From positions 186,001 to 250,000 of the forward strand of contig NZ_AYSE01000005.1 in the NCBI RefSeq assembly GCF_000504165.1: a stretch of DNA of 64,000 nt, read 5' to 3'. This document shows positions 1-64,000 of this stretch, in pieces. Numbering within the stretch: the stretch's first letter is position 1; each line of letters begins with the position of its first letter. Source of the stretch: Bacillus sp. FJAT-14578. GTDB taxonomy: Bacteria; Bacillota; Bacilli; Bacillales; Bacillaceae_H. Below the pieces are notes generated by a model, which saw only the letters and a list, made by a program, of their open reading frames with translations, had not been told where the DNA came from and did no database searches. The position numbers and the translations under genes are program-made.

Positions 1-293
1 AAGCATCGGTTCGGATATCATAAGATACCGTATATGTATCATACTTGAAATGAAGGGAGGTGAACGAAACTAGCGACTTTCTTTGTTTCCCCTGTTGACT
101 TTTGCACCTTGTAAAAGTCCCTCCATCCTGAAGAGAAGGAAGATTACCTTTTCTTTTGTAAATACTCTTTGAGAAAGAAAATGAATCTCCGAATAATCCC
201 CCATATCATTGCCTGGTTGGTTTTAAGCCGATCGGGCTATTTTTTATCCTAAATGAAATCGGAGGGAGAACGCTGATTTGCTTATTTTGAGCA
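1..293. other. Window edge with no gene I can support
   Basis: A good ribosome-binding-like stretch (GGGAGGTGAAC near 55-65) is followed only by very short open frames. A 7-bp inverted repeat, GACTTTT/AAAAGTC, lies near 98-120. A short stem AGCC/GGCT near 226-238 is followed by a T run and could end a transcript arriving from upstream of the window. I see no protein or known RNA here; it may be the 3' end or leader of a unit cut by the window edge. Confidence 0.3.
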
Positions 294-330
294 TAAAAAA
301 GGATGCGAGCAAACGAAAGGCTCCGCATCC
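294..330 (-). terminator. Rho-independent terminator of the LysM-NlpC gene
   Basis: An inverted repeat (GGATGCG.AGC / GCT.CGCATCC) read on the minus strand is followed by a run of T. It sits about 50 bases past the stop codon of the wall hydrolase gene. Confidence 0.8.
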
Positions 331-381
331 CTTGTCCCGTATACACGGGCGGTCCCACTCGATGAGTGAAGACTCGTTTGA

Positions 382-1452
382 TTATTCAAATCGTTTAGCG
401 CCTAAATAACGATCGTTCCAATAGCTGCTGTCCATGCTCGAGATGGTAACACCCGTCGAGCTTCCCGCATGAATGAATTGTCGATTTCCTACGTAGATTC
501 CCATGTGAGAGGGTCCGGGTGCATAGGTGGTGAAAAAGACAAAATCTCCAACTGCCGGTTCATTGACGGCCTTAGAACGGCTCCAATAGTCAGCTGTACT
601 CAATCGTTTACTAGGAGTCTGCTTGTTGAGTACATAATAGATAAATCCGCTGCAGTCAAATCCAGATGGCGTAGTACCTCCCCATTTATACGGAGTGCCC
701 ATGACTGCCTTTGCATCAGATAGAAGCTGAGTGGTATTAAGCGTGGTGTTTTGTGCAGGCGGCTCTGGAATGGCTACCGGTTCTTTTTCTTCTTCATTTA
801 TAGAAGTGGAAGGGGAACCTTTAAGTTTTAATGTTTGATTGACATAAATCGTATCAGAACGAAGTAAATTCAGATTTTTTAGCTCAGCAACCGTCATATT
901 GAACTGCCGAGCGATCTTCGAGATTGTGTCTCCCCTCTGCACTGTATATGTATCGCTGTCCATAGAAACGGAAGGAGCAGCAGGTTGTTCTTGAACAGGA
1001 CTTTCCTGTTTGTTATTTTGTTCGCTTGCTGTTCCTGTCAGTTTCAAGGTTTGCCCTGTATAAATTGTATTAGAGCGCAATAAATTCAACGATTTAATCT
1101 CTGTTACCGCCATATTGAACTGCTGGGCTACCTTCCATAATGTATCTCCACTTTGAACGGTATATGTCTGAGCCTGCGGTTTGGCGTCAGGTATCGTCGG
1201 TTTGGAAAGAGACTGAACAGAAGATGTTTCTTTAAAATTCGAAATTTTTAGTTTTTGACCTTTATAGATAGTGTCGCTTGTCAAATTATTTGCTTTCTTG
1301 AGCTCTGCTACAGTGGTTTTATACGTTTTGGAAAGGGACCATAACGAATCTCCGGGTTTTACTTCAATCGAGTCTGCATGGGCAGGAGTTTGGAATAAAG
1401 CAACTCCGCCAATCGCCGCAAAAGTTGATACGGAAAGAATTTTCCTTTTCAT
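382..1452 (-). CDS. Secreted LysM-NlpC/P60 peptidoglycan endopeptidase
   Basis: A 356-aa exported wall hydrolase. The signal peptide (about residues 1-26, ending ...PAHA) is followed by three LysM modules at about 28-71, 96-138 and 168-210, each with the V..GDTLW.(I/V)A..(F/Y) core, and then a C-terminal NlpC/P60 domain (about 240-356). The catalytic set is visible: Cys267 in FDCSGF, His316 in PSHMG and His328 in FIHAG. This architecture matches B. subtilis LytE/CwlS-type D,L-endopeptidases, which cut the D-Glu-to-diamino-acid bond in stem peptides while LysM repeats hold the enzyme on glycan. The start is supported by AGGAGG 7-8 bases upstream. It is a single-gene unit with its own terminator. 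A second NlpC/P60 enzyme at 26 kb replaces the LysM anchor with SLH domains, so the locus has two wall-targeting solutions for one catalytic fold. Which lyt/cwl paralogue this is cannot be decided from the sequence. Confidence 0.92.
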   Translation of the reverse strand: MKRKILSVSTFAAIGGVALFQTPAHADSIEVKPGDSLWSLSKTYKTTVAELKKANNLTSDTIYKGQKLKISNFKETSSVQSLSKPTIPDAKPQAQTYTVQSGDTLWKVAQQFNMAVTEIKSLNLLRSNTIYTGQTLKLTGTASEQNNKQESPVQEQPAAPSVSMDSDTYTVQRGDTISKIARQFNMTVAELKNLNLLRSDTIYVNQTLKLKGSPSTSINEEEKEPVAIPEPPAQNTTLNTTQLLSDAKAVMGTPYKWGGTTPSGFDCSGFIYYVLNKQTPSKRLSTADYWSRSKAVNEPAVGDFVFFTTYAPGPSHMGIYVGNRQFIHAGSSTGVTISSMDSSYWNDRYLGAKRFE

Positions 1453-1625
1453 GAGAATCCTCCTGTAAAAGGTTATTGTATGTATATGAAAACTAGTAAT
1501 CTAGCATTATATATAAAGAAAATAATGGCATATACTATATAATATGATAGGGATTGGGAAAAAAGTAAAGGGTAAATAGTATTATATATGAAAAGTCGGG
1601 GTAATTTTTTTCTATTTAGCCTTTC

Positions 1626-1781
1626 TATTCTTCCAGCTCGAGCAGGCTTATGCGCAAAGAATTCATAGATCCATTATTTTTTTAACTTTTCTTTTAATAA
1701 ACGGTAAAGCTCCTCCCATTTTTCATCTTTTTTGATTGGCTGTTCATTCTTTTTCTCTACTTCTTTATTCTCTTTTCCCAT
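1626..1781 (-). CDS. Small charged hypothetical protein (51 aa)
   Basis: A short open frame starts with ATG at 1781 behind AAAGGAG at optimal spacing and ends with TAG. The product is lysine/glutamate-rich over its first 33 residues (MGKENKEVEKKNEQ...), with a WEELYRLLKEKLK stretch that should form an amphipathic helix, and a less charged tail. There is no signal peptide or membrane segment. I do not recognise the family. The ribosome-binding site is the main reason to call it a gene; the absence of a clear terminator and its small size keep confidence moderate. Confidence 0.45.
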
Positions 1782-1930
1782 GTTTTTCTCCTTTAATTAT
1801 GTAATATTTGCTAGATTAAATCGTTATACTCTTCCGTATTTGAGTCTTGAGTCTATTCATAAAGGTTTGCTTTTTAATGATAAAAGGACTGTCCCATAAA
1901 TCTTCGATAGACCGCAAATATTGGTTTTTA

Positions 1931-2036
1931 ATGAAAGGGCCCCGGCATAAAATCCTTCATTTTACTGCCTTTTCAAGACGGGGCCTTTCATGAGGATGAC
2001 CTAGAAGGGCCGGTTTTCGCCCTTTTAGGTCATCCT
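1931..2036 (-). terminator. Two consecutive long hairpins after ywqA
   Basis: A stem AGGATGACCTA.AAGGGC with its complement (1993-2036) begins right at the ywqA stop. An outer pair ATGAAAGG.CCCCG / CGGGGCCTTTCAT (1931-1991) follows on the minus strand. Neither has a long T run, so termination is likely but not textbook. Confidence 0.6.
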
Positions 2037-4796
2037 TTATCGATAGGAAAACAACTCTTCCAGCTCTCCGTCCGTTAATTCTGTAATCCACTGCTCGCTT
2101 TGAATGATTTGTTCATTTAAGGCGGATTTTCTTTCGATAATTTGATCGATTTTCTCTTCGATTGTTCCAAGGGTGACGAGTTTATGCACATGGACAAAGC
2201 GGGTTTGCCCATATCTGTAGGCCCGGTCTGTTGCTTGATTCTCCACTGCGGGGTTCCACCATCTATCAAAATGGATGACATGGTTGGCGGCCGTCAAATT
2301 CAATCCTGTTCCGCCTGCGTGAAGGGAAAGGATGAAGATGTGCGCCTTTTGCTCTTGGAAAGCTGAAATCAGGTCATCTCTCGTCTGTTTGTTCAATCCC
2401 CCGTGCAAGAAAAGAACGTCCTCGCCAAGCGTTTGTTCCAGCAGGCCTTTCATCATTTGTCCCATCTCAATATATTGGGTGAAAATCAAGCAGCTTTCGT
2501 TTTGTGCGCGAACGTTTTCTACGAGCTCCAGCAGTTTTTCCAGCTTCAATGAGCGCTCTCTCGTTTGTTTTGGCCGGTTTTCTTTTAAATAGAGAGAGGG
2601 ATGGTCACAGAGTTGCTTGAGCTTCGTTAACAGTTTCAGGATGCGCCCTTTGCGTTCAAATCCCGTCAGCTTTTGCAGTTCGGCAAATGTATCTTTGACC
2701 AGTTGTTCATATAAAGAAGCCTGTTCCAGTGTGAGGCCTATATACTCTTTTTGCTCTTGTTTTGGCGGAAGGTTGAGCGCCACTTCCTGATCTTGTTTCG
2801 TTCGTCTAAGCATAAACGGGCGAACGAGTTTTTGAAGTTTCTCGATTTTCTCTGCGTCTTGCTGCTTCTCAATGGGTGCCACAAATCTCGTTCTAAAGCG
2901 GTTCAGGCTTCCTAAATATCCCGGATTGATGAAATCGAACAAAGACCAGAGTTCCGTCAAACGATTTTCCATCGGTGTTCCGGTCAAGGCGATGTGTTGG
3001 CTGGATTTTAATTTACGGGCCGCCCTCGATTGCTTCGTCTGGGCATTCTTGATGTTTTGGGCCTCGTCCAAAATGGCCGCTCCCCACATTGGCTTGGAAA
3101 GGTCTTCGATATCCATGGATAAGATGTTGTAAGACGTGAGCACAATATCGGCTTTTTCGATTTCCTCCAGAAATTCCTCGCCGCTCCATCTCTTTGGCCC
3201 GTAATGGGTATAGACATGGAGGTGAGGGGCGAATTTTTCGATCTCCTTTTGCCAGTTCCCAAGGACAGAGGTTGGGCAGACGATAAGAAATGCGTTCGGA
3301 TTCTCCTGTTCGTGTACATAAGACATATAGGCAAGGAGCTGCACGGTTTTGCCAAGTCCCATGTCATCGGCCAGGCATCCGCCCAAGCCCAGTTCCCGTA
3401 AAAAGATCAGCCAATCGACACCTTGCTGTTGATAAGGCCGTAATTCTCCGAGAAAAGCAGAAGGGATTCTCCTTTTAGGCAGGGATGTGTAATCTGTCAG
3501 CTGTTTGATCAGGGCGGTGAAGGTCTCATTGATTTCAATTTTAATGGAAGAAAACGGACGCTTCGTTTCTTTTTCGTCCAGAAGGAGGACGTTTTTTTCC
3601 TCCTGGGCCAGTTCTTGTTCAAGCAAATCAAAAAAGCGGAGACCTTCTTTTTGTGCTTTCGTCATAAGGCGCTGAACATGTTTGACAAAAAGAGGGTCCA
3701 ATTGAATCCACTGTCCGTCAATGTGAATGAGCCTCCGTTTTTCATCGACGAGCCGGCTGAATTGTTCTTCCGAAAGGTCGATGCCGCCTGTTGAAATCTT
3801 CCAATTGAAATCCATTAAAGACTGCAACCCGACGATACCCGAACGCTCGTAAGATCCGGAGTCCGTTAGAGAAGCCTTTAGGGAAAGCTGGGTTTCTTTC
3901 ACTGCTTGCCACCATGAAGGGAGCTGAATGTGGAATCCCGTTTCCAGCAGCGTTAAGCTCCAGTCCGTGAGGAATTTCCAGACTTCCTCTTCCGATAGAC
4001 TGGATTTCAATCCTGTTCTCCGGTCGAATAACGGAGGGACAAGCGTTTGGATCATATGAAACTGACGGTCGATAAAAGGCTCGTATTCTTTCCATTCATC
4101 GGGGAAAGCGTCTGGAAATGAAAGAAGTTCATAGGTTCGTTCATCTCGCAATAACACGCCTAAATGCCAAAAATCGCCGTCTGATTCCGGTTCTTGCAGG
4201 CGAAGCAGGAATGAAAACGGAATGTCCGGCTCATTCCACCCGATTTTTTCAAGCCAATCTTGTTCGTCGAAAACGGATGGCTGCTTTCCGGATGTCTTTA
4301 AGAGCGGGTACGCAGCGATAAGCTGTTCCCAAGCTTTGTTCGTTTCCTCATCCGTTTCAATGGTCTCGTTAACGGCCCCCGACAGCCAGCGAAGCTCGAG
4401 AGGGGTAAGATGTTCAGCGGACCAGGACATTTTGCCTTCCTGCCAAGCAGAAAAATCGGGCTCGAATCGTCCTTCCTGGATGATATCGTAAATTTTCTTT
4501 GCGCTCTCTTTATAAAGGAGGGCTTCCGTACTCATGTGATAGCCTAAGATGTGATCATCCGTTGAGTGACAGAAAAAGGAGAGTGCCCATGATGGAGGCA
4601 GCACCACGCCGTCTTGGCCATCTTTTTTTATGGGTGAAAGAAATGTTCCATAAAAGGAAGGTTCATGCCAGAGAAAGACGGATTGTTTCCACATGTCTGC
4701 ACTGATCGCATCCTTCTTTTGATTGGTGAAATAGAGAAAGAAGGAGCCTTCTTCTGTTATGTGTGCATGTAAAGTCATCGAAAATAAATCAATCAT
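2037..4796 (-). CDS. ywqA: SNF2-family DEAD/H helicase-like ATPase YwqA
   Basis: A 919-aa SWI2/SNF2 ATPase. The N-terminal half (about 1-440) resembles the bacterial SNF2-associated region. The two RecA-like lobes carry motif I GLGKT (about residue 480), motif II DEAQ (about 577), motif III LTGTP (about 604) and motif VI DRAYRYGQ (about 860). Such enzymes use ATP to translocate on double-stranded DNA rather than unwind it. The gene starts with ATG inside the last codons of ywqB (8-base overlap, own AAAGGA site), so translational coupling is likely. Pairing with a SWIM zinc-finger partner is the known ywqA/ywqB arrangement; in that family the SWIM protein is thought to guide or regulate the ATPase. 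The cellular role is not established; recombination or repair is plausible. Confidence 0.93.
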   Translation of the reverse strand: MIDLFSMTLHAHITEEGSFFLYFTNQKKDAISADMWKQSVFLWHEPSFYGTFLSPIKKDGQDGVVLPPSWALSFFCHSTDDHILGYHMSTEALLYKESAKKIYDIIQEGRFEPDFSAWQEGKMSWSAEHLTPLELRWLSGAVNETIETDEETNKAWEQLIAAYPLLKTSGKQPSVFDEQDWLEKIGWNEPDIPFSFLLRLQEPESDGDFWHLGVLLRDERTYELLSFPDAFPDEWKEYEPFIDRQFHMIQTLVPPLFDRRTGLKSSLSEEEVWKFLTDWSLTLLETGFHIQLPSWWQAVKETQLSLKASLTDSGSYERSGIVGLQSLMDFNWKISTGGIDLSEEQFSRLVDEKRRLIHIDGQWIQLDPLFVKHVQRLMTKAQKEGLRFFDLLEQELAQEEKNVLLLDEKETKRPFSSIKIEINETFTALIKQLTDYTSLPKRRIPSAFLGELRPYQQQGVDWLIFLRELGLGGCLADDMGLGKTVQLLAYMSYVHEQENPNAFLIVCPTSVLGNWQKEIEKFAPHLHVYTHYGPKRWSGEEFLEEIEKADIVLTSYNILSMDIEDLSKPMWGAAILDEAQNIKNAQTKQSRAARKLKSSQHIALTGTPMENRLTELWSLFDFINPGYLGSLNRFRTRFVAPIEKQQDAEKIEKLQKLVRPFMLRRTKQDQEVALNLPPKQEQKEYIGLTLEQASLYEQLVKDTFAELQKLTGFERKGRILKLLTKLKQLCDHPSLYLKENRPKQTRERSLKLEKLLELVENVRAQNESCLIFTQYIEMGQMMKGLLEQTLGEDVLFLHGGLNKQTRDDLISAFQEQKAHIFILSLHAGGTGLNLTAANHVIHFDRWWNPAVENQATDRAYRYGQTRFVHVHKLVTLGTIEEKIDQIIERKSALNEQIIQSEQWITELTDGELEELFSYR

Positions 4797-6387
4797 GAAC
4801 CAATTTTCCTTTCTTTAACGCTTCTTGAAGCGCGCGCAATCGTTTTGTCGATTGGACAAGCTGGTGCATATAGATCGTGAAGCCTTGCTCGTTTTGGAGT
4901 TTTTTATATAATCGTTTCAATTCTTTTAGATGCTGCACGGCTTCTTCATAGCTCGAACGGGTTTTCTTTTCGATCAGCTGTTGAATGGATTGATGGTAGA
5001 TGGGCAAAAGCCATCTCGGGTTTTCCGATTCAATATCTTTTAAGATGCTGCGGTCATATTCTAAAATATCGTAACGAAAAGCCGCCTGAAGCTCAAGCCA
5101 TGCCTGCAGCTGCCTTTGTTCATATAAATATTGGCTGTATTCGACAAAGCTGTATGGAAGCAGCTGGCGCAGCGCCTCCGTATAGATCGTTTGATCGCGG
5201 CACAGGTCGCTGTAGCCTTCGAATAGGGAAAGCAGCATAGAAACGATGGCCCTGCTCCCCTGATAGGAAGGGAGGGTCCGAAGATATGACTTCATCTGTT
5301 GATTCATATAGGTTACCCAGATGCGGGCTTGCTGCTCATTTTTATGGGAGATGTGATCTTTCGCCCACTTAAAAGTGTAAGGGAAAATGGCCTGATCGGA
5401 TTGGTTAGCGACAGCGGCCGCTTGCTCATCGCGCTTTTCCAATACAAGCAAATGGGAGAGAGCCACATCGCATTCGAGCTGGAATCCATGAATCTCTTGA
5501 AGAGCGAGCTTTTCTTCCTTCAGCCACTTAGGCCGTTTCAGCAGATGGGACCAAATGGTTCGATACAATTCAATCCGTTCGTATTGAAGAGGAGAAGAGT
5601 AGAACAAAAATGTACGGATTTGGCCCATCGTTTCATATAAAAGATCATCGGCCGAAAAAGGCAGCGATGTTTGGCTGATTGTATAAATTCGTTGTTCCAT
5701 ATCATAGAGGAGCTGCGATAAAGGTGTACGTACAAAGGTGTTAAAGGTTTGTTTAGACAAGGGAGTCTTGTTCAGTCCATCACATATTTTTTTGAGCGTC
5801 GCCAATCCTGCATGAATGATAAAGAGTTCCCTATAAGGAGAAGGGGAAGGCGCCTCTTTCGTTAACCCTTTAAAAAAATCTTCATAAAGTTCAGTGTAAA
5901 AGGAGGTATTCCGAGCGAGTTTTGTGTTAGCAAACTGCTCATAACGCTGCTCAAAGAGAGGCAGCCACTCTTGAATGGAATAGGAAGATTTATCCATTTT
6001 CGGGGCTGTGTTCTTCTGCACGCGAAAAGCGTCTAAAGAAGAGGTAATCTGATTGGACAGCGACTGCTGTTTCCACTTATCCAGCAAATTCCCGACAAGG
6101 CCTTTCGTTGCATAGGCATAAAAAAAGCCCGCAAGACGATGAGCGCAAAAGGACGGATGCCGGCAGTCGCATTCACTGCCGGATAAATCGGTCAAATTTA
6201 ACAGCACCATCTGCTCTTGTTCATCGTAAACGACGACTCCTACATAATGCTCCAGTTCTTTTAAGTTATAAACGTATCCTTGTCTATATAAAGTTAGTCC
6301 TTTTTTGACGAGTTTCCTTACGTCTTCATCCTGGTAATCCAAAAGGCGGATTAAATCCTCTCCCGCTTGGAGAATGGCTTCTTTCAT
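4789..6387 (-). CDS. ywqB: SWIM zinc-finger protein YwqB
   Basis: A 532-aa cytoplasmic protein with a SWIM zinc finger near its N terminus: Cys73, Cys75, Cys81 and His83 in the order CxCx5CxH (CDC..FCAH). The rest is helical, with many aromatic and leucine residues, and has no catalytic motif I recognise. It is the upstream gene of a two-gene unit with the SNF2 ATPase; the stop overlaps the ywqA start by 8 bases. SWIM domains bind DNA or partner proteins and occur repeatedly beside SNF2 or recombinase genes, so a DNA-directed complex with YwqA is the natural inference. The start ATG follows GGAGG at good spacing. Confidence 0.9.
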   Translation of the reverse strand: MKEAILQAGEDLIRLLDYQDEDVRKLVKKGLTLYRQGYVYNLKELEHYVGVVVYDEQEQMVLLNLTDLSGSECDCRHPSFCAHRLAGFFYAYATKGLVGNLLDKWKQQSLSNQITSSLDAFRVQKNTAPKMDKSSYSIQEWLPLFEQRYEQFANTKLARNTSFYTELYEDFFKGLTKEAPSPSPYRELFIIHAGLATLKKICDGLNKTPLSKQTFNTFVRTPLSQLLYDMEQRIYTISQTSLPFSADDLLYETMGQIRTFLFYSSPLQYERIELYRTIWSHLLKRPKWLKEEKLALQEIHGFQLECDVALSHLLVLEKRDEQAAAVANQSDQAIFPYTFKWAKDHISHKNEQQARIWVTYMNQQMKSYLRTLPSYQGSRAIVSMLLSLFEGYSDLCRDQTIYTEALRQLLPYSFVEYSQYLYEQRQLQAWLELQAAFRYDILEYDRSILKDIESENPRWLLPIYHQSIQQLIEKKTRSSYEEAVQHLKELKRLYKKLQNEQGFTIYMHQLVQSTKRLRALQEALKKGKLVHD

Positions 6388-6604
6388 ATGTAACGCCTCC
6401 GCTTTGTTCGTATCGTTCCGGTTGTATATGTTCCATTATAAAGGATTGAAATGGCATTCAACAAAAGGTTTTGGTATGATAGGTTCGTACATGCGCACCA
6501 AAAGGTTTTTCTTTCGGTGTGCACGTATGAACTTTAATAAGTTCTTTACATTCCCTTCGCATACATGTGGGAATTTCTTCAATATAATATATCATAAAGA
6601 GGAT
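6388..6604. other. Intergenic region with a large hairpin
   Basis: No gene is seen. A 17-position stem with one mismatch and a 16-base loop spans 6483-6532 (arms GTTCGTACATGCGCACC and its complement with G-U pairs). A smaller ATTCCC/GGGAAT inverted repeat lies at about 6551-6573. It may be a transcript end, an operator or remnant DNA. The galU promoter must lie here or in the repeat that follows. Confidence 0.4.
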
Positions 6605-6867
6605 GTTCAAAAAGTCCGGGAAAAATGACCGTCGAATTTACTTGTACAGGACGTACTGATCCGACGTTCGCCACAGGACGTGGCGGTTCTTAGTCGGGCC
6701 GCGTCAGCTTGCTTTTCCGCTACTCACGTATTAAGAGCATACGCTCCGTTCCTTGGAAAAGAAAATCGCTTTTCCGGCGTGCGATGAAGAATCGTGAGAA
6801 GCTTTCCTTTATGCTCAAAGCGGCGCTTCCTTGAACTTCTCGGTCCTTTTTGTCCTCCTTTTTGAAC
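6605..6867. repeat. Intergenic dispersed repeat, family A, copy 1 (long form)
   Basis: Bounded by inverted GTTCAAAAAG ends. It shares long blocks with copies at 9584-9713 and 18762-18962, including GTCCGGGAAAAATGACCGTC, GCTTTTCCGCTACTCACGTA and CCTTGAACTTCTCGGTCC. It also carries a nested hairpin module (CCGACGTT, GCCACAGGACGTGGC, TTAGTCGG). It encodes no protein, so it looks like a non-autonomous, MITE-like or BCR-like element. Confidence 0.8.
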
Positions 6868-6962
6868 ATAAACATAAAGAGAAACTTCATTCGGTGGAGA
6901 ATTTTTACTGCCCGTTAGAGCGGGGCAAAGAGAAGTGAAAGTCGAGTAGGGGGAGTCAGGAG

Positions 6963-7832
6963 ATGAAGATTCGCAAAGCCATTATTCCGGCCGCGGGGCT
7001 GGGGACCCGTTTTTTGCCGGCGACAAAAGCGCAGCCAAAAGAAATGCTTCCAATTGTAGATAAACCAACCATTCAATATATCGTGGAGGAAGCGGTCGCC
7101 TCCGGTATCGAAGATATTATCATTATTAGCGGCCGCGGCAAGCGGGCCATTGAGGACCATTTCGATAAATCCTATGAACTGGAAGAAACGCTAGCAAAAA
7201 AAGGGAATCAGAAGCGCCTTAAGGAGATTCAAGCCATTTCGAATCTCGCCAATATCCATTACATTCGCCAGAAAGAGCCGAAGGGCTTGGGCGACGCGAT
7301 CAATTGCGCGCGGACGTTTATCGGGGATGAGCCGTTTGCCGTCATGCTGGGGGACGATATTGTCCAATCGAAAACGCCGTGCTTGCGTCAATTGATTGAT
7401 GTATATGAAAAACATCGTTGCTCTGTGATCGGTGTTCAGCAAGTAGCCGATGAAGAGGTATCGAAGTATGGAATTGTCGCTCCAAAAGGTAAGCCAGTAG
7501 ACCAAGGGGTATTCCAAATCCAGTCTCTTGTGGAAAAGCCGGAGCTTCAAGATGCGCCTTCTAATTATGCCATCATGGGGCGTTATGTATTAACGCCGGA
7601 AATTTTTGGGGTGTTAGAAGGGCTGCCTCCGGGAGCGGGCGGAGAGATCCAGCTGACGGATGCCATCAGGCAGTTAAGCGCATCCCAATCCATTATGGCC
7701 TATTATTTCGAAGGGATTCGATACGATGTAGGAGATAAGTTCGGATTTATTAAGGCGACGATTGATTTTGCGTTAAGGCGTGAAGATCTGCGCGAAGATT
7801 TACTGAACTATTTTCAACACATAAATAACTGA
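6963..7832 (+). CDS. galU: UTP-glucose-1-phosphate uridylyltransferase
   Basis: A 289-aa nucleotidyltransferase that makes UDP-glucose from UTP and glucose-1-phosphate in the cytoplasm. The N-terminal signature [14 protein letters not shown] followed by PKEMLP is the nucleotide-binding loop of the GalU/GtaB family, and VEKP (about residue 195) and GEIQLTDA are further family motifs. Length is normal. The start ATG has GGGGGA about 8 bases upstream. It stands at the head of the wall-polymer cluster, directly upstream of UDP-glucose dehydrogenase, so UDP-glucose is probably diverted to UDP-glucuronate here. In B. subtilis the orthologue GtaB also feeds teichoic acid glucosylation and glycolipid synthesis. 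A long hairpin begins inside the last codons of the gene. Confidence 0.96.
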
Positions 7833-7916
7833 ACATGGATAAAGAACATCCATGTTCAGTTATTTATGCATAAGCGGTCGGCAAGACCCTTTACGGGTTC
7901 TTGCCGACCGCTTATA
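7821..7916 (+). terminator. Twin long hairpins after galU
   Basis: The first is a perfect 20-bp palindrome (7821-7867) that includes the galU stop codon. The second is a 20-bp stem with one mismatch around a 5-base loop (7870-7915). T runs are weak. The first shares the core TAAATAA..GAACATGG with the hairpin after the next gene (9476-9522), so the two may derive from one element. Confidence 0.75.
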
Positions 7917-8162
7917 CGAGAACCTTTATAAGTTGACTCAAGATGTAAGAACAGAAAGGCGCAAATAAGACAAAAACAATTGTAAAGTTAAAAAATTAAA
8001 GTGAATTTATATAGAGTTTTATATCCATGTAGGTCAAATGGTGGAAATGCAAAGCCGGTAAGTGGTGTACCGGTTCTTGCCTGGTGCTTATAAGGCTTTT
8101 TTAAGGCGGAGCACATTTAAGAGCGGAAAAGTGATGAAAAGAGGCAGTTTGGAGGGAACAAT
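7917..8162 (+). other. Leader region of the UDP-glucose dehydrogenase gene
   Basis: About 245 bases without a gene. Two small hairpins precede the start: CCGGTA/TACCGG (about 8054-8072) and a stem GCCT/AGGC followed by six T (about 8080-8103), which could act as an attenuator. An AT-rich stretch at 7978-8020 could hold the promoter. I could not match a known riboswitch. Confidence 0.35.
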
Positions 8163-9482
8163 GTGAGAATTTCAATCGCAGGAACGGGTTATGTAGGGCT
8201 TGTGACAGGGGTATGCCTGGCGGATATCGGCTATCATGTTACATGCTTTGACATCGATGAGCAAAAAGTACAACGAATGAGAGACGGAATTTCGCCCATC
8301 TATGAGCCGGGTCTTGATGAATTAATGAAGAAAAACATCGAAGCCGGACGCCTGCATTTTACATCTTTTGCAGAAGAAGCGTATCAAAATAAGGACGTTA
8401 TTTACATAGCGGTGGGAACGCCCGAAAAACCGGATGGGTCCGCGAACCTGCAATATGTGGAGGCGGTGGCAAAAGCGATTGCCGAGCACATTAATCAAGA
8501 CGTGACGGTCGTCACGAAAAGCACGGTGCCCGTTGGGACAAATGACCATATCAAGAAGTTGATCGAACAGCAAAAAAGTAAGAACGTCAAGGTTGATATC
8601 GTGTCAAATCCGGAGTTTCTGCGTGAAGGCTCCGCCATCCATGACACGTTTAACGGAGACCGGATTGTCTTAGGCGTGGAGGATGAACAAACGGGAGAGA
8701 AAATGAGAAAGCTTTATGAACCGTTTGGACTTCCGATTGTCATCACAAACATTCGAAGCGCGGAAATGATCAAGTACGCGGCCAATGCCTTTTTGGCGAC
8801 CAAAATCAGCTTCATCAATGAAATTGCCAATATTTGCGAGCGCGTAGGGGCCGATATTTCCGATGTCGCAAACGGCATCGGCATGGACAAGCGCATCGGG
8901 AAAGAATTTTTACATGCGGGCATCGGTTACGGGGGGTCTTGTTTCCCGAAAGATACGAAAGCGCTGGCCCAGCTTGCCGACCAAATTGACTACCGTTTTA
9001 ACCTTCTTGAATCGGTGATTGAAGTCAACAATCAGCAGCGGGTAGTTCTATTTGAAAAAGCGGAACGAATGATGGGTCCCCTTAATGGGAAGAAAGCCGC
9101 GATTTTGGGGCTGGCTTTTAAACCGAATACGGACGATATCCGGGAAGCGGCATCGCTGTTGCTTATTGATAAGCTGTTGGAAGCGGGAGTATCGGTTCAG
9201 GCTTATGATCCGATTGCCTCAGCCCATGTTAAGGCCCGATATGGAGACCGCATCCAGTATGCCGATTCACCGACGGAAGCCTTGAAAGAGGCGGATTTGG
9301 CCTTCATCGTAACCGAATGGGAACAGATTAAATCCCTTCCGTTATCGGCATATGTCGAACACATGAAAACCCCCGTCATCTTCGATGGCCGCAATTGCTA
9401 TAGTCCGGATGAAGCAAAGCGATATCCAATCACATATGTGTCCATTGGGCGGGAAGAGGTTATAGTAAATCCACATAAATAA
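8163..9482 (+). CDS. ugd: UDP-glucose 6-dehydrogenase
   Basis: A 439-aa NAD-dependent enzyme that oxidises UDP-glucose twice to UDP-glucuronate. The N-terminal Rossmann loop GTGYVG, the sugar-binding helix region SNPEFLREGSA and the catalytic Cys260 in GYGGSCFPKD are all present, as is the C-terminal FKPNTDDIREA motif. The start is GTG behind TTTGGAGGGA; the ATG two bases earlier is out of frame and stops at once. The supply of substrate by galU immediately upstream supports the function. In B. subtilis the orthologue TuaD makes glucuronate for teichuronic acid. Together with the second dehydrogenase at 10 kb this suggests an acidic wall polymer containing uronic acids, possibly the secondary polymer to which SLH domains attach. 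Confidence 0.96.
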   Translation: MRISIAGTGYVGLVTGVCLADIGYHVTCFDIDEQKVQRMRDGISPIYEPGLDELMKKNIEAGRLHFTSFAEEAYQNKDVIYIAVGTPEKPDGSANLQYVEAVAKAIAEHINQDVTVVTKSTVPVGTNDHIKKLIEQQKSKNVKVDIVSNPEFLREGSAIHDTFNGDRIVLGVEDEQTGEKMRKLYEPFGLPIVITNIRSAEMIKYAANAFLATKISFINEIANICERVGADISDVANGIGMDKRIGKEFLHAGIGYGGSCFPKDTKALAQLADQIDYRFNLLESVIEVNNQQRVVLFEKAERMMGPLNGKKAAILGLAFKPNTDDIREAASLLLIDKLLEAGVSVQAYDPIASAHVKARYGDRIQYADSPTEALKEADLAFIVTEWEQIKSLPLSAYVEHMKTPVIFDGRNCYSPDEAKRYPITYVSIGREEVIVNPHK

Positions 9483-9522
9483 GTTGAACATGGGCGTTTT
9501 TTGCCCATGTTCAACTTATTTA
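9476..9522 (+). terminator. Perfect 20-bp hairpin after ugd
   Basis: TAAATAAGTTGAACATGGGC and its exact complement flank a short T-rich loop. The stem overlaps the stop codon. Confidence 0.8.
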
Positions 9523-9583
9523 ATGAAAATTTTATCCTCTAACTAGGAACAATATCCTTAAAGTCATTGTTATATTAGAGGTT

Positions 9584-9713
9584 GTTCAAAAAGTCCGGGA
9601 AAAATGACCGTCGAATTTCCACGTCAGCTTGCTTTTCCGCTACTCACGTATTAACACCATACGTTCCGTTGCTCAAAGCTACGCTTCCTTGAACTTCTCG
9701 GTCCTTTTTGAAC
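9584..9713. repeat. Intergenic dispersed repeat, family A, copy 2 (short form)
   Basis: It has the same GTTCAAAAAG / CTTTTTGAAC ends and the same blocks as the copies at 6.6 and 18.8 kb, but lacks the central hairpin module, as if internally deleted. Confidence 0.8.
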
Positions 9714-10029
9714 ACACACTATTAGTCAATTGATACTTTTTTATTTAATTAAAGCGAGTTCACAAACGGTTATCTAGACATCCCGAATTTGCCTTCAAAG
9801 ATTCACCTAAGCGGATGGCGCCAACCCCGAAGGGGGGTGTCATCCGCTTGGGTCTAGAAACTTTGATATGGTTGCTTTTTGACCATGTCGAAGTTTCTAA
9901 ATGGATGGAGGCTTCAAGGAAATTCTTTTCATGTTTTAAGATAAATGCTATCATGATTTTGTGTTTTTCGATATAATATCATTTAGGTTTTAAATTCTTA
10001 GGCATGTCATACAAAGGAGATTTTTTGAA
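9714..10029 (+). other. Structured leader upstream of wecC-like gene
   Basis: No gene is seen. Two adjacent strong hairpins occur at 9806-9852 (arms CCTAAGCGGATG and CATCCGCTTGGG) and 9855-9899 (a 17-bp stem with two G-U pairs). TATAAT at 9972-9977 could be the -10 of the downstream gene, but I see no good -35. The hairpins lie upstream of that -10, so they are either an independent element or the end of a remnant. Confidence 0.4.
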
Positions 10030-11313
10030 ATGACAAAGAAATTATGCGTAGTTGGCTTAGGCTATATAGGGTTACCAACAGCGGTAATGTTCGCGAATCA
10101 TGGCTTGCGTGTCCATGGTGTGGACGTGAATGAAAAAGCAGTAGAGCTGATCCAAAATAAGCAGCTTCATATAGAAGAAAATGGTTTACAGGAACGATTG
10201 AACTCAGCAGTGGACAGCGGGAACTTTACCGCTTCAACAACACCTGAAGAAGCGGATATTTTCATCATTGCTGTACCGTCTCCAATCAATGCTGATAAAA
10301 CGGCGAACTTGAACTATGTGCGCGAAGCGACGAAATCCATTGTGCCATATGTGAAAAAAGGAAATCTCATCATTTTGGAATCCACTGTTCCTCCGCGTAC
10401 GGTAGAAGATGTCATGATGCCTGTTTTAAAAGAAACGGGTCTGCAATTCGGTACGGAATTATTTATTTCCCATTCACCAGAGCGTGTTATTCCAGGGCGT
10501 GTGTTTGAAGAGCTAGTGAACAATGACCGCATTGTCGGCGGCATTAACGAAGAATCAAGCCGTCTGACGGTGGAGCTTTATAAAACGTTCGTTGAAGGCA
10601 GCATTCATGTGACGGATGCGACAACAGCGGAAATGGTCAAAGTCATTGAAAATACGTACCGCGATGTCAACATTGCCTTTGCCAATGAACTCGCGAAAAT
10701 TTGTGAAAAAATCGGCGTCAATGCGTGGGAAGCCATTAAGCTTGCGAACTATCACCCGCGTGTCAATATCCATTTGCCTGGGCCGGGAGTAGGCGGTCAC
10801 TGTATCGCTGTCGACCCTTGGTTCTTAGTGGAATTGCAGCCGGAATTGGCGAAAATCATTTCTTTAGCACGTCAAACGAATGATGCGATGCCGGAATATA
10901 CCGCGTTAAAAGTGAAAAACATTTTTGAGCAAAAAGGTATTCAGCATGGACGTGTAGCGGTATTGGGGTTAGCGTTTAAAGGAAACATCGATGATATGCG
11001 CGAAAGTCCATCTACAGACGTCATTCACCATTTAGAACAGCTTGGCATGGATTACACGGCGTATGATCCGCATATTAAAGAAAACAAGCTGGAGCGCCAA
11101 ACGCAGCATCTTGAGGAAGCGGTCGCGCATGCCGATGCCATCCTCATTTTAACGGATCATAATGAATTCAAGTCTCTTCAGCCTGAATTAGTGGAAGGGC
11201 CAATGCGGACAAAAGTCATCGTGGATACGAAAAACTGCATTGACCGCCACAATTGGGAAGAAAGCGGATTTGACGTATTTTTATTAGGAGATTCCAAGCA
11301 TTCTGCATTTTGA
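10030..11313 (+). CDS. wecC: UDP-N-acetyl-D-mannosamine dehydrogenase-type enzyme
   Basis: A 427-aa member of the UDP-glucose/GDP-mannose dehydrogenase family. Its N terminus (GLGYIGLPTA), the LESTVPPRT segment and GPGVGGHCIAVDPWF with catalytic Cys258 fit the WecC branch that oxidises UDP-ManNAc to UDP-ManNAcA; the UDP-glucose branch, seen in the previous gene, has GGSCFPKD instead. The FKGNIDDMRESP motif is typical of the C-terminal domain. RBS AAAGGAG precedes the ATG. UDP-ManNAc would need a 2-epimerase (MnaA), which is not in this window. ManNAc and ManNAcA are known constituents of secondary wall polymers that SLH proteins bind, so this gene links the cluster to S-layer anchoring by inference. 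UDP-GlcNAc as substrate cannot be excluded. Confidence 0.88.
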   Translation: MTKKLCVVGLGYIGLPTAVMFANHGLRVHGVDVNEKAVELIQNKQLHIEENGLQERLNSAVDSGNFTASTTPEEADIFIIAVPSPINADKTANLNYVREATKSIVPYVKKGNLIILESTVPPRTVEDVMMPVLKETGLQFGTELFISHSPERVIPGRVFEELVNNDRIVGGINEESSRLTVELYKTFVEGSIHVTDATTAEMVKVIENTYRDVNIAFANELAKICEKIGVNAWEAIKLANYHPRVNIHLPGPGVGGHCIAVDPWFLVELQPELAKIISLARQTNDAMPEYTALKVKNIFEQKGIQHGRVAVLGLAFKGNIDDMRESPSTDVIHHLEQLGMDYTAYDPHIKENKLERQTQHLEEAVAHADAILILTDHNEFKSLQPELVEGPMRTKVIVDTKNCIDRHNWEESGFDVFLLGDSKHSAF

Positions 11314-11328
11314 TGATATGAATTCACA

Positions 11329-11375
11329 TAACTCATTGGACAGGGGGGGAAATGCCATCCATGTCCAATGAGTTA
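11329..11375 (+). terminator. Long hairpin after wecC-like gene
   Basis: A TAACTCATTGGACA arm with a matching downstream arm is followed within a few bases by GCCTGTTTTT. It separates the dehydrogenase from tagA. Confidence 0.7.
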
Positions 11376-11479
11376 GCCTGTTTTTCGACCTACAGGACGT
11401 GCAAGCGGAGACGTTCTTTATTAACTGATACGACAAGTAACAGAATCCGTTATGATAACTCTTTTGAATAGGTGATTAA

Positions 11480-12187
11480 ATGAAAGAAAACATCTTAGGG
11501 ATAGATGTTTGCGGTGAAACGTATGAACAGCTGACAGCCCGTTTGTTAGCGGACATTGAGGAAAAGCGAAACGCTTTTATCGTTGCCATTAACCCTGAAA
11601 AAATCATGAAAGCCCAGCAAGATGAGAGCCTGCGTCAATTATTGAACTCCGCAACCTATCAAATTCCTGATGGGATAGGAGTCATTATCGCGTCCATGCT
11701 CAAAGGCGGGAGCATTCGCCAGCGTGTGACGGGGATCGATATGATGCTTCAGCTTTGTAAAGAAGCGGCCATCCATCAAAAAAAGATTTTTCTTTACGGT
11801 GCCAAGCCAGGCATTGTCGATGAAGCAAAGGTAAAGCTGGAGGAAATGTTCCCCGGCATCCAAATCACCGGCACGCTCCATGGCTATGAAAAGGATGAGA
11901 AGGTCATCGCAGATACCATCAATGCTTCAGGAGCCGAAATCATCTTCGTCGCATTGGGAAGCCCGGCGCAGGAAAACTGGATCATCGAACATAAAGAGAA
12001 GCTTGCTCCTTATGTGTATCAGGGAGTGGGAGGGTCTTTTGATGTCATATCCGGCCGTTTAAACCGTGCCCCTGCTTTCTTCCAAAAGCTTGGGTTGGAA
12101 TGGTTCTACCGATTATTGAAAGAGCCGTGGCGCTGGAAAAGACAGTTGATTTTACCGAAATTCTTGATTAAAGTCATTAAAGGGTAG
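11480..12187 (+). CDS. tagA: WecG/TagA/CpsF-family N-acetylmannosaminyl transferase
   Basis: A 235-aa glycosyltransferase of the WecG/TagA/CpsF family (GT26). The motifs NPEKIMKAQ, IPDGIGV with the conserved Asp, TGIDMM and ALGSPAQENWI are visible. TagA adds ManNAc from UDP-ManNAc to undecaprenyl-linked GlcNAc, forming the linkage unit of teichoic-acid-like polymers at the inner face of the membrane; other members transfer ManNAcA. The basic and aromatic C terminus (WFYRLLKEPWRWKRQ) is the membrane-binding tail of the family. RBS is AGGTGAT. The gene is followed after 11 bases by the flippase gene, so these two are one operon. Position next to a ManNAc-type dehydrogenase suggests it transfers ManNAc or ManNAcA. 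Confidence 0.9.
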   Translation: MKENILGIDVCGETYEQLTARLLADIEEKRNAFIVAINPEKIMKAQQDESLRQLLNSATYQIPDGIGVIIASMLKGGSIRQRVTGIDMMLQLCKEAAIHQKKIFLYGAKPGIVDEAKVKLEEMFPGIQITGTLHGYEKDEKVIADTINASGAEIIFVALGSPAQENWIIEHKEKLAPYVYQGVGGSFDVISGRLNRAPAFFQKLGLEWFYRLLKEPWRWKRQLILPKFLIKVIKG

Positions 12188-12198
12188 AAGGTTTTCGT

Positions 12199-13716
12199 AT
12201 GTCAAAGTTACGATTAGCCAGTATTTTGTTAATTATTTCAACCTTTGTGCTGAAATTTTCGAGTATGCTGCGTGATCTTGTCATCGCCAACTATTTCGGT
12301 TCATCCCATGAAGCGGATGCCTATTTAGCGGCCATGATCATTCCGAATACGCTCATTTTATTTATGCTGACAGGGATGAAGGAAGCTTTTTTGCCGAGTT
12401 ATTATAAATATAATGCGCTCGGTCAAGGCTTTTCCCATTTAACGAATATCGTCAAGGGAACGTTTTGGATTTCTCTTGCCGCCACGATTGTAGGGATGAT
12501 TCTTTCTCCTTTTATCATTCCGGTTGTCTATCCGAAGCCGGAGGCCATGGACGTGGCTGTGTGGACGGCCGTCATTTACTTCGCTTCCGTTTTCCTGGTA
12601 GGAATCAATGCGGTATATGAAGGGTATTTCGATGCGCAGAGAAAGTTCTCCTTTTCGACGTTTTCCCAGACGAGTGTCGTGCTTGCGACCATTGGAGGCA
12701 CCATTTTATTTCATGATCGCCTCGGCATTTATTCTGCCGCTCTCGGGTATTTTGTGGGAACGATCATTTCGCTCCTCATTAAACTGATTTACTTGAAACC
12801 CGGTCAATTCATGAATTGGAAGCAGCCGATGGACAAGCGTGAGGTATCCTCCTTTTATCTGATTTTCTTGCCGGTTGGATTGACGATTGCGGTAGGACAA
12901 GTGAACTTGCTCATTAACACCATCTTTTCTTCTCGTTTGGAGGAAGGGGTCGTAGCCAACTTGAACTATGCATTCCGTCTCGTCAACATTCCACAGGCCA
13001 TTTTTGGCGTCACGATTGCCACGATCATTTTCCCGCTTTTAGCACAGGCAAAAACGGAGCAAAAAATGGACTTATTCAAGCAAGGAATCGAAAAAGGCCT
13101 TTCTTTTATGTTCCTGTTTGTGGCGCCTACCGTGACCGGAATGGTGCTGCTGATGGAAGAGGTTGTCCAAATCTTCTATCAGCGCGGGGAATTCGATGCG
13201 ACTTCCACGGCTTTGACAAGTGAATATGCGGTATACTATGTGGGATCTGTCGTGTTTTATAGTATACAGGCTGTCATTGCCAAAGGGTTTTATACACTCG
13301 AAAAAGGGCATTATATGCTTCGAATCGGGATTATTTCCATTGTATGCAACATCATTTTCAATGCGCTGCTCGTAAAGACGATGGGCGCGCCGGGACTTGC
13401 GTTGTCCTTCTCATTAGTGGGATTTGTGTACTCGGTCATCACCTTCAGTACGCTGTATAAAATCTCCGGAGGCTTCGATTTACGCTATGTGGCAAAAGAG
13501 TATATAAAAGTATTTATCGCAACAGCTGTGATGATAGCTGTTTTATTATTTGTTGAACGATTCATGGCATCGTGGAACGTATACGTATATGTCGCCGCGA
13601 TGGCGGTCATCGGGGGAGCGGTCTATTTTATCGCGTTGTTCCTCACGCGCTCTCAATCCATGAAAGAACTCGTCAACATCAAGCAATTTAAACGTAAAGC
13701 AAGTGAAGGGGGGTAA
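12199..13716 (+). CDS. murJ: MurJ/MviN-family lipid-linked oligosaccharide flippase
   Basis: A 505-aa polytopic membrane protein with about 14 predicted helices, matching the MurJ/MviN branch of the MOP superfamily in length and pattern. The early segment RDLVIANYFG.S.EADAY is the family hallmark. MurJ proteins flip lipid II or other undecaprenyl-linked glycans to the outer face. Placed between a linkage-unit glycosyltransferase and a Wzy-like polymerase, this copy more likely exports repeat units of a wall polysaccharide than lipid II; that is inference. The start is ATG with AGAAGG upstream. The last codons, S-E-G-G-stop, supply the G-rich sequence that appears to serve as ribosome-binding site for the next gene. 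Confidence 0.88.
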   Translation: MSKLRLASILLIISTFVLKFSSMLRDLVIANYFGSSHEADAYLAAMIIPNTLILFMLTGMKEAFLPSYYKYNALGQGFSHLTNIVKGTFWISLAATIVGMILSPFIIPVVYPKPEAMDVAVWTAVIYFASVFLVGINAVYEGYFDAQRKFSFSTFSQTSVVLATIGGTILFHDRLGIYSAALGYFVGTIISLLIKLIYLKPGQFMNWKQPMDKREVSSFYLIFLPVGLTIAVGQVNLLINTIFSSRLEEGVVANLNYAFRLVNIPQAIFGVTIATIIFPLLAQAKTEQKMDLFKQGIEKGLSFMFLFVAPTVTGMVLLMEEVVQIFYQRGEFDATSTALTSEYAVYYVGSVVFYSIQAVIAKGFYTLEKGHYMLRIGIISIVCNIIFNALLVKTMGAPGLALSFSLVGFVYSVITFSTLYKISGGFDLRYVAKEYIKVFIATAVMIAVLLFVERFMASWNVYVYVAAMAVIGGAVYFIALFLTRSQSMKELVNIKQFKRKASEGG

Positions 13717-13751
13717 GTGTTACTAACCATTTTAGTAACAACACCTTTATG
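13705..13751 (+). promoter_or_regulatory. Hairpin that appears to bridge a distant Shine-Dalgarno to the start codon
   Basis: GAAGGGGGG at 13705-13713 is the only purine-rich site near the polymerase gene but lies 35 bases from its ATG (13749). Between them a stem of eight consecutive pairs (GTTACTAA with its complement, loop CCATT, 13719-13739) plus one or two outer pairs occupies 717-742. With the stem folded, the remaining spacing is about 9 bases, near ideal. No in-frame alternative start exists upstream because TGA occurs at 13704-13706. Confidence 0.55.
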
Positions 13752-15014
13752 TTAAAAAACAATCGTCTTATTCAAACGATTAATAAATATGATGTATTTT
13801 CTCCCTACATTTTCTTTCCATCAATCATGATGATTTACTTTTTCTTCAGCTTATTCGACTTCGGTCGTGTCGAGCTGTTTGATGCAAAGAAAAATATCGT
13901 GCCGGTCATCCTTGTCGGGTTGGCTGCCTACTATGCCGCAGTCTTTATCGTCACGAAGCTCGGCTGGACGTTTCCGACATTCGGCTTAGGCTTTCTAAAG
14001 GGAAAAACAATCTGGTTTTTATATTTACTCGGACTGGTTGGTCTTGTCAGCTATTTGATTATGTTATTTACGGGCCAAATCGGGATTGCCGATGAATCGG
14101 TTCGACGCAACTTGGATCCGAAGCTTAACTTTTTGAGTACGTTCTTATGGTTTGCAGTTATTTTTATCATCAGTTACCGCATCATTAAAGAAGGACAATT
14201 CAAGAAAACATATATTGTTTTATTGTTATTGATCTTTGGGGCATTCATGCTGATGGGATACCGTACAGCGATTGCCATCATGTTCTTTACATCGATGCTG
14301 ATCTTCCACTACATGGTGCGCCGCATTAGCACATCATGGCTCATTTTGTTCATGACGGTCATCTTTGTTTCTTTCTCGCTGTTTGGCTTGTTCCGCGTGA
14401 TTACGGAAGATACGACAAAAGAATTCAACAAGCGTGAGGGCCCGCAAGTAGAACTTTCAGATGAGCAGGAAGATCGAAACCTGCAGCTTGTTCGTAAAGT
14501 AAATGAAACACCTAAGGCCATCCGCGCATTGACAGAGACGATGGTAACGGGTCGTATCGTTGTAAGTAAAATCATGGAATATACAGAAGATCACGGTTAT
14601 TTGAAAGGTGAGCTTCATAAAGGCATTTTCTCGACCGTTCTGCCGGGCGAGCAAGTATCGCCTCGTATGATGATCACCGATGCGGTCAACTCTTACGCGA
14701 TTGCAGAAGGAAAATACATTACACGTCCGGGACGTACAACGACTCCGACAATTTTAGGGCAGCTGTTCATTGAAGGCGGCTATATCGCAGTCATCCTTGG
14801 TTTGGCCTTATACGGAGCCGTCTTGACGATGCTGTATAACCGAATGATGAAAACAGGTACGAAGTCTTACCAAACGATTGCTTACGGTTTTGTCATGACC
14901 ATTTTCATGATTTCGATCCACACCGGTTTATTGGATCTCGTATTCTTAATCATGATTGTATATGCGATTGTTTCGACAAGCATCGAGCAAAATCGAAAAT
15001 TGCAAAATCCGTGA
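13749..15014 (+). CDS. Wzy/O-antigen-polymerase-like membrane protein
   Basis: A 421-aa integral membrane protein with about ten hydrophobic helices and one large hydrophilic loop (about residues 215-320) before the last helices, the profile of oligosaccharide repeat-unit polymerases (Wzy, O-antigen polymerase). No sequence motif is diagnostic in this family, so the assignment rests on topology and on its place directly after a flippase in a polymer cluster. It would join undecaprenyl-linked repeats on the outer face of the membrane. The next ATG is 25 codons downstream, so the first ATG is the credible start even though its ribosome-binding site is separated by a hairpin. A strong terminator closes the operon. 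Confidence 0.75.
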   Translation: MLKNNRLIQTINKYDVFSPYIFFPSIMMIYFFFSLFDFGRVELFDAKKNIVPVILVGLAAYYAAVFIVTKLGWTFPTFGLGFLKGKTIWFLYLLGLVGLVSYLIMLFTGQIGIADESVRRNLDPKLNFLSTFLWFAVIFIISYRIIKEGQFKKTYIVLLLLIFGAFMLMGYRTAIAIMFFTSMLIFHYMVRRISTSWLILFMTVIFVSFSLFGLFRVITEDTTKEFNKREGPQVELSDEQEDRNLQLVRKVNETPKAIRALTETMVTGRIVVSKIMEYTEDHGYLKGELHKGIFSTVLPGEQVSPRMMITDAVNSYAIAEGKYITRPGRTTTPTILGQLFIEGGYIAVILGLALYGAVLTMLYNRMMKTGTKSYQTIAYGFVMTIFMISIHTGLLDLVFLIMIVYAIVSTSIEQNRKLQNP

Positions 15015-15130
15015 ATTATTTAGAAGAAAAAACAAAAAAACAAATTGTCCTCCATGCATTTAGATGGTAAAATGGATACAGAGAGAAATATTTCCTTCTT
15101 TTGAAATAATAACCTCGGTTGGTAGCCCAA

Positions 15131-15174
15131 TGAGAAAAACGCCTAAAGGTTTAGGCGTTTTTCTCATTTTTTCT
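15131..15174 (+). terminator. Terminator of the tagA-murJ-polymerase operon
   Basis: TGAGAAAAACGCCTAAA pairs with TTAGGCGTTTTTCTCA and is followed by TTTTTTC. About 15 bases upstream (15111-15126) lies a 16-mer exactly complementary to a segment at 50176-50191. Confidence 0.9.
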
Positions 15175-15229
15175 TTTTCATGGATAGAAGTGGGCAATAA
15201 GACACCCGTCACCAAATAAATATATGCAG

Positions 15230-15276
15230 AACAATAAAGAAACCGCTGAGCGATGCTCAGCGGTTTCTTTATTGTT
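15230..15276. terminator. Perfect 22-bp bidirectional hairpin
   Basis: AACAATAAAGAAACCGCTGAGC and its exact complement flank a GAT loop. It is placed to end slaP transcription on the minus strand and any read-through on the plus strand. Confidence 0.8.
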
Positions 15277-15394
15277 GTCTAGCTGCGGCTCCTAGCTCGC
15301 TGTGGAAATGATGATTGCCCTCATAAGGCAAAAAGCGCCTTATGGGTCAATCCCTATTTCCTTCACGAGCTGAACAGTCGCCTCCGCTTTTCTT
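15275..15394. repeat. Intergenic dispersed repeat, family B, copy 1
   Basis: It begins TTGTCTAGCT, carries the block GATGATTGCCCTCATAAGGC followed by AAAAAGCGCCTT, and ends with CCTCCGCTTTTCTT. It matches the copy at 22877-23057. The repeat abuts the stop codon of slaP. Elements starting TTGTCTAGCTCCAGC are, from memory, common in Bacillaceae intergenic regions. Confidence 0.75.
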
Positions 15395-16289
15395 ACTGTT
15401 TCGGATAAACCTTCCACGTACTTAAATCCATCGTTTCTTTTTGAACGAGTTCTTTCGGGAAGATGAACGTCCACGGTTTCGTTGTATAGGCTTTGACCCT
15501 GAATTCGTCTAGACGGAAGCCGCCGGTTGCGACGATGTCACCGCTCGCATCTTCGACGATGAGCGGGATTTGTTGGAATGTCACGTCTTTTTCGCTTCCG
15601 TTGCGAATCAGGACGGATACATGCAAGCTTTGATTGTCATCGTGGCGGATTTGCAGCCCCATGAAGTTGACTTCGCCTTCTCCGGGCGGTGTTAATTGTT
15701 TCTCCACCAAATCTTTCAGCTTTTCTTTTTCTTCTTCCGGCAGTGCTTGCTCCCAGCTTTCTTCAAGGTCCAGCTGATGGGCCGGCTTCAATTGGAAAGC
15801 AAGTGTCCAGCTGCTTTCCGGCAGCTCGTCCACTTTGACGGTGGATGGTTCAAAGACAAAGTTCCACGGACGGCTTGAAGCAGCGGGAAGCTCTCCCAGC
15901 TCGGATAAATCAAAGCTTTTTTTCGCCAACAATTCTTTTTCCGGTCCTAATAAAACAAGGGCCATTTCCTCAAGCTTGATTGGGCGGTTCAGACTGCTTC
16001 GTACAAGCGCATTGACGGTTACGACGCCTGTCATTTCATTACGCTGCAGCTCAAGCCCCGATAAGGAAAGCTGGTTGGGCTTTAACGGCTCGCAGTCGTT
16101 ATTCAAGAACTGGTAGACGTAGCGGTCCTCTTCTTTAATGTCCCAATCCGGATGAAAAGACAGCTTCGGTCGAACAAGTTCTTCCGTTGACGCATTCTCT
16201 TCCTCAGCGGTTACGTCTTTTGATTCAACCGTACTGTCCAATCCTTGCTTTTGCGGTTTTTTATTTTTCCATTTAAAAAATGATAACAT
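15393..16289 (-). CDS. slaP: Accessory Sec S-layer assembly protein SlaP
   Basis: A 298-aa acidic cytoplasmic protein without signal peptide or membrane segment. Two related halves (about 60-165 and 195-298) each contain a hydrophobic strand pattern ending in a PW.F.F/FVFE-like motif (RPWNFVFEPS and KPWTFIFPKE), the duplicated SLAP repeat described for the Bacillus accessory Sec system. SlaP works with SecA2 to secrete and assemble S-layer proteins in B. anthracis. It lies 76 bases downstream of secA2 in the same direction, with ACGGAGG before its ATG, so the pair forms one operon. The first 45 residues are basic and then acidic and look disordered. Nearby SLH genes are its probable clients. 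Confidence 0.9.
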   Translation of the reverse strand: MLSFFKWKNKKPQKQGLDSTVESKDVTAEEENASTEELVRPKLSFHPDWDIKEEDRYVYQFLNNDCEPLKPNQLSLSGLELQRNEMTGVVTVNALVRSSLNRPIKLEEMALVLLGPEKELLAKKSFDLSELGELPAASSRPWNFVFEPSTVKVDELPESSWTLAFQLKPAHQLDLEESWEQALPEEEKEKLKDLVEKQLTPPGEGEVNFMGLQIRHDDNQSLHVSVLIRNGSEKDVTFQQIPLIVEDASGDIVATGGFRLDEFRVKAYTTKPWTFIFPKELVQKETMDLSTWKVYPKQ

Positions 16290-16365
16290 GTGAAACCTCC
16301 GTTAACACACGATAGGGGAGGGAACCGACTGAAGGCTCCCTTCACCCTGATCGTCCTGTATTTTC

Positions 16366-18720
16366 TTACACGCCTTGAGCCGTTTTCAGTAATTCAGATA
16401 CTTGTACAGCGACCTCTTTTTCAAGGCTATGATACATGTTCGTAAACAGCTCCAACCCTTCACGCTGGTATTGGCGCATCGGATCTTCCTGGCTGTAGCT
16501 GCGCAGGCCGATTCCTTCCTTTAAACGTTCCATCGCTTCCAAATGTTTGATCCACTCACGGTCGACCGTATTTAAAAGCAAGGACTTCAATGTGTATTGG
16601 AAGCGGCTGTCTTCTTTATATGGCTCCAACTGTTCCGTATACTGTTTAATAGCCGGTAAAACGACTTGCTCGACTTCTTCCCGTTCGTGGACAGGGTGAT
16701 CAAACGTAATCGGGAAACCGTGAAGAATATCTTTCATTTCGTTCGATAGAACCTTCAAATCCCACTCTTCCGGCAGAATCTCTTCGTCACAAACCGCATC
16801 CATGACCGCTTGCGCATAAGATGTGATCATCGGTTCAACAAGTGACAGGCTGTCTTCTGTCAGGAGAAATTTGTCTCGAAGCTTGTAAATGACTCCGCGC
16901 TGATCATTGATCACGTTGTCGAGCTTCAAGTTGTATTCGCGCATTCCGTAGTTGCTTCCTTCACACATGCGTTGTACGCGATCGACGAACTCGCCGATTT
17001 TCTTAGTAAGAACAAGTCCGTCCCCATTCGTTTGCAGCTGCTTTTCCATTTTTTCCAGATCTTCTTTTGCGAAACGGCGGAACATATCATCCTCAAGCGA
17101 GATGAAAAATTGGGAGCGTCCCGGATCTCCCTGGCGGCCGGAGCGCCCTTTCAGCTGGTTATCGATGCGTCTGGACTCATGGCGTTCCGTTCCTAATACG
17201 AATAAACCGCCCAATTCTTCCACGCCTTCACCAAGCTTGATATCGGTCCCGCGTCCTGCCATGTTCGTCGCGATGGTCACGTGGCCCTTCTGGCCGGCGC
17301 CGGAAATAAGCTCGATTTCTTGATCGACACTTTTCGCATTCAAAATTTGATAAGGCACGCCGGCTTCTCGTAAATAGTTCGCTGCTTCTTCCGATTGAAG
17401 GATAGAAGTCGTGCCGATTAAAATCGGTTGTCCCGTTTCATGGATACGTTTCGCTTCTGCCGCTACCGCTCGATATTTGTCTTCGGTGGTCGCGAACACA
17501 AGGTCTGCTTCATCCTGGCGCTGAATCGGACGGTTCGTCGGAATTTGCACGACATCCATCGCATACAGCTCTTGAAACTCTTTTTCCTCTGTTTTCGCCG
17601 TTCCCGTCATCCCGGACAAGACCGGATAGAGGCGGAAATAGTTTTGGATCGTAATGGAAGCCTGTGTTTTGTTTTCTTCCGTAACAGTAACGCCTTCTTT
17701 TGCTTCGAGCGCCTGATGGAGCCCGTTGCTCAATGTGCGCCCTTCCATCGTACGGCCCGTGAACATATCGACAAGCAGAATCTTATCGTCCTTGACGATA
17801 TAATCAACATCGCGTTTAAACATGACAGAAGCGCGCAATGCTTGGATCATGTAATGATAAAGCGTTTGGTGTTCCAGTTCATATAAGTTGTCGATGCCAA
17901 ATCCTTGCTCGATTTTCTCGATGCCTTCATCCGTAAAGCTCGTGGCTTTCGTTTCTTCATCAAAATGATAGTGGACATCGCGTTCAAACGTTTTCACGAT
18001 TTTGGCGCATAAATGGTGCAAGTTAAAGCTTGAAGCCGTTTTGCCGGCGATGATGAGCGGTGTTTTCGCTTCGTCGATCAAGACGCTGTCGACTTCATCG
18101 ATAATGGCATAATGATAGGGACGCTGCACGCGCTGGCTCACATCATACACCATATGGTCACGGAGGTGATCGAATCCGAATTCATTCCCCACACCATACG
18201 TAATATCCGCCTGGTACGCGATTTTCTTTTGGTCAAGCTGCATCATCGGCACGTTCAAGCCGACCGTCAATCCTAAAAACTCATGGATTTGTCCAATCAA
18301 GTTGCGGTCACGACGCGCCAAGTAATCATTCACGGTAATGACATGAACACCCTTCCCTTCAAGGGCACGCAAATAACTCGGCAAGGAGGCAACAAGCGTT
18401 TTTCCTTCCCCAGTCGGCATTTCGGCAATATTTCCTTCTGTTAACACGAGCCCGCCGATTAACTGCACATCGAAGTGGCGCATATTGACGACGCGTTTGG
18501 CCGCTTCTCTTACAGTCGCGAACGCTTCGATTTGAATATCAAAAATCGTTTTGCCATCCGCTAACTGCTGTTTGAATTCCACCGTTTTATGCTGAAGCTC
18601 ATCATCCGTCAATTTCTCGAATTCAGGCTCAAGACGGTTAATCTCTTCTACCAACTTGTAATACTTCTTAATTCGGCGTTCTTGATTATCGCCAATCATT
18701 TTCTTGATGTAAGATAACAT
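16366..18720 (-). CDS. secA2: Accessory Sec translocase ATPase SecA2 (Bacillus type)
   Basis: A 784-aa SecA-family motor. Walker A MPTGEGKT (about residues 100-107) and IDEVDSVLIDEA (Walker B), the PPXD-region motif TGTAKTEEKEF and the helicase signature GRSGRQGDPG are all intact. It is shorter than housekeeping SecA and ends without the C-terminal zinc-binding CxCx..HC tail, as expected for SecA2. In B. anthracis SecA2 and SlaP drive export of the S-layer proteins Sap and EA1 through SecYEG. The dense group of SLH genes on both sides of the window supports the same job. The start follows TAGGAG. A family A repeat separates it from the divergent subtilase gene. Confidence 0.95.
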   Translation of the reverse strand: MLSYIKKMIGDNQERRIKKYYKLVEEINRLEPEFEKLTDDELQHKTVEFKQQLADGKTIFDIQIEAFATVREAAKRVVNMRHFDVQLIGGLVLTEGNIAEMPTGEGKTLVASLPSYLRALEGKGVHVITVNDYLARRDRNLIGQIHEFLGLTVGLNVPMMQLDQKKIAYQADITYGVGNEFGFDHLRDHMVYDVSQRVQRPYHYAIIDEVDSVLIDEAKTPLIIAGKTASSFNLHHLCAKIVKTFERDVHYHFDEETKATSFTDEGIEKIEQGFGIDNLYELEHQTLYHYMIQALRASVMFKRDVDYIVKDDKILLVDMFTGRTMEGRTLSNGLHQALEAKEGVTVTEENKTQASITIQNYFRLYPVLSGMTGTAKTEEKEFQELYAMDVVQIPTNRPIQRQDEADLVFATTEDKYRAVAAEAKRIHETGQPILIGTTSILQSEEAANYLREAGVPYQILNAKSVDQEIELISGAGQKGHVTIATNMAGRGTDIKLGEGVEELGGLFVLGTERHESRRIDNQLKGRSGRQGDPGRSQFFISLEDDMFRRFAKEDLEKMEKQLQTNGDGLVLTKKIGEFVDRVQRMCEGSNYGMREYNLKLDNVINDQRGVIYKLRDKFLLTEDSLSLVEPMITSYAQAVMDAVCDEEILPEEWDLKVLSNEMKDILHGFPITFDHPVHEREEVEQVVLPAIKQYTEQLEPYKEDSRFQYTLKSLLLNTVDREWIKHLEAMERLKEGIGLRSYSQEDPMRQYQREGLELFTNMYHSLEKEVAVQVSELLKTAQGV

Positions 18721-18761
18721 CCTATTCTCCTAGCCTTTCCTATATAAGTACTTTAAAGGTT

Positions 18762-18962
18762 GTTCAAAAAGTCCGGGAAAAATGACCGTCGAAATTACTT
18801 GCACAGGAAGTGCTGATCCGACGTTCGCCACAGGACGAGGCGGTTCTTAGTCGGGCTTCATAAGCTTGCTTTTCCGCTACTCACGTATAAATCACATACG
18901 CTCCGTTGCTCAAAGCTGCGCTTCCTTGAACTTCTCGGTCCTTTTTGTCCTCCTTTTTGAAC
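18762..18962. repeat. Intergenic dispersed repeat, family A, copy 3
   Basis: It has GTTCAAAAAG / CTTTTTGAAC ends and includes the central nested hairpin module also seen in copy 1 and in family B copy 2. It lies in the divergent region between secA2 and the subtilase gene. Confidence 0.8.
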
Positions 18963-19292
18963 CCATCCTATCATTGATTGCTTTATGTTCTATTTATCAT
19001 CTTTTAGGCCACATATCTTAAAAAGATAAAAAGGCTATCGTACATAGAATAGTATAGCACTCTTCTTTTTTACTTTCACGGACTAATGGTAAACATTTTC
19101 TATTATTCCATATCCAAATTAAGGAAGTGGATAATCGTTACAAAATAATAGGCCCATTTGGGTGATTGGAAAGTAGAACTAGAAAAAAAGTCATTAATTT
19201 TTGTATTTTTTTATAAAAATATGAAACTTTTTCCTGTCATCACTCGTCTATATATTATGTGGTAAATTTTACATAACGAAAGGGGTACACCC
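18963..19292 (+). other. AT-rich upstream region of the subtilase gene
   Basis: No gene is seen. The TATATATTATG stretch near 19250-19260 could contain a -10, but no clear -35 is found. Promoters for secA2 (minus) and the subtilase (plus) are expected between here and 18.72 kb. Confidence 0.3.
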
Positions 19293-22200
19293 ATGGGGAA
19301 ATGGAAGAAACAAGCCTTTGCACTTGGACTAGCTTCATCTTTATTAGTCCCGACCGTCGCTTCGGCATCGGTCAACGGTGCAGTGTCAGAAAAAGAGAAA
19401 CCGGAATATAACTTGCTGGAGAGATTGAATATTTCTTCAAAGGAAAAAAGCAAGCTGCTTTATCAACAGAAACAAAAAGATATGCAGCAGTACAGCGATA
19501 ACACGCTTATCGTGAAATATAACAAAAAGATTTCGAGTGCCGATCATCGTAAAGCCGGGGGACAGGTTATCCGTTCGTATCCGGAGTTTGGATACGAGGT
19601 CATTCGTTTACAAAAAGGAAGAGAAATGGAGGATGCCTTAAAAGCCTATCGTCATGTAAGCGGCGTTGCGTCTGTATCACCGAGCGCGAAGCTTCAGCTT
19701 TTTGGTAATCAGGGGGATCCGAAAGAAAAAGATATGTATCACCTCCCATTATTGGAAATTGATAAAGCCATCGCGATGGCGGGAAAAAATGATGTGACCG
19801 TTGCGGTAATCGATCAGGGAGTAGATCCGAACCATCCTGAATTTAAAGGCCGTGTCTCATCGCCGGTAAGTATTGCAGACCCGGCAAATCCAGCGCCTCC
19901 AGGACCACATGGTACACATGTGGCCGGCATTATCGGGGCAGCCGAAAATAACGGTGTTGGAGGACATGGAATTAATCCGAAAGCGAAAATCATGTCCATC
20001 AGCGTGTTCGACCAGTTCAGCGGTGACTATGTATTGGCGGATGCTATCCTTTATGCAGTGGAGCACGGTGCCGATGTAATTAATATGAGCTTGGGCGCGT
20101 TTGTTGAGATGCCGCTTGTAGAAGAAGCTGTTAAGAAGGCGGTAGATAAAGGAGTCGTTGTTGTTGCGGCTGCAGGGAACTCGGCGGACATGACGTACCA
20201 ATACCCGGCTGCTTATGACGGGGTTATCACAGTTGGCTCGACGAATAGTGAAAATAAGAAATCATGGTATTCCACTTATGGGCCGGTTATTGATGTCGCC
20301 GCACCTGGAGAGGATGTGTACAGCTCTCTTTATACACCTGTGAAAGGCTCGACCTTCGGCAAGATGAGTGGAACGTCGATGGCCTCACCGGTTGTAGCGG
20401 GTATCGCATCACTCATTAAATCGAAATATCCAAACTTAAATTCATATCAAGTAGAAGCCATCCTGGAGAAGACGGCTACCGATCTGGGAGACAAGGGCTT
20501 TGACTTCGATTATGGGAACGGACTGGTTAATCCGGTTGCTGCGATGAACTTTGATCCTAAGAATCTGCCAACCTATCAAGATCAAACGGATGGTCAAACT
20601 TTAGCAGCAGCAGAACCTATTACTATTTCAGAAGAAGGAACAACACGTACGGGCAAAATCACGAAAGCACGCCAAACGGACTGGATCAAAGTGGATGTTG
20701 AAGAAGGAGAATATGTCCAATCCATTTTAAGCGGTGCAAAAAACTATGATTACCAATTAAAGCTGAAGTTCTATCCAAAAGGCGGACAAGCAGAGAAAAC
20801 CATTGAGGTCAAAAATGGACGTCAAAACGAGCTGGAAGCAAAGCTGTTCAAGGCTCCGAGCAAAGGAACGCTTGTCATTGGCGTGTCGGACGAAAACGAG
20901 AATTACAGTGAGAGCGGCGAATCTACCTATGAATTAAAGCTCATGAAGTCAGGTGAAGCCTCTGATGAGTTAGGTACGAAAGAAGAGCCGATTGAAATCA
21001 AGGATCTTCCATTCAACAGCAATGAGGTAGAAGGAAGTCCGCTTACATTGTTGAATGACGAAGCGGCGGATAAAGATTACTACAAGTTCAAATTCGATGA
21101 GCCGACAACCGTCAACTTTACTTTATCCTCCGTACCTGGACTGGATACGGAATTGAAAATTTACCCGGCGGACATGTTGAACGAAGAGCCGCCAGCCGAT
21201 TTGCCGGAGTGGGAAAAGGAATTCTGGCCGTATCCTGAAGTATGGGGCAATAATAATGGATTCAGCAAAGGAGAAGCCGTGTCATTTGAAGCGATGCCGG
21301 AAATGGAATATGTATTGGAAGTTTCCGCAGGTGCTACTGCTTACAACGATTTCATGATGTTCTTCGGACCGATGATTGAACAAAGCGCGGAAGAGGAACA
21401 GAAACAGATCATCGGATCTCTTCTTCCTTACGAATTAAAGGCCGAAACGAAAGAACTGCCTGAAGACGAAGACGGCTATCCGCAAGAAGAACCGATGCCA
21501 GAAGACATGGAGAGTATGAGTAAAGAAGAACAAGAACAGCAGGAATCGCCGGCTGAAATGTTTAAAAATGGTTCTTACAAAACAACTCCTTATGACTTCT
21601 CGCTGCTTGGCGGTGGTATGTGGTTTGACATGAGCAAAGAAGAATTTGCGAAGATTAAAGAAGCGGCATTGCCATTCTCGTTCGGTGAAGAAAAGGCAGG
21701 TTACTTCCAAAAACCAGGCGACCAAGATTGGTATCAGTTTGAAGTAGGGGAATCGGCCATTTATGAAATGTCGATGAGCCAAACGGATACACTTCGTCCG
21801 GATATGACGCTGTTCATGTACGATGAAAAAGAAGATAATATTTACCCTGTATACAGCTCATGGATGTCGTTTAATCCATTTATGACAGAAGAGCAAACCG
21901 AAGCGAAAATGACTCTGTATATGGAAAAAGGGAAGAAGTACTATTTAAGTACGGCTACCATGAACGGAATGTCATTTGATTCCTACAAATTGAACGGAAA
22001 GAAAGTAAAGAATGCGCCTGTTGACGCAAATGAAAACAACGACACGATGATTCAGGCCAAAACGCTTTCGGCAGGAAGCAAAGTGAAAGGCAACTTCATC
22101 AAGCCTGGTGATATCGATATGTTTTATTATAAACACCGTTCCAATGAGATGTTATTCGGCTTCCATTTAAATCCGCTTAAAGCAACCGAGGAACAAAAAA

Positions 22201-22829
22201 ACGGATTGCCGTTTGAACTGACTCTTCCTCTTGATCCGATCGTATCGGTCGTAGAAGATACAAACGGAAACATGAAAATGGATAACAATGAAATGAGCAA
22301 TTTCGTTATCTTTGACCATGGATGGGACAGCGAGCCGGAAGCAGGATCATTTAAAGCGAAAAAAGATGTGGGCTACTTCTTAGTCGTGGAAAACTGGCTC
22401 GGTTCAAGTGTCAGCGAATATGAGCTGGCATTGAATGCACTCAATACGAAAGATGAGGACGCAGCCTCTAAAGTAACGAATAACGTGCCATCCAAACCGC
22501 TTGCGTTGAAAGCGATCAATGCGAAAAAATGGGAGGCAAAAGCGTTGTTGAATCCTGGTGTACCATTCGGGGATAAAGACTACTATCAATTCAACGCGGC
22601 AAATGCCGGCCAATACACCTTCACGCTTCAAACACCAAAAGAATTGGATGGTGTTATTACGATCTATGACGCGAAAGGGAAAGAAGTGGCGAAACTAGAT
22701 CAATATTTTGTTGATGACAGCGAAACAGGCACTGTACAACTGGCAAAAGGAAACTATTTCGTCGAAGTGAAAGATGCGAATGTTCGCTCCAGCAACAACC
22801 CTTACACGTTAACGATTGAAAGTAAATAA
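19293..22829 (+). CDS. Large secreted subtilisin-family protease with five C-terminal PPC-like domains
   Basis: A 1178-aa exported S8 peptidase. Order: signal peptide (about 1-26), inhibitor-like propeptide (about 65-135, DNTLIVKYNKK...), and catalytic domain with Asp174 (VIDQG), His206 (HGTHVAG) and Ser362 (GTSMASP). About 750 residues then follow with five beta-rich pre-peptidase C-type modules marked by D.D(W/Y)YQF-like motifs (TDWIKV, DKDYYKF, DQDWYQF, DIDMFYY, DKDYYQF). PPC domains are often removed or used for substrate or wall contact. No SLH or sortase signal is present, so release or non-covalent retention is expected. RBS AAAGGGG precedes the ATG. The neighbouring S-layer export genes suggest a role in surface protein turnover, but the substrate is unknown. 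A clean terminator follows. Confidence 0.92.
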   Translation: MGKWKKQAFALGLASSLLVPTVASASVNGAVSEKEKPEYNLLERLNISSKEKSKLLYQQKQKDMQQYSDNTLIVKYNKKISSADHRKAGGQVIRSYPEFGYEVIRLQKGREMEDALKAYRHVSGVASVSPSAKLQLFGNQGDPKEKDMYHLPLLEIDKAIAMAGKNDVTVAVIDQGVDPNHPEFKGRVSSPVSIADPANPAPPGPHGTHVAGIIGAAENNGVGGHGINPKAKIMSISVFDQFSGDYVLADAILYAVEHGADVINMSLGAFVEMPLVEEAVKKAVDKGVVVVAAAGNSADMTYQYPAAYDGVITVGSTNSENKKSWYSTYGPVIDVAAPGEDVYSSLYTPVKGSTFGKMSGTSMASPVVAGIASLIKSKYPNLNSYQVEAILEKTATDLGDKGFDFDYGNGLVNPVAAMNFDPKNLPTYQDQTDGQTLAAAEPITISEEGTTRTGKITKARQTDWIKVDVEEGEYVQSILSGAKNYDYQLKLKFYPKGGQAEKTIEVKNGRQNELEAKLFKAPSKGTLVIGVSDENENYSESGESTYELKLMKSGEASDELGTKEEPIEIKDLPFNSNEVEGSPLTLLNDEAADKDYYKFKFDEPTTVNFTLSSVPGLDTELKIYPADMLNEEPPADLPEWEKEFWPYPEVWGNNNGFSKGEAVSFEAMPEMEYVLEVSAGATAYNDFMMFFGPMIEQSAEEEQKQIIGSLLPYELKAETKELPEDEDGYPQEEPMPEDMESMSKEEQEQQESPAEMFKNGSYKTTPYDFSLLGGGMWFDMSKEEFAKIKEAALPFSFGEEKAGYFQKPGDQDWYQFEVGESAIYEMSMSQTDTLRPDMTLFMYDEKEDNIYPVYSSWMSFNPFMTEEQTEAKMTLYMEKGKKYYLSTATMNGMSFDSYKLNGKKVKNAPVDANENNDTMIQAKTLSAGSKVKGNFIKPGDIDMFYYKHRSNEMLFGFHLNPLKATEEQKNGLPFELTLPLDPIVSVVEDTNGNMKMDNNEMSNFVIFDHGWDSEPEAGSFKAKKDVGYFLVVENWLGSSVSEYELALNALNTKDEDAASKVTNNVPSKPLALKAINAKKWEAKALLNPGVPFGDKDYYQFNAANAGQYTFTLQTPKELDGVITIYDAKGKEVAKLDQYFVDDSETGTVQLAKGNYFVEVKDANVRSSNNPYTLTIESK

Positions 22830-22842
22830 TAGAAAAATAAGG

Positions 22843-22874
22843 AAGGCCCGTTTTGGAAAAGCGGGCCTTTTTTG
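22843..22874 (+). terminator. Terminator of the large subtilase gene
   Basis: AAGGCCCG and CGGGCCTT flank a 10-11 base loop, followed by T6. Confidence 0.9.
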
Positions 22875-22876
22875 TG

Positions 22877-23057
22877 TTGTCTAGCTCCAGCGCCTAGCTC
22901 AGCACGGGAAAAGATGATTGCCCTCATAAGGCAAAAAGCGCCTTCTGGGTCAATCCCTATTTCCTTGGGGCCACAGGATGTGGGTCATGCCGACGTTGCC
23001 ACAGGACGTGGCGACCTTAGTCGGCCTTCTTTAATCAAGGCGCCTGCGCTTTTCTTT
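22877..23057. repeat. Intergenic dispersed repeat, family B, copy 2
   Basis: It matches the 15.3-kb copy at its ends and left half. Its right half carries the GCCACAGGACGTGGC hairpin with TTAGTCGG that is otherwise part of family A, so the families have exchanged a module. Confidence 0.75.
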
Positions 23058-23112
23058 CATGTCTCTTAATCTTTCAAACTTGTGATATGATGGAAGAAAG
23101 AGGAGGGACAGA

Positions 23113-25560
23113 ATGAAGAAGTTATTTGCATCGTTGGGAATGGCTTGTGCCTTTTTGTTTGTGGTGCACCCGTCATCCGGATCGGCCCATGTAATAGATG
23201 AAACGAAGGTAAAAAGTGCTCAGTTTGACTATGAAGACTATTATGAGCTTGTCGCGATTTACGAGAGTCCGACAGGATTGACGGTGAAAAGCTACAGCCC
23301 GAAATGGAATACGGTCAATCAGTTAAAGGAAGTAGAAAAGGAACTGTTAAAAAATAAGCATGGAGAAGAAATTGACCTTCTTGGGCAAGTGGTCATCTTT
23401 CCGGACTTTCCAGCCGGCAAATCCGTGCTCGGCCAATATTTCGCGGAATATGAGTATTCCAGAAAGGATGTCGATCTTCTGTCCGACCGGACGATTCATC
23501 TGTATGGAGGAAATGAATTTTCGACGATAGACTCCATCGCCCAAACGTTATCGCATGAATATGGCCATCATTTTACGTTTTATCATTTATTTAAAGATGA
23601 ATCGTTGCTGCCTGAAAACTGGCTTGACTCCGACTACGCAGAGGCAAGGGATCTTTCCGACTATCCCGAAGCCAATACAGGGGACGGGGACTATGAATGG
23701 ATGATGTCCGAAATTTTGGCGGAAGATTATGTGCAGATGTTTGGATCGGAAAATGCACTGAAAGACCACATGCAGTTTAATGCACAGCTTCATACGGCAT
23801 TTGAAGATGAAGACTTGCAAACATATTGGATGGAACGGTTATCTTCCGATGACTATCAACGACAGGCGCCCATTGGCCTTTATTTAACGGCCCAAAATAA
23901 GCGGGCAAGTGTTTATGATTTACAGTTTTACTATCCGAATTTATCGAACGAAACAACGTATGTAATCGGTCAGGATTTAGAAGGGCAGTATCTTCCCGTT
24001 TTAATCGACCGGTTGAATGGGGAATCGACCTTGGCCAAATGGTATGAAGCAAGTAAGGTGGATTATCAGGCCAAATCCCTATTCAATAGCTATTCGATGC
24101 CTGAAGTGGCATTCCAGGCAGTCCAGCATACAGCGGAAGGGTTTAACAGGGGTTCCAAGAAACTTCGCATTTCCTATGAGAAAATTGAAGAGACTGTCAG
24201 CAGCTATGAGGATATTTACAAACAGGAACAATTATCAATGGAAGAAACGAAAGAATTGCTGAGGGAAACGGCGGTTCAATATGACATCCCGCCGGAAATT
24301 CTGAAGGCAATGGCTTATGTCCATACCGGCATGAAACAGTTTGATGAAAACGGTGAGCCGATTGTCTCGGAGGATGGCGGCATTGGCATCATGCAAATGA
24401 AGATGCCGGAAGAAGAGATGAAAGAGCGGGGCATTGATGTAGAAAGATTGAAATACGACACTCGTTATAACGTCGAAACAGGTGCGGCTTTACTGAAAGA
24501 AAAGTGGAACGAGAGCGGCAAAAGCATTCCAAAAATCAATGATCAAAGCGCCCAAATACTTGAACATTGGTACTTTTCCCTTATGGCTTATGACGGATTG
24601 ACAAAAGAAAACGATCCAAATACGGCGGAGAAGGGGACGACCTATCAGGAGCAGGTATTTGAAGCGATTCGCCAATTTAGCCATGTGCCTCTTCAGGAAG
24701 TACCAACCTTTAACGTTATGTACGATGAAGAAGGAACGATGGGCTTTGACGTGCTTCAATACGATTGGCCCAGGTTAAATACGAAAACGACCCAGTTACA
24801 TGAAGCGGGAGATTATGTCTACGGAGAAAATCAATCCGACTTTTTTCTATTATATAATAGTATGAACGGCACGACCGGAAAACAACTCCTTCCTTATACG
24901 CCGCTGGAAGTGACAGCGGGACCGTTTGAGAAGGAAAATGGGGAAGAGCAGTATGTGATGTATAAGGTGAAAGGGAATGGCGTAGAAGGATATGTGGCTT
25001 CTTCGGATATTCAAAATGGTAACATCACGGTATTTTCCGATGTGGGTGATGATAATGAAACCGCGGCGGCCATTGGCTACTTTCAGCTAAGAGGAATCAT
25101 TTCCGGGTATCCGGACGGTTTGTTTCACCCGAACCAGCCGCTGCTTAGACATCATGCGGCAAAAATGCTCGTGAAAGAATTGGGACTGACGCTTCCTGCA
25201 GGGTATGTAGTGAAAGCGGGAGATATACACCCTGGTGATTTATATTACGAAGAAATGGCCACCCTGGAAGCCTATAGGTTGATGGGGCAAGGAGGATCCT
25301 TCCATCCGAAAGCACCGCTCACAAGATCCCAAATGGCCTCCATCTTAGTAAGGGCCTACGACCAATGGTATAAAGAAACGGAAAAAGCGTTCCAATTCGA
25401 CGATGTTCCAGCTTCACATTGGAACTACAACGACATCAACCGTCTCGCCAACAACAACATTACCGTCGTCAAAGATGCATTTCGACCGGGACAGAACGTG
25501 ACAAGATCGCAATTTACATTGTTTTTAAAACGTTCGGCTGTTTTGAAAGAGAGCGAGTAA
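23113..25560 (+). CDS. SLH-anchored putative zinc metalloprotease with degenerate lytic transglycosylase domain
   Basis: An 815-aa surface protein. After a signal peptide (about 1-26) comes a region with the zinc motif HEYGH (148-152) and downstream acidic candidates for the third ligand (Glu200/Glu204 in SEILAEDY), the layout of a gluzincin metalloprotease. Residues about 380-460 resemble a lytic transglycosylase fold (PPEILKAMAYV...., GGIGIMQM), but the position of the catalytic Glu in the usual E-S motif is His404 (VHTG), so this domain is probably non-catalytic. An SH3-like stretch (about 560-640, ending VEGYVASSDI) and three C-terminal SLH repeats (about 645-815) follow; the first SLH has LLRHH instead of the usual TRAQ. 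The family is not one I can name. It forms a single-gene unit ended by a terminator shared with the next, convergent gene. Confidence 0.8.
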   Translation: MKKLFASLGMACAFLFVVHPSSGSAHVIDETKVKSAQFDYEDYYELVAIYESPTGLTVKSYSPKWNTVNQLKEVEKELLKNKHGEEIDLLGQVVIFPDFPAGKSVLGQYFAEYEYSRKDVDLLSDRTIHLYGGNEFSTIDSIAQTLSHEYGHHFTFYHLFKDESLLPENWLDSDYAEARDLSDYPEANTGDGDYEWMMSEILAEDYVQMFGSENALKDHMQFNAQLHTAFEDEDLQTYWMERLSSDDYQRQAPIGLYLTAQNKRASVYDLQFYYPNLSNETTYVIGQDLEGQYLPVLIDRLNGESTLAKWYEASKVDYQAKSLFNSYSMPEVAFQAVQHTAEGFNRGSKKLRISYEKIEETVSSYEDIYKQEQLSMEETKELLRETAVQYDIPPEILKAMAYVHTGMKQFDENGEPIVSEDGGIGIMQMKMPEEEMKERGIDVERLKYDTRYNVETGAALLKEKWNESGKSIPKINDQSAQILEHWYFSLMAYDGLTKENDPNTAEKGTTYQEQVFEAIRQFSHVPLQEVPTFNVMYDEEGTMGFDVLQYDWPRLNTKTTQLHEAGDYVYGENQSDFFLLYNSMNGTTGKQLLPYTPLEVTAGPFEKENGEEQYVMYKVKGNGVEGYVASSDIQNGNITVFSDVGDDNETAAAIGYFQLRGIISGYPDGLFHPNQPLLRHHAAKMLVKELGLTLPAGYVVKAGDIHPGDLYYEEMATLEAYRLMGQGGSFHPKAPLTRSQMASILVRAYDQWYKETEKAFQFDDVPASHWNYNDINRLANNNITVVKDAFRPGQNVTRSQFTLFLKRSAVLKESE

Positions 25561-25565
25561 GACAT

Positions 25566-25613
25566 AAAAAGAGGAAGTCCCCAAGCCTAATGGCTTGGGG
25601 ACTTCCTCTTTTT
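25566..25613. terminator. Bidirectional terminator between convergent surface genes
   Basis: A perfect 22-bp stem (AAAAAGAGGAAGTCCCCAAG...) with a TAAT loop and T runs on both strands. Confidence 0.92.
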
Positions 25614-26614
25614 TATTTCTCTAATCCGCGGTATAAGAACGCAGCGAATTGAGAGCGATTCACGTCATCTTCTGGTTTGAATGTTTGATCTGCATATCCT
25701 GTCGTGATGCCGGAAGCGGATAATTTTTCGATGTAGTCATGTGCCCAGTGTCCAGACTCAACGTCTGTGAAATCCTTCGCACCGGAAGAAGAGTTCAATT
25801 CAAACGCACGAACCAATACAGCTGACAATTGAGCGCGTGTTAACACATCGTCTGGACGGAAGTTTCCGTTATCAACGCCTTGCATGACGCCTGCGCTGCG
25901 CACGGCGTTGATGGCTCCGTTTGCCCAGTGGCTTGCAGGTACGTCTTTAAAGTTTTGTGTACGATTTGACATATTCAGCTTCAATGATTTTGCCAATAAA
26001 GCCGCAACTTCGGCACGTGTGATTTCCTCAACTGGTTTGAAGTAGTCACTTTCATAGCCTAATATGATATTGTCTTGAGCAAGCTTTTTGATTTCGTCAT
26101 GTGCCCAAAATGAAGCGGCGATGTCCCGGAATTGGCCTTCATCTAATTGAGAAGCTACAACTCGTTTAGCGCCTATGTATTTTGGTCCCCAATAATAAGG
26201 ATCACTTAAATTGCTGATGGTAATTCCTTTGGAAGAAGAGGCATGGATGAATTGTCCGCTTCCTATGTAAATGCCTGCATGCGATGCCGGCTTGCCTGTC
26301 GTATTGAAGAAAACAAGATCGCCCACCTGCAAGTTGCTTTTCGATACGCTTGTCCCTGTCTTATACATTTCAGCGGCCGTGCGCGGGAGTTGAATGCCTA
26401 CCTCTTTGAATACTTGCTGCATAAAGCCAGAGCAATCAAAGCCGCTTGCCGTTGTTCCTCCATACTTATAAGGAACACCGATATACTTCTTTGCCGCTGG
26501 GATGATTTTCTCTAAATTGACCAATTCTTCATTTGATTGTGCAGAAGCTTGTCCATTTGCCGAAAAAATAATGCAAAAACTTGAAACTATTCCAAATATC
26601 GTTCGTTTAATCAT
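25613..26614 (-). CDS. NlpC/P60 endopeptidase with three SLH domains
   Basis: A 333-aa secreted enzyme: signal peptide (about 1-25), NlpC/P60 domain (about 35-155) with Cys61 (FDCSGF), His112 (ASHAG) and His124 (FIHAS), then three SLH repeats (about 165-333) with EITRAE, LTRAQ and VNRSQ motifs. It should cut peptidoglycan stem peptides while held non-covalently to the pyruvylated wall polymer. Its catalytic domain ends with YWGPKYIGAKRV, closely like the YWNDRYLGAKRF end of the LysM-anchored enzyme at 0.4 kb, so the two differ mainly in anchor. The start has GAGGTG upstream. It is convergent with the metalloprotease gene and shares its terminator. Confidence 0.94.
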   Translation of the reverse strand: MIKRTIFGIVSSFCIIFSANGQASAQSNEELVNLEKIIPAAKKYIGVPYKYGGTTASGFDCSGFMQQVFKEVGIQLPRTAAEMYKTGTSVSKSNLQVGDLVFFNTTGKPASHAGIYIGSGQFIHASSSKGITISNLSDPYYWGPKYIGAKRVVASQLDEGQFRDIAASFWAHDEIKKLAQDNIILGYESDYFKPVEEITRAEVAALLAKSLKLNMSNRTQNFKDVPASHWANGAINAVRSAGVMQGVDNGNFRPDDVLTRAQLSAVLVRAFELNSSSGAKDFTDVESGHWAHDYIEKLSASGITTGYADQTFKPEDDVNRSQFAAFLYRGLEK

Positions 26615-26991
26615 ATGTACACCTCAAACCCCAAATTTATATATGACTCGTTCTATGTCGATTCTATGTCGTTTTTATGTCGTTTCTTACTGAAATAAGT
26701 CTAACATAAAAGTCAGAATAGTTATTTTACAGTTATGTAACAAAATAGTGTCATAGGAAAATAAACCCCTTCATATATTAATCCTGTTGGTTATGGGGGA
26801 GAAAGCCTGATGTTATGCGCATTATTTACTAAAAATCTACAAAGTAATGTAAAAAATGTTGAAATATGCTGTAAATAATGTAAAATAAAAGGTAAGGTTT
26901 TCTAGTCGATGTTTCTTTTGGAAAAAATGTAGGAAAATAGGACGGACACAAAATGTCCATATATTCATCTATTTACCAGTTTTTAAAAATA
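26615..26991. other. Long AT-rich spacer between divergent surface genes
   Basis: No gene is seen. It holds the upstream region of the NlpC-SLH gene (minus) and the upstream flank of the S-layer promoter (plus), with A/T tracts that could act as an UP element. No hairpin stands out. Confidence 0.35.
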
Positions 26992-27020
26992 TTGACAATA
27001 AACCTGTGACTATCTATACT
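26992..27020 (+). promoter_or_regulatory. Near-consensus sigma-A promoter of the S-layer gene
   Basis: TTGACA (26992-26997) and TATACT (27015-27020) are separated by exactly 17 bases, with A/T tracts upstream. The resulting leader is about 110 bases, long for a housekeeping gene and typical of stable S-layer mRNAs. Confidence 0.85.
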
Positions 27021-27135
27021 ATTATTTGTAATTGTTAGTGGACTGTTATTGAGAGAAAAAGAGATACATAGATAAAAAGACTCTTAATGTCAGTTTGAAA
27101 TACTTTTTTAACTTACCAAGGGAGGAAATAACTCA

Positions 27136-30100
27136 ATGGCTTACCAACCAAAGTCTTATCGTAAATTCGTAGCTGGTGCTGTAACAGCATCTTTCGTTGC
27201 AACTGCAATCGCACCAGCAGCAAGTGCAGCAGCATCTTTCACTGATGTTCCTGCAGGTCACCAATTCGAAGAAGCAATCAACGCTTTAGCAGCAGACGGA
27301 ATTTTCATCGGTCAAGGTGGAAAATTCGACATGTACGGTGAATTAACTCGCCGTCAAGCTGCAGTTGTATTCTCTCGCTTAATCGAAGGCGAAGGCAAAA
27401 TGGAGCAAGTATTCTCTGACGTTCCTACAACTGACGGTGAATTAACAAAAGCTGCTTACGAAGTAAACGCAGCTGGCGTTATGACAGGTGCTAACGGCAA
27501 ATTAATGCCTTACAACAAATTAACTCGTCAACAAATGGCGAAAATCATCGTTGAACACTATGACTTAAAACCTGTTGAAGGTTCTACAGTTGAATTAAAA
27601 GACTTAGACAAAGCTGACGCAAGTCTGCGTGACTATATCCAAATCTTAGCTGAAAACGGCATCACTCAAGTTTCTGACGGAAACTTCCGCCCAACTGAAA
27701 CAGTAAAACGCGGCCAATTCGCTGCATTCGTTTACCGTGCAGAACAAGCACGTGTTGGTGAGTTAGCGATTACAAGTGTAACTGCACTTGACGATTCAAA
27801 CCGTTACTTACAAATCGAATTCAACAAAGCAGTATCTGGTCTTGAAGCTTCTGATATCGAAATCAAGGACGCTAAAAAAGGCGACAAATACGGTGTGAAA
27901 GAAGTTAAACTTTCATCTAACGGCAAAATTGCTCAAGTTGAATTGTTTGCAAAAGAAGATGCTGAGTTTGTTCTTAAAGAGAACACTGATTACACAGTAA
28001 CTGTTAACGTTGACGGTAAAAAACTTACAAGCAACTTCTACGCTGCAGCATTCACTGAAGCTCGCGTAGTTGATATCAACGTAGCTGACAGAGAATTCAC
28101 AGCTATTGACGACGAAACAAATGAGAAGGTAGTTATTGAAGTACCTACAGATGTTACATTTGATTTCCAACAAGCAATTGGTGAACTAGTACGTGTATGG
28201 TACAACGATGACAAAGAATTAGTAAAAGCTGAAGTTGTAGATGCATCTGCAAAAACTGATTCAATTGAAATTACAGATGTAGATGAAATTAAACTTCTTT
28301 CAGAAGATAAAAAATATGATATTTCTGATGAAGAGTATGATGATTCAAACGACAAAAAATTCAAATTCTATGTTGACGGAGAAGAAGCAGACATCGAAGA
28401 TTACGTTGATGTAAAATTCAACTTTGCTAAAGTAGGATTTGATAAATCTGGAGACATCGAGTACGTTAGCGCTTATAACCTAGACAAATTCTTAATTGTT
28501 GATAAAGTTGAAGGTGACGAAGTAGTTGGCTACGAAGGTGAAGGAACTGGCGGATCTTTCGATGCTGCTGATGCTACTATCGTTAAAGATAGCAAAGTTA
28601 TCGCTCTTTCTGACCTTAAACAAGGTGATGTATTATTCTTCAGTGAAGATGCAGATGATGAGGACGGATTTGCTGAAGTATTGAGCAACACAGTAACAGG
28701 TGAAATTGATACTGTTTACGATACTGGGATTAAAGTTAACGGTAAAGTTTACAACTTTGACTATAAAGCAGCAGATGTTGAAGATTTCGGATTTGAATAC
28801 ACAACAGGTGCTGTTTACTTAAACGAAGATGGCGAAACTGAAGATATCGATAGCGACATTGCTGAAGAGCTTCAAGCTGCTGGCGAAGTAACACTTTACT
28901 TAGACCGCGCTGGTAACCTTGTATATGTCAAAGGTGCTACAGCTGAGGTTGACAAGCACAATTTATCAGCTCTTGTTACAGACTCTATCGAGTTTGATCA
29001 ATCATTTGGTGAAACTAAAGTTCAAGTAGAAGCTGTTCTTGAAAATGGCGAAGAAATCTTAAAAGAAATCAACCTTGACGATTTAGATACAGTTACAGTT
29101 AACGGACAAGAGTATGACATCGACAATGATGATACTGCTACTGATAATGATGATAAAGTAGTTAAAGTTTACGATGCTGATGCTGGTGCTGGTACTGATT
29201 ATTATCTTGGAGTGTTTGAAGGTAAAAATTCAGCATCACCAATTTCTAATGCTCACCGTATCGATTTAGATGGAGTAGATGGCAAGTTAGTGAAATTACA
29301 ACTAGATGAAGATGAGAATGTTACAGATGTTGAAATCTTCACATCTGGTACTACTAAAGAGGGTGTTAAAACTTCAACTTCAACTGTTGAAGCTGGTGAT
29401 AGCTACATCGATGGTAAAAAATTAACATCTAACACAGTTGTATTTGATGCAACAGATGGCTATGATGAAAATGGCGTACTTGAAGATGTTGATGCTGATG
29501 ATGTGACTGTTACAACATGGGGAGAGTACGAAGGTTCTGACTTCGATCATTCAACATTCATCTACAATGATGATAACGAGATTGTTGCATTAAGTATCAA
29601 CGCTACAACAACAGAAGATACAACAGAAGAAGGTGCTGTTGTTACTGAAGTGCTTCGCAACACTGACAAGGAAATCACTGAAATTACTGCATTTGTAAAC
29701 GGTGCAGCAAAAACATATCAAGTTGACGAAGTGAAAAATGCTGATATTAAAGAAGGTTCTGTAGTTGTTTTCGAATTTGATGAAAATAATGATGAACTAG
29801 TTAAAGCAATCACAGTAGACTCTGATGAATCTTTCATTGTTAAAGATTTAATCGTTGCTACTGATGGCGTTGACGTAGGTAAGAGAGAAGTTACATTCGT
29901 TGACGATTCTGTTTACAAACTTGTTAGCGGTGGATTAGTTCTTGATGCAACAGATCCTACTGATATCTCTGAAGAATCTCTAAGCGATCTTCGAGATGCA
30001 AATATCAAAGTAACTGTTGTATTAGACGAAGAAGATTCTACATTCGCTAAGTACTTCGTATTCGAGGATATTACAGCAAGTGAATATAACACTTTAAAAC

Positions 30101-30669
30101 TTACTCAAGATGTTGATAATGATGCACCTGTAGCGAAAACAGGTTTAAACACAACTGTTAATGAAGGAGCTGCTAACCTAACTTACTCTGCTTCTGACTT
30201 AGCTACAGATGCTGACGGTAATGCATTATCTATCGTTTCTGGTTCAGTTTCATCTACTAACCAAACTGCTGCGACAGCATCTATCGTAGGTGGAAGTTTA
30301 GTAGTTGACGTTGCTGACAGTGTTACTGCTAATGCAACAACTACAATCACAGCTCAAGTAACTGATGGCGGTAAAACTGGTACTGTTACGTTTACTGTGA
30401 CTGTAAACAATGTACCTACAGCTGCAGAATTATTAGCAGCAGCAAAAGCAGATGCTCAAACAGCAAAAACAGATGCTCAAACAGCACAAACTGCTTACAC
30501 TACAGCTGGGGGTCTTAATACAGCTCAAGTGTATACAGATGTAACAGCTGCAATTACTGCGCTTGATACAGCAGTTGCTAGTGATGTAACAGCTGATATT
30601 GAAACTGCAACAGCAGCACTTGAAACTGCAACAGCAGCACTTGAAACTGCAACAACACAATTACCGTAA
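27136..30669 (+). CDS. Major-type S-layer protein with three N-terminal SLH domains
   Basis: A 1177-aa surface protein: signal peptide (about 1-31, ending ASA), three SLH repeats (about 33-205; LTRRQ, LTRQQ, VKRGQ), an extended acidic beta-rich region, an Ig/cadherin-like stretch (about 995-1090) and an Ala/Thr-rich C terminus with short direct repeats (TAALETA twice). Codon choice is strongly restricted (GAA, GTA/GTT, TTA, AAC and CAA preferred), unlike neighbouring enzymes, which points to very high expression. It has a near-consensus promoter and AGGGAGG before the ATG. The N terminus (SYRKFVAGAVTAS) is nearly the same as those of the S-layer genes at 57.2 and 62.0 kb. SLH domains bind the pyruvylated secondary wall polymer; export is probably via SecA2/SlaP. 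This and the 57-kb gene are the best candidates for the main lattice proteins. Confidence 0.93.
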   Translation: MAYQPKSYRKFVAGAVTASFVATAIAPAASAAASFTDVPAGHQFEEAINALAADGIFIGQGGKFDMYGELTRRQAAVVFSRLIEGEGKMEQVFSDVPTTDGELTKAAYEVNAAGVMTGANGKLMPYNKLTRQQMAKIIVEHYDLKPVEGSTVELKDLDKADASLRDYIQILAENGITQVSDGNFRPTETVKRGQFAAFVYRAEQARVGELAITSVTALDDSNRYLQIEFNKAVSGLEASDIEIKDAKKGDKYGVKEVKLSSNGKIAQVELFAKEDAEFVLKENTDYTVTVNVDGKKLTSNFYAAAFTEARVVDINVADREFTAIDDETNEKVVIEVPTDVTFDFQQAIGELVRVWYNDDKELVKAEVVDASAKTDSIEITDVDEIKLLSEDKKYDISDEEYDDSNDKKFKFYVDGEEADIEDYVDVKFNFAKVGFDKSGDIEYVSAYNLDKFLIVDKVEGDEVVGYEGEGTGGSFDAADATIVKDSKVIALSDLKQGDVLFFSEDADDEDGFAEVLSNTVTGEIDTVYDTGIKVNGKVYNFDYKAADVEDFGFEYTTGAVYLNEDGETEDIDSDIAEELQAAGEVTLYLDRAGNLVYVKGATAEVDKHNLSALVTDSIEFDQSFGETKVQVEAVLENGEEILKEINLDDLDTVTVNGQEYDIDNDDTATDNDDKVVKVYDADAGAGTDYYLGVFEGKNSASPISNAHRIDLDGVDGKLVKLQLDEDENVTDVEIFTSGTTKEGVKTSTSTVEAGDSYIDGKKLTSNTVVFDATDGYDENGVLEDVDADDVTVTTWGEYEGSDFDHSTFIYNDDNEIVALSINATTTEDTTEEGAVVTEVLRNTDKEITEITAFVNGAAKTYQVDEVKNADIKEGSVVVFEFDENNDELVKAITVDSDESFIVKDLIVATDGVDVGKREVTFVDDSVYKLVSGGLVLDATDPTDISEESLSDLRDANIKVTVVLDEEDSTFAKYFVFEDITASEYNTLKLTQDVDNDAPVAKTGLNTTVNEGAANLTYSASDLATDADGNALSIVSGSVSSTNQTAATASIVGGSLVVDVADSVTANATTTITAQVTDGGKTGTVTFTVTVNNVPTAAELLAAAKADAQTAKTDAQTAQTAYTTAGGLNTAQVYTDVTAAITALDTAVASDVTADIETATAALETATAALETATTQLP

Positions 30670-30699
30670 ACAAATCCTATTAGGATAGTATTTAAGGTA

Positions 30700-30730
30700 G
30701 GTGCCAGTCACCATCCGAAGATTGTCGAAA
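30700..30730 (-). repeat. 0A-box/mini-palindrome element, copy 1
   Basis: The plus strand reads GGTGCCAGTCACC ... TTGTCGAAA, the reverse orientation of the copies at 33.4, 44.4 and 47.5 kb. TGTCGAA matches the core of a Spo0A box. It overlaps the start of the S-layer terminator. Confidence 0.7.
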
Positions 30731-30769
30731 AGTCTCATGGAGAGAAATCTCTGTGAGGCTTTTCTTTTT
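30728..30769 (+). terminator. Terminator of the S-layer gene
   Basis: AAAAG.CTCA pairs with TGAG.CTTTT around an inner GAGA/TCTC stem, followed by CTTTTTG. Its first arm uses the end of the repeat element. Confidence 0.8.
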
Positions 30770-30882
30770 GTATTTTCAGAGGAATGATCGACTAGAAATA
30801 TACTAGAATGGAACTGCAGTTGAATATTGTGAGGGTGGTTGGTTGTTGCTCTTCTTTCCGGTTTGGAAAGGAGGTGATAATC

Positions 30883-31026
30883 ATGGAAACATTTCTTGAA
30901 TTTCTACGAGAGATTCTGAAGGGGATTGTACGCGAAGTGAGTGCTTATTTCTTTCGGAAGAACGTTTTAGAAAACAAGAAAACCACCCCTCGCCGTCGCA
31001 AGCATAAGGGTGGTTCTCAAAGATAA
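30883..31026 (+). CDS. Small amphipathic peptide, possible type I toxin
   Basis: A 47-codon frame starts at an ATG behind a perfect AAAGGAGGTGAT site. The peptide has an N-terminal amphipathic or weakly hydrophobic helix (FLEFLREILKGIVREVSAYFF) and a basic tail rich in Lys/Arg. The 3' part of the coding sequence itself forms a hairpin (AACCACCCCT with AAGGGTGGTT, 30981-31015), followed by a second CAACC/GGTTG repeat and a strong terminator. That gene-hairpin-hairpin-terminator layout recalls small holin-like/TxpA-type toxins of Firmicutes, whose antisense RNA overlaps the 3' end. I infer a possible toxin-antitoxin unit; I cannot point to the antisense promoter. A GTG three codons upstream is an alternative start. 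Confidence 0.55.
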   Translation: METFLEFLREILKGIVREVSAYFFRKNVLENKKTTPRRRKHKGGSQR

Positions 31027-31070
31027 ACGTAGATTTTGACAACCACCACCCTGACGGTAGAGGTTGCAGG

Positions 31071-31100
31071 GAGAAGTGTTACCAGCACTTCTCTTTTTTT
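31071..31100 (+). terminator. Terminator of the small peptide gene
   Basis: GAGAAGTG and CACTTCTC flank a 7-base loop, followed by T7. Confidence 0.9.
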
Positions 31101-31169
31101 ATTATATTCTTATTATACATACAATAACCTATAAATAAAAGCAGGATGGGCGGTTTAAGGAGAGTGAAA

Positions 31170-31745
31170 CTATATGATTACCTCAGGGATCTCTTCTTGT
31201 TCTTCTGCTTTGACATAATCGCAATATTTTCTTTGTTTTTCCATAAGGGAGCCATCAAAACAGTCCAGAATCAATTCCTTACATAGAAATGGGGGAACTT
31301 TCTTTTGGTTTGTGAAATATCGAAAGCTACTCCAAGGGTAATGTTCAGGTGTCTTAACCATCTTCGCTTCTAAAGGGTTAAGGTGAATGTAACGGCTGAC
31401 GGCCAGCATTCCCTGCGGTCCATCAATGATTTTGCTGTAATATCTCTTTTCGAATACATGTCCGCACAGACGGTAGCGCGCATTATAGTAATTAGCGTAC
31501 CGCTTATTCACAAGAGCCATCACCTTCGATATATGTTCCTCTTGTGAGCGTAGTTGCAGATGATAATGGTTGGTCATGAAGCAATATGAAGCCAGTTCAA
31601 AAGGGGTTTTTTCATGTGTTTGTGAAAGGGTATGAAGAAAAACCTGAAAATCTCGTTGATCTTGAAATAGCGGATCTCGTCTGTTCCCTCGGCTTACAAT
31701 ATGATAAAACGCATCGGGTACCCAGGTTCTTTTTATTCTACCCAT
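31170..31745 (-). CDS. REP-associated tyrosine transposase (Y1/HUH superfamily)
   Basis: A 191-aa protein of the TnpA-REP (RAYT) group of HUH endonucleases. The metal-binding HUH motif is visible as HYH in MTNHYHLQL, and the family segment SRYIHLNP follows. The short basic N terminus (MGRIKRTW.PDAFYHIVSRG) is typical. RAYTs are single-copy, domesticated relatives of IS200/IS605 transposases that act on short palindromic REP sequences. Here GGTGACTGGCACC-type mini-palindromes occur nearby (30.7, 33.4, 44.4, 47.5, 59.9 kb) and are candidate substrates. Its ATG lies inside the last codons of the comM-like pseudogene (8-base overlap), so it may be translated by coupling. No terminal inverted repeats or target duplication mark it as a complete insertion sequence. 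Confidence 0.88.
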   Translation of the reverse strand: MGRIKRTWVPDAFYHIVSRGNRRDPLFQDQRDFQVFLHTLSQTHEKTPFELASYCFMTNHYHLQLRSQEEHISKVMALVNKRYANYYNARYRLCGHVFEKRYYSKIIDGPQGMLAVSRYIHLNPLEAKMVKTPEHYPWSSFRYFTNQKKVPPFLCKELILDCFDGSLMEKQRKYCDYVKAEEQEEIPEVII

Positions 31746-33287
31746 TGTGCCACTTCGCTTTTCCTTTTCTTTTTTCCACGGTGTTCGCTCTTCTTAAGGA
31801 CATTGCTTCCCAAATGGCTTTATCTGAAATGGCCGCTTCTCCTTCTAAGTCCGAAATCGTTCGAGCGAGGCGGACAATTTTCGTTTGGACGCGATTGCTC
31901 CAGTGCTGCTTGCTGGAAACTTGCTGCAGTATTTTTCGCTGACCGGAAGTAAGTGGCTGTAATTCTAACAGCTGTTCATATGGTACATATCCATTACATA
32001 TTTCTTGTCCGTAACGTTTGTATTGTTGTTCCCTGGCCCTCATAATTCGGTCTCTCATAACAGTAGATGTTTCAACAGATTGATTCGCTTCTTTATCTAA
32101 GTTGACTGGCTGCAGTTGCAGTAAAATGTCCATCCGATCATAAATGGGACCGGATATCCGATTTTGATAGGCTTGAATTTGCTTATCGGTACATGTGCAG
32201 TAGTGTGTTCTCGAATATAAGTGGCCGCACGGACATGGATTCATGGCTCCAATTAAAATGAAGCGGACCGGATATGTGACGGTTGAATGAGTACAGCTGA
32301 TGGTAATGTTGCCGGATTGAAGGGGCTGTCGCAGCATGTCCAGCGTTTTCTTCGTAAATTCAGCCATTTCATCTAAAAAGAGCACGCCTCGGTGAGCCAG
32401 TGAGACTTCGCCTGGTTTTGGGTAAGAGCCTCCGCCGACAATGGAGACGGAAGAAGCGGAATGGTGAGGCTGACGAAACGGCGGGAAATGAAAAGTGAGA
32501 GGAGATGCATGAGCAAGTTGATACAAACTCATCATTTCTAATTGAGCTTCTGTTGTTAAAGCAGGGAGGATGGAAGGAAACGTTTCAGCCAGCAAACTTT
32601 TCCCGCAGCCAGGGGGCCTGTCATTAACACGTGGTGAGCCCCTGCCGCGGCAATTTCCAATGCGCGCTTTGCTTGTTGATGACCGTAAATATTTTGAAAA
32701 TCATTGGGATAGGTGAGTTGCTTCTGTAAAAGTATAGGGTGATGTGAATCTGAAGTGAAATTCAATGCAGTTTGTTTTTCGCCTTTTAACATTTGAATGA
32801 CATCATGAAGGGTAGCCGCAGGAAAACACTCAATATCCTGGATTTGATGGATAGGTAATAGAGGGTCGAATGGGAGAAATATTCTCTTGACTCCTTGTGC
32901 TTTTGCGGCAAGGACAGCTGGTAAGAGACCATCGATGACTTGGAGTGAACCGTCGAGGGATAAGGCTCCTAAGAATGCGGTATCCGAAGGGATGGGTTGA
33001 GGAAAATGATTCAAGGCTTTTAAAATCCCGATGGCCATCGCTAAATCAAACATCGGTCCATTCTTCTTTTGTTCGGAGGGAGATAAATTGACAACAATCT
33101 TTTTGTCTGAAAGCTGACATTTCAGGAAATGCAAAGCTACCAGCACACGCTCTTTCGATTCTTTCACTGAAGCGTCGGGAAGGCCGACAATGACCATCGA
33201 AGGTTTATCAGGAACAATATGAACTTCCACTTGCACTCGATAACCCTCCATCCCTTTTAATCCAATACTCAAAATTTTGGCATGCAA
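31738..33287 (-). pseudogene. comM: Frameshifted ComM/YifB-family Mg-chelatase-like AAA+ ATPase
   Basis: Two overlapping frames together give a full YifB/ComM protein of about 515 residues. The N-terminal half (IL.IGLKGMEGYRVQVEVHI, VGLPDASVKESKERV) has the Lon-like fold. The C-terminal half carries LFLDEMAEF (Walker B), the zinc-like Cys cluster CPCGH...CTC and the C-terminal helical domain. They join at the P-loop: the coding strand has five C (32612-32616 as G on plus) where six would restore GPPGCGKS in frame. The gene is therefore broken inside Walker A, or the base call is wrong. The likely start is TTG at 33287, 6-7 bases after AGGAGG; the ATG further upstream lies before that site. 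ComM proteins act as hexameric helicases in natural transformation. Confidence 0.85.
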
Positions 33288-33377
33288 ATGTATACCTCCT
33301 ATCATTTTATAAAGTGGACATTCACCTCTATCATATCTGCTGGGATAAAGGTCTTCAATAAAAGAGGAGGGGAAACC

Positions 33378-33406
33378 TTTCGACAAAGTTCAGGTGGTGA
33401 CTGGAA
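33378..33406 (+). repeat. 0A-box/mini-palindrome element, copy 2
   Basis: TTTCGACA ... GGTGGTGACTGGAAC, located about 100 bases upstream of the SLH gene start at 33510. One base differs from the consensus palindrome end (GGAAC for GGCAC). Confidence 0.65.
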
Positions 33407-33509
33407 CTTTTTTAAATAAAAGTAAAATATTCCATAAATATACTTTAGTATGATAAAATAGTAATGGTCATAAAAGACTATTATTAGATCTTTAATCACA
33501 TTTAAGGGT

Positions 33510-36500
33510 ATGGAGGTACATATGTCTTACAAATCAAAATCTTATCAAAAGTTTTTAGGGACATCCGTTTCGGCTACTGTTGTGGCGAGTGCATTGATTC
33601 CTGGAGCGGTGCCGGCAGTCCAAGCTGCTGAAACATCTTTTTCAGATGTGAAATCAAATGATTATTTTTCCGCGGCTGTAAAAGATTTATCAGATCGTAA
33701 CATCATTAAAGGCTATGAAGATGGGACATTTCGTCCATATCAGACAGTGACACGTGCTCAAGCAGCGAAAATGTTGGCGCTGACTTTAGGACTGGAGCTT
33801 TCTAATGTGAAAAATCCTGGGTTTACCGATGTGAAAACATCTGATTGGTATTATGGCCCTGTTGCGGCATTAGTGAGTGCTGGAATCATTAAGGGTTATG
33901 ATGATAAAACATTCCGTCCGAATGAAACATTAACGCGTGCCCAAATGGCTAAAATTATTGCATTAGGCTTTGACTTAGGTGAAACTTCTGATAATAAATT
34001 CTCGGATGTAAAGAAAGATGATTGGTTTGCCGGTTATGTTGGATCTTTAATCGAAAAAGACATTACAACGGGGACAACCCCAACGACTTTCTCGCCGAAT
34101 AAAAACATTACCCGTGGCCAAATGGCGGCGTTTATTTACCGTACAGAACAAGCGAAAAAGCCAGTTGCTAAAAAACAAAAAATTGAAAACATTGAAGAAT
34201 CACAGATTACAATAGCTGGAATTTCTTATAAAGTCGAAGAGGGAGTAAAACCGCTTTTACATGTAGGAAATAAAACCGCACTAAAGGACGCATTAATTAG
34301 TTTTGAAGAAACGAATGGGACAATTACAAAGGTTACATCATTAGAACTAAGCGCAAGTGCAAATTCTACTAAAGAGAAAGTGATTTTTGACGGACAGAAT
34401 GGAACAATTGATGGTGACTTGACGGTTAACGGTGATTATATCGTAATTGAAAATGTAAAGGTAAAGGGTAACCTTACAATCGGGCAGAACGTAAAAAATA
34501 GTTTTGATTCTAGTAATCTAGTTGTAGAAGGGAAAACGTTTGTATCTACTGAAAATGTGAAGCAGGCTGTTCAGTCAGAACAAACGACTTTTTCTAAAGC
34601 ATTAGCGTACAAAAAAACTGCCGCAGCATCTACAACAGCAAATACAAGCGCTAAGTTTACATTCGATAATACTGTCCTAGGTACAGTGGAAGTATCCAGA
34701 GAAAACATTGAAGTATCTTTAACAGGTAAAACGACGGTAAAAGAAATTGTTATTTCCAAAGAGACTTCCCTCTCAGCTAGTTCAACAATTTCCATTCCTA
34801 CCCTGATTGTTAAGGAGGGGGTTAAAGCTGTTGAATTGGCAGGCAGCATTTCACAGTTAAAATTAGAAACCGAAAATGAAGTGAAGCTATCAGGAAAAGT
34901 AAAAATTAAAGATTTAACCATTACAAACAAAAATGGAAAAATTGAATTAGGGAAAGAAGCGGAAGTCGTCAATATAGATCTTCCAGAAGGTACAAAGGTA
35001 AAAGACATTATTAAAAACTATAATGATGTGAAAGGAAACATCGATAAAGTAGATGGTAAGGCAACATCTACAAATTCATCAGGTAGTTCGTCCAGCAGTG
35101 GAGGCGGTTCTTCACTTAAGTCTGCGCCAGTCTTGTCAGCTGATACTACCGATGTTGAGTTAGGGCAAAATATCGAATTAACATTTACAGAAAATGAAGC
35201 ATGGAGAGGCAAAATCGAGAAAGTATCGATTGAAGGTCATGTGGTTGATACGTCTAAATATACAATTGCAGATGGAAAAATTACTTTAGATAGTAGTTTG
35301 TTTGCATCAGCTCAAAGTTACGATATTGTGGTTGAGGCAGACGGGTATAGAGATGCAACGGTAACACAATTGATTACAGCTGCGAGTACAGGCATTCCGA
35401 GCACTATTTCACAGCCGGGAACATATGGTTCTTCAGATGAAAAACAAACGATTCAAGAAACCCTTACTGTTACAAGCCGAGATGTAACTTTAAAAAATTT
35501 GGTCATTGAAGGTGACCTTGTATTAGCTGAAGGCATTGGTGACGGTGAAGTCTACCTGGATGGAGTCGAGGTTAAAGGGAAAACGATTGTTAAAGGCGGC
35601 GGTGTAAACAGTATCTATTTTAAAGATTCTGTATTAGTAACAGTCATAGTCAATAAAAATGATGGTCGTATTCGAATTGTAGCCCAGGGGGATACGAAAG
35701 TCGTCGATTTACAATTAGAATCTTATGTAGAAGTAGAAGAACAAGATTTGACGAATAATGCACCTGGTTTTACGAATGTTACCTTAACAGCAGGTATTCA
35801 AAACGTAAGCCAAGACTTGCAGATTCAATTAGAAGGGGAATTCGAAACCGTTAACTCCAGAGCTAGAAATGTTCGTATTACATTACCCGAGGGCATAAGT
35901 AATAGTATTGAACAATTAGTTGTAAGTGCTGTAGGAGCGATTGTGAGTGGGGGAGGGAAAGTAGGTACTGCACAAATTAACGCTGAAAATGTACGATTGT
36001 CGCAACTACCTGATAACCTTGTATTAGAGATTCCGAATTCTCCAAACGGCATCGGTTCGGTTAATATTGGCGGTGTTGTGCATGAAGGGAGCTACTCTGC
36101 AGAACGAGAAGCCGCTATAACAGACATTAAAGCAACACAAGGAATGATTGATCTAACCTTCGATAAATTTGTATCGGATTTGACGATTGATGATTTTGAA
36201 ATAACGGCATCCATTAATGGTCAAACAGTCGACTTGGGAGAGATGACTTACAAGCCAACACAGCGCAAAATCTTCTATACACCGATTTTAGATGAAAGTA
36301 ATTTGGGGGAAGAGTTGGAAATTACTGTTGCACCTAAAGAGGGTTCCTTAAAAGTAACTGGAGAAGCCAAAACGGTTAATGTTCCTTTGCAAACTGGTTT
36401 TGAAGGACGGATTACTGATATATTTGGAGTGGGAGTTTCCAATGTTGAAATTCACTTTAGACGGGGCATGAATAATCAAGAAGGAGAGCCGGTTGAAGTT

Positions 36501-39344
36501 GCTAAAACAGATCAATATGGTTATTATTCTGTAACACTTCCACCTGGAGATTACACGGGTGAAATTGTAGGAGAAAGTTTTATTACATCTTACATTTATG
36601 CGGTGGCTCCTTCAAACGGATATAATACAAATCAAAACGAAACAGCTATTTATGCTGCAGCCTCAAGCGAGTTAAAGATTGCATTATCATGGGGAGATGT
36701 GCCTTATGATGTTGACTCTCATCTCGTTGGACCTAAGCCAAACGGTGAAGGAACATTCCATACTTGGTATGGTAGTGAAATCTATGAAAATGACAATATC
36801 ATTTATGCAGATTTAGATTGGGACGATACGGAGTCATACGGACCGGAGACCACAACTATTCGCCAGCTGACAGACGGCAAATATACATTTGTTGTGCATA
36901 ACTTCTCGGAGTCTCCTGCATTAAGAACATCGAATGCAAAAGTTGAGGTTTTCAGAGGGAACTCTAAAGAAGCAGACCATGTTTTCCAAATCCCAACAGG
37001 TGATGGAGAAGAATTATATTGGACAGTTTTTGAACTTGAGATATCGAATGATGGACAAAATATAGAAATTAGAGAAATCAATGAATTGACAGAAGAAAGA
37101 CCTGAGTTTTTACCTGAGGATGATTGGGCACCCGAAGAATATACGCTTGAGGATTTACAGTTTCTGGTTGAGGATGCTCAATCAGTATATGAAGAAACCG
37201 TGGAAGGAACAGAAGCTGGCGAATATAGAGAAGGTGCAAGAAATGTACTTCTGCAAGTGATTACAGAAACAGAATCGGTTTTAGAAGCTGGCGGTTTAAC
37301 AGATGATCAAATCCAAAATGCTTACCAAACGTTAGATGACGCATTAGAAGCCTTCGAGAATGAACGTTTCATAGAAGTTTCGGAGGAATACGATTATGGT
37401 TTAAACTGGGTCATTAAATATGCGGAATTTTTATTGAATCATGAAGCAGACCAGTTTGAACAGGAGCTTTTAAATGATCTCACAACAAATGTTGAGGCAG
37501 CGTCAGCTCTATTGGGCAGAGAAATTATAACGTTTGGGGAATTACGAGCTGTTCAGGAGCAACTTGAAGTCCTAATTGAAGAGACGATGTCAGTTGTTCC
37601 ATCACAGGTAGTTAGGCTCAATCTTGCAATCGGGGAAGCTGAAGAGTTAATTGCAAATGCTGTAGAAGGTTCTAATCCTGGTCAATATCCTCAAGGGTCA
37701 ATTGACGCTTTACAAACAGCAGTAAATGAAGCGAGACTTTTCCTTTCCGAAGAAGAGGCTACAGAAGACGAATGGTGGCAAGCTCTAGAAGTATTGCATA
37801 ATGCCATCTTTAACTTCAATGAAAGTGAGATTCGCGAAGAAAGTTCAGTGGATGTATCTGGATTAGAGAATTTAATCAGCATAGCAGAAGATGCTTTAGA
37901 TGGAGCAGTGGTTGGCAATGATGTTGGCCAATATCCACAAGAATTTATTGAAGCACTACAATCAGCCGTTAACGCAGCTAATGCTACTCTTGTGACGGAA
38001 AATCTAACAGCTTCGGATGTCAGTCAAGCAGAGCAACTTCTTCAAGAAGTTCTTGGAACTACGGGTAAATACAGAGGTGTTGTAACAGATGTACGACGTA
38101 CTGTTGATGCTGAACTGGCTCTGTTAGAAATTATGGTTGATGGAGTAGAGTATGAGTATGTATTATCTGAACCGACTGATATCGATGTAACGGAAGGTCA
38201 ATTAATAGAGGTTGAAGCTGAATATGCTACTGGTAAGATTCCAGATAGAGAAAACTCGATTAGAGTCTTAAATCAAGAAGAGCAAGGGGTTTTCCATAGG
38301 AAGGTAGATGAGAATTTCCAAATATCACTCTCTCAAAGAGAAATTATTTTTGGTGATGAAATTTATAAGCTTGCTAATGAAGGTTATGTTTACGATATTA
38401 CTGATTTAGATGATATCCAGGTAGAAAGATTAGCAGATTTAGGGGACTTAGAAGCTGGAGTTGATATCACGTTATTACTAGATGAAGAGAATCCAGGCTT
38501 AGTTAAATATGTTTTATTTGATAAAGAGCCAAGTACGCAAGAGCCAGCTGATGGTCAAGATAGTACAGAAACGGAAGAAGTCTTAGATATGGGCGATCTT
38601 CAAGAATTAATAGATAAGGCTCAAACTATCTTAGATGAACATGCTAACTACGATTTCCCGACTAAAGGTTCTCTTCAAACCAAAGTAAATGAAGCCAACA
38701 ATTTGCTGCAAACAACAGCTATTTCTCAAGAGGATCTTGTTGCGGCAGTTGATTCTTTAATGAGAGCTATTGAACTTGCTAACTTGGATTTTGTTGTTGA
38801 AACGGCAAACGATTTGCTGGAAAATCCAGAGGGTGCTGTAAATACAGTTGAATTGGAAGCATTAAGGGAAGCGTTACAGGAAACGCAAACTATTAATGAC
38901 GAAACACCACTTGAAGTATTGTCAGGAAGCGTAAATCAGTTGATTACAGCTATCATTGCTGTACAGTCCATTATAAGAGCTGATCAAACAGAATCGTTAA
39001 TTGATATGAATGAAGTTTACTCAGGTGAGCAGACTTCACAGGCAAAATGGGCATGGTTTGAGCGTCTTGAACCTCATTTAATTATGGATGAATCCGCTGG
39101 ATTTGAGGGAGAGCTTTCACTCAAGGGCTTGGCTTTCTCGGAAGAGCAGGATCAGCTTAAATTTACATGGAGTGCAAGTGAATCATTCATAGATGGTGAA
39201 GGTGTATTAGAATTAAGAGACAATAATGGAACTGTCGGGGTTCAAGAAGATGACATTTTAATAAAAGAATTACATTTTCAAACAGTTACGCAAAATGGAA
39301 ATACCGTTGTCGAATTTATCGACCTTATTGATACACAACAATAA
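33510..39344 (+). CDS. Giant multidomain SLH surface protein (1944 aa)
   Basis: Domains in order: signal peptide (about 1-35), three SLH repeats (about 38-215, each with TRAQ/TRGQ), a repetitive beta region (about 215-515; short units such as DGDLTVNGDYIVIENVKVKG) ending in an N.YNDVK.NI.K motif, a Ser/Gly linker (about 520-535), an Ig-like HHL-type domain (about 535-625), a second beta-helix-like stretch (about 630-860), a carboxypeptidase-regulatory-like fold (about 970-1040, FEGRITDIFGVGVSNVEI), a DUF2135/YfaP-like domain (about 1050-1180, LSWGDVPYDVDSHLVGP) and several FIVAR-like helical repeats (about 1210-1815). SLH anchors it to the wall; FIVAR domains occur in adhesins and carbohydrate-associated proteins. 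The first 515 residues are paralogous to those of the protein at 40.5 kb. RBS is GTATGGAGG. Codon use is less biased than in the 27-kb and 57-kb genes, so it is probably a minor surface protein or adhesin. Confidence 0.9.
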   Translation: MEVHMSYKSKSYQKFLGTSVSATVVASALIPGAVPAVQAAETSFSDVKSNDYFSAAVKDLSDRNIIKGYEDGTFRPYQTVTRAQAAKMLALTLGLELSNVKNPGFTDVKTSDWYYGPVAALVSAGIIKGYDDKTFRPNETLTRAQMAKIIALGFDLGETSDNKFSDVKKDDWFAGYVGSLIEKDITTGTTPTTFSPNKNITRGQMAAFIYRTEQAKKPVAKKQKIENIEESQITIAGISYKVEEGVKPLLHVGNKTALKDALISFEETNGTITKVTSLELSASANSTKEKVIFDGQNGTIDGDLTVNGDYIVIENVKVKGNLTIGQNVKNSFDSSNLVVEGKTFVSTENVKQAVQSEQTTFSKALAYKKTAAASTTANTSAKFTFDNTVLGTVEVSRENIEVSLTGKTTVKEIVISKETSLSASSTISIPTLIVKEGVKAVELAGSISQLKLETENEVKLSGKVKIKDLTITNKNGKIELGKEAEVVNIDLPEGTKVKDIIKNYNDVKGNIDKVDGKATSTNSSGSSSSSGGGSSLKSAPVLSADTTDVELGQNIELTFTENEAWRGKIEKVSIEGHVVDTSKYTIADGKITLDSSLFASAQSYDIVVEADGYRDATVTQLITAASTGIPSTISQPGTYGSSDEKQTIQETLTVTSRDVTLKNLVIEGDLVLAEGIGDGEVYLDGVEVKGKTIVKGGGVNSIYFKDSVLVTVIVNKNDGRIRIVAQGDTKVVDLQLESYVEVEEQDLTNNAPGFTNVTLTAGIQNVSQDLQIQLEGEFETVNSRARNVRITLPEGISNSIEQLVVSAVGAIVSGGGKVGTAQINAENVRLSQLPDNLVLEIPNSPNGIGSVNIGGVVHEGSYSAEREAAITDIKATQGMIDLTFDKFVSDLTIDDFEITASINGQTVDLGEMTYKPTQRKIFYTPILDESNLGEELEITVAPKEGSLKVTGEAKTVNVPLQTGFEGRITDIFGVGVSNVEIHFRRGMNNQEGEPVEVAKTDQYGYYSVTLPPGDYTGEIVGESFITSYIYAVAPSNGYNTNQNETAIYAAASSELKIALSWGDVPYDVDSHLVGPKPNGEGTFHTWYGSEIYENDNIIYADLDWDDTESYGPETTTIRQLTDGKYTFVVHNFSESPALRTSNAKVEVFRGNSKEADHVFQIPTGDGEELYWTVFELEISNDGQNIEIREINELTEERPEFLPEDDWAPEEYTLEDLQFLVEDAQSVYEETVEGTEAGEYREGARNVLLQVITETESVLEAGGLTDDQIQNAYQTLDDALEAFENERFIEVSEEYDYGLNWVIKYAEFLLNHEADQFEQELLNDLTTNVEAASALLGREIITFGELRAVQEQLEVLIEETMSVVPSQVVRLNLAIGEAEELIANAVEGSNPGQYPQGSIDALQTAVNEARLFLSEEEATEDEWWQALEVLHNAIFNFNESEIREESSVDVSGLENLISIAEDALDGAVVGNDVGQYPQEFIEALQSAVNAANATLVTENLTASDVSQAEQLLQEVLGTTGKYRGVVTDVRRTVDAELALLEIMVDGVEYEYVLSEPTDIDVTEGQLIEVEAEYATGKIPDRENSIRVLNQEEQGVFHRKVDENFQISLSQREIIFGDEIYKLANEGYVYDITDLDDIQVERLADLGDLEAGVDITLLLDEENPGLVKYVLFDKEPSTQEPADGQDSTETEEVLDMGDLQELIDKAQTILDEHANYDFPTKGSLQTKVNEANNLLQTTAISQEDLVAAVDSLMRAIELANLDFVVETANDLLENPEGAVNTVELEALREALQETQTINDETPLEVLSGSVNQLITAIIAVQSIIRADQTESLIDMNEVYSGEQTSQAKWAWFERLEPHLIMDESAGFEGELSLKGLAFSEEQDQLKFTWSASESFIDGEGVLELRDNNGTVGVQEDDILIKELHFQTVTQNGNTVVEFIDLIDTQQ

Positions 39345-39442
39345 GGCTAAATGAACGAATTCGACTAAAAAGTATTATAATGAACCGTTATTCTTCATCG
39401 TTTTTATATCGAATTCATCAACAGGCCAAAGTTACTCAAATG

Positions 39443-39478
39443 AAAAGCATGAGATCTATATGATTCTCATGCTTTTTT
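39443..39478 (+). terminator. Terminator of the 1944-aa SLH gene
   Basis: AAAAGCATGAGA pairs with TCTCATGCTTTT, followed by TT. Confidence 0.88.
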
Positions 39479-39690
39479 AATGATTAGGGGAAGGTCTATT
39501 TTCATAATGGGAAGAGTATGAGGGGCCTGAATGATGATACTCTAATTGGCCAACTGGAGTGTATGTATGACTATACTCATTCATAATATGAAGGACTTCC
39601 GCATAGGTGGTTTGTCTGGATCATTATAGCTTATTGTGACGTTGTGGAATAGGTGATAATTATAAATTGTAAACCGTTGAATGTTTTCAG

Positions 39691-39745
39691 CAAACAAAAA
39701 AGAGAGTCCATTACTCAAACGGCAATTGGCTCTCCTTTTTGTTTG
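39691..39745 (-). terminator. Terminator of the 46-aa gene at 39.8 kb
   Basis: A long imperfect inverted repeat, CAAACAAAAA.GAGAG and its complement, has T-rich arms. It is placed 35 bases past the stop of the minus-strand gene. Confidence 0.75.
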
Positions 39746-39779
39746 GGGTTGTTTCAATGCGACTGACTAGTGTGTTTCT

Positions 39780-39920
39780 TTACTGATTCTCTTCCTGATG
39801 ATACGCAATCAACACAATCTTCTCGTCCGTCCCTTGATTCAACTGTTGTTCCAAGTCACGAATTTTTTTAAGCTCGTCGGTATGTAAGTTCGCAACAGGG
39901 TAATGGTCGTTCTGTTTCAT
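39780..39920 (-). CDS. Small conserved-looking protein, paralogue A (46 aa)
   Basis: An ATG preceded by a purine-rich AAGGGG site opens a 46-codon frame. The product shares the pattern YPVANL...L.K...LE..LNQ.T..KIVLIAY with the equally long product at 44198-44338. Identity between two independent short frames, with differences that preserve the reading frame, is strong evidence that both are real genes. There is no signal peptide; a helix followed by a KIVLIAY beta strand is likely. I do not recognise a named family. It is convergent with the large SLH gene, and its upstream region shares a GAATAAAACA...CAAAACTTAGT block with the paralogue, which may be a promoter of sporulation sigma type. 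Function unknown. Confidence 0.8.
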   Translation of the reverse strand: MKQNDHYPVANLHTDELKKIRDLEQQLNQGTDEKIVLIAYHQEENQ

Positions 39921-39998
39921 CGAAAAGCCCCTTTCAGAAATCGGTTTGTCATTCTCACTAAGTTTTGGCTAAGCGTTTCTGTTTTATTCCAAGGAAGA

Positions 39999-40029
39999 TT
40001 TTCGACAAATATTGGGTGATGATAGACAC
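39999..40029 (+). repeat. Degenerate 0A-box element
   Basis: TTTCGACAAATATTGGGTGA followed by ..TAGACAC keeps the TTCGACA box and GGGTGA but not the full mini-palindrome. It lies upstream of the 46-aa gene, on the opposite strand. Confidence 0.45.
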
Positions 40030-40130
40030 TATTTATGAGCAAGCAAAAACACAACGGCACTGATGAAAGCGGCCATTGCTCCGCATAAAATCTTTTCTTT
40101 TTGGTCTTTCGTAAGCCATGTTTGATTCAT
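40029..40130 (-). CDS. 33-aa single-pass membrane peptide downstream of a c-di-GMP riboswitch
   Basis: A frame of 33 codons starts with ATG behind GGAGGTAAC. The peptide has a polar basic N terminus (MNQTWLTKDQKEK) and one hydrophobic segment of about 16 residues (AAFISAVVFLLA), ending HK. This suggests a membrane micropeptide with its N terminus inside. It begins about 50 bases after a c-di-GMP-I aptamer on the same strand. An ACCTCC in the linker could pair with its GGAGGT. The next gene on this strand, 109 bases downstream, is the 46-aa paralogue A, which could be co-transcribed. I do not recognise the family and infer no function beyond likely c-di-GMP control. Confidence 0.65.
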   Translation of the reverse strand: MNQTWLTKDQKEKILCGAMAAFISAVVFLLAHK

Positions 40131-40182
40131 TCTATGTTACCTCCAACGTGTACTAGCCAATAAGACGAAAGGAGGTGAAATG

Positions 40183-40275
40183 TATTCGGCAGCTGGCGAG
40201 CGTAGTCCTTATGAGACGTTAGCCCCTATAGCTTTGCGTCACCATTTTTCAATGGCTTTGCCCTTTCGTACTCTT
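40183..40275 (-). promoter_or_regulatory. Cyclic di-GMP-I (GEMM) riboswitch aptamer
   Basis: Read on the minus strand, the conserved GEMM blocks appear in order: AGGGCAAA.CC, a short GAAA-type hairpin (CCATTGAAAAATGG), ACGCAAAGC, GGGGCTAA, and near the 3' end CGCCAGCTGCCGAA. These match the c-di-GMP-I consensus arrangement as I know it. No terminator stem with T run follows; instead a CACCTCC anti-Shine-Dalgarno stretch lies just downstream, so translational control of the 33-aa gene is more likely. A promoter should lie to the right (40280-40340). Confidence 0.85.
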
Positions 40276-40372
40276 ATCTGACCATTCTATCGTACTATAA
40301 TGAGTGGAGATGAAGAATGATTCCAAAGTTCTAAAAATAGGTTAAATTACATGTTTTTCGCTTTATTGGATC

Positions 40373-40403
40373 ATTCGACAAACTTTGAGTGGGAAAAGGT
40401 ACC
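40373..40403 (+). repeat. Degenerate 0A-box element upstream of the 40.5-kb SLH gene
   Basis: ATTCGACAAACTTTGAGTGG is followed by GAAAAGGTACC. The left half equals the consensus; the mini-palindrome is altered. It is about 130 bases before the start codon, a position comparable to copy 2 before the paralogous gene. Confidence 0.5.
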
Positions 40404-40534
40404 TTTTAATATATTTAATTTTCTGAAAAATATGGTAATATTTTAATTGATTCACTATAGTCAAATTGAAATGCCAGTTTTAAATATAGAAACATATGTA
40501 GAATGAATAGAACGAGTTGAATGGGGGATAAGAA

Positions 40535-43500
40535 GTGTCTTATGATCAAAAATCCTATTGGAGGTTTTTGGCTGCGGGTGTCTCAATGACAGTAGTTGCT
40601 AGCACAGCTGTTTCTGCAGTTCCTCATGTGCATGCTGATATGAAACAAGCTAATTTTTTTGATGTTTTTGCAAATGATTATTTTTATTCCGCGGTAATCA
40701 ACCTTGCAGGTAGAGGAGTTATTACAGGATACGAAGACGGCACATTCAGACCATACAAGGATGTGACTCGTGCTCAAGCAGCCAAAATGCTTGCGCTCGC
40801 TTTAGGTCTTGATACGAATAATGTGAAAGATCCTGCATTTAAGGATGTTCCAAAGAGTGAGTGGTATTATGGATCAATTGCCGCATTAACGGAAGCTGGA
40901 ATTATCGCTGGATATGAAGATGGAACATTTAAACCGCAAAATACCATTACGCGTGCGCAGATGGCAAAGATGATTGTGTTGGGGTTTCAGCTTAAAGAGA
41001 AAACAGATTACGTATCTCCATTCACTGATGTGCCACCCGATGAATGGTACACGAACTATGTAGGAACTTTGGTGGAAAATAACATCACAACGGGTAAGAC
41101 TTCTACCACATTCGCCCCATATCAGCCTGTTACACGAGGACAGTTAGCTGCGTTCATTTTCCGAAGTGAACAGGTGCGTTCAAAAGAAACCACAGTGACA
41201 GTGAAGCAAGTGAGCGACACATCACTCATCACAACAGACGGAAAATCCTATCAGTTAGCTTCACAGGTAAAGAATCTATTAAACTCTCAAAATGCGTCAG
41301 TTTTAAAAGAGGCTGTTATAAAGATAGAATCGACTAATTCGATCATTACAAAAGTTACATATTTACAGCTAACGAAAAATGGAACAGCAGAAAATCATCT
41401 CGTTTTAGACGGACAAAACGGAAGTCTTGATGGCGATCTTGACGTCAACGCTGATTTTATTTCTATTAAAAATCTTACTGTAAAAGGCGATGTGAGGATC
41501 GGAAATGAGCTGCAACATCAGTTTTCTGCAAAGAGTGTAAAGGTTGCAGGTCAAACATTCATTGGTAATCAAGAAACGGCATCTCTCGTTCACAACACGG
41601 GGAGGTTTTATAAAGCTCTCACATATAAAGTACCGTTAACTATCTTTGCCGCTGCGGAACAAGAAAGGGAAGCGGCCATTACTTTTGAGGATTCCGAGCT
41701 ACATGTTGTAGAAGTTAATGGAAATGGGGCAAGTGTTGAGTTTAAAGGTAAAACAACCGTCCAAGAAGTGACTGTATCAGCTAATGCAACCATTACGGCA
41801 GAAAAAGGTGTTACAATTCCCAAACTAACATTAAAAAAGGGAGCAAGTACCGTTCAAATTAATGGCGCTGTCAAACATTTAAGTGTAGGAAGTAATGAAG
41901 CCGTGACAATATTAGGAACAGGTGATTTTGAAAATGTGATTGTCAGCTCAAGTGAAAAAGTAACCATTAAGACAACAGGAAAAATAGCAAAGCTAGAGAT
42001 TACGAATGCTAAAGCCAAGATAACGATCGGGAAAGATACAAAGATATTGGATTTGCTCTTACCGGAAGGCGTCAATGCAAGAGACATCATTGAAAACTAT
42101 AATGATGTAAAGAACAATATTGAAAAAATAGGTGGAAAGAAGAATCCGGATATAGGTCAATCTTCAGGCGGGTCATCAGGTGGCTCGAGCCGTGACCGAA
42201 CTGCCCCTACATTTGATTCTGCAACAGCTGTAAAAGGTGCAAGTGAGGGGGAAATCACGTTAAGTGTCGATTTAAATGAAGCCGGAAAGGTTTACTATGT
42301 GGTCGTTTTGAAAGGAGCAAATCCACCTTCGGTTACACAAGTAAAAGAAGGGAAAGATTCCACAGGTGCAAATGCCGTTCAATCAGGATCCGTTACAGTG
42401 AGTAATCCATCTGTTTCCAATACAATGACTGTGACTGGGTTAACGGGCGGTAGTCAATATGATCTATATTTTGTTGCGGAAGATCGTCAGAGCCCCCCAA
42501 ATGTCCAATCGATTGTTAAAGGAGTAAATGATGTAACAGCGGGTGACGCCGATCAACAAGCAGCTGGTGCGGTGACAGTGAAAATCGAGGCATTGCCAGA
42601 AATCTCGTCCATTACATTAGCTGATGAATCCGCCGTGAATGAAGCGAAAACGTCCTTTGACTCCTTAACCGATCCACAAAAAGGATGGGTTAGTGAAGCG
42701 AATAAGACGAAATTGGCGGAAGCGGTGACGCGAATTGCTGCGTTAAAAGCAGACAAACAAGCACCAACGTCAAGTGTGACAACAGCTACTATCATTATCG
42801 GCAATAACGTAACAACGGCCAAAAGTACAGAAGATGGGACTGTATATTTAGTAAAGTCGACTGATTCAGTGAGTGACAAAGCATCGTTGGAACAGCTCGT
42901 ATTGGCTCAAAAGGCCGCTAGGGCGGAAGTGATTGCTAATATGGATGTGACGTTAATAACGACTGGATTACTGGCTGGTGAATATAAAGTGTATGCGGTT
43001 GATCATTCAGAGAATGTATCTAGCGCATCAACCGGCATTATTACATTAAAGGAACCCGATATGGAAGCACCTGTATTTTTACAAGGATATCCGAAGGCGG
43101 AAACTCTAACTCCAGATGGGTTCGATATAAAAATAAAAGTCGATGAACCATCTACGATTTACTATGTTGTATTGGCGAAAGACGAACCGCCTCCAACATC
43201 TGCACAGGTGAAGCAGGGAATGAATGCTGATGGTTTAACTTCGGGTGTAAAGGCGAGCGGAAATCAGCATGTTCAAGGGAATGAAGAAATCACCATGGCG
43301 GTGCAGGGGTTAGATGCTGATACTGATTATGTAGTATATGCTGTAGCGGAAGACAGTTTTCAAAATATGTCTCCTTCTCAGGTATTGAACGTTCGTACCG
43401 CTTCGTTGCCTGCAATTACAAGCCGTGACTTAACGAGCTTTAATTTTGCGCCAGCGGTCGATTCCCAGGCTGAGGCTACCAGTCTGCCTATTGCTACATC

Positions 43501-44086
43501 AGATTTTAGCGGCAGTAATCGGAAGAAATTTACGATAAGTGATGGAACCCACCAGATTAATGTAGACCTTTGGTGGAACATACCGTTAAACGAGTATGTG
43601 AAGACACCGGCGGCAGCGGTTGGCTCAGCCATAGAAAGTACCATTCAGGATTATTTTTACCGCATAGGGGGAGTTGAAGGACTCATGAATCGCACGATGG
43701 GAGCGACAGTTATCTCGGATGCCTCAGGACAAACCGATCGCTTCAAAATCTTTCTCTTTAAGCCGGGAGCTAACACGATTACACTGAGTGGACCGGACTG
43801 GAATTATTTCTTCGAGACTAATACTTTTACGGGTACCGCTGCTAACCCGAATGCCAATCTCCAGTTTACAGTGAGTGATGGAACAAATACAGCCTCTATC
43901 TTGCTGAATGCGGACTATGGCGATATAGATGGAATGATACAGACAATAAACACCCAATTAACCAACTACTCCATTCGTGCCAAAGCCGAAAAAGTGGATG
44001 AACAGCATTTCATCCTGCGTGCCACTGCAGCTGATGTTCAGTTAACAGGCGGGGGAGAGGACTGGGATCACTTTTTTACCGAGTGA
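40535..44086 (+). CDS. SLH surface protein, paralogue of the 33.5-kb gene (1183 aa)
   Basis: Signal peptide (about 1-35), three SLH repeats (about 38-215; VTRAQ, ITRAQ, VTRGQ), then the same beta-repeat region as the 1944-aa protein (about 215-540, sharing VLDGQNGSLDGDL, GKTTVQEV and an ENYNDVKNNIEK end), a Ser/Gly linker (about 543-555), fibronectin-III-like modules (about 560-670 and 840-960), a helical segment of a type common in bacterial surface proteins (about 675-740, ALPEISSITLADESAV) and a C-terminal region of unknown fold. The start is GTG at 40535 with GGGGGA upstream; no nearer ATG fits the signal peptide. The downstream halves of the two paralogues are unrelated, so the pair arose by duplication followed by domain swapping. 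Codon use is mixed, suggesting moderate expression. Confidence 0.9.
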   Translation: MSYDQKSYWRFLAAGVSMTVVASTAVSAVPHVHADMKQANFFDVFANDYFYSAVINLAGRGVITGYEDGTFRPYKDVTRAQAAKMLALALGLDTNNVKDPAFKDVPKSEWYYGSIAALTEAGIIAGYEDGTFKPQNTITRAQMAKMIVLGFQLKEKTDYVSPFTDVPPDEWYTNYVGTLVENNITTGKTSTTFAPYQPVTRGQLAAFIFRSEQVRSKETTVTVKQVSDTSLITTDGKSYQLASQVKNLLNSQNASVLKEAVIKIESTNSIITKVTYLQLTKNGTAENHLVLDGQNGSLDGDLDVNADFISIKNLTVKGDVRIGNELQHQFSAKSVKVAGQTFIGNQETASLVHNTGRFYKALTYKVPLTIFAAAEQEREAAITFEDSELHVVEVNGNGASVEFKGKTTVQEVTVSANATITAEKGVTIPKLTLKKGASTVQINGAVKHLSVGSNEAVTILGTGDFENVIVSSSEKVTIKTTGKIAKLEITNAKAKITIGKDTKILDLLLPEGVNARDIIENYNDVKNNIEKIGGKKNPDIGQSSGGSSGGSSRDRTAPTFDSATAVKGASEGEITLSVDLNEAGKVYYVVVLKGANPPSVTQVKEGKDSTGANAVQSGSVTVSNPSVSNTMTVTGLTGGSQYDLYFVAEDRQSPPNVQSIVKGVNDVTAGDADQQAAGAVTVKIEALPEISSITLADESAVNEAKTSFDSLTDPQKGWVSEANKTKLAEAVTRIAALKADKQAPTSSVTTATIIIGNNVTTAKSTEDGTVYLVKSTDSVSDKASLEQLVLAQKAARAEVIANMDVTLITTGLLAGEYKVYAVDHSENVSSASTGIITLKEPDMEAPVFLQGYPKAETLTPDGFDIKIKVDEPSTIYYVVLAKDEPPPTSAQVKQGMNADGLTSGVKASGNQHVQGNEEITMAVQGLDADTDYVVYAVAEDSFQNMSPSQVLNVRTASLPAITSRDLTSFNFAPAVDSQAEATSLPIATSDFSGSNRKKFTISDGTHQINVDLWWNIPLNEYVKTPAAAVGSAIESTIQDYFYRIGGVEGLMNRTMGATVISDASGQTDRFKIFLFKPGANTITLSGPDWNYFFETNTFTGTAANPNANLQFTVSDGTNTASILLNADYGDIDGMIQTINTQLTNYSIRAKAEKVDEQHFILRATAADVQLTGGGEDWDHFFTE

Positions 44087-44133
44087 GGGGTCGGAGAGGT
44101 AACAGTTAACGTCCGAAGTTCATTAAATAACCG

Positions 44134-44175
44134 AAAGACGAGTCGATTTTAAAGTGTAATCGACTCGTCTTTTTT
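44134..44175. terminator. Bidirectional terminator between SLH gene and 46-aa gene
   Basis: AAAGACGAGTCGATT pairs with its complement across a 9-base loop, with T6 on the plus strand. The minus-strand gene stops 20 bases away. Confidence 0.88.
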
Positions 44176-44197
44176 ATCGTCATCCGACTTGTTGTCT

Positions 44198-44338
44198 CTA
44201 CTCGCTCTTTTCATGCTGGTAAGCGATTAATACAATCTTGTCACCTGTTTCTTGATTCAATGCGTTTTCAAGTTCCTGAACTTTTTCAAGCTGATTGTCC
44301 TGTAAATTTGCCACCGGGTAATTAGTGTATATGTCCAT
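44198..44338 (-). CDS. Small conserved-looking protein, paralogue B (46 aa)
   Basis: The same length as paralogue A and the same core (NYPVANL.D.QLEK..ELE.ALNQETGDKIVLIAYQ). An AAAGGAG site precedes its ATG. Like A it is convergent with a large SLH gene and separated from it by a terminator, so each SLH paralogue carries one 46-aa gene at its 3' side. The upstream block GAATAAAACA...CAAAACTTAGT and a 0A-box element lie before it, as for A. It is cytoplasmic by sequence. Function is unknown; association with sporulation or S-layer state is only an inference from the promoter-like block and context. Confidence 0.8.
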   Translation of the reverse strand: MDIYTNYPVANLQDNQLEKVQELENALNQETGDKIVLIAYQHEKSE

Positions 44339-44448
44339 ATAAAAGCTCCTTTCGAGAATGAATGTGTTGTTCCAACTAAGTTTTGTCCAACGGCTTATGT
44401 TTTATTCGGGCTGGATGCTCGTTGTACGTTACAAGGGTGCGAGAAACG

Positions 44449-44479
44449 TTTCGACAAACTTCGGGTGGTGACTGGCACC
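44449..44479 (+). repeat. 0A-box/mini-palindrome element, copy 3
   Basis: TTTCGACAAACTTCGGGTGG then TGACTGGCACC, a full-length consensus copy. It lies between the divergent 46-aa gene B and the gtr operon. Confidence 0.75.
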
Positions 44480-44531
44480 GATATTCGGTTATAATGAATC
44501 ATGTCAGTTATTGATGAAAAGAGGCATTTTT

Positions 44532-44906
44532 ATGCAAAATATAGGAAATGAAACCATTCGATTCATATTGGTCGGCTTTTTTAATACCTTCCATTATTAT
44601 CTGTGGTATTTGCTGTTCACTGAAATTCTATCCATTCATTATCTTGTAGGGCATTGGCTTGCATTTCTCATTAGCATGGTCGGTTCTTTTTATCTCAATA
44701 CGTATTTTACGTATCGTTCCAAACCGAGCTGGAAGAAATTTTTTCAATTTCCTTTAACCTATGTGGTGAACATAACGGTCTCGACCGGTGCGCTTTATAT
44801 ATTGAAAGAGTGGCTGCAATTTGGTAATGCATTAGCTCCGCTCCTTGCCACTGGAGCAGCGATCCCATTTACATTTATCATCTCACGAAAAATCTTAAAA
44901 TCGTAG
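44532..44906 (+). CDS. GtrA-family membrane protein
   Basis: A 124-aa protein with four hydrophobic helices, matching the GtrA/DPMS family (FIRFILVGFFNTFHYY.., GSFYLNTYFTYR.., PFTFIISRKILKS). GtrA proteins are thought to flip undecaprenyl-phosphate-linked glucose across the membrane. I place the start at the ATG of MQNIGNET because AAGAGG sits correctly before it; an ATG seven codons upstream lacks a site. It is the first gene of an operon with a GT2 transferase (16-base gap) and a GtrII-like protein. Classic three-gene Gtr sets add a side-chain sugar to a surface polymer or lipoteichoic acid after its export. The polymer modified here is not known; the SLH-binding wall polymer or S-layer glycan are candidates. 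Confidence 0.88.
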   Translation: MQNIGNETIRFILVGFFNTFHYYLWYLLFTEILSIHYLVGHWLAFLISMVGSFYLNTYFTYRSKPSWKKFFQFPLTYVVNITVSTGALYILKEWLQFGNALAPLLATGAAIPFTFIISRKILKS

Positions 44907-44921
44907 AAGGAGGGGCGATTC

Positions 44922-45875
44922 GTGAAGAAATTGAGTATTGTCGTTCCTTGTTACAACGAGCAACAAAACGCAAAGGATTTTTATGTTGAAACGCAAAAAT
45001 ATGTACAGGAACTTCCTATAGCCGTCGAGTATGTTTTTGTTGATGACGGAAGCAAGGACCAAACCCTTGCCATCCTTCGTGATATGGCCGAACAAGATAC
45101 CGATGTACATTACATCTCGTTCAGCCGAAACTTTGGAAAGGAAGCTGCCATTCTGGCAGGCTTCCAATATGCCTCAGGGGATGCGGTCATCTTGATCGAT
45201 GCGGATTTACAGCATCCCCCTTCATTAATCCCAACCATGTGGCGCCATTTTGAAGAAGGATATGATCAAGTCATTGCCAAGCGCAATCGCATCGGGGAAA
45301 AATTTGTTCGTCGTAAACTGACAAATCTTTATTATAAATTGATCAATAGACTTGTCGATGTGACCATTACAGACGGGGTCGGAGATTTTCGTTTATTAAG
45401 TCGCCAAGCGCTGGACGCGTTACTGAAGATGACTGAATACAACCGATTTTCAAAAGGGCTGTTTTCATGGATTGGGTTTCATGAGAAAGTGATTGAATAT
45501 GACAACCAGCTTCGTGTAAACGGAACGAGCAAATGGAGCTTCAGCAGTCTGTTGAACTATGGAATGGACGGGATTCTATCCTTCAACAATAAACCGTTAC
45601 GTATCGCCATTTATGGTGGAATGTTCATCACGTTGTCTGGCTTTATCTATATACTGCTGACTCTCATTAATTATTTCCTGCACGGTATTGATACACCTGG
45701 TTACTTCACCACGATTTCGGCGATTATTGTGCTTGGCGGGATGCAATTATTATTTTTAGGAATCATCGGTGAATATATTGGCCGAATCTATTATGAAACG
45801 AAACGCCGCCCGCAGTATTTAGTTAAAGAGAAAAGTAATAAGGAGCAAACAGATGCCGGAAGAGTTTTTCAGTAA
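44922..45875 (+). CDS. GtrB-like family 2 undecaprenyl-phosphate glycosyltransferase
   Basis: A 317-aa membrane-attached glycosyltransferase. The GT2 fold has VVPCYNEQ at the N terminus, VDDGS, and the metal-binding IDADLQHPP. Two C-terminal transmembrane helices (about 228-250 and 262-287) and the NGTSKWSF.SL segment mark the GtrB/CsbB/YkoT group, which transfers a sugar from its UDP donor to undecaprenyl phosphate on the inner face. UDP-glucose or UDP-GlcNAc is the usual donor; galU in this window could supply the former. RBS AAGGAGG precedes its GTG start (44922). Its end overlaps the GtrII-like gene by 23 bases, so translation of the two is coupled. Confidence 0.92.
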   Translation: MKKLSIVVPCYNEQQNAKDFYVETQKYVQELPIAVEYVFVDDGSKDQTLAILRDMAEQDTDVHYISFSRNFGKEAAILAGFQYASGDAVILIDADLQHPPSLIPTMWRHFEEGYDQVIAKRNRIGEKFVRRKLTNLYYKLINRLVDVTITDGVGDFRLLSRQALDALLKMTEYNRFSKGLFSWIGFHEKVIEYDNQLRVNGTSKWSFSSLLNYGMDGILSFNNKPLRIAIYGGMFITLSGFIYILLTLINYFLHGIDTPGYFTTISAIIVLGGMQLLFLGIIGEYIGRIYYETKRRPQYLVKEKSNKEQTDAGRVFQ

Positions 45876-47388
45876 ATGGAAGATGATGATCAAAAAAGAA
45901 TGGAAAATCGCCTTTTTTAGTGCGGTTATCATTGGCTTCTTAACGCATATGTATGTGTTTACCAATATGCTGCCGAATCATGATGGATTGACAAATATTT
46001 ATAATACGCAGCTGAAGTTTAAATCAGGCCGCTTTTTTTTAGGTCCTTTTAGCGGAATCAGTTCGTTCTTTGATCTGCCCTGGGTGATTGGTTCATTATC
46101 CGTTTTCTACTTAGCGCTCATAACGGTCGTGCTGACCGAAATGTTCGAGTTGCGCAAAACACCTGCTATTGTGTTGACTGCAGGTCTTATCGTAACGTTC
46201 CCAGCTGTAGCTGCCACGTTTTCTTATATGTTTACGGCAGATGGATATATGGCAGGTATTTTGTTAGCGGTATCGGCGATCTTGGTTACGAAAAAGTATA
46301 GGTTCGGCTTTCTCCCTGCTTCACTTATCTTTTACTTGAGCGTCGGAATCTATCAGGCCAATTTGACCGTTGTCCTTGCTGTTGTAACAGTATGGTTTAT
46401 CCGAGAACTCGCTCTCAATCAGACGAAAATGAAACCGCTGCTTTATTCACTCGTACGATATGCGAGTATGACCGCGATAGGGATGGCGTTGTATGCTGTC
46501 ACATTCAAAACCTATCAAAAGCTGTTTGGCGGCGAAATTATAAACTACCAGGGGCTCGACCAAATTGGTATGCGCTCAGGAAGCATGATGGATAAACTTG
46601 TGAAAATTAAAGACACCGCTATGGAATTTTTCTTTAGAGGCTTTGTCTCCGATTTCCCGGTTAATCTATTTGAAGTGTTGAATTTGTTTCTTGTCGCATT
46701 AATTGTATTGGCAATTGGACTTTCAGTCGTCCGAAATAAAGTATATTTATCACCGATTAGAATCGTTTTAATCGTGTTCAGTGTCATTCTTCTCCCAATA
46801 TTTGCGTTCATTCTGTATTTTGTCTCACCTGGCGTCGAATATCATATGTTAATGGTCATGGCGTTAGTGCTTGTTTATCTTTTACCCATTGTCATTTATG
46901 ATCGGCTTGAGCAGTCGACGTCAGCGGTCAAATGGTTTTCCTGGAGTACAGTCGTTGTCCTGTTCTTGATTACGTTTAACTTTGCCATTATTAATAATAT
47001 TGCCTATTTCAATATGACATTAAGATATGAAAAATCGTATGCCTTTATGAACCGCGTTCTTGATCGGATGGAACAAGCGGAAGGGTATGAAAAGGCCTCT
47101 AGGCTGGCTGTGATTGGCAGACCGTCTATGCGAACAGAATTGGCGTCCGAAAAAGTGCCGGAAAATATTCCGCTGATGACGGGTGTCATAGGTGAACACT
47201 TTTTAGGTCAGCCTTACCACTTTGAATATATGCTGGCCAATCAATTCGGTAAAACGCTGACCCGCTTGGATGATGAAGAGCTGCAAACACTCCGGGAAAG
47301 TGATTTAGTCAAACAGATGCCGCTTTGGCCATCCAAAGATTCGATTCGCATAGAAGGAGATACGGTCATTATCAAGTTAAGTGAATAA
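45853..47388 (+). CDS. GtrII-like membrane glycosyltransferase
   Basis: A 511-aa polytopic protein with about ten helices and an extended C-terminal domain. It resembles the GtrII family (glucosyl transferase of serotype-converting phages and similar bacterial proteins): an early HDGLTNIY segment after the first helix, GRFFLGPF, then regular helix pairs. Such proteins move the sugar from undecaprenyl phosphate to a surface polymer outside the membrane. It is the third gene of the gtr operon and starts inside the preceding gene with AAGGAG upstream. The acceptor cannot be read from the sequence. No S-layer glycosylation signature is visible, so wall-polymer decoration is the safer guess. Confidence 0.82.
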   Translation: MPEEFFSKWKMMIKKEWKIAFFSAVIIGFLTHMYVFTNMLPNHDGLTNIYNTQLKFKSGRFFLGPFSGISSFFDLPWVIGSLSVFYLALITVVLTEMFELRKTPAIVLTAGLIVTFPAVAATFSYMFTADGYMAGILLAVSAILVTKKYRFGFLPASLIFYLSVGIYQANLTVVLAVVTVWFIRELALNQTKMKPLLYSLVRYASMTAIGMALYAVTFKTYQKLFGGEIINYQGLDQIGMRSGSMMDKLVKIKDTAMEFFFRGFVSDFPVNLFEVLNLFLVALIVLAIGLSVVRNKVYLSPIRIVLIVFSVILLPIFAFILYFVSPGVEYHMLMVMALVLVYLLPIVIYDRLEQSTSAVKWFSWSTVVVLFLITFNFAIINNIAYFNMTLRYEKSYAFMNRVLDRMEQAEGYEKASRLAVIGRPSMRTELASEKVPENIPLMTGVIGEHFLGQPYHFEYMLANQFGKTLTRLDDEELQTLRESDLVKQMPLWPSKDSIRIEGDTVIIKLSE

Positions 47389-47404
47389 TGTGTTTAATGA
47401 CCGT

Positions 47405-47433
47405 TAGGCCCCCTGAATTCTACAGGGGGCCTA
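47405..47433. terminator. Hairpin between gtr operon and SLH subtilase
   Basis: TAGGCCCCCTG pairs with CAGGGGGCCTA around a 7-base loop. T content after it is modest on the plus strand. It can serve both convergent units. Confidence 0.8.
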
Positions 47434-47453
47434 TTTCACCGTGTAATGGGTTT

Positions 47454-49745
47454 CTATTTGGATTCGACAAACTTCGGGTGGTGACTGGCACGCACGATCA
47501 TCGCACAGAGCTGTGCCCTTGTAACCGGATCGTTTGGCTGGAAGTGGTCTGCTTTGGCGATGATCCCCAAGTCCGCAAGCTGCTGAATTTCTTGATAAGC
47601 ATGATGGGAAGGCGGGATATCTTCAAATGAATGGGAAGATTCAACCGAACCATCCAGCATTAAGGCACGTGCCAGCATTAAGGCCATTTGCGCCCGTGTC
47701 AATGTTTCGTTCGGTCGAAACTGTTGATCGTACCCTTTCACGATTCCTTGTTCGGAAGCGGCCGAAACGGCAAGGAATCCAGGCATATCGATGGGAACGT
47801 CTTGAAAAGGGGCTTTCATCGATATGGGTCCGTCCCACCTGAAGAAACGGCCCAGCATCATGGTCGCATGACGGCGCGATACGGACTCATTCGGCCGAAA
47901 CGTGCCGTCTCTGTACCCATTGATGATGTCCATGCTTGCCGCTTGTCCAATCTCGTCATGGGCCCAAAAAGAAACGGGAATGTCCTGAAAGGATGGTTTT
48001 TCCGCCGTTTCTCCTTGGGTGCGAATCTCTTGCTTGGCCGTGACTGTTTGATTGGCGTCTGTCGTGAAAAGCTTGATCGTTGCCGTTCCCTCGACAAAAG
48101 GGAGAGAGGCATCCATCATCGAATCCGTCACATGCCACGCGGTGTGAAGGCTGTCATCCACAAACAGCCATGCTTGCTGCCCGATCAGGCTCTTGGAAAA
48201 ACCGACTAGATGGGAAGAAGTTTCAAGCAGCGGCTGTCCGTTTTTTAACGTGATCCACTCGATGGCGGCCGGTTGTTCAGCCGCCAGTTTCCGTGCCTCC
48301 TCCAATTGAAGCAATCCATACCCTGTATACCGATCTTCTCCTTGTTCTCCGATATCAAGGGAAGAGCGAATGAGAGCATGCCGCAGGGAGATGGCATCGA
48401 GCTCAGGCTGTTCGGTTTTTAACAGAGCGGCTGCCCCGCTGACATACGGAACGGCAAGAGAAGTGCCGCGCATCGTTTGATAGCCGTTTTCTTTGAAGGT
48501 GCTGATGATATTGGCTCCCGGGGCACTTAAGTCGACTTCCCAGCCGTAATTGGCGACGGGAATGGGGGCATGTTCGGCCGTTGTGCCGGTGACGGTCAGC
48601 ACTCCCGGATAAGAGGCAGGGTACAAGTTGCTCGTGTCGGTCTGGTCGTTGCCGGCTGCCGCTACGATGAGAATGCCGTGGTTGATTGCTTCCATCACGG
48701 CCTTTCGCAGCATCATCGTTTCTCCTTTACCGGCAAGGCTCATGTTAAGGATGTCCGCCCCTTGATCGATGGCGTCATAAATGGCCTGGCTAATGTCAAA
48801 ATCATCGCCGTTTCCCGCTTGGTCCAGCACTTTTAGCGGAATGATATCGACAGGTGCATTTCCGATGATTCCCGTCATACCTTTTCCGTTATTGCCGCAG
48901 CCAGCCAGCACACCCGTCACGAATGTTCCGTGCCCGAAGCGGTCTTCCCCGTACGGAAGCGACTCCGCGTAATCACGCCCGAGGCTTTTCAAGACGTTCC
49001 CGCAAAAATCTTCGTGGGGGGAGATACCCGAATCGATGACCGCGACCCTTGGTGCATTCGTACCATATAATGTTTGGATAGAAGGCTGCTTCTCCCAGGT
49101 CTCTGTTCCTTCAATATGGATATGCATAGTGCGAAATACTTGCTTTTTGGGCAGCGAAACGTCTAATATGAAAAGCGGGCCTTCATTTTGTCCGAGCAGG
49201 TTTCCATGCTCATCGAAAATTTTTATTGTCCAAGGGCCTTCAAAATAATCTAAAGTGACCGATATTCTAGATAACGGTTCATTTTTCGTGTGAATCACCC
49301 AATCTCCGTTAGAGAGCGGCTGCTCATTGTAGGAGAACGTTTGCCCATCTTTTTCATGACCGATGGTCAACCCTTTCAGCAAATTACGGGGTTGTTGTTT
49401 ATACAGCTCGAGAGCGGGCAAAGCCTGAATATCGGCTAATCCCCATTGCTGCAGAAGCAAAGGGTCATCATAAGAGAGAAGAGAGCTCGCTTGTTTCTGT
49501 TTGTTTGGTTCAATATATTGAACGCCGGGAGACGATTTAAGACGGTTCATTTCTTCTGGTGTTGCCGCTATTTTCAACTGATGGTTCTCCTGTTCCAATA
49601 TCGTGACCGAAGACGACTGAACAGTCCGTATGGCTTCATCGTTTTGTAAGTGAAGGATCCATTCTTGCCCATCGGCTTTCGTTACGACAGGCAGAGAAAA
49701 AAATGAGAATAAGAGTATGAACAAAAGGGGATACGCTTTGATCAT
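47454..49745 (-). CDS. Subtilisin-family protease with C-terminal SLH anchors
   Basis: A 763-aa secreted S8 peptidase: signal peptide (about 1-24), short propeptide (about 27-95), DPLLLQQWGL entry strand, then about 120 extra beta-rich residues (about 110-230) before catalytic Asp238 (VIDSG). His272 (GHGTF) and Ser429 (RGTSLAVP) complete the triad. A linker domain (about 490-585) and three SLH repeats (about 590-757; VSRRH, LTRAQ, VTRAQ) follow. The insertion between entry strand and Asp is unusual for subtilases. The last codons and stop region are formed from a dispersed 0A-box/mini-palindrome element, giving the tail ASHHPKFVESK after the SLH. Anchoring in the wall places its activity at the surface. 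It is monocistronic, with a start after AAAGGAG. Confidence 0.92.
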   Translation of the reverse strand: MIKAYPLLFILLFSFFSLPVVTKADGQEWILHLQNDEAIRTVQSSSVTILEQENHQLKIAATPEEMNRLKSSPGVQYIEPNKQKQASSLLSYDDPLLLQQWGLADIQALPALELYKQQPRNLLKGLTIGHEKDGQTFSYNEQPLSNGDWVIHTKNEPLSRISVTLDYFEGPWTIKIFDEHGNLLGQNEGPLFILDVSLPKKQVFRTMHIHIEGTETWEKQPSIQTLYGTNAPRVAVIDSGISPHEDFCGNVLKSLGRDYAESLPYGEDRFGHGTFVTGVLAGCGNNGKGMTGIIGNAPVDIIPLKVLDQAGNGDDFDISQAIYDAIDQGADILNMSLAGKGETMMLRKAVMEAINHGILIVAAAGNDQTDTSNLYPASYPGVLTVTGTTAEHAPIPVANYGWEVDLSAPGANIISTFKENGYQTMRGTSLAVPYVSGAAALLKTEQPELDAISLRHALIRSSLDIGEQGEDRYTGYGLLQLEEARKLAAEQPAAIEWITLKNGQPLLETSSHLVGFSKSLIGQQAWLFVDDSLHTAWHVTDSMMDASLPFVEGTATIKLFTTDANQTVTAKQEIRTQGETAEKPSFQDIPVSFWAHDEIGQAASMDIINGYRDGTFRPNESVSRRHATMMLGRFFRWDGPISMKAPFQDVPIDMPGFLAVSAASEQGIVKGYDQQFRPNETLTRAQMALMLARALMLDGSVESSHSFEDIPPSHHAYQEIQQLADLGIIAKADHFQPNDPVTRAQLCAMIVRASHHPKFVESK
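47463..47492 (+). repeat. 0A-box/mini-palindrome element, copy 4, inside a coding end
   Basis: TTCGACAAACTTCGGGTGG then TGACTGGCACG. On the minus strand it encodes the C-terminal tail of the SLH subtilase. Confidence 0.75.
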
Positions 49746-49880
49746 GATGAGTCTCCTTTAAAGAAGAGTTTCTGAATATCTACTATAATAGTAACTCATG
49801 GAACATACATAAAAAACGCCTATTTTACATGGGTTAACATCTCATCGCAAATGTAAAAATATAGAATTTATAAAAAGACA

Positions 49881-49909
49881 AAAAAAGAGCCTGTTCATCG
49901 AGAACAGGC
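49881..49909 (-). terminator. Orphan minus-strand terminator
   Basis: GCCTGTTC pairs with GAACAGGC across a 5-base loop, followed on the minus strand by CTTTTTTT. No minus-strand gene lies immediately upstream of it. Confidence 0.7.
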
Positions 49910-49917
49910 CAACAAAT

Positions 49918-49971
49918 ATGGTTTACCAACCAAAATCTTATCTCTCTCATTATATGCAAGAGAAAGCATGA
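49918..49971 (+). pseudogene. Remnant of an S-layer gene start
   Basis: The first 25 bases, ATGGTTTACCAACCAAAATC and on, match the opening of the 27.1-kb S-layer gene at 23 positions (MVYQPKSY versus MAYQPKSY). After that the frame diverges and stops at 17 codons. There is no ribosome-binding site. It looks like a leftover of a deleted or recombined S-layer gene. Confidence 0.5.
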
Positions 49972-50099
49972 ATATCATCAAGAATGTTATGCCAAATTAG
50001 TTATTATATGGATGTTATTCAAATATATGTAATATAATTGTGACAAATTTATTAACAAAATGACCGAATAGATAAATGCTGGCAAAAAAATAAATCCAT

Positions 50100-50290
50100 G
50101 GAACCTTTTTTCGCCAAAACGCTATTCAGAAAAAATTTCCTGTTGAAATGGTATCCCTTTTCATATTACAGTAAAGCTACCAACCGAGGTTTTTTTTATA
50201 AAAAAAAGACCTCGCAGCAAGTTATACTTGGATATAGCTTGCTTTTGAAGCTGCTGGCCTTGGCCGGTGGCTTTTTTTATGCTCTTTTAA
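50100..50290 (+). ncRNA. Candidate small RNA with terminal hairpins
   Basis: A possible transcript contains GCTACCAACCGAGGTT (50176-50191), a 12-14 bp AT-rich stem (50187-50214), a GCAAG/CTTGC stem (50217-50242) and a terminator with T7. The first segment is the exact complement of 15111-15126. No promoter was identified, so boundaries are approximate. Confidence 0.35.
50249..50278 (+). terminator. Orphan plus-strand terminator
   Basis: AGCTGCTGGCC pairs, with G-U pairs, to GGCCGGTGGCT and is followed by T7. Confidence 0.75.
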
Positions 50291-50500
50291 ACGCCGTCAA
50301 TGTAAATATATAAAGTGAACGTTCAATCAGCAGGGGTATGACTGTCGCGCAGAGCGGGGGAGATCTTATTTCCAGGTTCTTTTTAGGCGCCTAGATGATT
50401 ACATATATAATGTAATGTCTAAAGCATGCAGAATACTGTAATGGAGACCTTTAACGAAAAAGAAGCACTCTCATTTGTAAATATATGAGGGGGGATAACA

Positions 50501-50730
50501 TGAAGGTTTGTGTTAAATGCGGCGCGCCCATTGAAAAGAAATCGTACTGCCGTGTATGCGGCCATGCCCTTAGTGACGAATGGAATGAAAGGAAAGAGGA
50601 AACAGCCTCTCTGAAATTACAGGCAGAAGGAAAACGGACATTAACGAAAAGGGTTGTTTGGACATCTTTGTTTATCTTTTTAGCGACAGTGCTTGCGGCA
50701 GTTGGATGCACAGCATTTCTATCGAAATAA
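50501..50730 (+). CDS. Zinc-ribbon single-pass membrane peptide (76 aa)
   Basis: The start ATG at 50501 follows GAGGGGGG at good spacing; the upstream in-frame start lacks a site. The product has a four-cysteine zinc ribbon (CVKCGA...YCRVCG), a charged linker (about 25-50) and one hydrophobic helix near the C terminus (TSLFIFLATVLAAVGCTAFL). Zinc ribbon plus membrane helix is the N-terminal layout of TcaA/YvbJ proteins. The TcaA-like gene immediately downstream, on the opposite strand, lacks a zinc ribbon. A split or complementary pair is possible. No enzymatic motif is present. Confidence 0.8.
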
Positions 50731-50774
50731 TAGCGGAAGTTGAGGGAGGAACATGGAAGGAGATTTTAGTTATC

Positions 50775-50827
50775 GAACAAAAGACCATCATACGCTTGTC
50801 AGAAAGCGATAAGATGGTCTTTTGTTC
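50775..50827. terminator. Bidirectional terminator between zinc-ribbon and TcaA-like genes
   Basis: GAACAAAAGACCATC and its complement enclose a smaller CGCTT/AGCG hairpin. T-rich arms appear on both strands. Confidence 0.88.
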
Positions 50828-52217
50828 ATTCGATGTTTTCGCTTTGCAGCTGTTTGCTTTCCAGCAAGTCTTTTACTTTCGGACCGTCTTCGGTCAAGGT
50901 GACGGCATAGCGGCTGTTGAAGCTTTTGCGTCTAGCCGAGCCGTCCCGATAATAAATGTCGAATTGTTCATATGTCTCAATCACGTAGCTGTCATCGGAA
51001 AGGCGTTTCATATCCTTGATGTCAAACGCTTTTAATTCTTCCGTAATGCCTTTTTTCTTTAAGTATTTGACGTATTCCTTTGCTTGTTTTTCATATTTGC
51101 TTCCTTTGATGAATGAATCCTCGACCAGCGAGAAGTCACGTTGATTAATGGCGTCCATGGAGGTGGACACATAGTGCTGCAAAAAGTCACCGACATCGTC
51201 ATCTTCCGCCTGTTCTTCCTCTTCCAAGCGGGATGTTTCATCTTCCGCGATCGGCAAGTAGAGGTCTGTCTCTTCTTCCACTTTTATCTTTTTGCTTCGT
51301 TTTACGCCGTCTTCAAATTCTTTCTCCGCGTGGACGACGACAGATCCATCCGTGCTGACAGGGCCGAATCCGTTCGTAATATCTCCCATCTCGAGGCCGG
51401 TATCTTTTCCGTTGACAAATAAATGGGCGCTTTTGTAATTGGAGGACGGATAAATATATTCACCCTCCAGCTCCAAATAGACTTGTGCCTTATTATGAAT
51501 GGATTTTGTCACATCGACTTTTTGCTTCACCTCAAGAGTGCCATCTGCTTTAGTCGGGACCGCTTTGAAGGTGTAAATGCCCGGAAACAGCGATTGTGTG
51601 ATCACGGTATCATCTGCCGATTTGGTCGTGCCGATTTTTTTGTTTCCCAAATAAAGATTCACATTTTCATAGTTTGTCGATAAATAGGCTTTGTACGTTT
51701 CGATTTTTAACGTGTAGCCGTCAAAGAACAACCAGCTTCGGCCGTCTTGCTGCAATGAAATAAACGGTTTAACGGCTTGGTTTACATAGGACGGACCATC
51801 TGCATAAGAATCACGCAGGCTTTTCAATGTTTTTTCATATACGGCTTGATCACGGGTTAAATAAGAGACGAACGCTTTGGCATCTTCTTCCGTGGCTTTC
51901 AGCTCATCTTGGCCGTCGTTCATGACATCCGCGATGTACCCGTAATCTTTATCTTGAACAGCCTCTTCAAGCTTTTGTACGAGGCGCTCCGGTTTTGACA
52001 GCTGCGAGCCGGCTATATAAATAATAAGCAGAATGAGGGCAATTAGGGCCGCAATCGAATACAACGGCGGTTTTTGTACGGGCTTTTTTTGCTTGATCCG
52101 CTTTTTTTCCAGGCGGGAAGAGGGTGCATCGTTTGTATTGTGTGACCTGGATGTTTCCGCAAACAAATAAGAACTCCGCGTTTTCGGTAAACGTCTATCT
52201 TCTACATGGTATTGCAT
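50826..52217 (-). CDS. tcaA: TcaA/YvbJ-like membrane protein with extracytoplasmic repeats
   Basis: A 463-aa protein. A basic cytoplasmic N terminus (about 1-55) precedes one membrane helix (about 57-77, SIAALIALILLIIYIAG), then a long external part with an NTF2-like or helical start (PERLVQKLEEAVQDKDY), two beta domains (LYLGNKKIG.., LFVNGKDTG..) and a C-terminal NTF2-like segment. This is the order of TcaA/YvbJ proteins, whose S. aureus member affects teicoplanin susceptibility and wall-teichoic-acid retention. The usual N-terminal zinc ribbon is missing here. The start at MQYHVED is preferred because AAAGGAAAG precedes it; a TTG start ten codons upstream lacks a site. Role in this organism unknown; wall stress or polymer attachment is plausible. 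Confidence 0.78.
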   Translation of the reverse strand: MQYHVEDRRLPKTRSSYLFAETSRSHNTNDAPSSRLEKKRIKQKKPVQKPPLYSIAALIALILLIIYIAGSQLSKPERLVQKLEEAVQDKDYGYIADVMNDGQDELKATEEDAKAFVSYLTRDQAVYEKTLKSLRDSYADGPSYVNQAVKPFISLQQDGRSWLFFDGYTLKIETYKAYLSTNYENVNLYLGNKKIGTTKSADDTVITQSLFPGIYTFKAVPTKADGTLEVKQKVDVTKSIHNKAQVYLELEGEYIYPSSNYKSAHLFVNGKDTGLEMGDITNGFGPVSTDGSVVVHAEKEFEDGVKRSKKIKVEEETDLYLPIAEDETSRLEEEEQAEDDDVGDFLQHYVSTSMDAINQRDFSLVEDSFIKGSKYEKQAKEYVKYLKKKGITEELKAFDIKDMKRLSDDSYVIETYEQFDIYYRDGSARRKSFNSRYAVTLTEDGPKVKDLLESKQLQSENIE

Positions 52218-52452
52218 AGTCTCTTTCCTTTCTTTTTCCCGCTCCAACGGGCAGTATAGCCCCCGGTGATTCAGGGTCTACTTTTACTGTATCAAACATT
52301 AATCTAGCAAATTGGTCTATCGTTGTAAATGGAGAACCTCATACTCTCAAAAATTCCCTATTTCGTATATTTCGCTTTCCGAAAAACTATGATATGATTT
52401 TGGTGTGAAAATACATAATTTTCAAATAATAGAAAAGAGAGGGAATAAGGGG

Positions 52453-55152
52453 ATGAAGAAAAAGGCTCATATACTTTTAATCGCGCTCGTACTCATGCTG
52501 TCCGTTTTGCTGCCGAACAGTGCAGCTCTTGCAGCGGCTAAAGAAGAAAAGAAACAAACCAGTATCAGCGTCAGCCGGTCGCTTCTTTCCATGACGGAAG
52601 CAAGGGACGTAACGGTAGAAGTGGATTTAGGCTACAAAGCCGATTTGTCGAAGATAGAGTGGTCATTTGGCGGCAAGCCGTTGAATGCGTGGAAGAAATG
52701 GAATAAAGATAAGGGAGATTTTACGGGGGGACCTTATATTACGTTTAAAGAAAGCCCCCAGTATGTAAAAGGAACGACTCAAATTAAGGCGGTTCTTCAT
52801 TTTGATTTATTGTTCGATACCAATGATTTATCGCCCCGCAGCATCCGCGTCAAATATCCACAGTTTATCAACAATTATGAGTTAGCTGTGAAAGATCCGA
52901 AAAAAGGGGAGAAGGCGGTAGCTTCCTTGAAGCTCAATGTCTATGACAGCTATCGTAAATACGAAGAAATCAAGCCGGAAATCGACCGGATTTTCAACGG
53001 GAAAAAACAGGGTCGGTATACGGAGTATAAATCGATCGGTCAAACGGTAGAAGGAAGGGATATGCACTTTGTCGTGCTGGCAAAGGATAAAGCGGCGGTC
53101 GACACGTACTTGAACGAAACGCTTCCGCAGGCATTGGAAAACCCCGAACAATTGCAACAGGATATTCAATCAGGCAAACTGGAAAACTATCAAGTGCCGA
53201 TTTGGTTCAATAATATCCATCCGGACGAAGCGCCGGGTGTGGATGCCATGCTGGATTTGTTACATCAATTTACGAAAGAAGATGTCATTTCCTATGAAAC
53301 AACAGATGATAAAGGAAATTCGCAATCGGTCACATTGGATGTTAACGATGCACTGGATAACTTTATCTTCATCTTTAACCTTGCCCATAATGCGGATGGC
53401 CGTGTGAACAACACGAGACATAACGCAAACGGCTTTGACTTGAATCGTGACAACGGCTATCAAACGCAAAAAGAATCAGTAATCGTCACACAGGAAATCG
53501 CGAAATGGACACCATTATCATTCTTGGATCTGCACGGATTCGTGAAAGGATTTTTGATTGAGCCTTGTACACCTCCTCATAATCCGAACTTCGAATACGA
53601 TTTATTGATGGATGGCATGATCGATAATGCCCATGCGATGGGAAGAGCGGGTATCGCCAACACCGCTTATGAAAAATACGAAATTCCTGCATTGGATTAC
53701 GAAAACGGCTGGGATGATGCAACGACCGCTTACACGGCGATGTATGCAATGTTCCATGGAGCGATGGGACATACGGTCGAAATTCCTGATTTAAACGAAG
53801 AGTCCAACAAGGCGCTGATTTATGCCAACTTTGGAGCGGTGAAGTATGCCCTTGATCATAAACAAGAGCTGTACATGAACCAATTGGAAATTTTCAAACG
53901 CGGCGTGAATGGCGAAGATAATAAAGAGGTGGATCAATGGCTCGTCAATCAGGATGGGAAAGTGATTGGACGCGACCGCGATCAAAATCAAAATTTCTTC
54001 CCGGACTATTACGTGCTGCCGGTTTCTGAATCACTGCAAAAAAATGATTTAGAAGTTTATAATATGGTAGAATACTTGATTCGCAACGGTATCAAAGTGG
54101 AACAGACGACAGAAGAAGTGACGGTAAAAGGCGTGAAATACCCGGCGGGGTCGTTTATCGTACCGATGCATCAGGCGAAACGCGGACTGGCCAATGCCGT
54201 TTTGGCAGACGGTGAAGATGTATCCGATTGGGAAGCGATGTATGATTCTGTCATTACGAATTTCCCTGATTTACGTGGCTTTGACCGTTATGGAATCTAC
54301 CAGAAAAATGCTTTTGAAAATAAAACGGCTCCAGTTAGTAAAGTAGACAAGCCTGCTTTGGCTATCGATCAAAAGGTAGAAAAATATGTGATCGGCAACA
54401 CGAACAATGATGCCGTTAAGCTTGTGAACGAACTGCTTGCATCAGAAAAAGCGGTGCAGTATGTAACAGAAGCAAGCGGAGATTACCATGCAGGCGACTT
54501 TGTGGTGTTATCTAAAGATTTACAACCTCTTGTTTCTAAATATACGGTAGATCTCACTCCTGCCAAAGGTGAGCCTGTAACGAAAAAATTAGAGAAGAAA
54601 TCCGTCTATGCGGCAGGAAGTGCAGCGTCCAAATTTATCTTGAACGAACTGGGCTTTACGCTTGGGGAAGAAACAGACAGTTCCCTTATCTTTGATGACC
54701 AAGGAAAAGCGAAAGTTCAAAAAGGAAAAACCTATATTTTCTCCGGAGGCGGAGCGTTGAAATATGTGAAAGATCAAAACATCGTTCCGGGCCTTGAATA
54801 TGGAAATACCGATTTCTATCATGAGGGCATTTTAAACATGAATGTCACTCCAAATCAGATCTACACATCTGGTTATGGAAATGAAGAGTGGATTTATACG
54901 GCTTCCGGTACATGGGTTAAAACGCTGCCGGCTGGGGCTCAAGCATTGCTGCAGGTAAGTGGTGCGGCTGACTTTTACAAAGCAGGCTGGTGGCCGGGGA
55001 AAGAGCAAGTGAAGGGACAAATCATGGCCTTCTCATGGCAGCAGGATGACTATAACATTGTCGCCTATGCCAATGACCTGACATTCCGCGCGCATACAAA
55101 GCAAAGCTACCGATTTTTGTCGAACGCAATCTTTGCTAATTCGGTAGAGTAA
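52453..55152 (+). CDS. Secreted M14-family zinc carboxypeptidase
   Basis: An 899-aa exported protein from the ATG at 52453 (signal peptide about 1-28, ending ALAAA). Zinc ligands His256 and Glu259 (IHPDE) and His361 (LDLHG), the NTR and GFDLNRDNG substrate-binding segments, and catalytic Glu443 (HTVEIPD) identify the M14 metallocarboxypeptidase family. The C-terminal 400 residues are of unclear fold with alpha/beta character. The frame opens 16 codons earlier, but AGAGGG and AAGGGG sit before MKKKAH and the signal peptide starts there. It would release C-terminal residues from peptides or peptidoglycan stems outside the cell. It has no SLH or LPXTG anchor. It stands alone and ends in a perfect hairpin. 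Confidence 0.92.
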   Translation: MKKKAHILLIALVLMLSVLLPNSAALAAAKEEKKQTSISVSRSLLSMTEARDVTVEVDLGYKADLSKIEWSFGGKPLNAWKKWNKDKGDFTGGPYITFKESPQYVKGTTQIKAVLHFDLLFDTNDLSPRSIRVKYPQFINNYELAVKDPKKGEKAVASLKLNVYDSYRKYEEIKPEIDRIFNGKKQGRYTEYKSIGQTVEGRDMHFVVLAKDKAAVDTYLNETLPQALENPEQLQQDIQSGKLENYQVPIWFNNIHPDEAPGVDAMLDLLHQFTKEDVISYETTDDKGNSQSVTLDVNDALDNFIFIFNLAHNADGRVNNTRHNANGFDLNRDNGYQTQKESVIVTQEIAKWTPLSFLDLHGFVKGFLIEPCTPPHNPNFEYDLLMDGMIDNAHAMGRAGIANTAYEKYEIPALDYENGWDDATTAYTAMYAMFHGAMGHTVEIPDLNEESNKALIYANFGAVKYALDHKQELYMNQLEIFKRGVNGEDNKEVDQWLVNQDGKVIGRDRDQNQNFFPDYYVLPVSESLQKNDLEVYNMVEYLIRNGIKVEQTTEEVTVKGVKYPAGSFIVPMHQAKRGLANAVLADGEDVSDWEAMYDSVITNFPDLRGFDRYGIYQKNAFENKTAPVSKVDKPALAIDQKVEKYVIGNTNNDAVKLVNELLASEKAVQYVTEASGDYHAGDFVVLSKDLQPLVSKYTVDLTPAKGEPVTKKLEKKSVYAAGSAASKFILNELGFTLGEETDSSLIFDDQGKAKVQKGKTYIFSGGGALKYVKDQNIVPGLEYGNTDFYHEGILNMNVTPNQIYTSGYGNEEWIYTASGTWVKTLPAGAQALLQVSGAADFYKAGWWPGKEQVKGQIMAFSWQQDDYNIVAYANDLTFRAHTKQSYRFLSNAIFANSVE

Positions 55153-55160
55153 ATTCACGT

Positions 55161-55249
55161 AAATCAATCGGCATGGTTACAAACCATGCCGATTGATTTG
55201 TGCATAAGAGACGGGCAGTATCCTTTTTGGGATACTGCCCGTCTCTTAT
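55161..55249 (+). terminator. Two perfect hairpins after the carboxypeptidase gene
   Basis: First: AAATCAATCGGCATGGTT with its complement (55161-55199). Second: a 20-bp perfect stem (55204-55249) carrying ACGGGCAGTATCC. Both are stronger than needed for simple termination, like the galU pair. Confidence 0.8.
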
Positions 55250-55327
55250 TTGTAGAAAATGGTCGTGCGAAAGTTCTTACGGAGATGTTTACAACCGATG
55301 TAACTTGTAAAAATAGTATGATAGAGG

Positions 55328-55358
55328 TCTGTTTTCATAGAAACAGATTCCTTATAAT
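55328..55358 (+). promoter_or_regulatory. Possible operator and -10 of the CAP-domain gene
   Basis: A 7-bp palindrome, TCTGTTT and AAACAGA, with a 6-base centre (55328-55347) lies just upstream of TATAAT (55353-55358). No good -35 is seen, so an activator or repressor site is possible. Confidence 0.4.
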
Positions 55359-55394
55359 AGTGTTAAAGATACCTAGAACGGAGGATGAGACAAA

Positions 55395-56870
55395 ATGAGA
55401 CGAGTAGTCATCCTTTTTTTAATGATGGCGGTGTTTTTGAATTTTACAAGCAATCATTCATATGGTGCCAGTTCCGGTGTCTCCGCTTATCACGATTATG
55501 AAGAGAAGGCCTATTGGGCCCAGCCTATAACGTGGGCTGTTGAAAACGGAGTCGTGATGGGGTATCCGAAGGAACAGCTATTAAAACCGTACCATACGTT
55601 AACAGAAGTGCAGTATTTAGCTATGCTCCTCCGTTATCTTGCACCAGAGGAACTGGAATCAGCTTCAGGGTCCACTGAACATTGGGTGTCTAAGCAATAT
55701 GAAATGGCCAAAAAGTATCATCTTCCGGTGAAGGGAATCGAATCTTCCCATAAGGCCATCCGGCGGGGAGATACCGCCTTGCTGCTTGCGCAAGCCGTGA
55801 CGGGGAAAAATATGACGGAAAAGCAAGCGGTTCAATGGATATATGACCAGCAGCTTGCTACAGGGTATCCATCGAAACAAGGGTCTTATCTGAAAACGTA
55901 CGAGTCCTTCCATCCAGATGCGCTCCTCACTCGTGCACAAGGGGTAACCCTTCTGCATCGCTTTCATACAAGCGACCTTCCCAAAACCTTAAAAATGGTG
56001 GAACAGTCCGTTTTCCAGCAAACGAGAGATTTATCAATCAAGGGAATTGTCATTGGGGATGTGCAGCCTCAAGTAGAAGCATATTACGGAGCGCCCCGGC
56101 GAAAAGGAATCAATGAGTACGGCCTTTCCTGGCATACGTACCATCAAAACTATGAACAGTTTTTTATGGTAGGCTATGCAAACGGCAAAGTGGTTTCGTT
56201 ATATACGAACCAGGATGTGGCGAACATCGGAAAAGGGATTAAGATTGGTTCTGCGAAAACGGCCGTCCGTCAAGCGTGGGGCACTCCCCTTAAAATGATT
56301 CAAAAAGGTGCGACGAACTACGCGATTGAAGATGAGGAATATGATACGTATTTGATTGGGAACGTGTATGTCACTTTTTTCTATGATTTGCATAACAGCG
56401 AGAAAGTAACCGCTGTTCAGCTGGTGGAAAAAAGTGCGGAAGAACGGAAACAAGGCTTTTATGGAAAGGGAAGCGATTCTCTCCGCCAAAGTTTTGAATG
56501 GCAATTGTTCGATTTGGTCAATGCAACAAGGGTGAAAAATGGTTTGTCGGTATTAAAATGGCATGATCCCATTTCCAATACGGCTCGAAAGCATAGCGTG
56601 GACATGGCTAAGAATAATTATTTCAACCATCAAAACCTGCAGGGGCTTTCTCCGTTCCAGCGAATGGACCGGGACGGCATTTCCTATTCGATGGCCGGAG
56701 AGAACATTGCGATGGGACAATTCAGCAGCATCTTTGCCCATGAAGCGTTAATGAATTCAATGGGTCACCGAAAAAATGTGTTACAGCCTAAATGGACGTA
56801 TTTAGGAGTGGGGGTTGCCTTCAATGGAAATTCCATTCCATATTATGCCCAAAACTTTTTTACTCCATAG
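55395..56870 (+). CDS. CAP-domain (SCP-like) protein with N-terminal SLH-like repeats
   Basis: A 491-aa secreted protein: signal peptide (about 1-25), three SLH-like repeats (about 30-195; the third has LTRAQ, the first two are altered to LTEVQ and IRRGD), a CAP-associated N domain (about 210-345, with the paired I.IG....V...YG.P pattern) and a C-terminal CAP domain (about 365-491) with the conserved segments LVNATRVKNGL, HSVDMAKNNYFNH, AGENIA and NSMGHRKNVL. The two CAP histidines and acidic residues are in place. Bacterial CAP proteins of this CAP-associated type occur in spore and wall contexts (for example YkwD-like proteins); their activity is unsettled. RBS GGAGG precedes the ATG. A clean terminator follows. 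Confidence 0.9.
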   Translation: MRRVVILFLMMAVFLNFTSNHSYGASSGVSAYHDYEEKAYWAQPITWAVENGVVMGYPKEQLLKPYHTLTEVQYLAMLLRYLAPEELESASGSTEHWVSKQYEMAKKYHLPVKGIESSHKAIRRGDTALLLAQAVTGKNMTEKQAVQWIYDQQLATGYPSKQGSYLKTYESFHPDALLTRAQGVTLLHRFHTSDLPKTLKMVEQSVFQQTRDLSIKGIVIGDVQPQVEAYYGAPRRKGINEYGLSWHTYHQNYEQFFMVGYANGKVVSLYTNQDVANIGKGIKIGSAKTAVRQAWGTPLKMIQKGATNYAIEDEEYDTYLIGNVYVTFFYDLHNSEKVTAVQLVEKSAEERKQGFYGKGSDSLRQSFEWQLFDLVNATRVKNGLSVLKWHDPISNTARKHSVDMAKNNYFNHQNLQGLSPFQRMDRDGISYSMAGENIAMGQFSSIFAHEALMNSMGHRKNVLQPKWTYLGVGVAFNGNSIPYYAQNFFTP

Positions 56871-56879
56871 AAAGAATGA

Positions 56880-56917
56880 AAAATGCGTGATTGCCAAGCA
56901 ATCACGCATTTTTTTTA
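56880..56917 (+). terminator. Terminator of the CAP-domain gene
   Basis: AAAATGCGTGATTG pairs with CAATCACGCATT(TT), followed by T8. Confidence 0.92.
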
Positions 56918-57186
56918 CAGTTTATTAGGTATAAGCGTCCAATAAATATAGTTCTATCTATGTAAAAAGGAGCTGAAAATTTCCATATTTTTTTATTGTA
57001 TCATATGTTTACCAATGCATACAATAATAACCGGTTTTTTTCTTGATAATGGTATGTTAGTATTTTAATAGAAAGTTGATAAGTGATTTCCTGATATGGA
57101 AAAAACGACACATAACGACAACTTTCGACAAAACATACAATTACTATCTACTTAAATAAAGAAAGATACTTAGGGGGATTTTCAAC
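56918..57186 (+). promoter_or_regulatory. Leader and promoter region of the 57-kb S-layer gene
   Basis: TTGATA (57043-57048) and TAATAG (57066-57071) with a 17-base spacer are the best sigma-A candidate. A TTTCGACA box (57123-57130) and a GAAAGTTG/CAACTTTC inverted repeat lie downstream in the leader, possible control sites. RBS TAGGGGGA follows. Confidence 0.5.
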
Positions 57187-59883
57187 ATGTCTAAAAACTA
57201 TCGTAAATTCGTAGCTGGTACTGTAACAGCAGCTGTAGTAGCAAGTGCAATCGCACCAGCAGCAAGTGCAGCTACATTCTCTGATGTGGATCCAGCTTCT
57301 TCGCATGCAGAAGCAATCGATGCTTTATCTGAAGCAGGTGTCATCAACGGTTATCCGGATGGAACATTCAAGCCTGGTAACTCTATCACTCGCGGCCAAG
57401 TTGCGAAAATGATCGCTCGTACAATTGAAGGCGACGGCGAAGTAGAGCAAGTATTCGATGATGTTCCTGTAACTGCTGACGAAGAGTTAGTAAAAGCGGC
57501 TCAAGAAGTATTCGAAGCTGGTGCCATCACTGGTGCAAACGGCAAATTAATGCCTGCCAACGAAATCACTCGTCAACAAATGGCAAAAGTATTAGTTGAA
57601 GCTTTCGGTTTAACACATGTTGAAGGTGCAGAAAGCCAAGTAACTGACTTAGACAAAGCTTACCCAGATTTCCGTGAGTACATTGAAGTTCTTTCTGAAA
57701 ACGGAGTTACAAACGTAGAAGAATTCCGTCCATTAGAAAAAGTTTCTCGCGCGCAATTCGCTTCTTTCGTATACCGTGCATTAGCAGTAAACGAAATTGT
57801 TGAAGTGGCTGAATTAGAAGATATCAAAGTAATGGAAGGCGAAGAAGTTGAACTTCCTGAAACTGTAGAAGTTACATATGCTAACGACACTACAGCTGAA
57901 GTAGCTGTTGAGTGGGATGAAGTTGACACTTCTAAAGTTGGAACTCAAACAGTAGAAGGTACAATCGAAGGTACTGACCTTAAAGCTTCTGTGAAAGTGA
58001 TCGTTGAAGCAGCAGCACCTGCGGTTAAATCTGCTGAGTTCGCTAACGCTAAAGAATTAGTAGTAACATTCAACAAAGCTGTTGAAGAAGATACAGTTGA
58101 AGGTAATGTAACAGTTAAATCTTTAGACAGCAAAAATGAAGCTTTCACTTCTACATTAAGTGAAGATGGTAAAACATTAACGCTTACAGCTACAAATGCT
58201 AACATCTTTGAAGGTCGTTATGACATCACAGTTGACGGTGTAGAAACAACTGAAGGTAAAGAAGTGGCTAAATACGAAGCTACTATCAAAGCAGAAGATA
58301 AAGTTGCTCCAGCAATCACTGGCGTAGAGCGTATCACTGCAAGTGAGTTGAAAATCAACTTCTCTGAGCCTGTACAAAACGCTGGCGTAGGATCTTACAA
58401 ATATGCAGACGGTGAAGCTATTCAAGGTCTTACACCTGCCGTATCTGCTGATAATAAATCTGTTGTTGTAACGTTAGGCGCAGATGTAGAAGCTGAGAAA
58501 GAAATCGAAGCTACATTTGTAGGTGTTAAAGATTTCGCAGGGAACTTAATCTCTCCTAACCCAACAAAAGTAACGTTTGAAAAAGGTGACAAAGACGGTA
58601 CTGAGCCAGAAGTAGAGGCAGTAAAAGTAATCAACGCTTCTAAATTCGAAATCAGCTTCTCTGAAGAATTAACAGCAGCTCCTGCTGTAACTGTAGGTGA
58701 TGCTGAATTAACAGTTGAGCAAGATGAAGAAGACAAAACAAAATACATTGTTCAATTAGATGCTCCAGTATCTGGTCTTCAAACTGTTGCAGTTGCTGCT
58801 GGTTACACTGATAAATCAGGTGAAGTTGGTGAAGCATTCAGTAAAGTTGTAAACTTCGCTGTTGATACAGTAGACCCAGAGCTTAAGTCTGTAAAAGCAG
58901 TAACAGTTGAGGGTGTAGAATATCTTGAAGTAACATTCAACGAAGATGTTAAGAAAAACGCAGCTTTAGCTGAACTTGAGGTTTCAGGAAAATCAGTTAA
59001 AGACTATGTAACTAGCAATGTTTCTACGACTGTAGCGGCTAACGAAGTTGTAGCAGTAGAAGATAACGATAAAGCATTCCGCATTGCATTGGCTGACATC
59101 GTTGGTTCTGGTGAAGCTGTAGAAGGAGCTAAATACGAGTTAACATTTACTGCGAAAAATGTTAGTGATGCGAAAGTTCCATTCGTTAAAGATTTAAGCG
59201 GTAACGAAGGTGTAGATGCATTCGAAGCTACATTCACTCGTGGTGAAGACGAAGCACCAGCTTCAACTCAAAAAGCTGAACTTGTTGAAGACAACGAAGT
59301 AGTTGTTGTTGATACAAACACATTAACTGTAAACTTCACTGGAGCTGTAGATGGTGTGACAGCAACAGATGTAGATAACTATGAAGTAAGTGGCGCAGTA
59401 GTAGAAAAAGCGGTTCTTAACCCAGTCGTGGACGGCAAACAGTCAGTAACATTAACATTAAAAGCTGATTCTAACACATTTACTGGTGAGCGCAACATCG
59501 CAATCAGCGGTGTAAAAGCAAAAGACGGTCTTGCTATGGACGAGTATACATCTACAATTGATTTAGATGAGAACGTACGCCCAACAGTAACAGAAGCTAA
59601 ATTAACTGCTCCAAACCAAGTTACTGTTAAATTCAGTGAAGCTGTTGTGAACGGCGATGCTAAAGACTTTGATCTTTATGTTGACGGTGAAAAATCTACA
59701 AAAGGTTTTGCTCTTGCAGAGGTTGACGTTGCAACAAAAACTCTTGTATTCCAACTTACTGATTCTAACGTAATTACTCCAGAAGAGTTAGAAGATGGTC
59801 TTGAAATCAAGGCTGTAGATACTCTTGATATTGCAGATGCAGCAGGCAACAAAGTAAACGTTGAAGCTGTAGAAGTAAAATAA
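57187..59883 (+). CDS. Major-type S-layer protein with SLH and Ig-like repeats
   Basis: An 898-aa exported protein: signal peptide (about 1-29), three SLH repeats (about 30-200; ITRGQ, ITRQQ, VSRAQ), a Big_4-like Ig module (about 205-275, VELPETVEVTYANDTTAEV) and about six further Ig-like modules (SbsA/SbsC type; VTFNKAV, INFSEPV, ISFSEELT, VTFNEDVKK). Codon use is strongly restricted (GTA, GAA, TTA, AAC), as in the 27-kb gene, indicating very high expression. RBS is AGGGGGA. The N-terminal half is paralogous to the gene at 62 kb, and the signal peptide is almost identical to that at 27 kb. The C terminus has no sortase signal; SLH attachment to the wall polymer and lattice assembly by the Ig part are expected. 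Confidence 0.94.
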   Translation: MSKNYRKFVAGTVTAAVVASAIAPAASAATFSDVDPASSHAEAIDALSEAGVINGYPDGTFKPGNSITRGQVAKMIARTIEGDGEVEQVFDDVPVTADEELVKAAQEVFEAGAITGANGKLMPANEITRQQMAKVLVEAFGLTHVEGAESQVTDLDKAYPDFREYIEVLSENGVTNVEEFRPLEKVSRAQFASFVYRALAVNEIVEVAELEDIKVMEGEEVELPETVEVTYANDTTAEVAVEWDEVDTSKVGTQTVEGTIEGTDLKASVKVIVEAAAPAVKSAEFANAKELVVTFNKAVEEDTVEGNVTVKSLDSKNEAFTSTLSEDGKTLTLTATNANIFEGRYDITVDGVETTEGKEVAKYEATIKAEDKVAPAITGVERITASELKINFSEPVQNAGVGSYKYADGEAIQGLTPAVSADNKSVVVTLGADVEAEKEIEATFVGVKDFAGNLISPNPTKVTFEKGDKDGTEPEVEAVKVINASKFEISFSEELTAAPAVTVGDAELTVEQDEEDKTKYIVQLDAPVSGLQTVAVAAGYTDKSGEVGEAFSKVVNFAVDTVDPELKSVKAVTVEGVEYLEVTFNEDVKKNAALAELEVSGKSVKDYVTSNVSTTVAANEVVAVEDNDKAFRIALADIVGSGEAVEGAKYELTFTAKNVSDAKVPFVKDLSGNEGVDAFEATFTRGEDEAPASTQKAELVEDNEVVVVDTNTLTVNFTGAVDGVTATDVDNYEVSGAVVEKAVLNPVVDGKQSVTLTLKADSNTFTGERNIAISGVKAKDGLAMDEYTSTIDLDENVRPTVTEAKLTAPNQVTVKFSEAVVNGDAKDFDLYVDGEKSTKGFALAEVDVATKTLVFQLTDSNVITPEELEDGLEIKAVDTLDIADAAGNKVNVEAVEVK

Positions 59884-59886
59884 TAA

Positions 59887-59917
59887 GGTGCCAGTCACCA
59901 CCCGACATATGTCGAAA
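59887..59917 (-). repeat. 0A-box/mini-palindrome element, copy 5
   Basis: The plus strand reads GGTGCCAGTCACCACCCGAC ... TGTCGAAA. Like copy 1 it lies between an S-layer stop codon and its terminator, in reverse orientation. Confidence 0.75.
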
Positions 59918-59953
59918 GAGAGCTATCGCCCAGTGCGATAGCTCTCTTTTTTT
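59916..59953 (+). terminator. Terminator of the 57-kb S-layer gene (intron insertion site)
   Basis: AGAGAGCTATCGC pairs with GCGATAGCTCTCT, followed by T7. The group II intron begins two bases later, the classic class C target. Confidence 0.92.
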
Positions 59954-59954
59954 A

Positions 59955-61841
59955 GTGCGCCCAGCATGGGCGCAGTCTATAGGGTGCAAGTCCCGAACCG
60001 TGAAGGCAGTAGTAGTGGTTAGCTTAACGCAAGGGTGTCCGGGGTGACTCGGAATCTGAAGGAAGCGGGCGGCAAACCTCCGGTCCGAGGAACACGAACT
60101 TCATATAAGGCTAGGTGTCATTGGATGAGTCTGCTAAACAAGATAAAGTCCTTACTGCCGAAGGTGACATCGAGTAAATGAAGCGGATAGATGGAGGGAA
60201 AGACTGCGCTCTTACCTGGGGAGGTCTGACTGGAAAGCCAAGTACACTTGGTAACCCATTCAGTGATGAATGGCTGAACAGTCAGAAGTCAGCAGAGGTC
60301 ATAGTACTTTATCTGCTCGAGAAGATAAAGGAAGGACCGAACAATTAGGAAGAACAAAGACTAGGCGTTCAACTTCTGTGCGGAAACAGACAATCCGAAA
60401 GGACTTACTTGAAGGAGGAAGTGGTGAATCCCATGGGGGACTTCAAGAGGGTGGAGCAGAAGTTGGCATAAGTAGAACCCTTTGTTCACGTAGAAAGGAA
60501 CTATCAAATGTTAATGGAACGAATGTTGTCACGGGAAAATCTTTTAACGGCATTAAAACGTGTCGAACGAAATAAGGGAAGCCATGGCATAGATGGAATG
60601 TCCGTAAAAGACCTACGAAGACATCTCTATGAACATTGGAACTTCCTTCGGCAGTCGCTGAAAGAGGGAACTTATCAGCCTTCTCCTGTCCGTCGAATCG
60701 AAATCCCGAAACCGAACGGAGGAGTAAGGTTATTAGGTATTCCTACTGTGACAGACCGTTTCATCCAACAAGCCATTGCCCAAGTGCTAACTCCTATTTT
60801 TGATCCGACGTTTTCCGAAAACAGTTATGGATTTCGTCCACAACGACGAGGTCATGATGCAGTAAGGAAGGCAAAGGAATACATAAAATCGGGGCAAAGA
60901 TGGGTAGTCGATATAGACTTAGAAAAATTCTTCGACAAAGTGAATCATGACAAGTTGATGGGGATTGTAGCGAAGAAGATAGAAGACAAAGTCCTTCTAA
61001 AACTGATTCGCCGATATCTTCAGTCGGGTGTGATGATAAATGGAGTGGTCATCGAAACGGAAGAAGGTACCCCGCAAGGTGGTCCATTAAGCCCTTTACT
61101 GTCCAACATTCTGTTAAATGAATTAGATCAGGAGCTAGAAAAGAGAGGGCATCAATTCGTTCGATATGCGGATGACTGCAATATTTACGTGAAAACGAAA
61201 AAGGCCGGCATTCGTGTGATGAACTCGATCACTGGATTTATTGAGGAAAAGTTGAAGTTAAGGGTAAACAAGGAGAAATCCGCAGTAGACCGACCATGGA
61301 AACGGAAGTTCCTTGGGTTTAGTTTTACACTCCATAAAGAACCAAAGGTTCGAATAGCTAAAGAAAGTGTGAAACGATTGAAAGCGAAAGTCAGACTCAT
61401 GACTTCACGTTCTAAGCCATACTCTATGGAACAAAGAATTATGAAACTAAACCAATACCTAACAGGTTGGTGTGGTTATTTCGCTTTAGCTGATACACCT
61501 AGTAAATTCGAAGAGTTTGATCGATGGATAAGACGAAGATTGCGTATGTGTATATGGAAAGAATGGAAGAAACCAAAAACAAGAATGAGGAAACTGATTG
61601 GTTTGGGGATTCCGAAGAAACAAGCATACGAATGGGGCAATTTCCGCAAGAAATATTGGAGAATTGCCCATAGTCCTATCCTAGACAGAACCCTCGGCCG
61701 CTCCTATTGGAGCAGCCGAGGGCTGAAAAGTCTATATCAACGATATGAATCTCTACGTCAAACTTAATTGAACCGCCGTATACCGAACGGTACGTACGGT
61801 GGTGTGAGAGGTCGGGGGCTAGCCGCCCCCTCCTACTCGAT
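59955..61841 (+). mobile_element. Bacterial group II intron, probably class C, with its reverse transcriptase
   Basis: The 5' end GTGCGCCCAGCATGGGC fits the group II GUGYG start. The 3' end contains a domain V-type hairpin (ACCGCCGTATACCGAACGGTACGTACGGTGGT, here split as ACCGCCGTATACCG and CGTACGGTGGT) and a domain VI stem (GGGGGCTAGCCGCCCCC) ending CTCCTACTCGAT. One 419-aa RT is encoded in domain IV. Insertion immediately after a terminator hairpin and an ORF without endonuclease domain are the marks of class C. The exact 3' boundary is uncertain by a base or two. Confidence 0.93.
60508..61767 (+). CDS. ltrA: Group II intron reverse transcriptase/maturase
   Basis: A 419-aa intron-encoded protein. 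RT blocks are seen from about residue 50: RRIEIPKPNGGVR, ENSYGFRPQR, VVDIDLEKFFD, GTPQGGPLSPLLSN and the catalytic YADD (in FVRYADD). The maturase (X) domain follows (about 300-375; YLTGWCGYF, RRRLRMCIWKEWK). No HNH endonuclease domain is present, as in class C introns, which use single-stranded or structured DNA targets. It starts at ATG 60508 after GAAAGGAAC. The frame is complete, so intron splicing and mobility may be intact. A 101-codon frame overlapping its start lies in intron structural RNA and is not counted as a gene. Confidence 0.95.
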   Translation: MLMERMLSRENLLTALKRVERNKGSHGIDGMSVKDLRRHLYEHWNFLRQSLKEGTYQPSPVRRIEIPKPNGGVRLLGIPTVTDRFIQQAIAQVLTPIFDPTFSENSYGFRPQRRGHDAVRKAKEYIKSGQRWVVDIDLEKFFDKVNHDKLMGIVAKKIEDKVLLKLIRRYLQSGVMINGVVIETEEGTPQGGPLSPLLSNILLNELDQELEKRGHQFVRYADDCNIYVKTKKAGIRVMNSITGFIEEKLKLRVNKEKSAVDRPWKRKFLGFSFTLHKEPKVRIAKESVKRLKAKVRLMTSRSKPYSMEQRIMKLNQYLTGWCGYFALADTPSKFEEFDRWIRRRLRMCIWKEWKKPKTRMRKLIGLGIPKKQAYEWGNFRKKYWRIAHSPILDRTLGRSYWSSRGLKSLYQRYESLRQT

Positions 61842-61964
61842 TCGGTTTTATAAATTTATTATCTAAATATTTTCAAAACAGGTTTCACCCTCTATCAAAC
61901 TGGTTAAATATCCCTGAGAAGTAAATGTCTATGAATATACCATATGCTAAGGGGGATTTATTGA

Positions 61965-64000
61965 ATGTCTACTAACTATCGTAAATTTTTGGCTGGGTCT
62001 GTATCTGCTGTGGTGGCGGCTGGGGTGATGGCCCCTGTCGCGAGTGCGGCCACTTTTCCGGATGTCGAAAAGGGGACTTCCCACGCGGAAGCGATTGATG
62101 CATTAACGGATAAAGGGATTATAAAAGGTTATCCAAATGGCACTTTTGGTCCGAATGATCCTATCACTCGCGCGCAGACAGCGAAGATGATTGCACGTAC
62201 CATTGAAGGTGAAGGGAAAGCGGAAGCGGTATTTACGGATGTAGCTGCAGACTCTCAGGACCAAGAACTGGTGAAGGCTGCTTATGAAGTGTTTACAGAG
62301 AAAGCCATGACCGGTGCAAACGGCCAGTTGATGCCTTACTCCCATATTACACGTGAACAAATGGCCAAGGTGCTAGTAGAAGCATTCGATTTGATTCGGA
62401 TTGCAGGAAAGGAAAGCCGGGTAAAAGATTTAGATCAAGCGCAGGACCAGTTCCGTTCTTACATCGAGATTCTTTCGGAAAATGGCGTGACCAATGTTGA
62501 ATTATTCAAACCGAAAGAAAAGGTAACGAGAGCCCAATTCGCATCGTTCGTTTATCGTGCCTTGTCAGCACAGCGTGGTGACATTACGTCAGTGGCTTCA
62601 TTGGAAGATATCCGAGTGAAGGAAGACCAGCCGGTCGAGCTTCCGAAAACGGTGGAGGTTACATATGCCAATGGTGAAAAAGGGGAAGTAGAGGTTCAAT
62701 GGAGCAAAGTGGATACTTCTAAGGCAGGCGAGTTCACGGTAGAAGGTACCATTGAAGGAACCGATAAAAAAGCATCTGTCAAAGTGATGGTGGAAGCGGT
62801 AACCCCAATGGTGACAAAGGTGGAGGCGGTCAACTTACAAACCGTTGAACTTCATTTCAATAAAAAGATAAACGAGGATACATTGGCAGCCAGTGATATT
62901 ACAGTAGAAGGCAAAGCGGTTGAATCGGTCGAGCTCCAAGATGACGGAATGACGGTAGTGGCGACAACAGAATCCCCGCTTGTGAACAATAGAAATTATC
63001 GCTTTGTTGTAGACGGGGTAGAGACGATGGGTGGAGAAGATTTCACGGCATTCGATGAAGTACTGAAAGTGAATGATGATACGGCACCGGCTGTTGCTTC
63101 ATTCCATTACATCAAGGCCGCGGATAAAGTGACGATTCATTTCACCGAGCCGCTTTCAACGGTCGGAACATTAACGTTAAAGGATGAAGATGGTGTCACG
63201 AAAACCATTACCGCCCCATTCACGGCAGGAAATGATGTGGTCGAAATCGATACCTCTTCACTCGAAGATGGCCGCTATACGCTCACGATGGTTGGTGCGA
63301 AGGATTTGGCCGATAACTATTTTGCCAATAATAAAGTGGAAGCCGATTTGACGATCGGTTCAGACGATCAAACAGCGCCAGAAGTCCAAAAAGTCACTCC
63401 TTTAAGCAAGAATCTCGTCGAAGTCACATTCAGCGAACCCCTTTATGAAGCGGGTACCCTTTCGGTCAACGGTGACAGTGCCTTCTCTTTAATGAAAGAC
63501 AGCAAAGTGGATACAACGGGCGACTATAAGGTGGATGCGACAGGGAAGGTTTATACGATTAACATCGGTTCCTTGAATAATGACGCTTTTAACAAGTTGA
63601 CATTCGCCGGTCAAAAGGATGATGCGGGCAACGAGATTAAAACGGTTACCGAGACGGTTTCCTATTTGGATCAAACGGCTGCAGGCATCGTCGAAACAAG
63701 AACGAAAGGCAATCTTGTATACGTGACCTTTGATGAAATCGTTGCTCTTTCTTCAGGGACAACGGCTAGACTTGTGGCGCCGAACGGGGTCGTAAAAACG
63801 GTAAAAGCCGAAGATATCACGGTAAACCCTTATAATAGCGAACGAATTGTCGTGGACCTTGGCGATTACATTTCTGAAGTGGTCGAAGGTGCTTATCGTT
63901 TGGAGTTTGCAGATGGCGGAGTGAAAGATTTAGATAACAATAGCGAAGCATATAAAGTCTATTTCACGTTAACGGCGGATGCGGATACGGTAAGACCGGA
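61965..64000 (+). CDS. S-layer protein, paralogue of the 57-kb gene (cut by window end)
   Basis: An open frame starts at ATG 61965 behind AAGGGGGA and stays open to the last base (678 codons plus two bases), so the 3' end lies outside. Signal peptide (about 1-29, NYRKFLAGSVSAVVA...), three SLH repeats (about 30-205; ITRAQ, ITREQ, VTRAQ), a Big_4-like Ig module (about 210-280) and further Ig-like repeats copy the order of the 57-kb protein. Codon choice is mixed and more GC-rich (GTG, GCC, GTC, CTT used freely), unlike the restricted codons of the 27- and 57-kb genes. This suggests lower expression, a reserve or condition-specific S-layer gene, or more recent transfer. The group II intron sits between the two paralogues, in the spacer. 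Confidence 0.92.
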   Translation, partial: MSTNYRKFLAGSVSAVVAAGVMAPVASAATFPDVEKGTSHAEAIDALTDKGIIKGYPNGTFGPNDPITRAQTAKMIARTIEGEGKAEAVFTDVAADSQDQELVKAAYEVFTEKAMTGANGQLMPYSHITREQMAKVLVEAFDLIRIAGKESRVKDLDQAQDQFRSYIEILSENGVTNVELFKPKEKVTRAQFASFVYRALSAQRGDITSVASLEDIRVKEDQPVELPKTVEVTYANGEKGEVEVQWSKVDTSKAGEFTVEGTIEGTDKKASVKVMVEAVTPMVTKVEAVNLQTVELHFNKKINEDTLAASDITVEGKAVESVELQDDGMTVVATTESPLVNNRNYRFVVDGVETMGGEDFTAFDEVLKVNDDTAPAVASFHYIKAADKVTIHFTEPLSTVGTLTLKDEDGVTKTITAPFTAGNDVVEIDTSSLEDGRYTLTMVGAKDLADNYFANNKVEADLTIGSDDQTAPEVQKVTPLSKNLVEVTFSEPLYEAGTLSVNGDSAFSLMKDSKVDTTGDYKVDATGKVYTINIGSLNNDAFNKLTFAGQKDDAGNEIKTVTETVSYLDQTAAGIVETRTKGNLVYVTFDEIVALSSGTTARLVAPNGVVKTVKAEDITVNPYNSERIVVDLGDYISEVVEGAYRLEFADGGVKDLDNNSEAYKVYFTLTADADTVRP

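Follow-up and report, generated by a model that had tools for sequence, protein, structure and literature searches.

A c-di-GMP-I riboswitch upstream of a widespread family of predicted one-helix membrane micropeptides in Bacillus sp. FJAT-14578 and related genera

In the c-di-GMP-I class of riboswitches the helix P1 is stabilised by the ligand, and for one member, Cd1, no P1 helix was detected (both according to the available excerpts of PMC9262584). Within Bacillus, the excerpts of PMC7423583 describe the Bc2/cbpA riboswitch of the Bacillus cereus group, through which c-di-GMP exerts ON control over a cell-surface output, and those of PMC4342826 describe a c-di-GMP riboswitch before sinI in Bacillus methanolicus, together with two more before genes of unknown function, BMMGA3_15625 and BMMGA3_15380. 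PMC9943018, as far as its excerpt goes, concerns antisense-acting riboswitches, which are a different matter. Neither the matches listed from the open-access literature nor the available excerpts show a c-di-GMP riboswitch with a membrane micropeptide. Here we describe a locus in the window, by which we mean the whole stretch of 64,000 nucleotides that was analysed (contig NZ_AYSE01000005.1 of Bacillus sp. FJAT-14578). Here an established riboswitch class has a micropeptide target that is both new and widespread, the leader between them is of a distinctive build, and the finding is larger than first described.

The covariance search (cmscan, Rfam) matched RF01051 on the minus strand at 40272-40185, scoring 77.5 bits where the gathering score is 35 (E-value 1.7e-13). 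The match spans the full model (1-87/87), RF01051 was the best clan member at this site when the best of the overlapping clan models was kept, and two non-standard pairs are marked in the alignment. The initial annotation had recognised this aptamer from its GEMM sequence blocks, and the score rules out a chance motif match as their origin. From this riboswitch identity the window leader is predicted to bind c-di-GMP. The genome holds five RF01051 copies and 12 GGDEF matches (11 above the cut-off, one of those 11 being a fragment with a stop), and c-di-GMP is therefore very likely made in the cell. The aptamer sits in a gene leader, the Shine-Dalgarno (SD) sequence starting 41 bases and the ATG 55 bases past its end. 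Both the SD sequence GGAGG (40144-40140, minus strand, 9 bases 5' of the ATG) and the 33-aa frame behind it (40130-40029, minus strand; MNQTWLTKDQKEKILCGAMAAFISAVVFLLAHK) are present as first described. The linker CACCTCC, which had been thought able to pair with the SD, indeed contains the complement of GGAGGU, ACCUCC at 40176-40171 (minus strand), here called the anti-SD. For the start of the transcript, TATAGT at 40299-40294 (minus strand), 27 bases 5' of the aptamer, is a possible if weak -10 element, agreeing with TATAAT at 5/6 positions; no good -35 was seen near it, and the consensus promoter scan listed nothing there. The other Rfam matches in the window are three Bacillaceae-1 RNAs (22970-23036, 18800-18866 and 6643-6709, minus strand) and parts of a group II intron (60038-60337, plus strand).

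A search with the single peptide over 61 genomes matched only the peptide itself, and the first link to a relative was made by position behind a like aptamer, not by peptide search. In G009, a genome of a second genus in the same family, an aptamer with 95% identity to the window's (86 bases) is followed at the same position by a 33-aa peptide with 33% identity to the window peptide, a comparison across genera which indicates good conservation of the RNA. When the two peptides were combined into a profile, matches appeared in 24 of 397 genomes of the order at E <= 0.1, both query genomes included. RF01051 lies upstream in 7/7 of the best seven non-self matches (L089-L095), and in 0/13 of those scanned among the 15 weaker ones. 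A nine-peptide profile (A3), applied to the 397 order genomes and 398 genomes of the class, extends the family to a longer clade of 42-46 aa; the window peptide matches this profile, which includes it, at E 1.8e-15.

From the profile matches we selected 51 members by E-value, short open frame and resemblance to the WLTP pattern described below, and a c-di-GMP-I or c-di-GMP-I-GGC aptamer is present upstream in 36 of them; two of the 15 without one (L138 and L205) are doubtful members. The weaker rows of the nine-peptide profile, some with short frames (e.g. G014, G137 and G193), were fetched in part, L158-L165 lay outside the aptamer scan, and among weak matches in the class genomes (E about 0.001-0.012) 17 loci besides L134, L139 and L147 were aptamer-less and treated as chance. 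The aptamer-bearing members span nine families of the order (f1, f5, f11, f13, f18, f20, f21, f32 and f47). The order of riboswitch and peptide seen in the window thus recurs in relatives, the frame being conserved where the aptamer is kept, and a c-di-GMP aptamer upstream of the WLTP peptide is typical, not obligatory. Counting against conservation of this link, the aptamer of the sister genome G001 nearest to that of the window (L062:682-934, 81% identical) precedes a different 39-aa membrane peptide, MLLFIQGVVAGSFSMLVIMSLMYASKKGDEQSERLYNNS, which is unrelated to the WLTP family and weakly like DUF3789, below the Pfam cut-off. The aptamer of the member L197 (G035:C1:1199719-1199809) is matched best by RF03167, c-di-GMP-I-GGC, so that its ligand preference may differ. 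Peptide paralogs without an aptamer occur in f21 (L133, L193, L194, L196, L199, L203 and L204), where other copies have one; they carry ..WLTPEEIAWRKNRNK.. or ..WMTPEEIAWKKKRNK.. and form a second, differently controlled copy. Upstream of the aptamer-less member L119 (G206) is a small ORF whose motif, by eye, resembles that of a Spo0E-type phosphatase.

At the level of wider databases, a strict aptamer-plus-WLTP pattern returned 7 loci, with Anoxybacillus calidus and Pseudalkalibacillus species among the holders, and a protein-level search returned 74 sequences at E <= 0.01, from holders that include Anaerobacillus, Mesobacillus, Neobacillus, Metabacillus, Sutcliffiella, Rossellomorea, Aeribacillus and Bacillus fengqiuensis. 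The B. fengqiuensis protein equals the window peptide at 30/33 residues, counted by eye. Any source name shown for these homologs reads hypothetical or uncharacterized protein, and their entries carry no precomputed Pfam domain. The peptide had first been described as unannotated, which does not hold everywhere, homologs standing in NCBI as 'hypothetical protein' (Bacillus fengqiuensis, Bacillus iocasae). Pfam, run on three members, and NCBIfam, run on 22, gave no family above cut-off, and a PDB sequence search with the family profile found nothing; the WLTP family is without an entry in these three collections as searched.

Members of the WLTP family are 33-46 aa long; they begin with a motif resembling W-L-T-P and also have a charged stretch and a single predicted hydrophobic helix. 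W-L-T or W-F-T followed by P is found in 20 of the 22 aligned peptides, the exceptions being the window (W-L-T-K) and L135 (F-L-T-P). The window peptide fits the family pattern with its 33 aa, W5 L6 T7 K8 and a hydropathy of 2.64 over residues 14-30, in agreement with the membrane peptide of one hydrophobic helix that was proposed at the outset; a single transmembrane helix is predicted. Each of the ten peptides measured has one hydrophobic stretch, near the C-terminus except in the unrelated L062 peptide, and positive charge lies on the N-terminal side. A structure model of the relative L121 shows a single helix over residues 8-45 (pLDDT 88.5, pTM 0.48) and adds little. Purifying selection was measured in three clades of relatives, apart from the window's own lineage, where pN/pS is 0.10 (9 sequences), 0.17 (3) and 0.05 (2). 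In the first of these clades the shifted frames give 1.20 and 2.96, and the differences by codon position number 172, 52 and 555. The only DNA pair for the window lineage, that with G009, is strongly diverged, with 15.7 synonymous differences at 21.7 sites. The peptide frame is a real gene under purifying selection in relatives, and its reading as a spurious ORF is ruled out by the homologs together with the low pN/pS found there.

When the leaders are read side by side, the same order is repeated: a 5' strand, the aptamer, the anti-SD, a 3' strand, a short spacer and the SD. The 5' strand before the aptamer pairs with the 3' strand behind the anti-SD in a covarying helix, here called P0, which had been missed initially, as had the widespread peptide family. 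In the window, the 5' strand at 40284-40262 pairs with the 3' strand at 40172-40154 (both on the minus strand), the latter taking in the last two bases of the anti-SD. The duplex has an energy of -20.1 kcal/mol (shuffle p 0.017) and appears in the minimum-energy fold of the leader. Tested against shuffled linkers, the P0 duplex is significantly stronger (p <= 0.05) in 17 of 18 loci, L121 being the one that fails. When partners were permuted among 13 loci, 0 of 20000 permutations equalled the P0 pairing of the true partners, and a locus's own pairing ranked first in six loci, second in five, fifth in one and seventh in one. Compensatory changes can be followed by eye, with GAACG/CGUUC in L089, GUACG/CGUAC in L090 and AUACG/CGUAU in L093, and with AAAGCC/GGCUUU in L092 against CAUAAG/CUUAUG in L089. 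As controls we used c-di-GMP-I aptamers of the same bacterial family: from 42 loci we removed 3 that were themselves peptide or P0 loci, and from the remaining 39 another 16 in which a simple pattern missed the aptamer end. P0 has a mean z of -3.05 over 15 loci, of which 14 belong to the family and one is L062, versus +0.20 in the 23 controls. P0 as a general feature of c-di-GMP-I leaders is ruled out, as none of the 23 control aptamers shows it. The L062 locus in G001, with its different 39-aa peptide, also carries P0 and an anti-SD.

Within the f47 clade, no such anti-SD was seen, and P0 is found in 1 of 5 tested loci of this clade and L131. Here, CAUCAAW at the aptamer end can pair with WUUGAUG in the start-codon region (by eye in L118, L123, L128, L135, L137 and L139), and the f47 leader appears to be another design before the same peptide family. 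The leader designs before WLTP peptides comprise the anti-SD with P0, the start-codon hairpin and a short leader. That the same micropeptide is found in nine families while the leader design varies suggests that selection holds the link between messenger and peptide.

Folded alone, the window linker hides the SD (accessibility 0.00, against 0.13 in shuffles, p 0.035), a predicted fold that makes the translational switching first proposed for this leader plausible. The SD is hidden in this way at p <= 0.05 in 11 of 17 loci, the window counted, and the effect is non-significant in L093, L127, L124, L130, L135 and L118. In the full window leader P0 forms and SD accessibility is 0.84; elsewhere full-leader values run from 0.00 (L038) up to 0.99 (L118). 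Energies with either helix forced, obtained for nine loci, range from 7.9 kcal/mol favouring P0 to 3.9 favouring the anti-SD:SD pairing. In the window the P0 state is predicted to be 7.6 kcal/mol more stable than the anti-SD:SD state with ligand absent, while in L038 the anti-SD:SD state wins by 3.9 kcal/mol and even the full leader keeps its SD hidden. Since P0 is favoured without ligand in the window, the switch there could be permanently ON, barring an influence of kinetics or of the true 5' end. The predicted P0 and anti-SD:SD helices of the window cross and share two bases, and for this reason we take them as mutually exclusive alternatives.

We consider it probable that c-di-GMP, by causing leader strands to exchange partners, turns on translation of the peptide, the aptamer standing before a conserved micropeptide of one predicted helix. 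Without c-di-GMP, an anti-SD:SD hairpin would hide the start site. Upon binding, c-di-GMP would close helix P1, and P0 would then form beside P1, capturing the strand just 3' of the anti-SD plus the last bases of the anti-SD itself; the anti-SD, held by P0, could no longer pair with the SD, and ribosomes could start. Because the ligand stabilises P1 and P1 adjoins P0, we infer the ON direction, in which c-di-GMP favours P0 and frees the SD. By analogy, Cd1, without a detectable P1, would count against an ON model based on this helix. The peptide would reside in the membrane with its charged N-terminal part predicted to be cytoplasmic, and through it c-di-GMP signalling would have an output at the cell envelope that is carried in the membrane.

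The same pairings could operate with the opposite sign, if P0 and the anti-SD:SD helix formed together as a pseudoknot, so that c-di-GMP would hide the SD and turn the peptide OFF. In the leaders read by eye, the anti-SD lies 0-4 bases 5' of the P0 3' strand, as a stacked pseudoknot needs, and Vc2, the best known GEMM-I translational switch, is an OFF switch in the available excerpts of PMC9262584. However, the final two anti-SD bases of the window are taken up by P0, in L094 and L095 the P0 3' strand and the SD strand are separated by about two bases, which is too few to span a nine-pair helix if our view of the geometry is right, and the nested fold of the window leaves the SD free once P0 forms; we regard co-formation as unlikely. 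The strength of window P0 without ligand would also suit an aptamer that is a decayed or non-responsive relic before a constitutively expressed peptide, and excerpts of PMC11218506 report for B. thuringiensis that Bc1 binds c-di-GMP and that its genes gave no response. A relic is at odds with the covariance score, two non-standard pairs being marked, and with aptamer DNA far better conserved between genera than the peptide behind it, and we think it distinctly unlikely. The peptide itself might resemble type I toxins, as a small peptide made under c-di-GMP control that poisons or depolarises the membrane, given its one hydrophobic stretch and small size, the small dedicated transcript unit predicted from hairpins in most loci and the tight translational control predicted for it. 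Yet pN/pS is low in relatives, aptamer-less paralogs exist within the same families, and the positive charge is N-terminal in WLTP peptides, unlike that of Bacillus type I toxins, which is C-terminal. The Rfam scans of the scanned loci listed no antisense RNA antitoxin. A toxin is, in our judgement, very improbable.

The initial annotation had also considered that the riboswitch might control the 46-aa gene after the peptide (39920-39780, minus strand), and a stronger form of this view would have the riboswitch serve an operon whose real target is the 46-aa gene, with the 33-aa frame in a minor role or that of a leader ORF. The 90 bases behind the window peptide hold no terminator-like signal, and the next inverted repeat with a T run is seen behind the 46-aa frame (39740-39692, minus strand, by eye; the terminator scan, confined to loops of 3-8, did not list it). 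Against this, a terminator-like hairpin lies within 90 bases 3' of the peptide in 24 of 29 loci (the window, L092, L094, L121 and L127 lack it), which indicates that the unit is usually monocistronic, and the peptide recurs behind the aptamer in the nine families, whereas the 46-aa homolog occurs in just 4 of 16 family genomes, its own included. The 46-aa ORF has 6 unnamed homologs at 80-89% identity. Its ortholog in G001 (87% identity) lies elsewhere, with about 100 bases upstream of it that resemble those in the window, and the 3.1 kb around it hold no Rfam match, and so no riboswitch, from which the 46-aa gene is probably independent and may be read through from the riboswitch transcript. 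Control of this gene is thereby weakened as a claim; we reject it as the main target on the G001 ortholog and the hairpins behind the peptide, and consider the operon the least probable of the readings weighed here.

Returning to the reading of the peptide as the target of an ON switch, we surveyed its neighbours in 21 regions, comprising the window and 20 fetched regions (19 of the family and one with the 39-aa peptide). The S-layer setting first described holds for the window, whose flanking genes carry SLH domains, and is not general, as a gene of the SLH/CWB2 surface group lies within about 8.5 kb in 8 of the 21 regions, the window and L192 among them. In the window, a paralog of the 46-aa gene lies at 44338-44198 (minus strand; 55% identity over 40 residues), and the two copies (44198-44338 and 39780-39920) are on the strand opposite to the SLH genes and flank the second of these. 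Genes for Wzz, a capsule-type tyrosine kinase, a CpsB/CapC phosphatase and a nucleotidyl transferase come after the peptide, all on its strand, in L175, in L186 and also in L188, where the aptamer is missing; Pfam was run on L175, the other regions being joined by BLAST, and the putative kinase was named from a ParA/AAA_31 match next to Wzz. In L179, L180 and L182 (Pfam on L180 and L182) a GGDEF/HD-GYP gene lies immediately beside the peptide or one gene further on. A putative Wzz/BY-kinase capsule module stands directly behind the peptide in some genera and a GGDEF/HD-GYP enzyme adjacent to it in others. The LytR-CpsA-Psr group is found in five regions and the VanZ group in six, and the neighbours in three f11 regions look housekeeping by eye. 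A single conserved neighbourhood is rejected, since the neighbours vary between regions. As raw counts, these are only a hint of an envelope or c-di-GMP context. Tentatively, and with more doubt than conviction, we propose for Bacillales an output route of c-di-GMP that needs no protein receptor: the messenger would be sensed by an RNA, and the one-helix membrane micropeptide made from it would target machinery of the envelope, the Wzz/BY-kinase module or a GGDEF/HD-GYP enzyme; if this is true, action on an adjacent GGDEF/HD-GYP enzyme would close a feedback loop in some genera.

Very small proteins stand behind other c-di-GMP-I aptamers as well. In the genome studied here, L005 (G000:C34:257163-257250) is an aptamer directly before a SinI-like protein (PF08671), followed by a gene that looks SinR-like by eye, and SinI-like proteins of 40-44 aa are found behind aptamers in L005 and L039 (PF08671) and in L036, L041, L043 and L065 (by eye). 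At L002, L060, L056, L057 and L044, the aptamer is followed by a terminator-like stretch (by eye) and then by a peptide of 53-60 aa with one hydrophobic stretch and the motif ..YSLVxxIISVSSLMAFITLP..; in L002, the one tested, it has no Pfam match. Several very small proteins (WLTP, SinI and the 53-60 aa peptide) are therefore placed behind c-di-GMP-I aptamers in one family. WLTP peptides are small enough to escape gene finders with length cut-offs, and they offer a small entry point, with one RNA, one peptide of 33-46 residues and neighbours hinting at partners. To our knowledge, Gram-positive bacteria have few established direct outputs of c-di-GMP, and in the present case c-di-GMP, a surface-life signal, likely switches on an undescribed, predicted membrane micropeptide.

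Compared with the RF01051 (GEMM-I) class as a whole, the window has the same full-model aptamer in a gene leader, and differs in that its target is a micropeptide family with no entry in the collections searched and in the extra helix P0, absent from the 23 controls. With sinI of B. methanolicus, as far as the excerpts of that report go, it shares a c-di-GMP riboswitch before a very small Bacillus protein; SinI, however, is an anti-repressor of SinR, whereas the window peptide is a predicted membrane helix with no visible similarity to it. Bc2/cbpA, in the excerpts available, is likewise turned ON by c-di-GMP in Bacillus and has a surface output, the ON direction of the window leader being a proposal, but Bc2 acts on transcription and its target is a collagen-binding cell-wall protein. 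Translational control and the use of P1 as the switching helix would be common to Vc2 and the window leader (excerpts of PMC9262584), and the two differ in sign, Vc2 being an OFF switch while for the window leader ON control by way of P0 is predicted.
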